Of a stretch of DNA of 38,874 nucleotides, positions 1-38,874 are shown piece by piece. Under the pieces are notes generated by a model, which saw only the letters and a program-made list of their open reading frames with translations, had not been told where the DNA came from and searched no databases. The position numbers were made by a program, and so were the translations under genes. The DNA lies in the NCBI GenBank assembly GCA_947588605.1, contig CANPYK010000020.1, forward strand, positions 1 to 38,874, written 5' to 3'. Source of the stretch: an uncultured Oscillospiraceae bacterium (GTDB lineage Bacteria > Bacillota > Clostridia > Oscillospirales > Oscillospiraceae). The first letter of the stretch is position 1, and each line of letters starts with the position of its first letter.

Positions 1-984
1 ACCCACTTCCAGGCCGCCCAGCCCACCACCGTGGGCAAGCGGGCGACCCTCTGGACCCAGGACCTGTGCATGGACTTAGAGCGGCTGGATTTCGAGCTTG
101 CCAACTTGAAATTGCTTGGCTGTAAGGGTACCACCGGCACCGGGGCCAGCTTCCTGGAGCTCTTCCACGGCGACCACGAGAAGGTGAAGGAGTTAGAGCG
201 CCGCATCGCCGCCAAGATGGGCTTTGCCGCCTGTATGCCCGTCTCCGGACAGACCTACTCCCGGAAGGTGGACGCCTATATTTTGAACGTCCTTTCGGAC
301 ATCGCCGTCTCCTGCGCCAAGATGGCCACGGACATCCGCCTTTTGGCCCACATGAAGGAGTTCGACGAGCCCTTTGAGGCCAACCAGATCGGCTCCTCCG
401 CCATGGCCTACAAGCGCAACCCCATGCGGTGCGAGCGGGTGGTGAGTCTCGCGCGGTACGTCATCAACGACGCCAAGAACGCCTCCGACACCGCCGCCGC
501 CCAGTGGCTGGAGCGGACGTTGGACGACTCCGCCAACCGGCGCATCGCCATTCCCGAGGCGTTTTTGGCGGTGGACGCCATCTTGACCCTCGTCATCAAC
601 GTCATCAAAAACGGCCGGGTCTACCCCAAGGTCATGGAAAAGCACCTCATGGAGGAGCTGCCCTTCATGGCCAGCGAGAACATTTTGATGGACGCGGTGG
701 AGCGGGGCGGCGACCGCCAGGAGCTCCACGAGCATATCCGGCAGGCGTCCCAGAAGGCCGCCGCCAGGGTGAAGCTGGAGGGCGGGGACAACAACCTCCT
801 GGAGCTTCTTCTCGAGGACGAAAAGTTCGGCCTCACGGAGGACTCCTTGAAGGAGGTCCTGGACATCCGCAAATTCGTGGGCCGCGCCCCGGAGCAGACG
901 GAGGAGTTTTTGGCCTCCGTCGTCGCTCCCGTACTTCAGGAAAACGCCGCGCTGTTGGGCCTGGAGGCCCAGGTGCGGGTATAA
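1..984 (+). CDS. purB: adenylosuccinate lyase, 5'-truncated by window edge
   Basis: Adenylosuccinate lyase cleaves SAICAR to AICAR and adenylosuccinate to AMP, releasing fumarate. The frame is open from the first base (THFQAAQPTTVGKRATLW, typical of the family), so the true start lies outside the window. 327 residues are visible. The fumarase/aspartase superfamily signature GSSAMAYKRNP lies at fragment residues 131-141; this flexible loop carries the catalytic serine. It ends 12 bases before purA, whose ribosome binding site begins at the purB stop, so the two are probably co-transcribed. Seen: signature and order. Known: enzyme chemistry. The GTG at 31 is internal, not a start. Confidence 0.95.
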   Translation, partial: THFQAAQPTTVGKRATLWTQDLCMDLERLDFELANLKLLGCKGTTGTGASFLELFHGDHEKVKELERRIAAKMGFAACMPVSGQTYSRKVDAYILNVLSDIAVSCAKMATDIRLLAHMKEFDEPFEANQIGSSAMAYKRNPMRCERVVSLARYVINDAKNASDTAAAQWLERTLDDSANRRIAIPEAFLAVDAILTLVINVIKNGRVYPKVMEKHLMEELPFMASENILMDAVERGGDRQELHEHIRQASQKAAARVKLEGGDNNLLELLLEDEKFGLTEDSLKEVLDIRKFVGRAPEQTEEFLASVVAPVLQENAALLGLEAQVRV

Positions 985-996
985 GGAGAGTTTGAA

Positions 997-2268
997 ATGT
1001 TAACAGCTGTCGTAGGGATCAACTGGGGAGACGAGGGCAAGGGCCGCATGGTGGACCTTCTCAGCTCCCGGTATGACATCGTCATCCGCTATCAGGGCGG
1101 CAACAACGCCGGCCACACGGTCATCAACGAAAAGGGCAAGTTCATCTTAAACCTCCTGCCCTCCGGCATTTTGCGGGACGAGACGGTGAACGTCATGGGC
1201 CCCGGCATGGTCATCGACCTGGAGCACCTGACGCACGAAATGGCCGCCCTCCGGGAGAAGGGCATCGAAATAAGCCCCGAGCATCTCGTCATCTCCGACC
1301 GGGCCACCGTCTGCCTTCCTTACCACAAGATGATGGACATTTTGGAGGAGGAGCGCCTGGGCGGCAAGGCCTACGGCTCCACCCGCCGCGGCATTGCCCC
1401 GGTGTACGCCGACAAGTATATGAAAAAGACCGTCCGCATGGGCGACCTTGCCCATCCCGAGACGCTGAAGGCCCACCTCAAGGACCTGTGCGAGTGGAAA
1501 AACCTCACCGTCGCCGGCGGGTATGCCCATGAGCCGGTGGACCCGGACGAGATCTACGCGTGGCTGGAGCAATACGGCTTCCCCCTGCTGCCCTACGTGA
1601 AGGACACCACCCGGTACCTCACCGACGCCATTGACGGCGGCAAGTCCGTGATGTTCGAGGCCCAGCTGGGGGCATTGCGGGACATCGACTTCGGCATCTA
1701 CCCCTATACCTCCAGCTCCAGCACCATCGCCGCCTACGCCCCCATCGGCGCGGGCATCCCGGCCAAGCGGCTCGATAACGTGGTGGGCATCATGAAGGCC
1801 TACTCCAGCTGCGTGGGCGCGGGCCCCTTCACCTGTGAGATGTTCGGCGCGGAGGCCGAGGCCCTCCGGGAGGCCGGCGGCGAGTACGGCGCGGCCACGG
1901 GCCGGCCCCGCCGTGTCGGCGGCTTCGATGTCGTCGCCTCCCGCTACGGCTGTCTCGTCCAGGGCGCGACGGAGATCGCTTTGACGAAGCTGGACGTGCT
2001 CAGCTACCTCGACAAGATCCCCGTCGTCACCCACTACGACGTGAACGGCAAACTCACGGACCATTTCCCCACCGGCGACGAGCTGGAGTGTGCCAAGCCC
2101 GTGGTGGAATACCTCCCCGGCTGGCGCCGTGACATCTCCGCCTGCCGCTCCTTTGACGATTTGCCCCGCGAGGCCCAGGATTACGTCAGCTTCATCGCCG
2201 AAGCCACCCACACCCACATCCAATACGTCTCCGTCGGCGCGGGCCGGGACGAGTATTTTGAGATGTGA
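997..2268 (+). CDS. purA: adenylosuccinate synthetase
   Basis: This enzyme makes adenylosuccinate from IMP, aspartate and GTP, the first committed step to AMP, and works directly before PurB. It has 423 residues, normal for the family. The P-loop-like GDEGKGR is at 11-17 with the catalytic Asp at 12, and NAGHT is at 37-41 with the catalytic His. ATG 997 follows AAGGAGAG at about the right spacing. It sits between purB and purC in the same direction. Only 44 bases, with no convincing terminator, separate it from purC, so a pur operon is likely. Confidence 0.96.
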   Translation: MLTAVVGINWGDEGKGRMVDLLSSRYDIVIRYQGGNNAGHTVINEKGKFILNLLPSGILRDETVNVMGPGMVIDLEHLTHEMAALREKGIEISPEHLVISDRATVCLPYHKMMDILEEERLGGKAYGSTRRGIAPVYADKYMKKTVRMGDLAHPETLKAHLKDLCEWKNLTVAGGYAHEPVDPDEIYAWLEQYGFPLLPYVKDTTRYLTDAIDGGKSVMFEAQLGALRDIDFGIYPYTSSSSTIAAYAPIGAGIPAKRLDNVVGIMKAYSSCVGAGPFTCEMFGAEAEALREAGGEYGAATGRPRRVGGFDVVASRYGCLVQGATEIALTKLDVLSYLDKIPVVTHYDVNGKLTDHFPTGDELECAKPVVEYLPGWRRDISACRSFDDLPREAQDYVSFIAEATHTHIQYVSVGAGRDEYFEM

Positions 2269-2312
2269 CCCATCCCCTGAAAAGAAATAAAAACCCAGGA
2301 GGTTTTATAAAC

Positions 2313-3023
2313 ATGGAAAAGCGCGAACAGCTCTATGAGGGCAAGGCCAAGAAGGTCTTCGCCACCGACGACCCCAACCTTGTCATCGTAAGCTACAAGG
2401 ACGACGCCACCGCCTTTGACGGCCTGAAGAAGGGCACCATCGCGGGCAAGGGCTCCATCAACAACCGCATGACCAACTTCCTCATGAAGAAGCTGGAGGC
2501 CGCCGGCGTGCCCACCCATCTGGTGGAGGAGCTTTCTGACCGAGACACCTTGGTGAAGAAGGTCAGCATCGTGCCCCTGGAGGTCATCATCCGCAACGTA
2601 TCCGCCGGGTCCTTCTCCAAGAAGTACGGCGTGCCTGAGGGCATCGTCTTTGACGCGCCCACCATCGAGTTCAGCTATAAAAACGACGACCTCCACGATC
2701 CGCTTCTCAACGCCTACCACGCCGTCGCCCTGAAGCTGGCCACCTGGGAGGAGATCGAGCTTATCAAGAAGTACGCCTTCGCCGTCAACGACTTCCTCAA
2801 GGCCGAGATGCTCGCCTGCGGCGTGACCTTAGTGGACTTCAAGCTGGAGTTCGGCAAGACCGCGGACGGCCAGATTGTGCTGGCTGACGAGATCAGCCCC
2901 GACACCTGCCGCTTCTGGGACGTGAAAACGGGCGAGAAGCTGGACAAAGACCGCTTCCGCCGTGACCTGGGCAACGTGGAGGGCGCTTACCACGAGATGA
3001 TGAAGCGCCTTGGGCTGGCGTGA
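2313..3023 (+). CDS. purC: phosphoribosylaminoimidazole-succinocarboxamide (SAICAR) synthase
   Basis: PurC joins aspartate to CAIR with ATP to form SAICAR, the substrate of PurB. The 236-residue length is standard for the stand-alone bacterial enzyme. Visible motifs are LYEGKAKKVF (7-16), the family signatures EVIIRNVSAGS (90-100) and LVDFKLEFG (173-181), and DEISPDTCR (192-200). The frame is open further upstream, but ATG 2313 is chosen because AGGAGGT (2297-2303) sits nine bases before it and the protein then begins exactly like its homologues. Confidence 0.96.
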   Translation: MEKREQLYEGKAKKVFATDDPNLVIVSYKDDATAFDGLKKGTIAGKGSINNRMTNFLMKKLEAAGVPTHLVEELSDRDTLVKKVSIVPLEVIIRNVSAGSFSKKYGVPEGIVFDAPTIEFSYKNDDLHDPLLNAYHAVALKLATWEEIELIKKYAFAVNDFLKAEMLACGVTLVDFKLEFGKTADGQIVLADEISPDTCRFWDVKTGEKLDKDRFRRDLGNVEGAYHEMMKRLGLA

Positions 3024-3041
3024 AAGCCCTGACGGGCTTTC
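3022..3041 (+). other. short hairpin at the purC stop codon
   Basis: GAAAGCCC (3022-3029), loop TGAC, GGGCTTTC (3034-3041) form a perfect 8-bp stem overlapping the purC stop. No T-run follows (AATGCC comes next), so it is a poor intrinsic terminator. It may stabilise the 3' end or separate purC from purF expression. Confidence 0.5.
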
Positions 3042-3064
3042 AATGCCAAAAGGAGAACGTGCGG

Positions 3065-3097
3065 ATTTTTCTCAAGGCGCATGTCCTTGAGAAAAAT
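3065..3097. repeat. 13-bp perfect inverted repeat upstream of purF
   Basis: ATTTTTCTCAAGG (3065-3077) and CCTTGAGAAAAAT (3085-3097) are perfect inverted repeats with a 7-base loop. The A/T-rich stem ends make it readable as a hairpin on either strand, but there is no separate T-run. It follows GAACGTGCGGA, an 11-mer that also precedes a long inverted repeat at 35969. It lies in the purC-purF gap, where it could attenuate or terminate transcription. Its function is not known from sequence. Confidence 0.6.
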
Positions 3098-3175
3098 ATT
3101 GAAAAATACTCTTTTAACGCGCCACTCAAAACTGAATGATCGGGTTTTGCAATGGGGCAGAAGGGATCATATTTT

Positions 3176-4597
3176 ATGGATATTTTTGACCATATCCATG
3201 AGGAGTGCGGCGTATTTGGGATATACGCCGCAAATCCTTTTCATGTGGGAAATACGGTATATTACGGCCTTTACGCCCTCCAGCACCGGGGGCAGGAGAG
3301 CTGCGGCATCACCGTCTGTGACCGGGGGCATTTTACCACGGTGAAGGACCTGGGGCTTGTCAGCGAGGTCTTTACTCCGGCGCGGCTCAACGAGCTGGGG
3401 GAGGGGGGCATGGCCATCGGCCATGTGCGCTACGGCACCACGGGCAATTCGGGCCGCGAGAACGCCCAGCCCATTGTGGTGAGCCACTTCACCGGAGCGC
3501 TGGCCACCGTACACAACGGGAACCTGACCAACGCCGCCCAGCTCCGGCACGAGCTGGAGAGCCGGGGGGCCATCTTCCATACCACCTCGGACACGGAGAT
3601 CATCTCCTATGTCCTGACCCAGGAGCGGCTGGAGACCTATACGCCGGAGGACGCGGTCCTGCGGGCCATGAACAGGCTCAAGGGGGCCTATTCGCTGATC
3701 CTGATGCTGGAGGACAAGCTCATCGCCGTCCGGGACAAGAACGGCTTCCGGCCCCTGTGCTACGGCCGCAACGGCCACGGGGACTACATCATCGCCTCCG
3801 AGACCTGCGCTTTGAGCTCCGTCTCCGCCGAGTACATCCGAGACATCGAGCCCGGCGAGGTGGTGGTCTTTGACGGCACCGGCGTACACTCCATCCGGGA
3901 CAACTGCGGCAAGGCCCCGGAGGCCATGTGCATCTTTGAGTATATCTACTTCTCGAGGCCTGACTCCCGCATCTACGGCGCGTCCATCCACCACGCCCGT
4001 CTGCGGGCCGGGAGATTCCTGGCCCGGGACTACCCGGTGGAGGCGGACATCGTCATCGGCGTCCCCGACTCCGGCACCGACGGGGCCATCGGCTACGCCA
4101 AGGAGAGCGGCATCCCCTACGACATCGGCCTTATCAAAAATAAGTACATCGGCCGCACCTTCATAAGCCCCGGCCAGAAGTCCCGGGAGACGGGCGTGCG
4201 CATCAAATTAAACGCCGTCCGGGAGACGGTGGAGGGCAAGCGGGTGGTTTTGGTGGACGACTCCATCGTCCGGAGCACCACCATCGCCCGCACCGTGGCC
4301 ATTTTGCGGGAGGCCGGCGCCACTCAGGTGCACGTCCGCGTCACCGCGCCGCCGTTTTTGAACCCCTGCTACTACGGCGTGGACATCGACTCCAGGGAAA
4401 ACCTCATCGCCTGCCAGCACACCGTCCCCGAGATCTGCCAGCTCATCGGCGCGGACTCCTTAGGCTACCTGGACGTCCGGCATCTCAGTGAGCTCCCCGG
4501 CATCCCCGGCCACACCTACTGCACCGCCTGCTTCACCGGCGACTACAAAACCCGCATCCCGGAGGAAACGAAAAGGGATATGTTTGAGGGAGAATGA
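3176..4597 (+). CDS. purF: amidophosphoribosyltransferase, [4Fe-4S] type
   Basis: PurF catalyses the first step of purine synthesis: PRPP plus glutamine to phosphoribosylamine. ATG 3176 is preferred (AAGGGAT at 3161). It gives MDIFDHIHEE before Cys11, a short propeptide removed to expose the catalytic cysteine as in Bacillus PurF. An in-frame ATG at 3152 would add eight residues. The class II glutaminase domain has QHRGQES (36-42). The PRPP-binding motif VVLVDDSIVRSTT is at 357-369. Cysteines at 252 and 398 plus a C-terminal CTAC match the ligand pattern of the oxygen-sensitive iron-sulfur form. 473 residues. A 152-base gap separates it from purC. Confidence 0.95.
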   Translation: MDIFDHIHEECGVFGIYAANPFHVGNTVYYGLYALQHRGQESCGITVCDRGHFTTVKDLGLVSEVFTPARLNELGEGGMAIGHVRYGTTGNSGRENAQPIVVSHFTGALATVHNGNLTNAAQLRHELESRGAIFHTTSDTEIISYVLTQERLETYTPEDAVLRAMNRLKGAYSLILMLEDKLIAVRDKNGFRPLCYGRNGHGDYIIASETCALSSVSAEYIRDIEPGEVVVFDGTGVHSIRDNCGKAPEAMCIFEYIYFSRPDSRIYGASIHHARLRAGRFLARDYPVEADIVIGVPDSGTDGAIGYAKESGIPYDIGLIKNKYIGRTFISPGQKSRETGVRIKLNAVRETVEGKRVVLVDDSIVRSTTIARTVAILREAGATQVHVRVTAPPFLNPCYYGVDIDSRENLIACQHTVPEICQLIGADSLGYLDVRHLSELPGIPGHTYCTACFTGDYKTRIPEETKRDMFEGE

Positions 4598-4990
4598 GCC
4601 CCTGGACACGCCGCAACCTTTTTAAGCCCCCTCCTCGTAGGAGGGGGGCAGGGGGGTAGCGAAGGTGGGATGACAGAGCGGTCCCAAAAAATCGCACCCA
4701 CCCCCCTGCCCCCTCCCCAAGGGAGGGGCAAACGTGACGGGGGCGGGTGCGTTTTATCGGAACCGTTCTCGTCACGCAACCGCGCACGGGCGGGTTTGGA
4801 ACCCGCCCCTACAGAAGATTTGGAAAGTGATTCCATTCAACCGACATCGGATGAGATCGAAACGCGGGCCGCTGTGGGCAGCGGCCCGTACGGCGGTGAT
4901 TGGACGCAATTTGCACTGTAGGGGCGGGTTCCAAACCCGCCCGCGCCATGTTGAGGGACGGACCGGGCAACGTGGACCGCCGAGATGCCG
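4598..4990. repeat. repeat-filled intergenic region: family C copy and an A-B-A' composite
   Basis: No gene is supported here. 4621-4676 is a family C copy (stem CCCCCTCCT 4627-4635, loop CGT, AGGAGGGGG 4639-4647, then a G-rich tail ending in TGACAG). 4785-4814 is family A in plus orientation, 4866-4887 is a family B palindrome (GGGCCGCTG/CAGCGGCCC), and 4916-4945 is an inverted A. The 4785-4945 composite is 161 bp and resembles 24976-25138. Apparent reading frames across it are by-products of the palindromes. Confidence 0.85.
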
Positions 4991-4994
4991 CACC

Positions 4995-5543
4995 CTACAG
5001 GGCGCCCTCCCTTCTGTAGAGCAGGAAGCGTTCCTTTTCGGTGGGCGTCCGCGCCAGGGAGAAGCCGTATTTCTCTACGAGCCGCCGGCCCTGTTCCGAG
5101 ACTACAGACGCCAGGATATCCGCTGTCTCCTGTCCGCGAAGCCGCCGGTCCCGCAGGGCGTTGAAACAGGCGTCCATCATCATGCTGCCGATGCCTCTTC
5201 CCTGACAGCTTTTATAGAGGGCGACGGACAGGAGATAGATGTGGTTCCTCTCCCCAAACGCCATCACATCCTCCGGGAGGATATCGTCGTCGTGAAAAAC
5301 CGGCTCGCGGAGCATTTCGCTGTGGAGCCGTTCGGAGATGGGGAAAAAGCACAAAGACCCGACGATACGCCCGCCCTCGCGGGCCAGAACGAACATCTCC
5401 CTGTTTTTGCGGAACCTGGCGCGTATCGACTCGTATTCGCCCCGGTATTCCGGCGGGAATACGTCCTCCTCGATCTTCATAAGCTCGCTGATCACGTTCT
5501 CGTCCGTGCGCGGATCGCTCAAACGAATTGTGACCTCACCCAT
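4995..5543 (-). CDS. GNAT-family N-acetyltransferase
   Basis: Predicted acetyl-CoA-dependent acetyltransferase of 182 residues; the substrate cannot be told. The acetyl-CoA pyrophosphate loop Q-G-R-G-I-G is at 114-119 after the beta strand IYLLSVAL, which is motif A of the GNAT fold. The C-terminal half (LVEKYGF) matches the usual motif B region. ATG 5543 is chosen over the GTG nine bases upstream because GGGAGGTG lies just before it at proper spacing and the GTG overlaps that site. It is downstream of hicB on the same strand with a 108-base gap. Confidence 0.85.
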   Translation of the reverse strand: MGEVTIRLSDPRTDENVISELMKIEEDVFPPEYRGEYESIRARFRKNREMFVLAREGGRIVGSLCFFPISERLHSEMLREPVFHDDDILPEDVMAFGERNHIYLLSVALYKSCQGRGIGSMMMDACFNALRDRRLRGQETADILASVVSEQGRRLVEKYGFSLARTPTEKERFLLYRREGAL

Positions 5544-5651
5544 GCCGATCACCTCCCAAAAACGCTTCTGCCGCTGTCCACAGCGCCCTCGTCATTTCAT
5601 AAACACCGCCGCCGCCCCTTTCGGAGCGGCGATGTTTTTTGCGTACCGGCG

Positions 5652-5984
5652 TCACCCGGCGGCGACGGCTTTGGCGATGGCGTCCTCGATGAAGGCGTTC
5701 ATGGAGAGGCTGTGGCTGGCGGCGCATTGCGAGGCGCTTTTATAAAGCTGGGAGGGGAGAGCGACATTTTGCGTAAAGCGGGGACTGTCGCCCGGCTCCT
5801 GCCCGTCGCGGCCCTCGAGATAGTCGTCCACGCAGTCGTGGAAATCGTCTAAAAGCTCCTCCAGCGTGGTCCCTTCATAGGAGGCGCAGGCGTCGTCCAC
5901 AAGAAGATGACCAAACAGCACGCCGTCTTCCTTCGAATATTCGATCGTTCCAAAAAAACCTTTGTATTCCAGCAGATTTGTCAT
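5652..5984 (-). CDS. hicB: HicB-family antitoxin
   Basis: Type II antitoxin expected to neutralise the HicA RNA-binding toxin and to autorepress the operon. 110 residues. The N-terminal HicB fold (LLEYKGFFGTIEYSKEDGV, then YEGTTLEELLDDFHDCVDDYLE) is followed by a ribbon-helix-helix-like C-terminus (LYKSASQCAASHSLSMNAFIEDAI). The ATG at 5984 is the conserved family start. The frame is open upstream into the hicA remnant with no stop codon, so a HicA-HicB fusion could also be made. No strong ribosome binding site precedes the ATG. Confidence 0.85.
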   Translation of the reverse strand: MTNLLEYKGFFGTIEYSKEDGVLFGHLLVDDACASYEGTTLEELLDDFHDCVDDYLEGRDGQEPGDSPRFTQNVALPSQLYKSASQCAASHSLSMNAFIEDAIAKAVAAG

Positions 5985-6210
5985 ATTAGACTTTTCCAGC
6001 TCCGTGACAAGGTCCTTGACCTGATAGGGACGCATGATGTTTGACGGGTGAGGACGGTGCATCAAAAACGGCTTGTGGCCGGGACACATAAACTTGACCC
6101 GCGACCCGCTGGTTTTGCCCTTGTTGTCCTTCACGTAGCCCAGATACCCCAGAAGCGTCTCCACCTCGTCAAAGGTGAAGCCGCGCTATCAGTTTTTCCT
6201 TCTTCCCCAA
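5985..6210 (-). pseudogene. hicA: hicA toxin gene, frameshifted and fused in frame to hicB
   Basis: A normal HicA start is visible: TTG 6210 behind AGAGGG (6219-6224) encodes MGKKEKLIARL, but this frame stops at TGA 6169-6171 after 13 codons. The rest of HicA (GFTFDEVETLLGYLGY, KTSGSRVKF, RPYQVKDLVTELEKS) continues in another frame. Compared with homologues about five residues are missing at the junction, pointing to a small deletion, possibly between CGCGG-like repeats. The 3' part has no stop before the hicB ATG; a TAA in the original 5' frame (5986-5988) ends one base before that ATG. Active full-length toxin is unlikely. Translation from the GTG at 6164 would give a truncated HicA-HicB fusion. 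Confidence 0.75.
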
Positions 6211-6234
6211 GGGCCATACCCTCTTTCTGACGCC

Positions 6235-6263
6235 ATTATAGCACACCGCGGCGGGATTTTCAA
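6235..6263 (-). promoter_or_regulatory. sigma-A promoter for the hicAB locus
   Basis: On the minus strand TTGAAA (6263-6258) and TATAAT (6240-6235) are separated by exactly 17 bases, about 25 bases upstream of the hicA TTG codon. A strong vegetative promoter is thus kept even though hicA is broken. Confidence 0.8.
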
Positions 6264-6304
6264 CCGAGGAAGAGGAAGGATTTAAAAATTCAGAGGTTTT
6301 GCGG

Positions 6305-6333
6305 TTGAAAAAGGGCGGCGGTTGTGCTAAAAT
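6305..6333 (+). promoter_or_regulatory. sigma-A promoter for aminotransferase-trpS
   Basis: TTGAAA (6305-6310), a 17-base spacer and TAAAAT (6328-6333) lie 34 bases upstream of the GTG start at 6368, divergent from the hicAB promoter. Confidence 0.75.
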
Positions 6334-6367
6334 ACACCTAATTATGTGCGTAAGGGGGCGGGTTTCC

Positions 6368-7576
6368 GTGATCTCCGAAAAAATGCAGAGGATGACCGAG
6401 GGCGGGAGCGCGATTCGGGCGATGTTTGAGGAAGGGGCGCGGATGGCCGCGCAGTTCGGGCGGGAGAACGTCTACGATTTCTCCCTGGGCAACCCCAACA
6501 TCCCCGCGCCGGAGAAGGTGCGGGAGTCCATCCTCCGCATCGCCGCCGAGACGGACCCCATGGAGCTCCACGGCTACATGTCCAACGCCGGCTACCCGGA
6601 GGTCCGCGCCAAGGTGGCCGCGTCCCTGAACCGGCGGTTCGGCACCGACTTTGACGAGAACAACATCCTCATGACCGTGGGCGCCGCCGGCGGGCTCAAC
6701 GTGCTTTTGAAGACCCTCCTGGACCCGGTTGACGAGGTGCTGGTCTTCGCGCCCTACTTCCTGGAGTACGGAAACTACGTTGCCAACTTTGACGGCGTTT
6801 TGAAGGCCATCCCCGCCAACATCGCCGGGAGCTTCCAGCCCGACCCGGAGGCCCTGCGGGCGTACATCACGCCGAAGACCAAGGCGCTCCTTCTCAATAA
6901 CCCCAACAACCCCACCGGCGTCATCTACACGAAGGCCAGCATCCGCGCCATAGCCGCCGTGCTGGAGGAGAAGCAGGCGGAATACGCCCACCCCATCTAC
7001 CTCATCTCCGACGAGCCCTACCGGGAGCTTGCCTACGACGGGAAGGAGGTGCCCTGGCTCACTAAGCTTTACCGCAATACCCTGGTGGGCTACTCCTGGT
7101 CCAAGTCCCTGTCCCTCCCCGGCGAGCGCATCGGCTACGTGGTCATCCCGTCGGCGTGCGACGACGCGAAGCTCATCTTCGACGCCGCCGTCATCGCCAA
7201 CCGCATTCTCGGCTTCGTCAACGCCCCCAGCCTCCAGCAAAAGCTGGTGGCGGAGTGCCTGGAGGAGCGCACCGACGTGGCGGCCTACGACAGGAACCGC
7301 AAGGCGCTCTATGAGGGCCTCACGGACGCGGGGTTCACCTGCGTCTACCCAGACGGGGCCTTCTATATGTGGATGAAAACGCCGGGGGACGATAAGAAGT
7401 TCTCCGACCGGGCCAAGAAGCACAACATCCTGGTGGTCCCGGGCACCAGCTTCGCCTGCCCGGGCTATGTGCGCATCGCCTACTGCGTCAGCCACGACAT
7501 GATCCTCCGCTCCCTCCCGGCCTTCCGGGCCCTGGCGGCGGAGTACGGATTGAAAAATAAAAATATCGAGGAATAA
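6368..7576 (+). CDS. PLP-dependent class I/II aminotransferase
   Basis: Fold-type I aminotransferase of 402 residues, probably acting on an amino acid such as aspartate or an aromatic or branched-chain substrate; specificity cannot be read from sequence. NNPNNPTG is at 177-184, the Asp contacting the PLP ring in SDEPY at 214-218, the Schiff-base lysine in SWSKS at 243-247 (Lys246), and the phosphate/carboxylate arginine in PGERIGY (Arg254). GTG 6368 is chosen because AAGGGGG (6352-6358) precedes it; the longer frame starts inside the promoter. It ends two bases before trpS, so the two are co-transcribed. Confidence 0.9.
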   Translation: MISEKMQRMTEGGSAIRAMFEEGARMAAQFGRENVYDFSLGNPNIPAPEKVRESILRIAAETDPMELHGYMSNAGYPEVRAKVAASLNRRFGTDFDENNILMTVGAAGGLNVLLKTLLDPVDEVLVFAPYFLEYGNYVANFDGVLKAIPANIAGSFQPDPEALRAYITPKTKALLLNNPNNPTGVIYTKASIRAIAAVLEEKQAEYAHPIYLISDEPYRELAYDGKEVPWLTKLYRNTLVGYSWSKSLSLPGERIGYVVIPSACDDAKLIFDAAVIANRILGFVNAPSLQQKLVAECLEERTDVAAYDRNRKALYEGLTDAGFTCVYPDGAFYMWMKTPGDDKKFSDRAKKHNILVVPGTSFACPGYVRIAYCVSHDMILRSLPAFRALAAEYGLKNKNIEE

Positions 7577-7578
7577 CC

Positions 7579-8592
7579 ATGGAAAACACCGAAAATACAC
7601 CGAAAAAAGTGATGCTGTCCGGTATCCAGCCCAGCGGGGAGCTCCACCTGGGCAACTATCTGGGTCCGCTCCAACACTGGCCCCAGATGATCGAGGACTT
7701 TGACTGCTACTTCTTCCTGGCCGACCTGCACACCATCACCGTGCGCCAGGACCCGGCGGCCTTGAGACGGCAGACGCTGACGCTCCTGGCCAACTACATC
7801 GCCTGCGGCCTGGACCCGGAGAAGTGCACCCTCTTCATCCAGTCCCACGTCCACCAGCACGCGGAGCTGGGCTGGGTCCTCAACTGCTACGCCATGTTCG
7901 GGGAGCTTTCCCGCATGACCCAGTTCAAGGACAAGTCCGCCAAGCACGCGGAAAACGTCAACGGCGGCCTTTTCACCTACCCCTGCCTCATGGCGGCGGA
8001 CATCCTCCTCTACCAGCCGGACTTCGTGCCCGTGGGGGAGGACCAGCGCCAGCACGTGGAGCTTTGCCGGAACATCGTCCAGCGCTTCAACGGCATCTAC
8101 GGGGACGTTTTTAAGATGCCCGAGCCCTACATCCAGAAGGTGGGCGCGCGCATCATGTCCCTGAACACCCCGGAGAGCAAGATGTCCAAGTCCCAGCCCG
8201 ACGGGTGCGTGTTCCTGCTGGAAAAGCCGGAGGACATCGCCCGAAAATTCAAGCGCGCCGTGACGGACAGCGACACGGAAAGCTGCGTCCGCTACGACCC
8301 GGAGGCCAAGCCCGGGGTCAGCAACCTCATCCAGATCTACGCCGCCGCCACGGGAAAGTCTTTGGAGGACGTGGAGCGGGAGTTTGCCGGCCAGGGCTAC
8401 GGCGCCTTCAAGCCCGCCGTGGGCGAGGCGGTCATCGAGACTCTCCGCCCCATCCGGGAGGAGACGGAGCGCCTTTTGAAGGACAAGGCGTACCTCGAGA
8501 GCGTCTACCGCGCCGGGGCGGAGCGGGCCTCGTTCGTTGCTGAAAAGACCCTCCGGAAGGTTTACAAAAAGATCGGCTTTGTCCAGAAATAA
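7579..8592 (+). CDS. trpS: tryptophanyl-tRNA synthetase
   Basis: Class I aminoacyl-tRNA synthetase charging tRNA-Trp. 337 residues, the usual bacterial length. The HIGH-like motif is in PSGELHLGNYLG (18-29) and the KMSKS loop at 201-205 is exact; TrpRS landmarks such as GEDQRQHVEL (153-162) are present. ATG 7579 begins two bases after the aminotransferase stop, using a GAGGAAT site inside that gene's end. There is no leader in between, so no T-box can regulate it separately. Confidence 0.96.
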   Translation: MENTENTPKKVMLSGIQPSGELHLGNYLGPLQHWPQMIEDFDCYFFLADLHTITVRQDPAALRRQTLTLLANYIACGLDPEKCTLFIQSHVHQHAELGWVLNCYAMFGELSRMTQFKDKSAKHAENVNGGLFTYPCLMAADILLYQPDFVPVGEDQRQHVELCRNIVQRFNGIYGDVFKMPEPYIQKVGARIMSLNTPESKMSKSQPDGCVFLLEKPEDIARKFKRAVTDSDTESCVRYDPEAKPGVSNLIQIYAAATGKSLEDVEREFAGQGYGAFKPAVGEAVIETLRPIREETERLLKDKAYLESVYRAGAERASFVAEKTLRKVYKKIGFVQK

Positions 8593-8607
8593 AGGGATCA
8601 CGCGGCT

Positions 8608-9738
8608 ATGAACATTGAGACGAGCGAGCTTATCAAGATCGGCGCGGCGCTGCTTATTTCCACGGCGGTGTGCTTTGCCATGACGCCCCTGGTGCGGGCC
8701 TTCGCCGTGAAGGTGGGGGCCGTGGACGTGCCGAAGGACAACCGGCGGATGCACGACCACCCCATCCCACGCCAGGGGGGCCTGGCCATTTTCCTGGGGT
8801 TCCTGGTGGCGGTGGTGCTCTTTGCCGACCTCGACCGCCAGGTCCAGGGCATCCTTTTAGGCACGGTCATCATCGTCACCGTGGGGGCCATCGATGACAT
8901 CGTGCCCTTGCCGGCGCTTTTGAAATTCGCGGTGCAGATCGCCGCCGCCGGCGTGGCGGTGGCCTTCGGGGTGCGCATCGAATTCATTGCCAACCCCATC
9001 TTCTGGAGCGACACGGCCACCATCAGCTTCGGGGCCTGGTCCATCCCGGTCACCATCTTCTGGATCGTGGGCATCACCAACTCCATCAACCTCATCGACG
9101 GCCTGGACGGGCTGGCCTGCGGCGTCTCCGCCATTTCATCCCTGTCGGTCCTGGTCATTGCCCTGGTGCTGGGGCAGGGGAACATCGCCGTCCTCCTGGC
9201 GGCGGTGCTGGGCGCGTGCCTGGGGTTCATCCCCTATAACCTCAACCCCGCCAAGATCTTCATGGGCGACACCGGGGCGCTCCTGTTGGGCTATATCCTG
9301 TCCACCGTGTCGGTGATCGGGTTTTTGAAGTCCCCCGCCATCATCTCCTTCGCGGTGCCCATTCTGGCCTTGGCCCTGCCGATTTTCGACACCACCTTCG
9401 CCATCATCCGCCGTCTCCTGAAGGGCCAGAACCCCATGAGCCCGGACCGGGGCCACTTCCACCACCGGCTCATCGACATGGGCCTTTCCCAGAAGCAGGC
9501 GGTGGCGGTGCTCTACGCCATTTCCGCCGTCCTGGGCCTCTCGGCGGTGCTCATCACCACCACCGATGAGATGAAGGCCCTCATCTTCGTCTTCGCCTGC
9601 TGCGTCGCCATCGTCATCGGCATCGCCCTCCTCAAGAGCCACGACGACCACGTAGCCAAGCTGGAGGAGCAGAAAAAAACCGAGGCGGAAAAGCAGACGG
9701 AGGTTTCCAATGACAAAAACAGCGACGGGGAGGCATGA
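8608..9738 (+). CDS. tagO: undecaprenyl-phosphate N-acetylhexosamine-1-phosphate transferase (TagO/WecA/MraY family)
   Basis: Integral membrane enzyme that transfers a sugar-1-phosphate from a UDP-sugar to undecaprenyl phosphate, starting teichoic acid or other cell-wall glycopolymer synthesis. 376 residues with about 10-11 hydrophobic segments. Family motifs in order: GGLAI (57-61), the Asp pair in GAIDD (93-97), NLIDGLDGLA (161-170), the metal/nucleotide loop FMGDTG (218-223) and the cytoplasmic HFHHR (283-287). The C-terminal tail is charged (EEQKKTEAEKQ). It lacks MraY-specific context such as a mur cluster, so TagO/WecA is preferred. ATG 8608 is 15 bases after trpS. A terminator follows. 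Confidence 0.88.
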   Translation: MNIETSELIKIGAALLISTAVCFAMTPLVRAFAVKVGAVDVPKDNRRMHDHPIPRQGGLAIFLGFLVAVVLFADLDRQVQGILLGTVIIVTVGAIDDIVPLPALLKFAVQIAAAGVAVAFGVRIEFIANPIFWSDTATISFGAWSIPVTIFWIVGITNSINLIDGLDGLACGVSAISSLSVLVIALVLGQGNIAVLLAAVLGACLGFIPYNLNPAKIFMGDTGALLLGYILSTVSVIGFLKSPAIISFAVPILALALPIFDTTFAIIRRLLKGQNPMSPDRGHFHHRLIDMGLSQKQAVAVLYAISAVLGLSAVLITTTDEMKALIFVFACCVAIVIGIALLKSHDDHVAKLEEQKKTEAEKQTEVSNDKNSDGEA

Positions 9739-9764
9739 CCTCCCCGCCGGTTTTCATTTCTTTT
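9726..9764 (+). terminator. intrinsic terminator after tagO
   Basis: CGGGGAGG (9726-9733), loop CATGA, CCTCCCCG (9739-9746), then a T-rich tract TTTTCATTTCTTTT (9751-9764). The hairpin includes the tagO stop codon, and its tail overlaps the 3' end of the convergent gene. Confidence 0.75.
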
Positions 9765-10038
9765 GGAAGATGGAAAGCCCTACCACGATGAGGATGATGA
9801 GGAAGTCCTCGTCATGGCTCTCGGAGTAGAGGAAGAGCAGCATCGCCGCGAGGAAGAGGTCGCCGGCGTCCAGGTTCGCCGCCGCCGGGAAGACGTTTCC
9901 CGCCGGGCGGCGGGGCCTGGCGGCCTTCTCTGCCGGCGTGGGCCTTGGCGCCTCCGGTGCCTCCCGCCGGGGCTGTGCCTGCTGGGGCCGGGGCCTTGGG
10001 GCGGCCCAGGCCGGCGGCGTGTAGCGGTCATAGGCCAA
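9754..10038 (-). CDS. small Pro/Arg-rich protein with C-terminal hydrophobic segments (unrecognised)
   Basis: 94 residues if it starts at TTG 10038, which sits behind a good GGAGGTG site; an ATG at 10062 is in frame but that site lies downstream of it. The N-terminal half is rich in Pro, Arg and Ala (low complexity). The C-terminal part, from LDAGDLFLAAMLLFLYSESH to DEDFLIILIVVGLSIF, forms two short hydrophobic stretches around an acidic break. Small proteins of this layout are common in clostridia, but I know no function. It overlaps the upstream gene by 11 bases, so translation is probably coupled. Confidence 0.6.
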   Translation of the reverse strand: MAYDRYTPPAWAAPRPRPQQAQPRREAPEAPRPTPAEKAARPRRPAGNVFPAAANLDAGDLFLAAMLLFLYSESHDEDFLIILIVVGLSIFQKK

Positions 10039-10402
10039 GATCGAACTCACCTCCGAATTCATCCAGGGCCGCCCGCGCCACGTGGGCGACGCGGGCGATC
10101 TTCACGGCCCTGTCCAGCGCCTCCCGGCGCTCGGGCCTGAGATAGGGCTTCACGGACCGCATGAGGGCGGCCTTGTCGTCGCCCTTGTCGCCGCTCAGCT
10201 TCCCCATGAGCTTCCCCAGAGAGCTGAGCATCTTGGGGCTCAGGTCCCCGAGGCCGGGGACAGACGTCTTCTCCGCCGGCGCTTCCGCCGGTTTTTCCGG
10301 CGGCGGGGCGGAGCCGGACAGCTCCCTGGCAAGGCCCATGATCTTCTCCATCTCCTCGGGGGAGGAGAGGATGGAATCGAGCATCTCCTCAAACTCGGCC
10401 AC
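10028..10402 (-). CDS. small acidic helical protein (unrecognised)
   Basis: 124 residues from GTG 10402, preceded by AGGTGA. It begins MAEFEEMLDSILSSPEEMEKIMGLA, has a Pro/Ala linker, then a helical part with MLSSLGKLMGKL and a basic C-terminal segment (VKPYLRPERREALDRAVKIARVAHVARAAL). There are no membrane segments. It is the middle gene of three small minus-strand genes: 10 bases from the upstream stop and 11 bases of overlap with the next. Clostridial genomes carry similar short proteins named only as hypothetical; no role is proposed. Confidence 0.65.
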   Translation of the reverse strand: MAEFEEMLDSILSSPEEMEKIMGLARELSGSAPPPEKPAEAPAEKTSVPGLGDLSPKMLSSLGKLMGKLSGDKGDDKAALMRSVKPYLRPERREALDRAVKIARVAHVARAALDEFGGEFDLGL

Positions 10403-10412
10403 GGCGCTTCAC

Positions 10413-10679
10413 CTACTTCTGCCCCATGAGCTCCCGGAGCCGGTCGATGAGCTGCCGCCCGGAGTCCGTCTGCATCACCGCGCCCATGGCGTTTTTCAGC
10501 GCGGCGGCGTCGCCCCGCTTCACCGCGTCCTCAAAGCCCCCGCGCTCCAGCATGGCCTTCACCCGCTGCCCGTCTTGGGAGGCGGCGAGGCGCTCTAATT
10601 CCGCCCGCTTGCCCTGGATCCGGCGGCCCTCCTCGCCCGCGAGGAGTTCCTGGGCCTTCTTAGTCAAATCGTTTTCCAA
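10413..10679 (-). CDS. small charged helical protein (unrecognised)
   Basis: 88 residues starting at TTG 10679, chosen because AAGGAG lies seven bases before it; the GTG at 10688 overlaps that site and is unlikely. The protein is almost wholly charged helix (KKAQELLAGEEGRRIQGKRAELERLAAS, then RLRELMGQK at the end) with no membrane segment. It is first of the three-gene minus-strand set and divergent from the phosphoesterase gene, with 57 bases between them. Function unknown. Confidence 0.62.
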   Translation of the reverse strand: MENDLTKKAQELLAGEEGRRIQGKRAELERLAASQDGQRVKAMLERGGFEDAVKRGDAAALKNAMGAVMQTDSGRQLIDRLRELMGQK

Positions 10680-10736
10680 AGCTACCACTCCTTGCCATCA
10701 ACCCAGTATATTCCGCCCGGAGAGGAAAGGTGCCTT

Positions 10737-11198
10737 ATGAAGATCCTTGTTTTGTCAGACTCCCACCACAACCTGCCGCCCATGGAGACGGCGGTCCTCA
10801 CGGAAAAGCCGGACCAGATCATCCACCTGGGCGACCACCAGTCCGACGCCGAGGACCTGGGCCGCTTTTTCCCGGCCATCCCGGTGTGCTCCGTGCCGGG
10901 GAACTGCGACTGGGTCACCGCCGAGCCCCGCTATAAGCTCATCACCTTCGCCGGCCGGAAGCTCTTTCTCACCCACGGCCACCACTACGGCGTGAAAATG
11001 GGCCTCGCCTCCCTCATCAACACCGCCCTCTCCGCCGGCGCCGACGCCGTCCTCTTCGGCCACACCCACACCCCCTACTACGCCGAGGTCAACGGCGTCC
11101 TGGTCATCAACCCCGGCACCATCGGCATGGGAGCCCGCACCTACGGCGTCCTCACCATCGAGGGCGGGGGGATGCGGTACGAGGCAAAGCAGGTGTGA
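10737..11198 (+). CDS. YfcE/MJ0936-type metallophosphoesterase
   Basis: Calcineurin-like phosphodiesterase of 153 residues. Metal ligands appear in canonical order: DSH (8-10), GDH (32-34), GNCD (55-58), THGH (79-82) and GHTH (108-111). The family hydrolyses phosphodiesters in vitro; the natural substrate is not known. ATG 10737 follows GAGAGGAAAGG. It stands alone, divergent from the small minus-strand cluster and followed nine bases later by a family E repeat. Confidence 0.88.
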   Translation: MKILVLSDSHHNLPPMETAVLTEKPDQIIHLGDHQSDAEDLGRFFPAIPVCSVPGNCDWVTAEPRYKLITFAGRKLFLTHGHHYGVKMGLASLINTALSAGADAVLFGHTHTPYYAEVNGVLVINPGTIGMGARTYGVLTIEGGGMRYEAKQV

Positions 11199-11696
11199 GA
11201 GCGCCCTTAACCTCCCCCCTGGGGGAGGTGGCGCGCAGCGCCGGAAGGGAGGCGGCGGGAAAAAGGTTTGCGGCTTGCACCGCATTTTTTATATTCCCAC
11301 CCGCCCGCCCCCGCCGCCGTAGGGGTCGCTGTCCCCGGCGACCCGCCCATCGTCTATTGACCCGCCCCGAACACCGCCGTACGGGCCGCCGCCCACGGCG
11401 GCCCATCCCCCCGATAACCGCCAATTTCCGTTTTATCGGAACCGTCCCGTTCCGCAACGTGGCACGGGCGGGTTTAGAACCCGCCCCTACAGGGGATATG
11501 GAAAGTTACCCCATATAAATTATTTCGGAGATTAACGAAATACGGGTCGCCGGGGACGGCGACCCCTACGGCGGTTAACGGAGGCAATCCGAAAACTGCA
11601 ACGAGGGCCGCCGTGGGCGGCGGCCCGTACGGCGGTGATTGGATACAATTTAAAATGTAGGGGCGGGTTCCAAACCCGCCCGTGCCTTTTTTTACC
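11199..11696. repeat. repeat-filled intergenic region: E-D module, B pair and 222-bp A-B-B-A' composite
   Basis: No gene is supported. 11208-11249 is an intact family E (ACCTCCCCC/GGGGGAGGT at 11210-11229). 11252-11319 is family D with a hairpin followed by CATTTTTTATATT. 11320-11425 holds two inverted B units (GGGTCGC and GGGCCGCC types). 11463-11492 is A, two B palindromes follow, and 11655-11684 is inverted A; this composite spans 222 bp, the same length as 31702-31923. D could terminate plus-strand transcription from the phosphoesterase gene. The A' end lies directly downstream of the sigE stop. Confidence 0.85.
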
Positions 11697-12416
11697 TCAC
11701 CCCATCCGCCTCGTCATCTCACGCCTCAGCCTCGAGATGATGCGCTTCTCCAGGCGGCTGATGTAGGACTGGGAGATGCCGAGTTGGTCGGCGACCTCCT
11801 TTTGGGTGAGCTCCCGGCGGCCGGCGAGGCCGAAGCGCAGGGAGATGATGGTCCGCTCCCGGTCGGAGAGCTTCTCCAGCGCCTCCCGCAAAAGCTGGCG
11901 GTCCACGTCGTCCTCCAGAGGGCGCATGACCATGTCGTTGTCGGTGCCCAGGATGTCCGAGAGGAGCAGCTCGTTGCCGTCCCAGTCGGTGTTCAGGGGC
12001 TCCGAGAGGGACACCTCCGTGCGCTGGGGCGCGATCTTCCGAAGGTGCATCAAAATCTCGTTCTCGATGCACCGGGAGGCGTAGGTCGCCAGCTTAATGT
12101 TCTTGGCCGGGTCGAAGGTGCTGATGGCCTTGATGAGGCCGATGGCCCCGATGCCGGTGAGGTCCTCCAGATTGACGCCGGTGTTCTCAAACCGCCGGGC
12201 GATGTACACCACTAGGCGCAGATTGTGCTCGATGAGCAGCTTTCGCGCCGTCTCCGACCCCTCCGTCAGGGCCCGCACCGCCTCCTGCTCCTCCTCCCGG
12301 GTGAGCGGCGGCGGCAGGGTGTCCGCCCCGCCGATGTAATAGACGCCCTCCGTGGGCGTAAGACGCTCCCAAAGCCGCGCCAGGAGCGCCCGAAGCCTCC
12401 AAATGATCCGTTTCAT
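11697..12416 (-). CDS. sigE: sporulation sigma factor sigma-E
   Basis: Mother-cell-specific sigma factor of early sporulation, made as an inactive precursor and cleaved by SpoIIGA. 239 residues. It strongly resembles Bacillus sigma-E: VYYIGG (25-30), LPPPL (34-38), region 2 [22 protein letters not shown] (65-86), [14 protein letters not shown] (109-122), [16 protein letters not shown] (144-159), and the C-terminal helix-turn-helix [14 protein letters not shown] that reads the -35. The first ~25 residues are the amphipathic pro-sequence. GGGAGG precedes ATG 12416. It lies 13 bases after spoIIGA, the conserved spoIIG order. No sigG gene follows; repeats do. Confidence 0.97.
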
Positions 12417-12429
12417 ACCTGCCTCCCTT

Positions 12430-13263
12430 TCATGCCGCCGTCACGGCGCAGTAGCCCGCGCCCGCGGCCAGTCCTCCGGCGTCGATGGCGATGAGCGTTG
12501 TCTTCTCCCGGGACCCCACCCGGACGGAATCGGGCCGGAAGGCCGGGAGGAACCCGCCCTTCACCCCCACGGCCCGGTAGGGGACCAGGAAGAAGCTGTA
12601 AATTTCCTTTTCCCCCAGGGCCTCCACCGCCTCCGCCGGGTCCGGGTGGTCCCGGAGGATCGTCAGGACCTCCGGGTCCAGCAGCGGCGCGACGGCCTCC
12701 AGGGAGCAGACCGTCACCGGGAGGCCGGACACCGGCTCCGTGAGCCCGTTGCCCGTGTCGTCCAGCGCCGGGATCTTGACCTGTCGGCCCCGGTAGGTCA
12801 CGGTGAGGGTCCTGATCTCCCCCCGCACCCGGTGCCGCCCCACGGCCCGGAAGACGGCGGTGAAAAGGCCGTAGAAGACGGCGAAGGACAAAAGGAGTGT
12901 CCCGAAGCTCACCCCGGAGGTGAGATCGACGCTCCGACCGGCCACCAAGCACGCCGCCATCACCGCCCCGGCGAAGGCCGCCGACACGGCGAAGAACACC
13001 ACCGCCAGCCGCATAAGCCGCCGGTCGAACCCGAAGACCACCACCACCATCAAAAGCCCCACCGCCGCCTTCACCGCCAGGGACGTGAGCACCGGCCGGG
13101 ACACGAGGACGCTCACCAGCGCGTACACCGCCCCCACCGCCGCCGCCAGGGCGGCCCGCCACCGCCGCGCCGGCACCCCGGCGATACGCCCGCAGGCCAC
13201 CAAAAGTATGTAATCCACCGCCAGATTTTCCAAAAACACCGCGTCCGCGTAAACGACCGGCAT
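12430..13263 (-). CDS. spoIIGA: sigma-E processing peptidase SpoIIGA
   Basis: Membrane-embedded aspartic protease that removes the pro-sequence of sigma-E after asymmetric septation. 277 residues. Five hydrophobic segments fill residues ~10-140 ([14 protein letters not shown] onward), then a soluble protease domain with catalytic D-T-G-N at 169-172 ([11 protein letters not shown]) and the SpoIIGA-like VPYRAVG near the end. ATG 13263 is chosen because AAGGGGG lies seven bases upstream; the longer frame runs through the promoter region. It precedes sigE in the usual operon. Confidence 0.92.
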
Positions 13264-13285
13264 GTCTCCGCCCCCTTCACGGGAG

Positions 13286-13395
13286 ATTATAGTCTGAGCC
13301 AAATAAAAATGCAGTCGAAGGGGGGACCCGCCAAAAAGCTCTTTTCCGGCGGGGAGACCACCAAAAAATCTGACAATTTTTCGTAGCTTGACGAA
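13286..13395 (-). promoter_or_regulatory. spoIIG operon promoter region with candidate Spo0A box
   Basis: On the minus strand TATAAT is at 13291-13286, 22 bases upstream of the spoIIGA ATG. No -35 is present at 17 bases; TTCGAC appears at ~22 bases, recalling the long spacer of the Bacillus spoIIG promoter that needs Spo0A. A perfect TGNCGAA (TGACGAA) lies at 13389-13395 on the plus strand, and AGTCGAA at ~13313 differs from that consensus by one base. Spo0A control is an inference. Confidence 0.45.
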
Positions 13396-13431
13396 ATTAC
13401 CCAATAAAACCACTACCATTTTCGTCGGAGG

Positions 13432-13442
13432 TGTGGTATACT
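13432..13442 (+). promoter_or_regulatory. extended -10 promoter for nfeD-SPFH
   Basis: TGTGGTATACT contains an extended -10 (TGG TATACT) 33 bases before the nfeD start. No good -35 is visible, as expected for extended -10 promoters. The identical 11-mer occurs at 29192 before the SGNH hydrolase gene. Confidence 0.6.
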
Positions 13443-13474
13443 GTCTATGATCTCAAAAAAGGAGCGTGAGGGAT

Positions 13475-13918
13475 GTGGTCTATTTCTGGATCGTCGCCAC
13501 GGTGGCCCTCGTGGCGCTGGAGGCGGCCACGGTGGGGCTTGTGTCCGTCTGGTTCGCCCTGGGCTCCGCCGCCGCTCTCATCGGCGCGGCGCTGGGGGCC
13601 GACCTGTGGGTGCAGATCGTCCTCTTCCTGGCGGTGAGCGCCGTGGCGCTGGCCGTTTTGAAGCCCCTGGCCGTCAAGTATCTCAAGGTGGGCGCCAAGC
13701 CCACCAACGCCGACCGCCTCCTGGGCGTCGTCTGCCCCGTCACGGAGGACATCGACAACATCCACGCCACCGGCGCCGTCTCCGCCGGGGGAAAGGAGTG
13801 GACCGCCCGCAGTCTCACCGGCGAGCCCATCCCCAAGGGGGCGCTGGCGCGGGTGACCTCCATCCAGGGCGTGAAGCTCATCGTGGAGCCGGTGCGCCGG
13901 CCGGCGGAGGCGAAATAA
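13475..13918 (+). CDS. NfeD-family membrane protein
   Basis: 147 residues: two to three N-terminal hydrophobic segments (YFWIVATVALVALEAATVGL, then SAAALIGAALGA and IVLFLAVSAVALAVL), then a soluble C-terminal OB-fold domain (RLLGVVCPVTEDI to VTSIQGVKLIVEP), the short NfeD/YuaF layout. NfeD proteins partner SPFH proteins encoded beside them, as here, in membrane microdomain organisation. GTG 13475 is preferred because AAGGAG (13459-13464) is ten bases upstream; GTG 13466 is only one base from that site. A 44-base gap with GGAGGG leads to the SPFH gene. Confidence 0.88.
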   Translation: MVYFWIVATVALVALEAATVGLVSVWFALGSAAALIGAALGADLWVQIVLFLAVSAVALAVLKPLAVKYLKVGAKPTNADRLLGVVCPVTEDIDNIHATGAVSAGGKEWTARSLTGEPIPKGALARVTSIQGVKLIVEPVRRPAEAK

Positions 13919-13962
13919 TATCGCGGTCATATTGAAAAATTCATTATATTGGAGGGAGCATC

Positions 13963-14859
13963 ATGCCTGATCCTATCGTCATCGTCCTCATCGCCATCGT
14001 CCTTCTCGTTATCATCATCATCGCCCGGAACATCCGGGTGGTCCAGCAGGCCAGGGCCTACGTGGTGGAGCGCCTGGGCGCGTACAGCACCACCTGGAGC
14101 GTGGGCCTGCACTTCAAGATCCCCTTCATCGAGCGGGTGGCCAAGATCGTCTCCCTGAAGGAGCAGGTGGCGGATTTCCCGCCCCAGCCCGTCATCACCA
14201 AGGACAACGTCACCATGCAGATCGACACCGTGGTCTACTTCGAGATCACCGACCCCAAGCTCTACACCTATGGCATCGAGAACCCCATGACCGCCATTGA
14301 GAATTTGAGCGCCACAACGCTGCGTAACATCATCGGCGACCTGGAGCTGGACCAGTGCCTCACCAGCCGCGACATCATCAACTCCAAGATGCGCTCCATC
14401 CTGGACGTGGCCACGGACCCCTGGGGCATCAAGGTCAACCGCGTGGAGCTGAAGAACATCCTGCCTCCCAAGGAGATCCAGAACGCCATGGAGAAGCAGA
14501 TGAAGGCCGAGCGTGAGCGCCGCGAGGCCATTTTGAAGGCCGAGGGCGAGAAGCGCGCCGCCATCCTCTCCGCCGAGGGCGAGAAGGAGTCCGCCATCCT
14601 CCGCGCCGACGCCAAGAAGCAGGCCGCCATCCTGGAGGCCGAGGGCCGCGCCGAGGCCATCTTAAAGGTCCAGCAGGCCACCGCCGAGGGCCTGAAGCTC
14701 TTAAACGACGCCAACCCCACCGACGCCGTTATTAAGATCCGCGCCCTGGAGTCCTTCGCCGCCGCCGCCAACGGCCAGGCCACCAAGATCATCATCCCCT
14801 CCGAGATCCAGGGCCTCGCGGGGTTGGCGGAAGGCATCGTGGAGAGCGTGAAGAAATAA
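13963..14859 (+). CDS. SPFH/Band 7 (stomatin/QmcA-like) membrane protein
   Basis: 298 residues with one N-terminal membrane anchor (IVIVLIAIVLLVIIIIA, 5-21), then the SPFH domain from ~25 to 190 (RAYVVERLGAYSTTWSVGLHF, VTMQIDTVVYFEITDP) and a long charged helix of repeated A-I-L-x-A-E-G-E units at ~190-245. The C-terminus ends IIIPSEIQGLAGLAEGI. Such proteins oligomerise on the membrane and influence membrane proteases or fluidity. Pairing with NfeD immediately upstream supports a two-gene operon, and a strong terminator follows. Confidence 0.92.
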   Translation: MPDPIVIVLIAIVLLVIIIIARNIRVVQQARAYVVERLGAYSTTWSVGLHFKIPFIERVAKIVSLKEQVADFPPQPVITKDNVTMQIDTVVYFEITDPKLYTYGIENPMTAIENLSATTLRNIIGDLELDQCLTSRDIINSKMRSILDVATDPWGIKVNRVELKNILPPKEIQNAMEKQMKAERERREAILKAEGEKRAAILSAEGEKESAILRADAKKQAAILEAEGRAEAILKVQQATAEGLKLLNDANPTDAVIKIRALESFAAAANGQATKIIIPSEIQGLAGLAEGIVESVKK

Positions 14860-14868
14860 GGAACCCCC

Positions 14869-14902
14869 AAAGGGCCGCCAAGACAGGCGGCCCTTTCCTT
14901 TT
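14869..14902 (+). terminator. intrinsic terminator after the SPFH gene
   Basis: AAAGGGCCGCC (14869-14879), loop AAGACA, GGCGGCCCTTT (14886-14896), then CCTTTT. A perfect 11-bp stem, ten bases after the stop codon. Confidence 0.85.
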
Positions 14903-14918
14903 AACCTCCCCCCTGGGG

Positions 14919-14981
14919 CTGCGCCCGCAGGCGCGTGTCGGAGGCCAACCGCCGCAAAGCGGCGGCTCTTAGGCCGGAGAC
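14919..14981 (+). repeat. 63-bp palindromic element F, copy 1, nested in family E
   Basis: Starts CTGCGCCCGCAGGCGCG and carries CCGCCGC-AAA-GCGGCGG, then CTCTTAGGCCGGAGAC. Removing these 63 bases rejoins CCTGGGG with GAGGTGGCGCG, matching the intact E copies at 11208 and 36112. No clear target duplication is seen. Confidence 0.8.
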
Positions 14982-15171
14982 GAGGTGGCGCGCAGCGCCG
15001 GAAGGGTCGCGCGGCGGCGGGAAAAAGGTTTGTGGCTTCGCCGCATTTTTTATATTCCCCACCCACCCGCCCCCGCCGCCGCACATCCCAAAATCCCGCC
15101 GTAGGGGTCGCCGTCCCCGGCGACCCGCCTATCGACCATTGACCCGCCCCGAACACCGCCGTACGGGCCGC

Positions 15172-15234
15172 ATCTCCGCGCTAAGAGCCGCCGCTGCGCG
15201 GCGGTTGCGCTGTGATGCGCGCCTGCGGGCGCAG
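15172..15234 (-). repeat. 63-bp palindromic element F, copy 2, nested in a B palindrome
   Basis: Inverted copy. Read on the minus strand it starts CTGCGCCCGCAGGCGCG and ends CTCTTAGCGCGGAGAT, 63 bases. Its removal rejoins GGGCCGC with GCCCACAGCGGCCC, within one base of an intact B stem-loop (compare 4866-4887 read inversely). Confidence 0.8.
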
Positions 15235-15742
15235 GCCCACAGCGGCCCATGCCCTCGATAACCGACATCGGAGGTCATCGAAACGCGGGTCGCCGGGGAC
15301 GGCGACCCCTACGGCGTAATTGGAACGGATACAGATTGTCGGAACCGGTCTGTCATCCAACGCTCGCTGCCCCCCTGCCCCCCTCCTACGAGGAGGGGGC
15401 TCCGAGACGGGGGCGGGTGCGATTTGCCGGAACCGTTCCCATCACGCCACGTGGCACGGGCGGGTTTAGAACCCGCCCCTACAGTTTTTAATTGCGTTCA
15501 ATCAACGCCGTAGGGGCCGCCTCTCTTGGCGGCCCGCGTTCCGATGACCTCCCATGTCGTTTGAATGGGATAACCTTCCAAATCGTTCCTTCGTCCCCCG
15601 TCCCCGCCGCGCGGGCAAATCAAAGAATGCGCCGCAGGCGCAAACCTTTTTCGCCCCCTCCTCGTAGGAGGGGGGCAGGGGGGAAGCGAAGGTTGGATGA
15701 CAGGGGGCTCCCGATAAACCGCCCCCGCAATTCACAAACCCC

Positions 15743-15792
15743 TTGACAACCTCAATACCTCGTGATATGATGTATTCCACGATAGGAGGTAT
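15743..15792 (+). promoter_or_regulatory. padR promoter with overlapping inverted-repeat operator
   Basis: TTGACA (15743-15748), a 17-base spacer and TATGAT (15766-15771). ATACCTC (15755-15761) and GAGGTAT (15786-15792) are inverted repeats spanning the -10, with nested CGTG (15761-15764) and CACG (15778-15781). The right arm includes the ribosome binding site AGGAGG. This fits autoregulation by the PadR protein, an inference. Confidence 0.7.
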
Positions 15793-15795
15793 GCT

Positions 15796-16113
15796 ATGGA
15801 CAGTCAGTTGAAGCGCGGGCTGTTGGATGTGTGCGTTTTGGCGGCGATCAAGAGCGAGGACTCATACGGATACCGGATCATGAACGACCTGAAGCCGTAT
15901 CTGGAGCTCTCCGAATCGACCTTGTATACCATTCTGAAACGGTTGGAGACGGCCGGTATGCTGACTGTCCGCACCGCCGAGCACGGCGGCAGGCTCCGGA
16001 AATATTACCACATCACCGGCGAGGGCCTGCGGCGTATCCGGGAGTTCCGGGAGGATTGGAAGGAGATCCTGTCCATCTACCGGTTTGTGGTCAAGGAGGA
16101 TGAACATGAATAA
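15796..16113 (+). CDS. PadR-family transcriptional regulator
   Basis: 105 residues. Winged-helix DNA-binding protein of the PadR family: LKRGLLDVCVLAAIKSEDSYGYRI at the N-terminus, then YLELSESTLYTILKRLETAGMLTV (recognition helix) and the wing (GGRLRKYYHITGEGLRRIREF). These repressors usually control the next genes and respond to small molecules or membrane stress. ATG 15796 is six bases after AGGAGG. It overlaps the following DUF1700 gene by eight bases, forming a padR-DUF1700-DUF4097 operon found in many Firmicutes. Confidence 0.92.
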   Translation: MDSQLKRGLLDVCVLAAIKSEDSYGYRIMNDLKPYLELSESTLYTILKRLETAGMLTVRTAEHGGRLRKYYHITGEGLRRIREFREDWKEILSIYRFVVKEDEHE

Positions 16114-16705
16114 GCGGGAATTTTTGGCGCGGCTTCGCGAGGGCCTGCGCGGCCTGCCCCGGGAGGACATAGAGGAGCGGGCGATTTTCTACAGTGAGAT
16201 GATCGACGAGCGCCTGGAGGAGGGGCTGTCGGAGGCGGAGGCGGTCGGGAAGCTGGGACCGGTCAGCGATGTCGTCGCCCAGATCCTGGCGGACACGCCG
16301 CCCGCCGAGTCTGTCCGGGAAAAGAGCAAGCCTCGCGGGCGTGTACGGGCCTGGGAGATCGTTCTTTTGGTCCTGGGCTTTCCGGTGTGGTTCCCCCTTC
16401 TGATCGCCGCCTTCGCGGTGCTCCTCGCGGCGGTCATCGTCCTGTGGGCGCTGGTCATATCGCTGTGGGCGGTGGACGCTTCCCTGCTGGGGTGCGTCCT
16501 CGGCGGGGCCGTGTCCGCCGCGGCCTTCTTCCTCCGGGGGAACGGCCTCACGGCGGCGGCCATGCTGGCGGCGGGGCTGTGCTGCGCGGGACTGGCGATC
16601 TTCTGCTTTTTCGGGTGTAAGGCGGTCACAAAAGGGGCCCTGTGGCTGACGAAGAAGACGGCGTCAGGCGTCAAACATCTGTTCATGGGAAAGGAGACGG
16701 CATAA
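16106..16705 (+). CDS. DUF1700 (HAAS-type) membrane protein
   Basis: 199 residues. The cytoplasmic N-terminal helical domain (MNKREFLARLREGLRGLPREDIEERAIFYSEMIDE, then EGLSEAEAVGKLGPV) is the hallmark of DUF1700 proteins. About four hydrophobic segments follow from residue ~78 (IVLLVLGFPVWFPLLIAAFAVLLAAVIVLWALV onward). ATG 16106 is chosen over the ATG at 16100 because CAAGGAGG ends only one base before the latter. Role unknown; the family accompanies PadR and DUF4097 proteins, so an envelope-response function is plausible. It ends TAATG, with the next ATG sharing one base. Confidence 0.85.
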   Translation: MNKREFLARLREGLRGLPREDIEERAIFYSEMIDERLEEGLSEAEAVGKLGPVSDVVAQILADTPPAESVREKSKPRGRVRAWEIVLLVLGFPVWFPLLIAAFAVLLAAVIVLWALVISLWAVDASLLGCVLGGAVSAAAFFLRGNGLTAAAMLAAGLCCAGLAIFCFFGCKAVTKGALWLTKKTASGVKHLFMGKETA

Positions 16706-17667
16706 TGAACAAAACGGCAAGAAACTGGCTGACCGCCGCCGCGATCCTCATCCTTCTCGGCGTGGTCCTTTTTGCGGTCGCCATGGCCGCCGGCGGCGGG
16801 GATCTCAACAAGCTGGGGACGGTCAACTATACCACCAACACCTACGAGCCCGGCAGCGATTTTCAAAACATCTCCATAGACGTGGAGACCACCGAGATCG
16901 AGTTCGTTCCCTCGGAGGACGGGACCTGCAGGGTCGTCTGCTTTGAGGACGAAAAGGTGAAGCACGCCGTCTCCGTCCAAAACGGCACGCTGACCGTCAA
17001 AACGGTGGATACCCGCAAGTGGTATGAACACATTTCCGTCTCCTTCGCAAGCCCGAAGCTGACGGTTTATCTGCCGCAAAGCGCCTACGGCTCCCTGGCG
17101 GTCAAAACGGATACCGGCGATATGACGATCCCGGAGGATTTCTCCTTTGACACCCTCACCGTTGATGGCGATACCTGCGATGTGACCTGTTGCGCGTCCG
17201 CCGGGGAGCGGGTGGAGATCGACCTGAGCACCGGCGCCATCGCCCTGGAGGGTGTGACGGCGGAGCGGATGAGGCTGAAAACGGACACGGGCCGCGTTCA
17301 AGTGCGCCGCGCGGCGGTCGGCGAAGGCGTCCGGGTCGAAACGGACACGGGCCGGGTGACGCTGGAGGATGTGACCTGTCAAGCCCTCGACGCGAAGAGC
17401 GACACCGGCTCCATAACGCTCACAAACGTGGTCGCGTCCGGGAATTTGACCGTCGAGACCGACACCGGGGACATAGCGCTGAACGACTGCGACGCTTCGG
17501 AGCTCTCCCTTCAAACCGACACCGGCGACGTCACGGGCCGGCTTTTGTCGGACAAGATCTTCCTCACCGACACCGGCACGGGCCGCGTCAGCGTTCCAAG
17601 CTCCGCCACCGGCGGCAAATGCCGGATCAAGACGGCCACGGGAGACATCCGGGTGGAGGTCAGGTGA
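16705..17667 (+). CDS. DUF4097-family beta-repeat protein with membrane anchor
   Basis: 320 residues: one N-terminal membrane segment (LTAAAILILLGVVLFAVAMA, 9-28), then an extracytoplasmic beta-solenoid-like domain. About seven repeats carry the core [KEQL]-[TS]-D-T-G (KTDTGDM, KTDTGRV, ETDTGRV, KSDTGSI, ETDTGDI, QTDTGDV, LTDTGTG), spaced about 20 residues in the second half, as in DUF4097 proteins. Three cysteines near the middle (TCDVTCCAS) are unusual for an exported protein. The start overlaps the DUF1700 stop by one base. Function is not established. Confidence 0.85.
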   Translation: MNKTARNWLTAAAILILLGVVLFAVAMAAGGGDLNKLGTVNYTTNTYEPGSDFQNISIDVETTEIEFVPSEDGTCRVVCFEDEKVKHAVSVQNGTLTVKTVDTRKWYEHISVSFASPKLTVYLPQSAYGSLAVKTDTGDMTIPEDFSFDTLTVDGDTCDVTCCASAGERVEIDLSTGAIALEGVTAERMRLKTDTGRVQVRRAAVGEGVRVETDTGRVTLEDVTCQALDAKSDTGSITLTNVVASGNLTVETDTGDIALNDCDASELSLQTDTGDVTGRLLSDKIFLTDTGTGRVSVPSSATGGKCRIKTATGDIRVEVR

Positions 17668-17677
17668 CCGCCACCCC

Positions 17678-17706
17678 TTGCAATCCCGCCGGGAATGTGG
17701 TATCTT
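17678..17706 (+). promoter_or_regulatory. promoter for mutS2
   Basis: TTGCAA (17678-17683), a 17-base spacer and TATCTT (17701-17706) preceded by TGG (extended -10), 34 bases before the mutS2 ATG. Confidence 0.6.
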
Positions 17707-17739
17707 ATCCCTATCAAACATGTTTCCCGGAGGTGCGCC

Positions 17740-20106
17740 ATGACGCTTTATGAAAAATCCCAGGCGATATTGGAGCTGCCGGCGGTGCTCAATATGCTGG
17801 CCGCCGAGGCCGTCAGCGACGGGGCCAAGGAGGCGGCGCTTTCGCTGTCGCCTACGTCCGACCGGGCGGAGGCGGAGCGGCGGCTTCAGGAGACCACGGA
17901 CGCCAGGGAGATGATGACGCTCTACGCCGCGCCCTCCTTCGCCGGGGTGAAGGACATCCGGGACAGCCTCCGCAGGGCCGACGCCGGCGGGATGCTCAAT
18001 ACTAAGGAGCTCACCGAGATCGCCCAGGTCCTGCGGGAGGCCCGGGGGGCCATCGCATACGCCTCCGGGAGCGAGAAGGGCGCGGGGAGCATCGGCTATC
18101 TTTTCTCGTCCCTCCACGCCAACAAATATCTGGAGGAGAAGATCACAAACTCCATCATCGGCGAGGGGGAGCTTGCCGACTCCGCCTCCCCGGAGCTTGC
18201 GGACATCCGCCGCGCCATGCGGGTGGCCGGGAGCCGTGTCCGGGAGGCCCTGCAGAAGATCATCACCTCCCCGTCCTACCAAAAGGCCCTCCAGGAGCCC
18301 ATCATCACCGTGAAAAACGGCCGCTACGTGGTGCCGGTGAAGGCCGAGCACAAGGGGGCGGTGCCGGGGCTCACCCACGATATCTCCGCCTCCGGGCAGA
18401 CGCTGTTCATCGAGCCCATGAGCGCCGTGAAGGCCAATAACGAGATCCGGGAGCTCCTGGCCCGTGAGGAGCGGGAGATCGAGCGCATTTTGCGCGAGCT
18501 CAGTGCCGAGGCGTCGGACTTCGGGGAGAGCATCGCCCTCGATTATAACCTCCTCACCCAGCTCGACCTCATCTTCGCCAAGGCCAAGCTGAGCTACAAG
18601 CTCAACTGCGTCTGCCCGGAGCTTTCCGAGAAGGGCGAGCTGGTCCTTAAAAAGGCCCGCCACCCCCTCTTGAAGCAGTCCGAGGCCGTGCCCATCGACA
18701 TCGCTCTGGGCGGGGACTTCGACACGCTGGTCATCACCGGCCCCAACACCGGCGGCAAGACGGTGAGCCTCAAGACCCTGGGGCTTTCCTGCCTCATGGC
18801 CCAATGCGGCCTGCACATCCCCGGCGGGGACGGCTGCCGCGTGCCCCTTTTCGACAAGGTCCTGGCGGACATCGGCGACGAGCAGTCCATCGAGCAGTCT
18901 CTCTCCACCTTCTCCTCCCACATGACCAACATCGTGGGCATCCTCTCGGAGTGCGGGGAGGGGTCTTTGGTGCTCTTCGACGAGCTGGGCGCGGGCACGG
19001 ACCCGGCGGAGGGCGCGGCCCTGGCCGTGGCCATTATCGAGTACGCCCGGTCCGTGGGGGCCAAGATCGCCGCCACCACCCACTACGCGGAGCTGAAGAT
19101 CTACGCCATGACGGAAAAAGGCGTGATGAACGCCTCCTGCGAATTTGACGTGAAGACCCTCAAGCCCACCTACAAGCTCCTCATGGGCATCCCCGGCAAG
19201 TCCAACGCCTTCGCCATCTCCGAGCGCCTCGGCCTCCCCGGCCACATCATCGACGACGCCCGCCGGAGGATGGACAAGGGGGACGTGGACTTCGAGGAGG
19301 CGCTCACAAAGCTGGAGGAGAACCGCAAGGACGCGGAAACAAAGCGCGAGGAGGCCGCCGCCGCCCTCAGGCAAGCCAAGGCGGAGCTGGACAGCGCCGA
19401 GGAGACGCGCCGGCGCGCCGAGGAGGAGCGGCTTAAATTCACCAAAAACGCCCGGAGCGAGGCCGACCGCATCCTGGAGGACGCCAAGCGCGCCGCCGAC
19501 GAGGCCTTCCGAGACATCGAGCGCCTGCGCCGGGAGGCGGCGTCCGACACCGACTGGCAGCGCTTCAACGAGGCCAAGGCCCAGCTGCGGCAGGGCCTCA
19601 ACGCGGCCCAGGAGAAGGTGACGCCGGAGCGCGCCGCCCCGGTGGAGCGGGAGCGCACCCGGGACGCGGTGAAGGGCGACACGGTGGAGATCCTCTCCAT
19701 CGGCTCCAAGGCGGAGGTCCTGAACGTCAAGCCCGACGGGACCCTGGAGCTCCAGGCCGGCATCATGAAGGTCACCGCCCGCCAGAGCGAGGTCCGGGTG
19801 GTGGAGGGCGAAAAGGTGAAATTCAAGCCCGCCGCCGTCTCCGTCCCCGCCTCCGGCGGCAGCGCCAAGGCGGAGCTGGATGTCCGGGGCATGACGGCGG
19901 ACGAGACGGTGGCCCTTTTGGAGCGCTTCATCGACAACGCCCAGCTGCGGCACCTAAACCAGGTGACCATCATCCACGGCAAGGGCACCGGCGTTTTGCG
20001 CAAGGCCGTCCAGGATACCCTCAAGCGCTCCAAGCAGGTGAAGAGCTACCGCCTGGGCCGCTTCGGAGAGGGCGAGAGCGGCGTCACCATCGTGGAGATC
20101 AAGTGA
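17740..20106 (+). CDS. mutS2: endonuclease MutS2
   Basis: 788 residues, full length. MutS-type ATPase without mismatch-recognition domain I. In other Firmicutes MutS2 is linked to suppression of recombination and to splitting of collided ribosomes. Core and clamp region 1-320, Walker A GPNTGGKT (334-341), Walker B VLFDE (411-415) with the signature GAGTDPAEG, then a KOW-like and coiled-coil region (~500-640) rich in EEARR-type helices. The C-terminal Smr nuclease domain has LDVRG (713-717) and HGKG (746-749). ATG 17740 follows GGAGG at six bases. It stands alone, with its own promoter. Confidence 0.96.
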   Translation: MTLYEKSQAILELPAVLNMLAAEAVSDGAKEAALSLSPTSDRAEAERRLQETTDAREMMTLYAAPSFAGVKDIRDSLRRADAGGMLNTKELTEIAQVLREARGAIAYASGSEKGAGSIGYLFSSLHANKYLEEKITNSIIGEGELADSASPELADIRRAMRVAGSRVREALQKIITSPSYQKALQEPIITVKNGRYVVPVKAEHKGAVPGLTHDISASGQTLFIEPMSAVKANNEIRELLAREEREIERILRELSAEASDFGESIALDYNLLTQLDLIFAKAKLSYKLNCVCPELSEKGELVLKKARHPLLKQSEAVPIDIALGGDFDTLVITGPNTGGKTVSLKTLGLSCLMAQCGLHIPGGDGCRVPLFDKVLADIGDEQSIEQSLSTFSSHMTNIVGILSECGEGSLVLFDELGAGTDPAEGAALAVAIIEYARSVGAKIAATTHYAELKIYAMTEKGVMNASCEFDVKTLKPTYKLLMGIPGKSNAFAISERLGLPGHIIDDARRRMDKGDVDFEEALTKLEENRKDAETKREEAAAALRQAKAELDSAEETRRRAEEERLKFTKNARSEADRILEDAKRAADEAFRDIERLRREAASDTDWQRFNEAKAQLRQGLNAAQEKVTPERAAPVERERTRDAVKGDTVEILSIGSKAEVLNVKPDGTLELQAGIMKVTARQSEVRVVEGEKVKFKPAAVSVPASGGSAKAELDVRGMTADETVALLERFIDNAQLRHLNQVTIIHGKGTGVLRKAVQDTLKRSKQVKSYRLGRFGEGESGVTIVEIK

Positions 20107-20129
20107 GAAACAGTCGCCTCCAAGCGGTT

Positions 20130-20148
20130 TTGTCAAAATCGCACTAAA
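20130..20148. repeat. near-perfect palindrome after mutS2
   Basis: GCGGTTTTG-T-CAAAATCGC (about 20130-20148) is a nine-base near-perfect inverted repeat (one G-T wobble) 24 bases after the mutS2 stop and upstream of the HPr-like gene promoter. No T-run follows. It could be an operator or a weak terminator. Confidence 0.4.
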
Positions 20149-20187
20149 ATTTTCAGTTTTGAGGCCAATATTCAACACTATTATTCA

Positions 20188-20217
20188 TTGACTGGACGAG
20201 CCCCTTTTTGATAAAAT
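20188..20217 (+). promoter_or_regulatory. promoter for the HPr-like gene
   Basis: TTGACT (20188-20193), an 18-base spacer and TAAAAT (20212-20217). The transcript would have a leader of about 55 bases before the ATG, with AAGGAGGGG just upstream of the start. Confidence 0.7.
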
Positions 20218-20278
20218 GTGGTCAGCAATGTTGATGGAGCCGCGCGGCCAAGCCGCACGAATTTAAGGAGGGGCATCC

Positions 20279-20542
20279 ATGTTTGTTAAGACAGTTGAGG
20301 TCAAAAACCAGGTCGGCCTTCGCGCTCGTCCCGCGACCTTCTTCACCCAGAAGGCCAACGAGTTCAAGTGCCAGGTCTGGATCGAGAAGGGCGACCGCCG
20401 CGTCAACGCCAAGAGCCTCCTGGGCGTCCTGTCTCTGGGCGTCATCAAGGGTATGTCCGTGTCCATCGTCGCCGACGGCGAGGACGAGGAGCGCGCCGTG
20501 GAGACCCTGTGCGAGCTCATCTCCCGGGATTTCGCCGAGTAA
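20279..20542 (+). CDS. HPr-family protein lacking the phosphorylatable His15 (Crh-like)
   Basis: 87 residues with a whole HPr fold. In HPr, His15 in GLHARPA takes phosphate from enzyme I for sugar transport. Here the segment is N-Q-V-G-L-R15-A-R-P-A, with Arg encoded by CGC. Ser46 in NAKSLLGVLSLG keeps its exact position, so phosphorylation by HPr kinase remains possible. Bacillus Crh similarly has Gln15 with Ser46 and acts only as a CcpA co-regulator. A regulatory rather than transport role is therefore inferred. The gene stands alone between mutS2 and uvrC with its own promoter and hairpin; no ptsI lies nearby. Confidence 0.88.
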   Translation: MFVKTVEVKNQVGLRARPATFFTQKANEFKCQVWIEKGDRRVNAKSLLGVLSLGVIKGMSVSIVADGEDEERAVETLCELISRDFAE

Positions 20543-20565
20543 GTGAATTTTGAAGCATAAAACGG

Positions 20566-20603
20566 CCTGTTTCAAGAAAATCTGAAACAGGTCGCTTTGC
20601 TAT
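20566..20603 (+). terminator. hairpin after the HPr-like gene
   Basis: CCTGTTTCA (20566-20574), eight-base loop, TGAAACAGG (20583-20591), then TCGCTTTGCTAT. The stem is perfect, but the T-tract is weak, so termination may be partial. Confidence 0.6.
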
Positions 20604-20631
20604 ACCCGCCACAAGGAAAGGAGGACCGCCG

Positions 20632-22473
20632 GTGGAACTGAATCCCAAGCTTCCGGAGCTGCGCGAGAAGGCCGCGGCGCTCCCCTTAAAGCCCGGGTGC
20701 TACATCATGCGCGCCAGGGACGGCACGGTCATCTACGTGGGGAAGGCCAAGGCCCTCAAAAACCGGGTCAGCTCCTACTTCCACGGCTCCCACAACGCCA
20801 AGACCGAGGCCATGATCGCCAACATCGACACCTTCGAGGTCATCATCGCCAAGTCCGAGTTCGAGGCGCTGGTCCTGGAGAACTCCCTCATCAAGCACCA
20901 CACGCCCAAGTACAACATCCTCTTAAAGGACGACAAGGGCTATCCCTTCGTGCGCCTGGACGTGAAGTCCCGCTACCCCCGCTTCTCCATCGCCTCCCGG
21001 CGGGCCAAGGACGGGGCGGAGTACTTCGGCCCCTTCGGCTCCCGTGGGAACACCAAGGCGGCGCTGGAGATGCTGTTGAAGGCGTTGAAGCTCCCCACCT
21101 GCTCCCGGCGCTTCCCACGGGATTTAGGGAAAGAGCGGCCCTGCCTTAACCACCACATGGGCGTCTGCGACGCCTGGTGCCGGGGCGTCCTCACCGAGGA
21201 GGACTACCGCGCCCGCGTGGACGAGGCCGTCATGGTCCTCAAGGGCCGGGGCCGGGAGCTGACGGCGCGGCTCACCGAGCGCATGAACGAGGCCGCCGAG
21301 GAATTGCGCTTCGAGGAGGCGGCGCGCCTTCGCGACACCGTGAAGGCCCTGGCCCTTTTGGAGACACGCCAGACGGTGCTCAACAAGGGCGCCTCGGACA
21401 CCGACGCCCTGGGCGTCTTCTCCGGTCAGGTCAAGTCCGCTTTCGCCGTCCTCCACTACGTCCAGGGCCAGCTTTTGGCCAAGGACTGCGAGCTTTTCGA
21501 CGACCCCCTGGGGGAGCCGGCGGAGAGCCTGTCCCTCCTGGCGCGCCAGTATTACGGGGACGCGGACCTCATCCCCTCCCGTGTGCTCCTTCCCGCCGAG
21601 ACGGAGGACATGGAGGAGCTCCAGCAATTCCTCACCGAGAAGGCCGGCCACGCCGTGGCCGTCACCGTCCCCCAGCGGGGGATGTACCGGGAATTCCTCA
21701 CCGCCGCCGCCGACAACGCCCGTGAAGAGTCAGAACGCAACACCACCGCCACGGAGCGGGTGTCCAAAACCGCCCAGTGGCTGGGGGAGGCCCTGGGCCT
21801 TGCGGCCCCGCCGGAGCGGGTGGAGAGCTTCGACATCTCCAACACCGGCGCGGACGACGTGGTGGCCTCCATGGTGGTCTTCGTGGGCGGCAGGCCCAAA
21901 AAGAGCGACTATAAGAAATTCAAGATGAAGACCGTGGAGGGCCAGGACGACTACGGCTCCATGCGGGAGGCCGTGGGCCGGCGCTTTGCCCGGTACGTCG
22001 CCGGGGATCCCGGCTTTTCGGCCCTGCCGGACCTCCTCCTCATCGACGGCGGGGACAAGCACGCCACCGTGGCCAAGGAGACGCTGGACGCCTTAGGCGT
22101 CACGGTGCCCATCTTCGGCATGGTGAAGGACGACCGCCACCGCACCCGCGCCCTCGTCACCCCCGAGGGGCGGGAGATCTCCATCCAGGCAAACCCGGCG
22201 GCCTTCGCCTTCATCGGAAACATCCAGGAGGAGACGCACCGCTTCGCCATCGAGTACCACCGGTCCCTGCGCTCCAGGCGCGTGAAAAAATCCGGCCTCG
22301 ACGGCATCCCCGGCGTGGGGGAGAAGCGCAAGGCGGAGCTTCTCAGGAAATTCAAGAGCATCAAGGCCATTGAGGCCGCGAGCCTGGAGGAGCTGGCCGC
22401 CGCGGTCCCCCAAAACGCCGCCAAAGCCGTCTACGAGCATTTCCACAAAGAGGAAAGGGAGGAGGAACCGTGA
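20632..22473 (+). CDS. uvrC: excinuclease ABC subunit C
   Basis: Nucleotide-excision repair nuclease that makes both incisions around a UvrB-bound lesion. 613 residues, normal length. N-terminal GIY-YIG nuclease (GCYIMRARDGTVIYVGKAKAL from 22), the Cys-rich stretch near 160-185, the UVR motif for UvrB contact (LRFEEAARLRDTV), the RNase H-like 5' nuclease (ESFDISNTGADDVVASMVVF, LLLIDGGDKH) and a C-terminal helix-hairpin-helix (GIPGVGEKRKAELL). GTG 20632 follows AAAGGAGG. It overlaps rsmD by four bases (GTGA). Confidence 0.96.
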   Translation: MELNPKLPELREKAAALPLKPGCYIMRARDGTVIYVGKAKALKNRVSSYFHGSHNAKTEAMIANIDTFEVIIAKSEFEALVLENSLIKHHTPKYNILLKDDKGYPFVRLDVKSRYPRFSIASRRAKDGAEYFGPFGSRGNTKAALEMLLKALKLPTCSRRFPRDLGKERPCLNHHMGVCDAWCRGVLTEEDYRARVDEAVMVLKGRGRELTARLTERMNEAAEELRFEEAARLRDTVKALALLETRQTVLNKGASDTDALGVFSGQVKSAFAVLHYVQGQLLAKDCELFDDPLGEPAESLSLLARQYYGDADLIPSRVLLPAETEDMEELQQFLTEKAGHAVAVTVPQRGMYREFLTAAADNAREESERNTTATERVSKTAQWLGEALGLAAPPERVESFDISNTGADDVVASMVVFVGGRPKKSDYKKFKMKTVEGQDDYGSMREAVGRRFARYVAGDPGFSALPDLLLIDGGDKHATVAKETLDALGVTVPIFGMVKDDRHRTRALVTPEGREISIQANPAAFAFIGNIQEETHRFAIEYHRSLRSRRVKKSGLDGIPGVGEKRKAELLRKFKSIKAIEAASLEELAAAVPQNAAKAVYEHFHKEEREEEP

Positions 22474-23015
22474 GAGTCATCACCGGCACGGCCCGCGGCC
22501 GCACCCTGCGGGAGCCCGCCAATTATGACGTCCGCCCCACCACCGGCAAGGTGAAGGAGGCCATGTTCAACATCCTCCAGTTTAGGCTGGAGAACGCCCG
22601 GGTCCTGGACCTCTTCGCCGGCACGGGCCAGCTGGGCATCGAGGCGCTGAGCCGGGGGGCGGCCTCCTGCGTCTTCGTGGACCGCTCGCCGGAGAGCCTG
22701 AAGCTCGTGCGGGAGAATCTGCGCGCCACGGGCCTCAAGGACCGGGCCACCGTGGTCAAAAGCGACTCTTTGGCGTATCTGGAGCTGGCCCGGGGCTTCG
22801 ACCTTATCTTCATGGACCCGCCCTACGCCGAGAAATTTCTGGAAACCGCGCTGAATCTCGTGGAGAGGTTTGACATTCTCAATAAAAATGGTATAATTAT
22901 GTGTGAAAGCGACAGGACCCGGACCCTGCCGGAGTTGGCGGGGGACCGGTATACCCGCCGGGAGTACCTTTACGGCCGGGTGAAGCTCACCGTTTACGGG
23001 AGGAACGACCTATGA
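22470..23015 (+). CDS. rsmD: 16S rRNA (guanine966-N2)-methyltransferase RsmD
   Basis: SAM-dependent methyltransferase that modifies G966 of 16S rRNA during 30S assembly. 181 residues: RxITGTARGRTL opening typical of RsmD, SAM-binding DLFAGTG (47-53), and the amino-methylase catalytic motif DPPY (116-119). GTG 22470 shares four bases with the uvrC stop, with GGGAGGAGG before it. The stop likewise overlaps coaD by four bases, and the rsmD-coaD pair is widely conserved. Confidence 0.95.
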   Translation: MRVITGTARGRTLREPANYDVRPTTGKVKEAMFNILQFRLENARVLDLFAGTGQLGIEALSRGAASCVFVDRSPESLKLVRENLRATGLKDRATVVKSDSLAYLELARGFDLIFMDPPYAEKFLETALNLVERFDILNKNGIIMCESDRTRTLPELAGDRYTRREYLYGRVKLTVYGRNDL

Positions 23016-23491
23016 AGATCGCCGTCTACCCCGGCTCCTTCGACCCCATTACCTTGGGGCACCTGAACATCATCAAAAGGGCCTCCCGCCTTTTCGACAA
23101 GGTCATCGTCTGCGTGGCGGTGAACTCCTCCAAGCGCCCCCGCTTCTCCATGGAGGAGCGGACGGACTTCGTCCGCCGTGTCATCGGCAAATACGGCAAC
23201 GTGGAGGCAGCCTCCTTCGACGGGCTTTTGGTGGATTTTGCCAAGTCCCAGGGGGCCAATTTCATCGTCAAGGGCCTGCGGGCCGTGTCGGACTTCGAGA
23301 TGGAGTTCCAGATCGCCCTTCTCAACAAAAAGCTGGCCCCGGAGATCGAGACGGTCTTTCTGACCGCGGATGAGAAGTATACATACCTCTCCTCCACCAT
23401 CGCCCGGGAGATGGCCATGTACAACGCCGATATCTCCAAGGTCGTCCCCCGGGAGATCGCCCGGGACGTCCTGGATAAGCTCTCAAAATAA
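23012..23491 (+). CDS. coaD: phosphopantetheine adenylyltransferase
   Basis: Fourth step of coenzyme A synthesis: 4'-phosphopantetheine plus ATP to dephospho-CoA. 159 residues. The nucleotidyltransferase motif GSFDPITLGHL (8-18), with the T/HxGH-type histidine, and YLSSTIARE (125-133), which binds the ATP phosphates, are intact; VKGLRAVSDFEMEFQ (87-101) is characteristic. It begins with an ATGA overlap on rsmD, so uvrC-rsmD-coaD are translationally coupled. Confidence 0.96.
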   Translation: MKIAVYPGSFDPITLGHLNIIKRASRLFDKVIVCVAVNSSKRPRFSMEERTDFVRRVIGKYGNVEAASFDGLLVDFAKSQGANFIVKGLRAVSDFEMEFQIALLNKKLAPEIETVFLTADEKYTYLSSTIAREMAMYNADISKVVPREIARDVLDKLSK

Positions 23492-23513
23492 AAGAAGAAA
23501 GAGGTACATTCGT

Positions 23514-24020
23514 ATGGGTAACGACGTGCAGCAACTGTTGGACATGCTCTACAATATGATCACCGACGCCTGGGGGCTGCCTCTGGGGGCGGAGAAGTGC
23601 GTCATCGAGCGGGACAAGGTCCTGGACCTTCTGGACGAGATCAAGGCCCAGCTCCCTGGGGAGATCGCCGAGGCGCGCCGTCTCGTAGCGGCCAGGACCG
23701 AGTATGTGAACAACGCCAAGCGCGAGGCCGAGTCCCTGCGCCGCGTGGCGGAGCAGAAGGCCCGCCAGATGGTGGACCAGGAGGAGATCGTCCGCGCCGC
23801 CCGCCAACGCGCCACCGAGATCGTCGCCGCCGCCGAGCAGAAATCCGCCGAGCTGCGCCGCGTCGCCAACGACTACGCCGACGACGCCCTCCGCCGCACG
23901 GAGGAGGCCATCGCCGAGGCCCTCGGCGAGGTCCGCGACTCCCGCTCCCGCTTCCGCACCGCCTCCGCCGCCGCCATGCCCCAGCGCGACGCGGGAACCA
24001 ACGTGGATGTAGAAATGTAA
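23514..24020 (+). CDS. coiled-coil protein downstream of coaD (unrecognised)
   Basis: 168 residues. A short globular head (VQQLLDMLYNMITDAWGLPLGAEKCVIERDKVLDLLDEIKAQLP) is followed by ~90 residues of charged heptad-like helix (ARRLVAARTEYVNNAKREAESLRRVAEQ, then REATE/AEQKSAEL type) with no membrane segment. The head resembles small proteins encoded beside coaD in other clostridia, sometimes loosely named ATPase-like; I see no nucleotide-binding motif. It is reminiscent of DivIVA or ATP-synthase b helices by composition only. ATG 23514 follows AGAAAGAGG; the strong terminator behind it closes the operon. Confidence 0.75.
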   Translation: MGNDVQQLLDMLYNMITDAWGLPLGAEKCVIERDKVLDLLDEIKAQLPGEIAEARRLVAARTEYVNNAKREAESLRRVAEQKARQMVDQEEIVRAARQRATEIVAAAEQKSAELRRVANDYADDALRRTEEAIAEALGEVRDSRSRFRTASAAAMPQRDAGTNVDVEM

Positions 24021-24025
24021 AGCCC

Positions 24026-24059
24026 AGGAAGGCCGCTCCGCGGCCTTCCTTTCGTTTTG
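24026..24059 (+). terminator. intrinsic terminator closing the uvrC-rsmD-coaD operon
   Basis: AGGAAGGCCGC (24026-24036), loop TCC, GCGGCCTTCCT (24040-24050), then TTCGTTTTG. An 11-bp perfect stem. Confidence 0.88.
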
Positions 24060-24436
24060 CCCCGCATCCAGCCCCCTCCCAGGCCGGGGTGGTGATACAA
24101 TTCGCGCGGCGGCGGGAAAAAGGTTTGCGGCTTGCGCCGCATTTTTTATATTCCCCACCCACCCGCTCCCGCCGCCGCACACACCACCCCTGCCGCTTCG
24201 CGGCTGTCCCCGACCTTGGAGGGGCAACGTAGTTGGAGGTAGGTGCGATTTTTCGGAACCGCTCTATCGTCCAACGCTCGCTGCCCCCCTGCCCCCCTCC
24301 TACGAGGAGGGGGCTCCGAGACCGAGGCGGGTGCGTTTGTTCGAAACCGTTCCGGTATCGCAACCTCTTTTGCCCCTCCCAGGTCGGGGTGGCGCGAAGC
24401 GCCGGGGTGGTTCCGTCTATCCAACCGCCCAAATAA

Positions 24437-24800
24437 CCGCACCCGCCTCCGTCCCAGAGCCCTCCCCGCGGGGCGGCTGCGCCCGCAGGCGCGCATCACG
24501 AGCGCAACCGCCGCGAAGCGGCGGCTCTTAGCGCGGAGATGGAGGGGGAGGGGTGAGGTGGGAGCCAAAGGGCTGCAACCGGTTTCGATGAACGGACCCA
24601 CCTCATCCGGCGCCTGCGGGCGCCACCTTCCCCACTTTGTGGGGAAGGCTGGGACGGGGAACGAGGGACGGGGGACGGGGGCCCGAATACCCCGGCCCTG
24701 CGGGGCCACCCCTTTTTCCGAAAAAACAGGGGTCAAGGGGAATAAGGATGCGGCGCTTCGCGCCGCGTTTTATAAAAAATTGCGCCGCAAAGCGGCGCAA
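24437..24800 (+). repeat. mosaic repeat G, copy 1
   Basis: 364 bp, nearly identical to 25188-25550. It contains CCTCCCC/GGGGAGG-type stems, GGCGCC-TGC-GGGCGCC, and a terminal pair of hairpins (GCGGCGC-TTC-GCGCCGC, then GCGCCGC-AAA-GCGGCGC) around TTTATAAAAAAT. An F element is embedded at 24477-24540. Confidence 0.85.
24477..24540 (+). repeat. element F, copy 3 (64 bp), nested in G
   Basis: Begins CTGCGCCCGCAGGCGCG and ends CTCTTAGCGCGGAGAT. Removing it rejoins CCGCGGGGCGG with GGAGGGGGAGGGG, close to the F-less G copy at 31365-31645. Confidence 0.8.
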
Positions 24801-24975
24801 AACTTTTTTCACCCCCTTTGGGGCAAAGGGGGTCAGGGGGATTCGAGCCCCCATTAGCCTCCCCTTCAGGGGAGGTGGCGCGAAGCGCCGGAAGTGTCGC
24901 CGCAGCGGATAAATCCAACCTACCGATAACCGGCATTTCCCGTTTTATCGGAACCGTTCCCGTCACGCAACGTGG

Positions 24976-25138
24976 CACGGGCGGGTTTAGAACCCGCCCC
25001 TACAGGGAATGTGGAAGGTTATCCCATATAAATAACATCGGAAATCCTCGAAACGCGGGTCGCCGAGGACGGCGACCCCTACGGCGTTAATTGGAAACAT
25101 TCCAAAAACTGTAGGGGCGGGTTCCAAACCCGCCCGTC
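24976..25138. repeat. A-B-A' composite element, short class (163 bp)
   Basis: A (24976-25005), one B palindrome (GGGTCGCCG/CGGCGACCC near 25058-25080), inverted A (25109-25138). It matches 4785-4945 in layout. The upstream flank GTTTTATCGGAACCGTT is shared with the copies at 4751 and 11429. Confidence 0.8.
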
Positions 25139-25187
25139 CCCGCCGCGGCGGATACAGGGTTTGAAGCCTGCACACGGTTCCAATAAA

Positions 25188-25550
25188 CCGCACCCGCCCC
25201 CCGGTTTAGAGCCCTCCCCGCGGGGCGGCTGCGCCCGCAGGCGCGTTTCGGAGCGCAACCGCCGCGAAGCGGCGGCTCTTAGCGCGGAGATGGAGGGGGA
25301 GGGGTGAGGTGGGAGCCGAAGGGCTGCAACCGGCTTCGATGAACGCACCCACCTCATCCGGCGCCTGCGGGCGCCACCTTCCCCGCTTTGTGGGGAAGGC
25401 TGGGACGGGGAACGAGGGACGGGGGACGGGGGCCCGAATACCCCGGCCCTGCGGGGCCACCCCTTTTTCCGAAAAAACAGGGGTCAAGGGGAATAAGGAT
25501 GCGGCGCTTCGCGCCGCGTTTATAAAAAATCGCGCCGCAAAGCGGCGCAA
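25188..25550 (+). repeat. mosaic repeat G, copy 2
   Basis: Direct repeat of 24437-24800, 751 bases downstream. Differences are scattered substitutions, mostly keeping base pairing. It embeds F at 25229-25291. Confidence 0.85.
25229..25291 (+). repeat. element F, copy 4 (63 bp), nested in G
   Basis: Same ends as the other copies and the same position within G as copy 3, so copies 3 and 4 probably arose by duplication of an already interrupted G. Confidence 0.8.
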
Positions 25551-25680
25551 CCATTTTTCGCCCCCTCCTCGTAGGAGGGGGGCAGGGGGGAAGCGAGCGT
25601 GGGTCGACAGACCGCTTCCCCCAAACACTTCCCCCAGTCATCCCCGCCCCGTTTCCGGCATACGCTTATCCGGTGATGCT

Positions 25681-27099
25681 ATGGCTTTTCTGGAAGCCCT
25701 CCAGGCGGCGGTGTGGGGGTGGCCTACGGCGGCGGCGCTGGTGGGGGTGGGGGTGTGGCTTTCGGCCAACACCGGGTTTATTCAGGCGCGGCGGTTCCTC
25801 CCGGCCATGCGCGCGTGCCTCGGGCGGCTTTTCCGACGGGGCGAGGGGGCGGGGACCAGCGCCTTTGAGGCTGTCTGCACGGCCCTTGCCGGCACCGTGG
25901 GCACCGGGAACATCGCCGGGGTGGCTATTGCCCTCAGCATGGGCGGCCCCGGGGCTCTTTTTTGGATGTGGGTGTCCATGGCCGTGGGCATGGGGCTCAA
26001 ATACTGCGAGATCGCCCTGGCCCTCCGGTTCCGGGAGAAGCGCGGCGGGGAATACGTGGGCGGGCCCATGTACACCGTGAAAAACGGCCTGGGGCCGAAA
26101 TTTTTCCCGCTGGCCGTGGTGTTCAGCGCCGCCGGGGCCGTGGCGGGCCTGGGCGTGGGGAACATGACACAGATGGCCGGCATCGTCTCCCTGGGGTCGT
26201 TCCAAAGCCCCAAGACCCTCCTGCCCCTGGCGCTGGGGATGACCGCCGCCGTGGCCGTCACCTGCCGGGGCGGTGCCAAGGGCCGGGGGAGGACGGCGGC
26301 GCTGCTGGTGCCCTTCATGGCGGGGACGTATGTTTTGGGGACGCTGGCGGTGATCCTGACGCACCTTTCGGCCCTGCCGGGAGCCCTGTCGGACATCCTT
26401 CGGGGGGCCTTCGGATGGGGTCCGGCCATAGGCGGGAGCCTGGGCGCGGGGGTGTCGGAGGCCATGCGCTGGGGGGTCCGGCGGGGGCTCGTCTCCAACG
26501 AGGCGGGCCTGGGCTCGTCCCCCATCGCCCACGCCTCCGCCCAGGCCGAGGACCCGGCGGGGTACGCCCTCATGGGCATCTTCGAGGTCTTTGTGGATAC
26601 CGGCGTCATCTGTACCCTGACGGGCCTCATGGTCCTGACCTCCGGCGTCCCTATCCCCCGGGGCGTCCCCGCCGGGGCGGCGCTGTGTACCGGCGCATTG
26701 GCGACGGTATTCGGCCGACGGACGGCGGGGGCCTTCATGGCCCTGGCCATGGCGCTCTTCGCCTTTTCCAGCATCGTGGGCTGGTCCCTCTACGGAGAGC
26801 GGTGCGCCCAGTTCCTGGCGGGGGAGCGGGGCGGGGAGGTCTACCGGCTCGTCTACCCGGCGGTGACCTTTGTCTCCGCCTTTGTGAGCCTCCCGGCGGT
26901 GGTGGCTTTGGGCGACAGCCTCAACGTGCTCATGATGGCGCCGAACCTGGTCTCCCTGGTCCTCCTGACGCCGGAGCTTCGGCGGCTCACCGGGAAAGAC
27001 GCACCGTCAGCTTCACGCCGTTGTCCGCGTCCTCCCGGAAAAGCTGGACCTCGCCGCCGATGGCCCGGTACTTCTCCACCGCCCCCGAGACAGCCGTGA
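25681..27099 (+). CDS. alanine/glycine:cation symporter (AGCS family)
   Basis: Sodium- or proton-coupled amino acid importer of 472 residues with about ten membrane segments. The family hallmark GTVGTGNIAGVAIALS lies near residues 75-90, followed by WMWVSMAVGMGLKYCEIALA; the second hallmark SNEAGLGSSPIAHASAQ lies in the second half. The homologous part ends around ELRRLTGKD (residue ~440). The last ~33 residues are a Pro/Arg-rich tail reading antisense through the end of the minus-strand gene at 26987, so an original stop was probably lost or shifted. ATG 25681 matches the family start but has only a weak GGTGAT site. Confidence 0.85.
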   Translation: MAFLEALQAAVWGWPTAAALVGVGVWLSANTGFIQARRFLPAMRACLGRLFRRGEGAGTSAFEAVCTALAGTVGTGNIAGVAIALSMGGPGALFWMWVSMAVGMGLKYCEIALALRFREKRGGEYVGGPMYTVKNGLGPKFFPLAVVFSAAGAVAGLGVGNMTQMAGIVSLGSFQSPKTLLPLALGMTAAVAVTCRGGAKGRGRTAALLVPFMAGTYVLGTLAVILTHLSALPGALSDILRGAFGWGPAIGGSLGAGVSEAMRWGVRRGLVSNEAGLGSSPIAHASAQAEDPAGYALMGIFEVFVDTGVICTLTGLMVLTSGVPIPRGVPAGAALCTGALATVFGRRTAGAFMALAMALFAFSSIVGWSLYGERCAQFLAGERGGEVYRLVYPAVTFVSAFVSLPAVVALGDSLNVLMMAPNLVSLVLLTPELRRLTGKDAPSASRRCPRPPGKAGPRRRWPGTSPPPPRQP

Positions 27100-27295
27100 G
27101 CACCCGCCGGGCGCTCTCCGGCAAGGTGGCGGCCAGCACCTCGTCCACATACGCCCCGGCGGCCTCCTCCGAAAGCCCCCGGTACGCGGCCTCCACCGCC
27201 GCCAGCGCCCGCAAGCGCGGATCCCGGATCCGCTCCACCTGCCGCAGCGCCCCCTCCGACAGCCCCGTACATGCCAAAAGTCCCTCCGGCTCCAT
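26987..27295 (-). CDS. small soluble protein, unrecognised, convergently overlapping the symporter
   Basis: 102 residues from ATG 27295, chosen because GGAGG lies nine bases upstream; a longer frame begins at 27325. The sequence (ACTGLSEGALRQVERIRDPRLRALAAVEAAYRGLSEEAAGAYVDEVL, then VSGAVEKYRAIGGEVQLF) reads as a natural helical protein with balanced composition, unlike the antisense symporter tail. It overlaps the symporter 3' end by 113 bases tail to tail. Function unknown; transcripts of the pair could interfere. Confidence 0.6.
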   Translation of the reverse strand: MEPEGLLACTGLSEGALRQVERIRDPRLRALAAVEAAYRGLSEEAAGAYVDEVLAATLPESARRVLTAVSGAVEKYRAIGGEVQLFREDADNGVKLTVRLSR

Positions 27296-27416
27296 AAACC
27301 ATCGCCTCCGTACAGCGTTTTCCAAATCATACCACTCTTCCCGTGAAAACGCTGGCGAAAAAGGACAGAAAAATCCCCGCCGCGAAAAATTCGCGGTGGG
27401 GGAAAACAGTTCTGGA

Positions 27417-27489
27417 TTGCCTCAATCAACGCCGTAGGGGCCGCCGCCTACGGCGGCCCGTCGGAAAAGGCCAACGGCCTTTTTCGACA
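27417..27489. repeat. truncated B unit joined to H hairpin (terminator-like)
   Basis: 27417-27459 is an inverted, truncated B unit (GGGGCCGCCG/CGGCGGCCC). 27460-27489 is family H (GTCGGAAAAGGCC, loop AAC, GGCCTTTTTCGAC), whose stem carries A- and T-runs so it can end transcription on either strand. It lies five bases beyond the YcxB-like gene stop. The inverted copy of H is at 35925-35955 after the other phosphofructokinase gene. Confidence 0.75.
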
Positions 27490-27494
27490 GTGTG

Positions 27495-27989
27495 TCATTT
27501 CCTCGTCTTTGCCTTCAACAGCGCCCGGCATTCGGGCCAGGAGCCTTGGGTGAAGGCGTCGGGGTAGAGGACGAGCTTGAGCTTGCGGCCGAAGTAGAGG
27601 GAGATCTCATTGGGCTTTTCCTTCATCCCGGTCAGGTCCCCGTAGGAGACGCTGCGGCTGGAGCCGCCGTCGGAGAAGGTGATGGAGTTCTCCTCGAAGA
27701 CGATGCGGCGGGTCCAGTTCTCGCCGCCCTTTTTCCGGGCGGTGAGGCGGTACTGGGTCCTGGCGTTGTAGCGCCAGTTGAAGAAGACCACGTAGACGCA
27801 CATGATGAAAAGCCCGATCATCATGATGGTCATGAAGCTCACGGGAAAGGCCAGCACCAAACACGCTACGCCGAAGGCTAAGAGGAGGAGGTTGACCACC
27901 AGCCGGCCGCCCCGGAGCTGGTCGGCCTTCACCCAGGAGCAGTAGCGTTCCCAGGTGAGGGGGTATTCACAGCAGATAGACTCATTCAT
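27495..27989 (-). CDS. YcxB-like membrane protein
   Basis: 164 residues: a short cytoplasmic N-terminus, two close membrane segments (LVVNLLLLAFGVACLVLAF and FMTIMMIGLFIMCVYVVFF) and a C-terminal beta-rich domain (RIVFEENSITFSDGGSSRSVSYGDLTGMKE, then SLYFGRKLKLVLYPDAF) like the YcxB family. Function unknown. ATG 27989 overlaps the pfkA stop (ATGAATGA), so the genes are translationally coupled. Confidence 0.78.
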   Translation of the reverse strand: MNESICCEYPLTWERYCSWVKADQLRGGRLVVNLLLLAFGVACLVLAFPVSFMTIMMIGLFIMCVYVVFFNWRYNARTQYRLTARKKGGENWTRRIVFEENSITFSDGGSSRSVSYGDLTGMKEKPNEISLYFGRKLKLVLYPDAFTQGSWPECRALLKAKTRK

Positions 27990-29070
27990 CGCCAAAGCTG
28001 ATGCCCAGAAGACGGGCCTCCGTGATGATGTCGTCCTGGGGGTCCACCATCTTGAGCTTGCCGGCGATCTCCTTGAGGGGGACGGAGACGATCTTGTGGT
28101 TGTGGATGGCCACCAGGTCGCCGTACTTCTCCCTGGAGATGTTGAGGGCCGCCTGGGCGCCCAGACGCGAGGACAGCACCCGGTCGTAGGCCACGGGCAT
28201 CCCGCCGCGCTGCATGTGGCCGGGGACGGTGACGCGCACCTCCTTGCCCGTGGCGGCGGTGATCTGGGCCGCCAGCTCGTAGCTCACGGAGGGGTAAGCC
28301 TGGGCCAGGTCCGCCAGGGCCTTCTTCCGCTCCTTCTTGGGAAGGTCCGCCCGCTCCTTAGAGATCGCGCCCTCGGCCACGGCGAGGATGGTGAAGTCGT
28401 GGCCCGTCTCGCCCCGCTCTTTGATCTTATTAACCACAGACTCCACCTTGTAGGGGATCTCGGGGATGAGGATGATGTCCGCGCCGCCGGCGATTCCGGC
28501 GTTCAGCGTCAGCCACCCCACCTTGTGGCCCATGACCTCCACGATGAAGATGCGGTTGTGGCTGGCGGCGGTGGTGTGGATGCAGTCGATGACGTTGGTG
28601 GCGCAGGCGATGGCGGACTGGAAGCCGAAGGTGGTGTCCGTGCCCCACAGGTCGTTGTCGATGGTCTTGGGCAGGCCGATGACGTTCAGCCCCTCCTCGG
28701 AGAGGAGATTGGCCGTCTTCTGGCTGCCGTTGCCGCCCAGGACAACGAGGCAGTCGAGCTTCAGCTTTTTATACGTCTCCTTCATGGCCTTGACCTTGTC
28801 GAGGCCGTTCTTGTCCGGCTCCCGGATGAGCTTGAAGGGCGTCCGGGACGAGCCCAGGATGGTGCCGCCCACGGTGAGAAGGCCGGTGAAGTCCCGGGGA
28901 GTCATGACCCGGTATTTTTCGTAGATGAGGCCCTTGTAGCCGTCGATGAAGCCCACGATCTCCACGCCGTCCCCGCCGTAGATGCCGTAAAGTCCCTTGG
29001 CCACGCCGCGCATGGTGGCGTTCAGCGCCTGACAGTCGCCGCCGGAGGTGAGGATGCCCACACGTTTCAT
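27982..29070 (-). CDS. pfkA: 6-phosphofructokinase, probably ATP-dependent
   Basis: Phosphorylates fructose-6-phosphate to the 1,6-bisphosphate in glycolysis. 362 residues. The donor-site motif is G-G-N-G-S (112-116), with Gly at the position that decides ATP use, while Lys135 in PKTIDND replaces the Gly of classical ATP enzymes; this Gly/Lys combination marks the group III or mixed family common in clostridia and actinobacteria. Catalytic Asp138 and VEVMGHKVGWL (177-187) are intact. ATG 29070 follows AAGGAGA at nine bases. pfkA is upstream of the YcxB-like gene. Confidence 0.9.
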   Translation of the reverse strand: MKRVGILTSGGDCQALNATMRGVAKGLYGIYGGDGVEIVGFIDGYKGLIYEKYRVMTPRDFTGLLTVGGTILGSSRTPFKLIREPDKNGLDKVKAMKETYKKLKLDCLVVLGGNGSQKTANLLSEEGLNVIGLPKTIDNDLWGTDTTFGFQSAIACATNVIDCIHTTAASHNRIFIVEVMGHKVGWLTLNAGIAGGADIILIPEIPYKVESVVNKIKERGETGHDFTILAVAEGAISKERADLPKKERKKALADLAQAYPSVSYELAAQITAATGKEVRVTVPGHMQRGGMPVAYDRVLSSRLGAQAALNISREKYGDLVAIHNHKIVSVPLKEIAGKLKMVDPQDDIITEARLLGISFGDE

Positions 29071-29107
29071 AGGACAGATCTCCTTTTTGAGTAGAGTTGA
29101 TGTCCAC

Positions 29108-29116
29108 ATTATACCA
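29108..29116 (-). promoter_or_regulatory. extended -10 promoter for pfkA
   Basis: On the minus strand TGGTATAAT (29116-29108) lies ~38 bases before the pfkA ATG. The -35 region (CTTTCC) is poor, as in other extended -10 promoters here. Confidence 0.6.
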
Positions 29117-29191
29117 TATTATTTTCGGTTGGAAAGACTTTTTTGGGTATTTCGCAAAATTTTCTGGAAAATCCCCAACGGCGGCGAAAAA

Positions 29192-29202
29192 TGTGGTATA
29201 CT
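29192..29202 (+). promoter_or_regulatory. extended -10 promoter for the SGNH hydrolase operon
   Basis: TGTGGTATACT, 22 bases before the ATG at 29225; identical to the 11-mer upstream of nfeD (13432). Confidence 0.6.
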
Positions 29203-29224
29203 GGCTTTCATCGAGGTGAACGCC

Positions 29225-29923
29225 ATGATCCTGTACCTGGGCGACAGCCTGACCCGAGGCATTGTGGGCTGGTCGTACATCCGCTTTATGCCGAAAGAGC
29301 CCTACAAAAACGGGGGCCTGGACGGCGACACCGCCCACGGGGCACTGCGCCGGCTCCACGTCTATCGCAAGACAAAATGGTATTCCGACGTGAGCACGGT
29401 GGTGGTGGGCATCGGCACCAACGACCTCTTGCAGCCCTTCCTCATGAGCCGGGCCCTTGTGTGGCGGCTGGTCTTCGGCTGGCGGCGCGGCTGGAAGCGC
29501 TGGGCGGATGAAAAGGAGTACGCGGCCGTCATGGACGAGATCGTGGACCAGATCCTCGCCGACGGGAAGCGGTGCGTCCTCATGGGCCTGCCGCTGATGC
29601 AGCTCAGGGACTACCCCCTGGACGAGCTCAGGGCCCGCAACGAGATCCTGCGGGACCTGGCATCGAGGCGCGGCCTTCCCTTCGCCGACGTGATGGGCGC
29701 GGAGCTCACAGCCGTGCCGGAGCCGGGGATGGGCTACGATTTCGGCCGCCTGGGCCTCCGGCGGGCGCTGGACATCCTCACCATGGGCCTGTGTCCCCCC
29801 GCCAAGGACCGGTACTCCCGCCGGCGGGGCCTGGAGCTGACGGTGGACGGCGTCCACTTCAACACCCGGTCCGCGACCATCGCCGCTCACGCGGTGGCGG
29901 CGGCTATGGAGACAGAAACATGA
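29225..29923 (+). CDS. SGNH/GDSL-family hydrolase
   Basis: 232 residues. Esterase or lipase-type serine hydrolase of the SGNH fold: block I GDSLTRG (6-12) with the nucleophile serine, block III GIGTND (62-67) with the oxyanion Asn, and block V D-G-V-H-F near 208-212 with the catalytic Asp and His. The natural substrate is unknown. There is no signal peptide, so it is probably cytoplasmic. ATG 29225 follows GAGGTG; a frame open far upstream crosses the promoter. It overlaps thiN by four bases. Confidence 0.88.
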   Translation: MILYLGDSLTRGIVGWSYIRFMPKEPYKNGGLDGDTAHGALRRLHVYRKTKWYSDVSTVVVGIGTNDLLQPFLMSRALVWRLVFGWRRGWKRWADEKEYAAVMDEIVDQILADGKRCVLMGLPLMQLRDYPLDELRARNEILRDLASRRGLPFADVMGAELTAVPEPGMGYDFGRLGLRRALDILTMGLCPPAKDRYSRRRGLELTVDGVHFNTRSATIAAHAVAAAMETET

Positions 29924-30549
29924 GGACATGTTACATTTTTGCCGCCGGGGAGTACGGGGAGGCCCCGGAATTGGGCGAGGGCTTCGTCATCGCCGCCGAC
30001 GCCGGGCTTGCGGAGCTTGACCGGATGGGCCGGCGGCCCGACCTCCTCGTGGGGGACTTCGACTCCTACGCCGGCGCGCTTCCCGAGGGCGTCCCCGTGG
30101 TGCGCCACCCGGTGATGAAGGACGACACGGACACGGCCCTGGCCGTGGCGGAGGCCCTGCGCCGTGGCGCGGAGCGTATCGTCATCTACGGCGCCCTGGG
30201 CGGGCGGCTGGACCACAGCCTTGCCAACATTCAGCTTCTCGTTTCCCTGGCCCGGAGGGGCGTGGAGGGCCTTTTAGTGGGCAGGCGGGAGAGGGCGGCA
30301 GCCGTGACCGACGGGGTCCTGCGCTTTGACGCCTCCTACCGGGGCCGTGTCAGCGTCTTCGCCTGGGGCGGGACCGCCGTGGTCAGCGAGACGGGGCTTC
30401 TCTACGGCCTGGACCGGTTCCCCCTGCCCGACGACCTTCCCCGGGGCGTGAGCAACGAGTTTACCGGCGCGGACGCCGCCGTCACCGTCCATCAGGGCAC
30501 GGCGGTGGTGATCTGGGATAACCAGGGGAGGCAGAACGATGGAATTTAA
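29920..30549 (+). CDS. thiN: thiamine pyrophosphokinase
   Basis: Converts thiamine plus ATP to thiamine diphosphate, the cofactor. 209 residues. Family motifs: AADAGL (25-30), VGDFDS (44-49), KDDTD (67-71) and GGRLDHSLANI (94-104), all metal- or nucleotide-binding; the C-terminal beta domain carries the thiamine-binding segment (GLLYGLDRFPLP, VSNEF). ATG 29920 overlaps the upstream stop. No THI-box riboswitch is visible in the ~120 bases before the operon. It overlaps the HAD gene by 11 bases. Confidence 0.93.
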   Translation: MRTCYIFAAGEYGEAPELGEGFVIAADAGLAELDRMGRRPDLLVGDFDSYAGALPEGVPVVRHPVMKDDTDTALAVAEALRRGAERIVIYGALGGRLDHSLANIQLLVSLARRGVEGLLVGRRERAAAVTDGVLRFDASYRGRVSVFAWGGTAVVSETGLLYGLDRFPLPDDLPRGVSNEFTGADAAVTVHQGTAVVIWDNQGRQNDGI

Positions 30550-31174
30550 GGCCGCGATCTTTGATATGGACGGGACGCTGACGGACTCCATGCCCGTGTG
30601 GGACGGGGTCTGGGCGCTGTTTCTGGAGCGGCGCGGCATCGCCCCGGACCCGGACATCACCAGCAAGTATAAGGCTCTGACGCTGACGCAGGCGGCGGAC
30701 TACTACCGGACCAACTACGGCCTTGCCGACACGCCGGAGCAGATCTGCGCCGCCGTCAACGAGCTGGTGCGGGAGGGGTATGAGCGGGTGGAGCTCAAGC
30801 CGGGGGCTTTGGAGTACCTCCGAAGGCTCAAAAGGCAAAATGTCCCCATGTGCGTGGCCACCAACACCGCCCGCCCGCTGGTGGAATATCTGCTGGGCCG
30901 GCTGGGTGTCAAGGAATATTTTGACTTCATCCTCCCTTGCGCGGAGTTCGGCTCGGGGAAGGCCAAGCCCGACATCTTCTTCGAGTGTGCCCGCCGCCTG
31001 GGCGCCGCCCCCGGCGACACCTGCGTCTTCGAGGACGCCCCCCACGCCCTCCGCACCGCCCACGCCGCCGGCTTCCTCACCGCCGCCGTCTACGACCCGT
31101 CCTATGCTGCGGACGAGGCCGCGCTGCGGGAAATGGCGGATGTGTACGTGCGGGCGTTTGGGGAGATGGGGTGA
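30539..31174 (+). CDS. HAD-superfamily hydrolase (beta-phosphoglucomutase/phosphatase-like)
   Basis: 211 residues. Motif I DMDGT (9-13) with nucleophile Asp9; motif II in CVATNTA; motif III Lys in GSGKAKPDIF; motif IV FEDAPHAL. A helical cap lies between motifs I and II, the subclass I layout of small phosphatases. The substrate cannot be told; association with thiN could mean housekeeping of phosphorylated metabolites. ATG 30539 follows GGGGAGG inside thiN. Confidence 0.88.
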   Translation: MEFKAAIFDMDGTLTDSMPVWDGVWALFLERRGIAPDPDITSKYKALTLTQAADYYRTNYGLADTPEQICAAVNELVREGYERVELKPGALEYLRRLKRQNVPMCVATNTARPLVEYLLGRLGVKEYFDFILPCAEFGSGKAKPDIFFECARRLGAAPGDTCVFEDAPHALRTAHAAGFLTAAVYDPSYAADEAALREMADVYVRAFGEMG

Positions 31175-31364
31175 AGGGGGCTGCGAAGCCCGGGAAGCGG
31201 TCTATCGTCCCACGCTCGCTGCCCCCCTGTCCCCCTCCTACGAGGAGGGGGCTTAAAAAGGTTGCGGCTTCGCCGCAGTTTGGATTTGCCCGCGCGGCGG
31301 GGAGGGGGGACGGGGACTCGAATCCCCCCTGCCCCCCTTTCCCGGAAAGGGGGTAAAAAAGGTT

Positions 31365-31645
31365 TTGCGCCGCTTTGCGGCGCAATTTTTATATAAAGGC
31401 GGCGCGAAGCGCCGCAACCTTATTCCCCTTGACCCCTGTTCGGAAAAAGGGGTGCCGCCGCAGCGGCGGGGTATTCGAACCCCCGTCCCCCGTCTTAGCC
31501 TTCCCCGCAGGGCGGGGAAGGTGGCGCCCGCAGGCGCCGGATGAGGTGGGTCCGTTCATCGCAACCGGTTGCAGCCCTTCGGCTCCCACCTCACCCCTCC
31601 CCCTCCCCGCCCTGCGGGGAGGGCTCTGAAGCGGAGGCGGGTGCG
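31365..31645 (-). repeat. mosaic repeat G, copy 3, inverted and F-free
   Basis: Reverse complement of most of 24437-24800, lacking the 63-64 bp F unit and with scattered changes. Its uninterrupted GCAGGGCGGGGAG arm is the empty site for the F insertions in copies 1 and 2. Confidence 0.8.
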
Positions 31646-31701
31646 TTCATCGGGACCGAGTGAAGGCTTCAAACCCGGTATCCGCCGCGGCGGGGACGGG
31701 G

Positions 31702-31923
31702 GACGGGCGGGTTTGGAACCCGCCCCTACAGTTTGAATTGCGTTCAATCCACGCCGTACGGGCCGCCGCCTACGGCGGCCCACGTTGCAGGGTTTGGATT
31801 GCCCCCGATGAACGCCGTAGGGGTCGCCGTCCCCGGCGACCCGCGTTTCGATGACCTCCGATATCGGTTGAAAGGGATAACCTTCCAGATTCCCTGTAGG
31901 GGCGGGTTCTAAACCCGCCCGTG
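31702..31923. repeat. A-B-B-A' composite element, long class (222 bp)
   Basis: Exactly the same length as 11463-11684 and inverted relative to it. It has two different B palindromes (GGGCCGCC type and GGGTCGCC type) between inverted A ends. Confidence 0.8.
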
Positions 31924-32034
31924 CCACGTTGAGGACGGAAACGGTTCCGATAAAACGGAAAATGGTGGTTATTGGAGGGTGGGCCGCCGTAGGCGGCGGC
32001 CCGTACGGCGGTGTTCGGGGCGTATCGTCGTTGT

Positions 32035-33732
32035 TTACCCGCCCATCCCCGTCACGATCACCCGGTCCGCCCACGGCATCCCCTCATATTCCTCCTCCGA
32101 GGGGGCCAGCCTTTCGATATACGCCGCGTCGTATTCGGCGATGAGGCCGCGCTCATGGGCCGCGCGGTTGAAGTGAGCGATGCGGGCGTCGATGTTGGAG
32201 AGGCTGAAGGCCGTCCAGAGGATGAGGAATGCGGCGAAGAGGGCGGGGAAGACGCGCTTGTCCGGGCGCAGAGTCTTGTAGCCGGCCAGCAGGAGGGCCA
32301 GGGCGATCCACAGCATGACGAGCAGGGTCATAGCCCGCAGGAGGCTCAGGCCGTAAGCGCCGATGTAGAGGCACATGCGCGTGGCGGCGGAGGCCAGGAT
32401 GACGGCGGTGAGGGCGAGGAGCAGCCAGAGGAGCACGTTCACCGCCCGTTTGCCCTTCCCGGAGGCCCGCGCGGCGGTGAAGGCCGCCAGGAGGTTGATG
32501 CCCGCCACCGCCACCAGCTGGAAGAAGCCCTGGCGGGCGTACTGGGCGTAGCCGCCCTGCATGGACACCGTCTCGGTCCCGCCGAAGAGGTACACGAACT
32601 GCACGGCGGCGAAGACGGCGTAAAGGAGGTCCAGCACGACGAGGACGGCGGCGCAGGGCAGGCAGGGGAGGACGACGGGGTCCGGCGCCGGGGCCTTGCG
32701 CGCCTCAGTGGGACGGGCCAGGGAGTAGAGGAAGGAGAAGAGCATCAGCCCCAGGACGGCGATCCTCACCCACCGCACCAGAAACCAGCCCCGGTCCAGA
32801 AACTTAAGGAAGCCTTCGGCGGCGTCTCCCAGAAGGCCGGAGAAGACCTGGTCGGCGCTCATGAGCAGGGCGAGGATCACCGCCAGCACCGGGACGGCGA
32901 ACATCAGCGTCAGCACTACGGTCCAGAAGCCCTTGAAGCTCCGCTTTTTGCGCCGCAGAGCCCGGAAGGGAGCCAAAAAGTGGACAAAGAGGTTGGGAAA
33001 GAAGAGCCGGAACGTCTCCGGTACCACCCGAAGCTCCAGCGCCGGGAAGTCCCGCCCCGCCAGGGCCAGCGCCGAGGCGGGGGTCAGGAACGCGAGGAGC
33101 GCCAGGTTGATCATCCGCATCCCGTAATCCCCGAAAAGCCCGCAGGAGACGGCCAGAAGGACGGTGCAGGCAACGAGAAGGAGCCCCCGCCCGGTGGGGC
33201 GGATACGGCGGCGCAGGTAAAGGCACTCGGCCCCCAGCGCCCCCAGCACAAAGGCCGTCGTCCCGAGGCCGGGGACGTTCAGTAGGCTTTCCAGAGAGAA
33301 GACGTGGAACCACAGGGCCGACAGGGCGATGCCCAGCACCACCGCCAGCCAGTCGAAGGGGGAGAAGGTTGAGATTTCCGGCAGATTATTCTCGTTTTCC
33401 ATGGAATGCTCCTTTCTTGTCTTGGCAATCAGATACTCCACTCCCAGCGCCAGCGCCAGAGCGGCCGGGAGCAGGAGGAGCGGTAGGAAGCCCTCGGGGA
33501 AGGTGGAGCGGAATTCCCCGGTGCGAAAATAGAGCCCGTCCCAGGAAAGGGCGCACAGCGCCAGGGACGCAATCAGTCCCGCCAGGACCGCGAGGACGGT
33601 CTTGATTGCCGGCCTCCCGCGCAAAGCAAGCCCGCAGGCCAGATACGCCGCCGCGCAGAGGGCGATGTACCCCGCCAGCACCGCCAGCTCACCCGGAGAA
33701 CACACGTCCAGCCAGTAGAGGAAGGTCCTCAT
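32035..33732 (-). CDS. polytopic membrane protein (DUF4153/DUF4173-like) fused in frame to an upstream small membrane protein
   Basis: The open frame of 565 residues begins at ATG 33732, behind GGAGG. The first ~108 residues hold three membrane segments and end IAKTRKEHS. There the sequence contains AAGGAG (33409-33414) six bases before an in-frame ATG at 33402, an ideal internal start for a 455-residue protein (MENENNLPEIST, then about eleven membrane segments) that alone matches the DUF4153-type family. No stop separates the two parts. Two originally overlapping genes have probably fused, and both a long and a short product are possible. Function unknown. It lies two bases after the Xre regulator. 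Confidence 0.75.
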   Translation of the reverse strand: MRTFLYWLDVCSPGELAVLAGYIALCAAAYLACGLALRGRPAIKTVLAVLAGLIASLALCALSWDGLYFRTGEFRSTFPEGFLPLLLLPAALALALGVEYLIAKTRKEHSMENENNLPEISTFSPFDWLAVVLGIALSALWFHVFSLESLLNVPGLGTTAFVLGALGAECLYLRRRIRPTGRGLLLVACTVLLAVSCGLFGDYGMRMINLALLAFLTPASALALAGRDFPALELRVVPETFRLFFPNLFVHFLAPFRALRRKKRSFKGFWTVVLTLMFAVPVLAVILALLMSADQVFSGLLGDAAEGFLKFLDRGWFLVRWVRIAVLGLMLFSFLYSLARPTEARKAPAPDPVVLPCLPCAAVLVVLDLLYAVFAAVQFVYLFGGTETVSMQGGYAQYARQGFFQLVAVAGINLLAAFTAARASGKGKRAVNVLLWLLLALTAVILASAATRMCLYIGAYGLSLLRAMTLLVMLWIALALLLAGYKTLRPDKRVFPALFAAFLILWTAFSLSNIDARIAHFNRAAHERGLIAEYDAAYIERLAPSEEEYEGMPWADRVIVTGMGG

Positions 33733-33734
33733 CT

Positions 33735-33944
33735 TCAGCCGTCCTCCGTCCACTCCAAAAGCTCCCCCGGCTGGCATTGGAGGGCGCGGCAGAGGGCGTC
33801 CAGGGTGGTGAAGCGGACGGCCTTGGCCTTGCCGGTCTTGAGGATGGACAGGTTGGCCAGAGTTATGTCCACCTTCTCGGAAAGCTCCGTCAGGGACATC
33901 TTGCGCTTGGCCAGCATCACGTCGAGATTTACAGTGATCGCCAT
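33735..33944 (-). CDS. Xre/YozG-type helix-turn-helix regulator
   Basis: 69 residues, a stand-alone Cro/CI helix-turn-helix (LAKRKMSLTELSEKVDITLANLSILKTGKAKAVRFTTLDALCRALQCQPGELLEW). This compact form commonly follows DUF2975 membrane protein genes and is thought to repress its own operon. GAGGTGACGGC precedes ATG 33944. It lies nine bases after the DUF2975 stop and two bases before the next gene. Confidence 0.9.
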   Translation of the reverse strand: MAITVNLDVMLAKRKMSLTELSEKVDITLANLSILKTGKAKAVRFTTLDALCRALQCQPGELLEWTEDG

Positions 33945-33953
33945 GCCGTCACC

Positions 33954-34457
33954 TCATATGGTCAGGTCGCTGTCGGACTTGAGGTCTGCGGCCTTTTTGG
34001 TCAGGTGCGAGAGGGCCGCGCAGACGACGGTGACGGCGGCGCCGAAGAGGATGATGGCGGACATGACCAGGACGATGGAGGGATGGGCGATGCCCAGGAA
34101 GCACAGGAACACCGAGAGGCCCGCGTAGACCACCGTATCCGCCAGGGCCAGACGGCTGATGAGCCGCAGACGGCGGGCGTTGGCGTCGCAGAAGCTGTTG
34201 TTGCGCCCGATCTCGGTGAAGATCCGCCACGCCAGCCACAGCGCGGCGAAGCAGGGGATCGCCGACAGCGACACCACCGCCGGCAGGACGCACCCGCCCA
34301 GCACCCACGACAAGGTCTCCGAAAGCTCCATGTCCAGGCAGAAAAGATAGACCTCGTGGGCCAGCGGCGGCAGGAAAAAGGCCAGCGTCAGCGCCAAAAA
34401 CACCGCCAGCACCACGACGACGATCTTCAGAAGCAGGGATAATTCCTTTTGTCCCAT
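33954..34457 (-). CDS. DUF2975-family membrane protein
   Basis: 167 residues with four membrane segments (LLLKIVVVVLAVFLALTLAFF, VLGGCVLPAVVSLSAIPCFAALWLAW, ADTVVYAGLSVFLCFLGIA and IVLVMSAIILFGAAVTVVC) and the conserved IFTEIGRNNSFCDANARRLRLIS between the second and third, typical of DUF2975. Function unknown; the family is almost always paired with a small Xre regulator, as here. ATG 34457 is eight bases after AAAGGAGT, chosen over a longer frame. Confidence 0.85.
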   Translation of the reverse strand: MGQKELSLLLKIVVVVLAVFLALTLAFFLPPLAHEVYLFCLDMELSETLSWVLGGCVLPAVVSLSAIPCFAALWLAWRIFTEIGRNNSFCDANARRLRLISRLALADTVVYAGLSVFLCFLGIAHPSIVLVMSAIILFGAAVTVVCAALSHLTKKAADLKSDSDLTI

Positions 34458-34480
34458 GTTTTTCAACTCCTTTCGCCTGT

Positions 34481-34537
34481 ATCGTAGCACAAGTGTTTTT
34501 GATTGTCAATAAATATTTATCGAAAAACGATAAATAT
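34481..34537 (-). promoter_or_regulatory. DUF2975-xre promoter with adjacent palindromic operator
   Basis: On the minus strand TTGACA (34509-34504), a 17-base spacer and TACGAT (34486-34481). Just upstream of the -35 is a perfect 10-base inverted repeat with a five-base centre: ATATTTATCG (34513-34522) and CGATAAATAT (34528-34537). It is the best candidate for the Xre regulator binding site. Confidence 0.7.
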
Positions 34538-34588
34538 GGAGATTTCGTCAACATGTATAGAAGTTGCGGATATTTTTAGGAAAATTTG

Positions 34589-34617
34589 TTGCGAATTTAC
34601 AGAAGTTCTGGTATAAT
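34589..34617 (+). promoter_or_regulatory. promoter for the PPi-type phosphofructokinase gene
   Basis: TTGCGA (34589-34594), a 17-base spacer and TATAAT (34612-34617) preceded by TGG (extended -10). The leader is ~70 bases; AAGGAGG (34678-34684) precedes the ATG. Confidence 0.75.
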
Positions 34618-34690
34618 AGACAAAACTGGGCGCACAGGCCCGTGAAAACAGGATAAAATGGAACAAAAAATGGATTAAGGAGGCTATCGC

Positions 34691-35920
34691 ATGGGTAAGA
34701 ATGTCATGGTCGGCCAGTCCGGCGGCCCCACCTCGGTCATCAACTCCTCCCTGGCGGGCGTCTACGAGGCGTCCCGCGCCCGGGGCGCGGAGCACGTCTA
34801 CGGGATGCTCCACGGCGTAGAGGGGCTTTTGCAGGGCAAGTACGTGGATCTCAGCCAGAAATTCAAGACGGGTCTGGAGATCGAGCTTCTGAAGCGCACG
34901 CCCTCCAGCTACCTGGGCTCCTGCCGCTACAAGCTCCCGGATTGGCGGGAGGACGAGGAGCCGTACAAGAAGCTGATGGCCCTCCTGGAGGAGCTGGACG
35001 TGGGATACCTTATGTATATAGGCGGCAACGACTCCATGGACACCATCGGCAAGCTTGCCGACTACGGCGAGCACGTCTGCTCCGACATCCGCTTCATGGG
35101 CGTGCCCAAGACCATCGACAACGACCTGATGATCACCGACCACACCCCCGGCTACGGCAGCGCCGCCAAGTACATATCCGTGGTCATGAAGGAGATCATC
35201 CGGGACGCCACGGTCTACGGCTCCAAATACGTGACCATCGTGGAGATCATGGGCCGCAACGCAGGCTGGCTCACCGCCGCCGCCGCCTTGGCCCGGGGCG
35301 AGGACTGCGAGGGCGTGGACATGATCTGCCTTCCCGAGGTGCCCTTCCACGTGGACCGGTTCATCGAGAAGGTCCGGGTGATGCAGGAGAAGAAGCCCAG
35401 CATCGTCATCGCCGTCTCCGAGGGCGTGAAGCTGGAGGACGGACGGTACGTCTGCGAGCTGAGCGACGACCCCCGGCGCGTGGACGCCTTCGGACATAAG
35501 AACCTCACCGGCACGGCCCGGTATCTGGCGGGGCAGGTGGAGCGCCATCTGGACACCAAGACCCGCTCCATCGAGCTCAGTACCCTCCAGCGCTGCGCCT
35601 CGCATCTCACCAGCCGCACGGACATCACCGAGGCCTACCAGGTGGGCGGCGCCGCGGCCCAGGCGGCCTTCCACGGCCACACCGGCGAGATGGTGGCCCT
35701 CCGCCGCGTCTCCAACAAGCCCTACCAGTGCGTCACCGAGCTCCACCCCATCTCCGAGGTCGCCAACCTCGAGAAAAAGGTCCCCCTGGACTGGGTCAAC
35801 GAGAACTTCACCGACATGCTCCCGGCCTTCCTCAACTACGCCCGCCCCCTCATCCAGGCCGAGCTCACCCCCATCTACATCGAGGGCCAGCCGTACCACA
35901 TCTATTGCCCGGAGGCGTAA
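34691..35920 (+). CDS. pfp: 6-phosphofructokinase, probably pyrophosphate-dependent
   Basis: 409 residues. The phosphoryl-donor loop is G-G-N-D-S (111-115): Asp114 takes the place of the Gly needed for ATP and is the known determinant of PPi use, together with Lys140 in PKTIDND. Catalytic Asp143 and VEIMGRNAGWL are intact. With PPi the reaction is reversible, so the enzyme could serve glycolysis and gluconeogenesis and save ATP. It is monocistronic, with its own promoter and an H-family terminator directly behind. The organism thus carries two different PFK types in this window. Confidence 0.88.
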   Translation: MGKNVMVGQSGGPTSVINSSLAGVYEASRARGAEHVYGMLHGVEGLLQGKYVDLSQKFKTGLEIELLKRTPSSYLGSCRYKLPDWREDEEPYKKLMALLEELDVGYLMYIGGNDSMDTIGKLADYGEHVCSDIRFMGVPKTIDNDLMITDHTPGYGSAAKYISVVMKEIIRDATVYGSKYVTIVEIMGRNAGWLTAAAALARGEDCEGVDMICLPEVPFHVDRFIEKVRVMQEKKPSIVIAVSEGVKLEDGRYVCELSDDPRRVDAFGHKNLTGTARYLAGQVERHLDTKTRSIELSTLQRCASHLTSRTDITEAYQVGGAAAQAAFHGHTGEMVALRRVSNKPYQCVTELHPISEVANLEKKVPLDWVNENFTDMLPAFLNYARPLIQAELTPIYIEGQPYHIYCPEA

Positions 35921-35924
35921 AACC

Positions 35925-35955
35925 TGTCGAAAAAGGCCGTTGGCCTTTTCCGACA
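35925..35955 (+). terminator. terminator-like H hairpin after pfp
   Basis: TGTCGAAAAAGGCC, loop GTT, GGCCTTTTCCGACA; one mismatch in a 14-bp stem, with the GC core flanked by A- and T-runs, five bases after the stop. The inverted copy is at 27460-27489. Confidence 0.8.
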
Positions 35956-35968
35956 AGGGGGAACGTGC

Positions 35969-36012
35969 GGAAGCCCCGGCGTGAATTCTGCGGAATTCAC
36001 GCCGGGGCTTCC
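35969..36012. repeat. 20-bp perfect inverted repeat
   Basis: 35969-35988 and 35993-36012 are perfect reverse complements (GGAAGCCCCGGCG... and its partner) with a TGCG loop. The hairpin would be extremely stable, and it contains two GAATTC sites. It follows GAACGTGCGGA, shared with the hairpin upstream of purF. Confidence 0.85.
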
Positions 36013-36016
36013 TGCC

Positions 36017-36095
36017 GTCACGCTTCGCGCGCCGCAAGCGGCACACTTGCGTGACAAAAGGTATTTTTTCCGACGTACATGCCGCCGGAAAAAAT
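36017..36095. repeat. two further hairpins in the pfp 3' region
   Basis: GTCACGC and GCGTGAC (36017-36055) bracket an inner GCCGC-AA-GCGGC hairpin. ATTTTTTCCG (36063-36072) and CGGAAAAAAT (36086-36095) form another stem. Together with 35925-36012 this gives four successive stem-loops in 170 bases. Confidence 0.6.
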
Positions 36096-36740
36096 GGCTC
36101 GATGGGGGCTTTAACCTCCCCCGTGGGGGAGGTGGCGCGAAGCGCCGGAAGGGTCGCGGCGGCGGGAAAAAGGTTTGCGGCTTCGCCGCATTTTTTATAT
36201 TCCCCACCCGCCCGCCCCCGCCGCCGCACACACCACCCCTGCCGCTACGCGGCTGTCCCCTCCGTGGGAGGGGCAAAAGGGAGTGCGCAGGTAATCTTGC
36301 CCCTCCCAGGTCGGGGTGGCGCGAAGCGCCGGGGTGGTTCTGTCTATCCCGCCGCCCAAATCATCGCACCAACCTCATCCGGCGCCTGCGGGCGCCACCT
36401 TCCCCGCCCTGCGGGGAAGGCTAGGACGAGAGACGGGGGACGGGGGACGAAGGCTCGAATACCCCGCCGCTGCGGCGGCACCCCTTTTTCCGAAAAAGGG
36501 GTCGGGGGAATAAGGATGCGGCGCTTCGCGCCGCGTTTATAAAAAATTGCGCCGCACAGCGGCGCATCCTTTTTAAGCCCCCTCCTCGTAGGAGGGGGGC
36601 AGGGGGGCAGCGAGCGTTGGTTGATAGAGTGGTTTCGACAAATCGCACCCACCCCGTTCACGCCATAGGGGCCGCCACTCCTGGCGGCCCGCACGCGCCC
36701 TCTGTGTCATCCTCCCCCTTCCGGAATAGAATGTAGGGAA
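36096..36740. repeat. repeat-filled intergenic region before dpaA
   Basis: 36112-36157 is intact E, 36157-36229 is D, then two GC-rich segments (36230-36280, 36300-36365) repeated at 24181-24230 and 24371-24440. 36371-36567 is a partial G (its right half) and 36575-36628 is C. A truncated B unit lies at ~36660-36692. No gene is supported. Confidence 0.8.
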
Positions 36741-36762
36741 CGCTGAAAGGGGAGGCTTGGGG

Positions 36763-37632
36763 ATGGAAGTTGCTGTCATCGGCGGGGACGGGAGAACGGA
36801 GGCGCTGGCAAGGCTCTTGGTCCGGGACGGGCACAGTGTCCGGTGCTTTGGCCTGGAGCGCGGGGACCCGGCGCTGCCGCGTGCCGGGAGCCTTAATGAG
36901 GCGCTGGCAGGGGCGCGGGCGGTGATTTTGCCGCTGCCCATGGGCGGTGGGGAGGAGCTGAACGCGCCGCTGGCGGCTTCGCCCATCCCGGCGCGGGCGC
37001 TGGCGGAGGCCATTTCGCCGGACGCGCTGGTGCTGGCTGGGAAGCCGGAGGGCGTTTTCGCGAAGGCCGCCGAGGCCCGGGGCCTGCGCGTGGCGGACTA
37101 TTTTGCCCGGGAGGAGCTGACGGTCAAAAACGCCGCCGTCACCGCCGAGGGGGCGCTGGAGCTCCTGATGCGGGAGCTGCCGGTGACACTGTTGGGGGCC
37201 AGGGTCCTCGTGGTGGGCTTCGGCCGCATCGGCAAGCTCCTGGCCCTGCGTCTGCGGTTCCTGGGCGCGCGCGTCACCGTCTCCGCCCGAAAGCCGGAGG
37301 ACTGGGCCTGGATCCAGTGCCTGGGGCTGGAGCCGGCGGACACCGGATGCCTTGCCGGGGCGGTCCGGGGCTTTGACGCCGTGGTGAACACCGTCCCGGC
37401 GCCGGTGCTGGGCCAGGAGGTCCTCAGGGAGCTCAGGAAAAACTGCTTCGTGCTGGACCTGGCCTCCAAACCCGGCGGGGCGGACCTGGCGGCGGCGGAG
37501 GAGCTGGGCCTGCGGGCCCGGTGGGCCCCGGGACTTCCGGGCAAGGCCGCGCCGGAGACCGCCGGGACGGCCATCCGGGACACCATCTATCATATGTGGA
37601 AGGAATTGGAGTGCAGCCAATGGAAAGGTTGA
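36763..37632 (+). CDS. dpaA: dipicolinate synthase subunit A
   Basis: With DpaB it oxidises dihydrodipicolinate to dipicolinic acid, the calcium chelator of the spore core. 289 residues. The N-terminus (MEVAVIGGDGRTEALARLL) and the second Rossmann motif (VLVVGFGRIGKLLALRL, ~147-163) match DpaA/SpoVFA, as does FVLDLASKPGG near 230. ATG 36763 follows GGGGAGG at eight bases. The gene overlaps dpaB by 13 bases. Expression by a late mother-cell sigma factor is expected from known biology, but I see no clear sigma-K promoter. Confidence 0.93.
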   Translation: MEVAVIGGDGRTEALARLLVRDGHSVRCFGLERGDPALPRAGSLNEALAGARAVILPLPMGGGEELNAPLAASPIPARALAEAISPDALVLAGKPEGVFAKAAEARGLRVADYFAREELTVKNAAVTAEGALELLMRELPVTLLGARVLVVGFGRIGKLLALRLRFLGARVTVSARKPEDWAWIQCLGLEPADTGCLAGAVRGFDAVVNTVPAPVLGQEVLRELRKNCFVLDLASKPGGADLAAAEELGLRARWAPGLPGKAAPETAGTAIRDTIYHMWKELECSQWKG

Positions 37633-38210
37633 GAGCGGGCGTCGCCCTGTGCGGCTCCTACTGTACATTTAAAAAGGCCATGGCCGCCTTTGAGCGGCTT
37701 TGCGGCGAATACGACGTGACGCCCATCATGTCGGAAGCAAGCGCCGTCACGGACACGCGCTTCGGCATGGCGGAGGATTTTCGGGCGCGGCTGGAGGCCG
37801 CCTCGGGGAAAAAGATCGTGGACTCCATCGTCAAGGCGGAGCCCATCGGACCCAAAAAGCTCCTGGACGTCCTCATCATCGTCCCCTGCACGGGGAACAC
37901 CATCGCGAAAATAGCCAACGGCGTCACGGACTCCGCCGTCACTATGGCTGCCAAGGCCCATCTGAGGAACGGCCGGCCCGTGGTCATCGCCGTTTCCACC
38001 AACGACGCCCTCTCGGCTAACGCGGAGAACATCGGGAAGCTCCTGGCCCGGAAGAACATCTATTTTGTGCCCTTCTACCAGGATGACCCGGAGGGCAAGC
38101 CCTGCTCCCTGGCCGCCGACCTCGATAAGATCGAGGCCACGGTGGAGGCGGCCATGGAGGGGCGGCAGCTCCAGCCTGTGCTGGCCGCGCGGGAAAACCA
38201 CAAGATGTAG
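37620..38210 (+). CDS. dpaB: dipicolinate synthase subunit B
   Basis: Flavoprotein-fold partner of DpaA in spore dipicolinate synthesis. 196 residues: GVALCGSYCTFKKA (7-20) at the flavin-binding end, VTPIMSEASAVTDTRFG, and LIIVPCTGNTIAKIANGVTDS, all characteristic of DpaB/SpoVFB. ATG 37620 lies inside the dpaA end with GGAG eight bases before it. A strong terminator follows, isolating it from the rRNA promoters. Confidence 0.94.
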   Translation: MERLRAGVALCGSYCTFKKAMAAFERLCGEYDVTPIMSEASAVTDTRFGMAEDFRARLEAASGKKIVDSIVKAEPIGPKKLLDVLIIVPCTGNTIAKIANGVTDSAVTMAAKAHLRNGRPVVIAVSTNDALSANAENIGKLLARKNIYFVPFYQDDPEGKPCSLAADLDKIEATVEAAMEGRQLQPVLAARENHKM

Positions 38211-38228
38211 GGGCATCCGCCGGCGGTT

Positions 38229-38261
38229 TTCGCGGGGTCGGGGCGCCCCGCGAATTTTTTT
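38229..38261 (+). terminator. intrinsic terminator after dpaAB
   Basis: TTCGCGGGG (38229-38237), eight-base loop, CCCCGCGAA (38246-38254), then seven T (38255-38261). Confidence 0.92.
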
Positions 38262-38281
38262 GAAAAATCTCAAAAAAAGTG

Positions 38282-38311
38282 TTGACATTTTCCCCACCCA
38301 TGGTGTATAGT
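38282..38311 (+). promoter_or_regulatory. rRNA promoter P1
   Basis: TTGACA (38282-38287), an 18-base spacer and TATAGT (38306-38311), about 280 bases before 16S. Confidence 0.8.
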
Positions 38312-38378
38312 AAGCAAGCTGTTGAAAAACAGCGGATGACATGGCAAAAAATCCTCGGAAAAAAGATTGAAAAAAGTC

Positions 38379-38407
38379 TTGACAAGGGTTCGAAGTTATG
38401 TTATTCT
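38379..38407 (+). promoter_or_regulatory. rRNA promoter P2
   Basis: TTGACA (38379-38384), a 17-base spacer and TATTCT (38402-38407), preceded by A-rich DNA suitable as an UP element. Tandem promoters are usual for rRNA operons. Confidence 0.82.
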
Positions 38408-38590
38408 AAAAGTCCGCTGAGCCGAGAGGCGAAGCGGGGATGCACCTTGCGAATTAAACAGTGTAAGCGAGAAAGCACCAAGAACGGGAAGGGCTTTCGC
38501 CGTGAGGGATCACGGCAAAGAAATTCTTTTGAGAGCTTGAATTAGCTATCAAAAAATGATTTTAGCGTCCGGAAGGATGTTAAGATACCA
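38408..38590 (+). other. rRNA leader with hairpin and boxA-like sequence
   Basis: Non-coding leader. GCCGTGA (38499-38505), loop, TCACGGC (38510-38516), extended by CTTT/AAAG, forms a hairpin. ATTCTTTTGAGAG (~38522-38534) resembles the boxA antitermination element (TGTTCTTTGAAAA in Firmicutes). Processing to mature 16S occurs downstream. Confidence 0.55.

Positions 38591-38874
<284 letters not shown>

Follow-up and report, generated by a model that had tools for sequence, protein, structure and literature searches.

The closest described systems are the REP and REPIN sequences associated with RAYT (TnpA-REP), which are small, high-copy, extragenic, hairpin-forming and non-coding. REPINs are considered to be mobile and to insert into or beside other REPINs (PMC3116915). 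The TnpA-REP enzyme of E. coli cuts REP DNA in single-stranded form at CT and requires GTAG and a bulged stem (PMC8266576). REPs inside palindromes are already in print: GTAG-23 REPs of T. roseum and CGTC-1 REPs of H. neapolitanus are inserted within other palindromes, and the target of the GTAG-23 REPs is present in hundreds of copies (PMC3733652). Section 7 of that paper, in its passages on REPs in palindromes, describes neither a preferred side of insertion nor an orthologous empty site, and does not analyse junctions. Palindromic repeats are also targets of REP-targeting insertion sequences; these code for a transposase and lie in REPs of their own host, and one of them, ISPa11 of the IS110 family, lacks the usual direct repeats (PMC1525189).

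The repeat analysed here, called F, shares the general traits of REPs (high-copy, extragenic, hairpin-forming) and, like them, carries a tetranucleotide ending in AG at the base of a bulged stem. Unlike REP/REPIN sequences, it is a fixed 63-nt two-hairpin unit with a variable tag, its own genome has no Y1 match, and it mostly enters 3' of the loop, in many different hairpins. GTAG-23 and CGTC-1 REPs use one kind of palindrome per family (PMC3733652), whereas F has many host types. Two mitochondrial systems are also similar. GC42 of yeast mitochondrial DNA is a 42-nt palindromic, non-coding mobile unit that changes mainly in its loops, merges with other clusters and has no assigned mover, but it makes an AG target-site duplication, which F does not, and genome and host differ (PMC4478555). 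The hairpin-forming elements of fungal and sponge mitochondria share the double hairpin and the intergenic spread; they belong to eukaryotic organelles, and the parts of the source that describe them contain no hairpin-side rule (PMC2800124). The open-licence literature on palindromic or intergenic repeats in Faecalibacterium or the Oscillospiraceae/Ruminococcaceae yielded nothing relevant to F.

The window, that is the whole stretch of 38,874 nt that was analysed, was searched with a covariance model. Four copies were detected at E <= 2e-19, while the next-best match in the window had E = 0.11. Positions, strands and lengths agree with the first-pass annotation (Table 1). Copies 3 and 4 lie in a duplicated block (24500-24778 and 25251-25529, 97% identity), so two separate insertions are not required for them.

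Table 1. F copies, their host flanks and intact counterparts in the window
Feature	Position	Strand	Remarks
E hairpin, intact, F-less (family D17)	11207..11230	+	empty counterpart from same genome
E host hairpin, left part (CCTCCCCCCTGGGG)	14905..14918	+	flanks F copy 1
F copy 1	14919..14981	+	63 nt; GGCC type, end GGAGAC; in E hairpin; orthologous empty site in G021
E host hairpin, remaining 3' arm (GAGG)	14982..14985	+	flanks F copy 1
B host 3' arm, F-strand reading (GCGGCCC)	15165..15171	-	flanks F copy 2
F copy 2	15172..15234	-	63 nt; GCGC type, linker CATCACAG; in B hairpin
B host 5' arm and loop, F-strand reading (GGGCCGCTGTGGGC)	15235..15248	-	junction 1 base shorter than in empty B copies
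G host, left part (CCCTCCCCGCGGGGCGG)	24460..24476	+	flanks F copy 3
F copy 3	24477..24540	+	64 nt; linker CATCACGAG; in G hairpin
G host, remaining 3' arm (GGAGGG)	24541..24546	+	flanks F copy 3
G host, left part (CCCTCCCCGCGGGGCGG)	25212..25228	+	flanks F copy 4
F copy 4	25229..25291	+	63 nt; consensus F; in G hairpin, in duplicate of copy-3 block
G host, remaining 3' arm (GGAGGG)	25292..25297	+	flanks F copy 4
G hairpin, intact, F-less	31572..31641	-	served as empty counterpart

F is a discrete unit of 61-64 nt with constant ends, CT...AGAY. The annotation had given all copies the same ends, but copy 1 ends 3' in GGCCGGAGAC, not GCGCGGAGAT; its GGCC/GCGC swap is matched on the opposite side of the stem. 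F had also been described as one palindromic unit. It is instead made of two hairpins, a 5' hairpin with the loop CGCA, followed by a 3' hairpin that is longer and bulged. For the alignment, the chimera L058 and L038 were left out and e-type copies were trimmed by one base. Among 36 distinct sequences, 96.8% of the cells in the helices are paired, some of the compensatory pairings being G-U. Changes on both sides of a pair occur in 33 cells, compared with 8.2 in shuffles, and none of 500 shuffles reached this value; the number of further pair types was not unusual (reached by 157 of 500). The inner helix is an inverted repeat, since GGTC/GACC (2), GGGC/GCCC (1) and GGAC/GTCC (1) variants occur, which rules out a direct repeat for the GCGC/GGCC pair. 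One inner-helix pair is broken in 4 of 153 copies. Energy folding was uninformative, with z-scores of -1.2 (copy 4, DNA), -0.25 (copy 4, RNA), -2.0 (copy 1, RNA) and -0.29 (copy 1 in its host, DNA). The tetranucleotide at the foot of the 3' hairpin is GGAG in 70, CGAG in 14, ACAG in 5, GTAG in 4 and GAAG in 3 of 99 copies, with three singletons, and ends in AG in 97; these copies thus have no constant unpaired tag of the GTAG type beside the hairpin.

F was compared with other element classes. Terminal inverted repeats, as in MITEs of a DDE transposase, were not seen in 60 distinct cores, where between 2 and 6 of the 12 terminal positions match, with a mean of 4.1. The consensus of attC, the recombination site of integron cassettes, consists of an R'' box RYYYAAC and an R' box GTTRRRY; these boxes were found on neither strand in any of the 60 cores. 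F has no Rfam match: at the gathering score, the window and 16 of 107 outside loci matched no models other than rRNA and tRNA, and the two matches around copies 1 and 2 (E 0.16 and 0.74) were below gathering.

In the own 2.34 Mb genome, at least 57 matches of at least 49 bits and four weak ones were detected; this is a lower bound because 150 of 4507 first-look candidates were scored. The 17-nt motif of hairpin 1 occurs 58 times, well beyond chance, as the reversed pattern used for control does not occur at all. All 58 matches are F copies, so the idea of an autonomous element, in which a gene would separate the two F ends, was rejected. All but two of them coincide with the strong matches; these two, C5:75807 and C2:18599 (the latter among the weak matches), are copies interrupted by other repeats. 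By BLAST, F is present in six of 25 genomes of the genus (G000, the own genome; G011, G016, G017, G021 and G022), and it also occurs in other genera of Clostridia, including cultured strains such as Gemmiger formicilis ATCC 27749 and Pseudoflavonifractor capillosus An827. Forty of 43 copies lie outside ORFs as predicted by a simple script. These 43 copies showed no preference for the leading or lagging strand: they divide 22 to 21 by gene direction and 23 to 20 by skew, a weak proxy here because skew did not track gene direction (r = -0.06). Between tandem neighbouring genes, 11 are codirectional and 11 opposite.

Mobility was analysed by comparing filled and empty sites. The host-context set comprised 99 of 104 distinct copies, five with less than 20 nt of flank being left out; the copies were collected with a pattern that fixes the ends, and the empty sites afterwards confirmed these ends. 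F was masked and F-less counterparts were sought at identities of >= 84% on the left and >= 80% on the right. A counterpart spanning the junction was found for 87 of the 99 copies, and 16 copies match theirs at 100% over the aligned stretch, with at least 11 nt on each side. F-less counterparts exist for the E, B and G contexts of the window, which bears out the earlier statement that removing F restores sequences seen intact elsewhere. The related species G021 carries an orthologous empty site for copy 1, with a gap of exactly 63 nt. Eleven identical cores each occur in at least two host types, though the hosts resemble one another in two of the 11 cases. Thus F is mobile, with repeated insertions into palindromic repeats of different kinds, which agrees with the first proposal that a tiny non-coding unit moved into GC-rich palindromes. 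The block-copied look of some contexts (copies 3 and 4; nine near-identical copies in the e repeat) would suit a single composite repeat in which F never moved independently. We give this next to no credence, since the 87 counterparts, the empty site in G021 and the 11 host types among 40 own-genome rows refute it for the family as a whole: F and its hosts do not form the invariant block that had been set as a test.

The host sequences were grouped at 72% identity into 39 contexts, which are therefore not fully independent. Near the junction, 20 are unchanged in length, seven are one base shorter when filled, one is two bases longer and 11 have no counterpart in the DNA analysed. For one of the seven shorter ones, CTTTTTGGAAAAGG/GGG, the sole difference is in a run of A close to the junction, and two of its seven copies are exact. 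Removal of F had been said to restore a sequence like the intact host; in the E and G contexts no base is missing, but the B host is one base short in 15 of 19 rows, pooled over all genomes. Insertion of F is clean, without target duplication and at a usual cost of 0 or 1 nt. The 28 contexts with an empty counterpart do not show the target-site duplication typical of MITEs, with 20 unchanged in length, seven shorter and one longer, in line with the first-pass annotation. Sliding the ends of F by 3 nt gives 3-5 matching bases in 24 of 39 contexts (a raw count). A duplication hidden by misplaced ends was nevertheless rejected, because it would not allow a constant inserted sequence across hosts.

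When the flanks were joined, 29 of 39 contexts formed a strong hairpin, compared with 145 of 652 control positions; the controls included non-intergenic DNA, so intergenic location may account for part of this enrichment. The side of the junction was compared without any use of the controls. Read on the F strand, 24 of the 29 junctions lie 3' of the loop centre, two are central and three lie 5' (binomial p 5e-5). F had been said to enter always the arm of a palindrome. This overstates the case, since some junctions are in the loop or at the border of loop and 3' arm, and ten contexts show no strong hairpin. F is followed by G in 34 of 39 contexts and preceded by G in 21, A in 13, C in 3 and T in 2. 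Left flanks vary, and a fixed target tetra- or pentanucleotide 5' of the left end, a trait of IS200/IS605, was not found in the 39 contexts.

The mover was sought with three families (PF01797, PF00078, PF02371) in 34 genomes of the genus. Y1 matches were detected in 18 of these, and near full-length ones in G010, G013, G018 and G019, four genomes common to both searches and all without F. The F-bearing G017, G021 and G022 have partial matches only, above the cut-off (best 71 bits, positions 53-121, G021). No Y1 match was obtained in G011, G016 or the own genome, which is 99.84% complete, while the same search was positive in E. coli. A Y1/RAYT gene carrying F at its flanks, which the annotation had suggested looking for, was therefore not found, nor did the search show any cognate RAYT/Y1 gene in these three genomes. 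For RVT_1 there is one match in the own genome; RVT_1 was not found in the F-bearing G011 (97% complete), G016 (92%) or G017 (76%). Of the three families, PF01797 (Y1/RAYT), PF00078 (reverse transcriptase) and PF02371 (IS110), each lacks a match in at least one of the six F-bearing genomes.

On balance we lean towards F being a REP-like non-autonomous element that is moved as folded single-stranded DNA by an enzyme in trans. F would travel as a folded single strand and be joined just 3' of the loop of a target hairpin, which may be extruded from the palindrome or exposed during replication; the enzyme would recognise the folded 3' hairpin of F. The AG-ending tetranucleotide at the foot of the bulged hairpin and the 5' CT resemble the marks of RAYT-type Y1 (HUH) enzymes. 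The absent strand bias counts against a single-strand model, because replication-coupled single-strand transposition might leave a bias. The same marks would fit a REP of the classical kind whose RAYT/Y1 transposase was lost from the strain or is absent from the assembly; Y1 matches occur in 18 of the 34 genus genomes, and deletion can remove REPtrons (PMC3733652). This we regard as unlikely, as three of six F-bearing genomes, including the nearly complete own genome, have no Y1 match and the tetranucleotide tag varies.

Movement without a dedicated enzyme appears still more doubtful. In template switching, the growing strand would fold back once the 5' arm and loop are copied, and its 3' end, by then in the 3' arm, would jump to F and return. 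Junctions would then come to lie a few nucleotides beyond the loop and on one side, which matches the majority of strong-hairpin contexts, and a loss of 1 nt would be tolerated. Against it stand the same two ends in 39 contexts with little common junction sequence (flank identity 0-3 nt), identical copies in different hosts, and the compensatory conservation of a structure that passive copying does not need. Replication slippage alone, also suggested at first, would have difficulty in accounting for ends that stay constant from host to host. An RNA route, with F RNA reverse transcribed at a 3' end inside a hairpin, is compatible with compensatory pairing that includes G-U and with the RVT_1 match of the own genome. 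We consider it very improbable in view of the three F-bearing genomes without RVT_1, the even orientation relative to tandem genes and the lack of an Rfam match. Beyond the preferred trans-acting enzyme, it is conceivable, though we hold it only tentatively, that F founds a mobile class that targets secondary structure itself. Any hairpin could then be a target, with entry directly 3' of the loop through an undescribed kind of enzyme, and these Clostridia would carry communities of such tiny units, parasites nested in one another's hairpins.

The spread of REP-like repeats is still an open question, and F makes it testable: it provides dozens of filled/empty pairs with sharp junctions, an orthologous empty site and a rule of hairpin entry. 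Any proposed enzyme must account for the fact that F enters 3' of the loop, keeps its ends constant, makes no duplication and costs 0 or 1 base. Should the mover prove not to be a Y1 protein, this would be a new kind of hairpin-directed DNA joining in common bacteria.

F, a non-coding repeat of 61-64 nt with two hairpins, was searched for with a covariance model trained on 36 distinct copies. All four copies proposed in the first-pass annotation were recovered at E ≤ 2e-19, and no fifth copy below E 0.11 was found in the whole window. In the genome of origin (2.34 Mb, 68 contigs, 99.84% complete; the window is its contig C20) the model gave at least 61 matches, of which 57 scored 49 bits or higher and four were weak. 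This count is a lower bound, because scoring covered 150 of 4507 first-look candidates. Three weak matches (33.6 bits) were a related hairpin with the end GAGTCGCA, within another repeat; the fourth was an F copy with an interruption.

Coordinates of F copies and other features in the window (C20) and in further contigs of the same genome
Feature	Contig	Position	Strand	Context
F1	C20	14919-14981	+	in E, a GC-rich hairpin repeat
F2	C20	15172-15234	-	in B, a GC-rich hairpin repeat
F3	C20	24477-24540	+	in G, a GC-rich hairpin repeat
F4	C20	25229-25291	+	in G
MutS2-like protein (MutS domain V and Smr), UvrC, Cons_hypoth95 methyltransferase	C20	17695-23015		ordinary genes between repeat islands
16S rRNA gene, 5' part	C20	38591-38874		end of the window
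L229	C5	75823-75490	-	F within host hairpin, with two interruptions
L232	C2	18615-18578	-	F broken by palindromic repeat e
L231	C22	34700-34638		chimera
L233	C1	162269-162331		chimera

Filled and empty sites were compared for 99 of 104 distinct F copies with canonical ends, namely those with enough flank. F was masked in the searched DNA, and a counterpart had to span the junction with at least 11 nt on either side. For 87 of the 99 copies an F-less match across the junction was obtained, with 100% identity over the aligned stretch in 16. Clustering at 72% identity resulted in 39 host contexts. Near the junction, filled and empty forms had the same length in 20 contexts, the filled form was one base shorter in seven and two longer in one; for 11 contexts no F-less counterpart was found in the DNA searched. 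Since the inserted F sequence is identical across different hosts, the reported absence of a target duplication was borne out. Within the genome of origin, 40 F entries span 11 host types. Eleven F sequences recurred unchanged in two or more host types, and in two of these the hosts were similar to each other. The best individual evidence comes from F1. In the same-genus genome G021 the E hairpin lacks F at the orthologous place, downstream of the same SPFH/Band-7 gene and of the same terminator-like hairpin, and the only large gap in the alignment corresponds precisely to the 63 nt of F. The F-less counterparts and this orthologous empty site demonstrate the movement of a small unit that had been claimed. 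On contig C18 of G021 (L200/L292) two further E copies follow the orthologous one, none with F. The G021 region syntenic with F3 and F4 contained no F either, and is not a clean empty site because its repeats differ.

Hairpin 1, on the 5' side, reads CTRCGCC-CGCA-GGCGYG. The second hairpin, beyond a linker, is G-S-S-C AA CCGCC...GGCGG CTCTTA G-S-S-C; the 3' end that follows is mostly GGAGAT. Among 36 distinct F sequences 96.8% of the cells were paired, and changes on both sides of the helices amounted to 33 cells; the shuffles had 8.2, and none of the 500 reached 33. Double changes occurred at five pairs spread over three of the four helices, and five were reached by 11 of 500 shuffles. The count of further pair types was not unusual (157 of 500 shuffles). 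The outermost helix, in which columns 17-21 pair with 60-64, had weak support: 87.2% pairing and zero double changes. At 153 distinct places in all DNA examined, the inner four-base helix was GCGC/GCGC (77), GGCC/GGCC (68), GGTC/GACC (2), GGGC/GCCC (1) or GGAC/GTCC (1); at four places one pair was broken. The last three variants make this helix readable only as an inverted repeat.

For each of the 99 copies the junction was located on the best hairpin: 53 had it in the 3' arm, 26 where the loop meets the 3' arm, 15 within the loop and five in the 5' arm. Counting one copy per context, the joined flanks folded to a hairpin scoring at least 15 in 29 of 39 contexts, compared with 145 of 652 control positions at a distance of 150-700 nt. 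Among the 29 contexts with such a hairpin, 24 had the junction 3' of the loop centre, two at the centre and three 5' of it (binomial p 5e-5). Examples, with a slash at the F site, are CCTCCCCCCTGGGG/GAGG, ACCCCTTTTTCGGAAAAA/GGGGT, CCCTCCCCGCAGGGCGG/GGAGGG and GGGCGGGATTTA/CCCGCCC, the last showing that a C-rich 3' side is used as well. A G directly followed F in 34 of 39 contexts. These data support well that F targets hairpins with a preferred side. A palindrome in double-stranded DNA is symmetric, thus the 3'-side rule means that F is preferentially oriented with respect to the dyad, its 5' end toward the loop and its 3' end toward the stem foot. This preference suggests recognition of a folded single strand or of one cruciform arm.

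The setting was determined for 43 distinct copies from the window and further stretches of the same genome. Forty did not fall within any ORF called by a simple script; neighbouring genes were convergent (15), codirectional (11), opposite (11), divergent (3) or undetermined (3). No strand preference was detected by GC skew (23 versus 20) or gene direction (22 versus 21), which argues against a role that needs F transcribed in one sense.

Some copies are nested or composite. In L229, the e repeat interrupts the hairpin-2 region, and an element with inverted ends TACTAATATCTA...TAGATATTAGTA lies between CTCTTA and TAGGCC, possibly with a TA duplication. L232 is broken at the same place as L229. 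With F inside a host hairpin and itself interrupted, three layers are nested. At nine loci (L064-L072) with near-identical flanks, a diverged 61-nt F is fixed in e (GCGCCTGA/GGGCGACC), consistent with its being carried along by a larger composite; an e counterpart without F exists. The chimeras join a canonical 5' part to a 3' part and flank of the GAGTCGCA type, as would result from recombination between two copies at CTCTTAGCG. Another family with two hairpins (...CAAGCGAGCAACC...CTCTTAGCGAGTCGYA), related to F, occupies a different repeat (L085, L088, L114; L229, L230, L231), which is seen in F-less form at L125. In Candidatus Gemmiger excrementipullorum (L093, L105, L109) hairpin 2 apparently occurs as a tandem pair whose inner stems differ.

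By BLAST, F was present in six of 40 genomes including its own, all within 25 same-genus genomes, and at that sensitivity in none of 15 from other families of the order. With stricter filters, the covariance model detected it in 12 of 295 genomes sampled from the order (7 of 148 genera) and in one of 199 from the phylum, the genome of origin. In a collection of named genomes, a hairpin-2 DNA pattern matched at least 107 stretches; in a viral collection it matched three contigs. The 80 matches listed were from Oscillospiraceae, Eubacteriales and other Clostridia, a few labelled just Bacillota or uncultured bacterium, and included Gemmiger, Subdoligranulum, Oscillibacter, Pseudoflavonifractor, Lawsonibacter and Agathobaculum. 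On 100 of the at least 107 loci the model gave 120 F matches at E ≤ 0.05. Carriers by the model include the cultured Gemmiger formicilis ATCC 27749 and Pseudoflavonifractor capillosus An827; F is therefore not an assembly artefact.

Like REPs, F is extragenic, forms hairpins and begins with CT, and in 97 of 99 copies a tetranucleotide ending in AG sits at the base of a bulged stem. For E. coli TnpA-REP, PMC8266576 describes CT as the cut site in single-stranded REP and GTAG plus the bulge as required. The shared marks are resemblances; F falls outside the GTAG/RAYT family on two points, the constant tag and the cognate gene. REP insertion inside palindromes is already in print: PMC3733652 places T. 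roseum GTAG-23 REPs in small palindromes with hundreds of copies and reports two other cases. The two-hairpin unit of F, its many hosts, orthologous empty site and 3'-side rule were not found in the literature searched.

A Y1/RAYT-type mover, suggested in the first-pass annotation, was not supported by the gene searches. Y1_Tnp was matched in 18 of 34 genus genomes, but of the six F carriers three (G000, the genome of origin, G011, G016) had no match and three (G017, G021, G022) partial ones; the identical search was positive in E. coli. RVT_1 was not matched in G011, G016 and G017, nor IS110 (PF02371) in G000 and G017. None of the three is common to all six carriers. The hairpin-1 pattern likewise revealed no split gene-carrying element in the genome of origin. 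We infer that F would travel as a folded single strand, on which a putative enzyme would act in trans.
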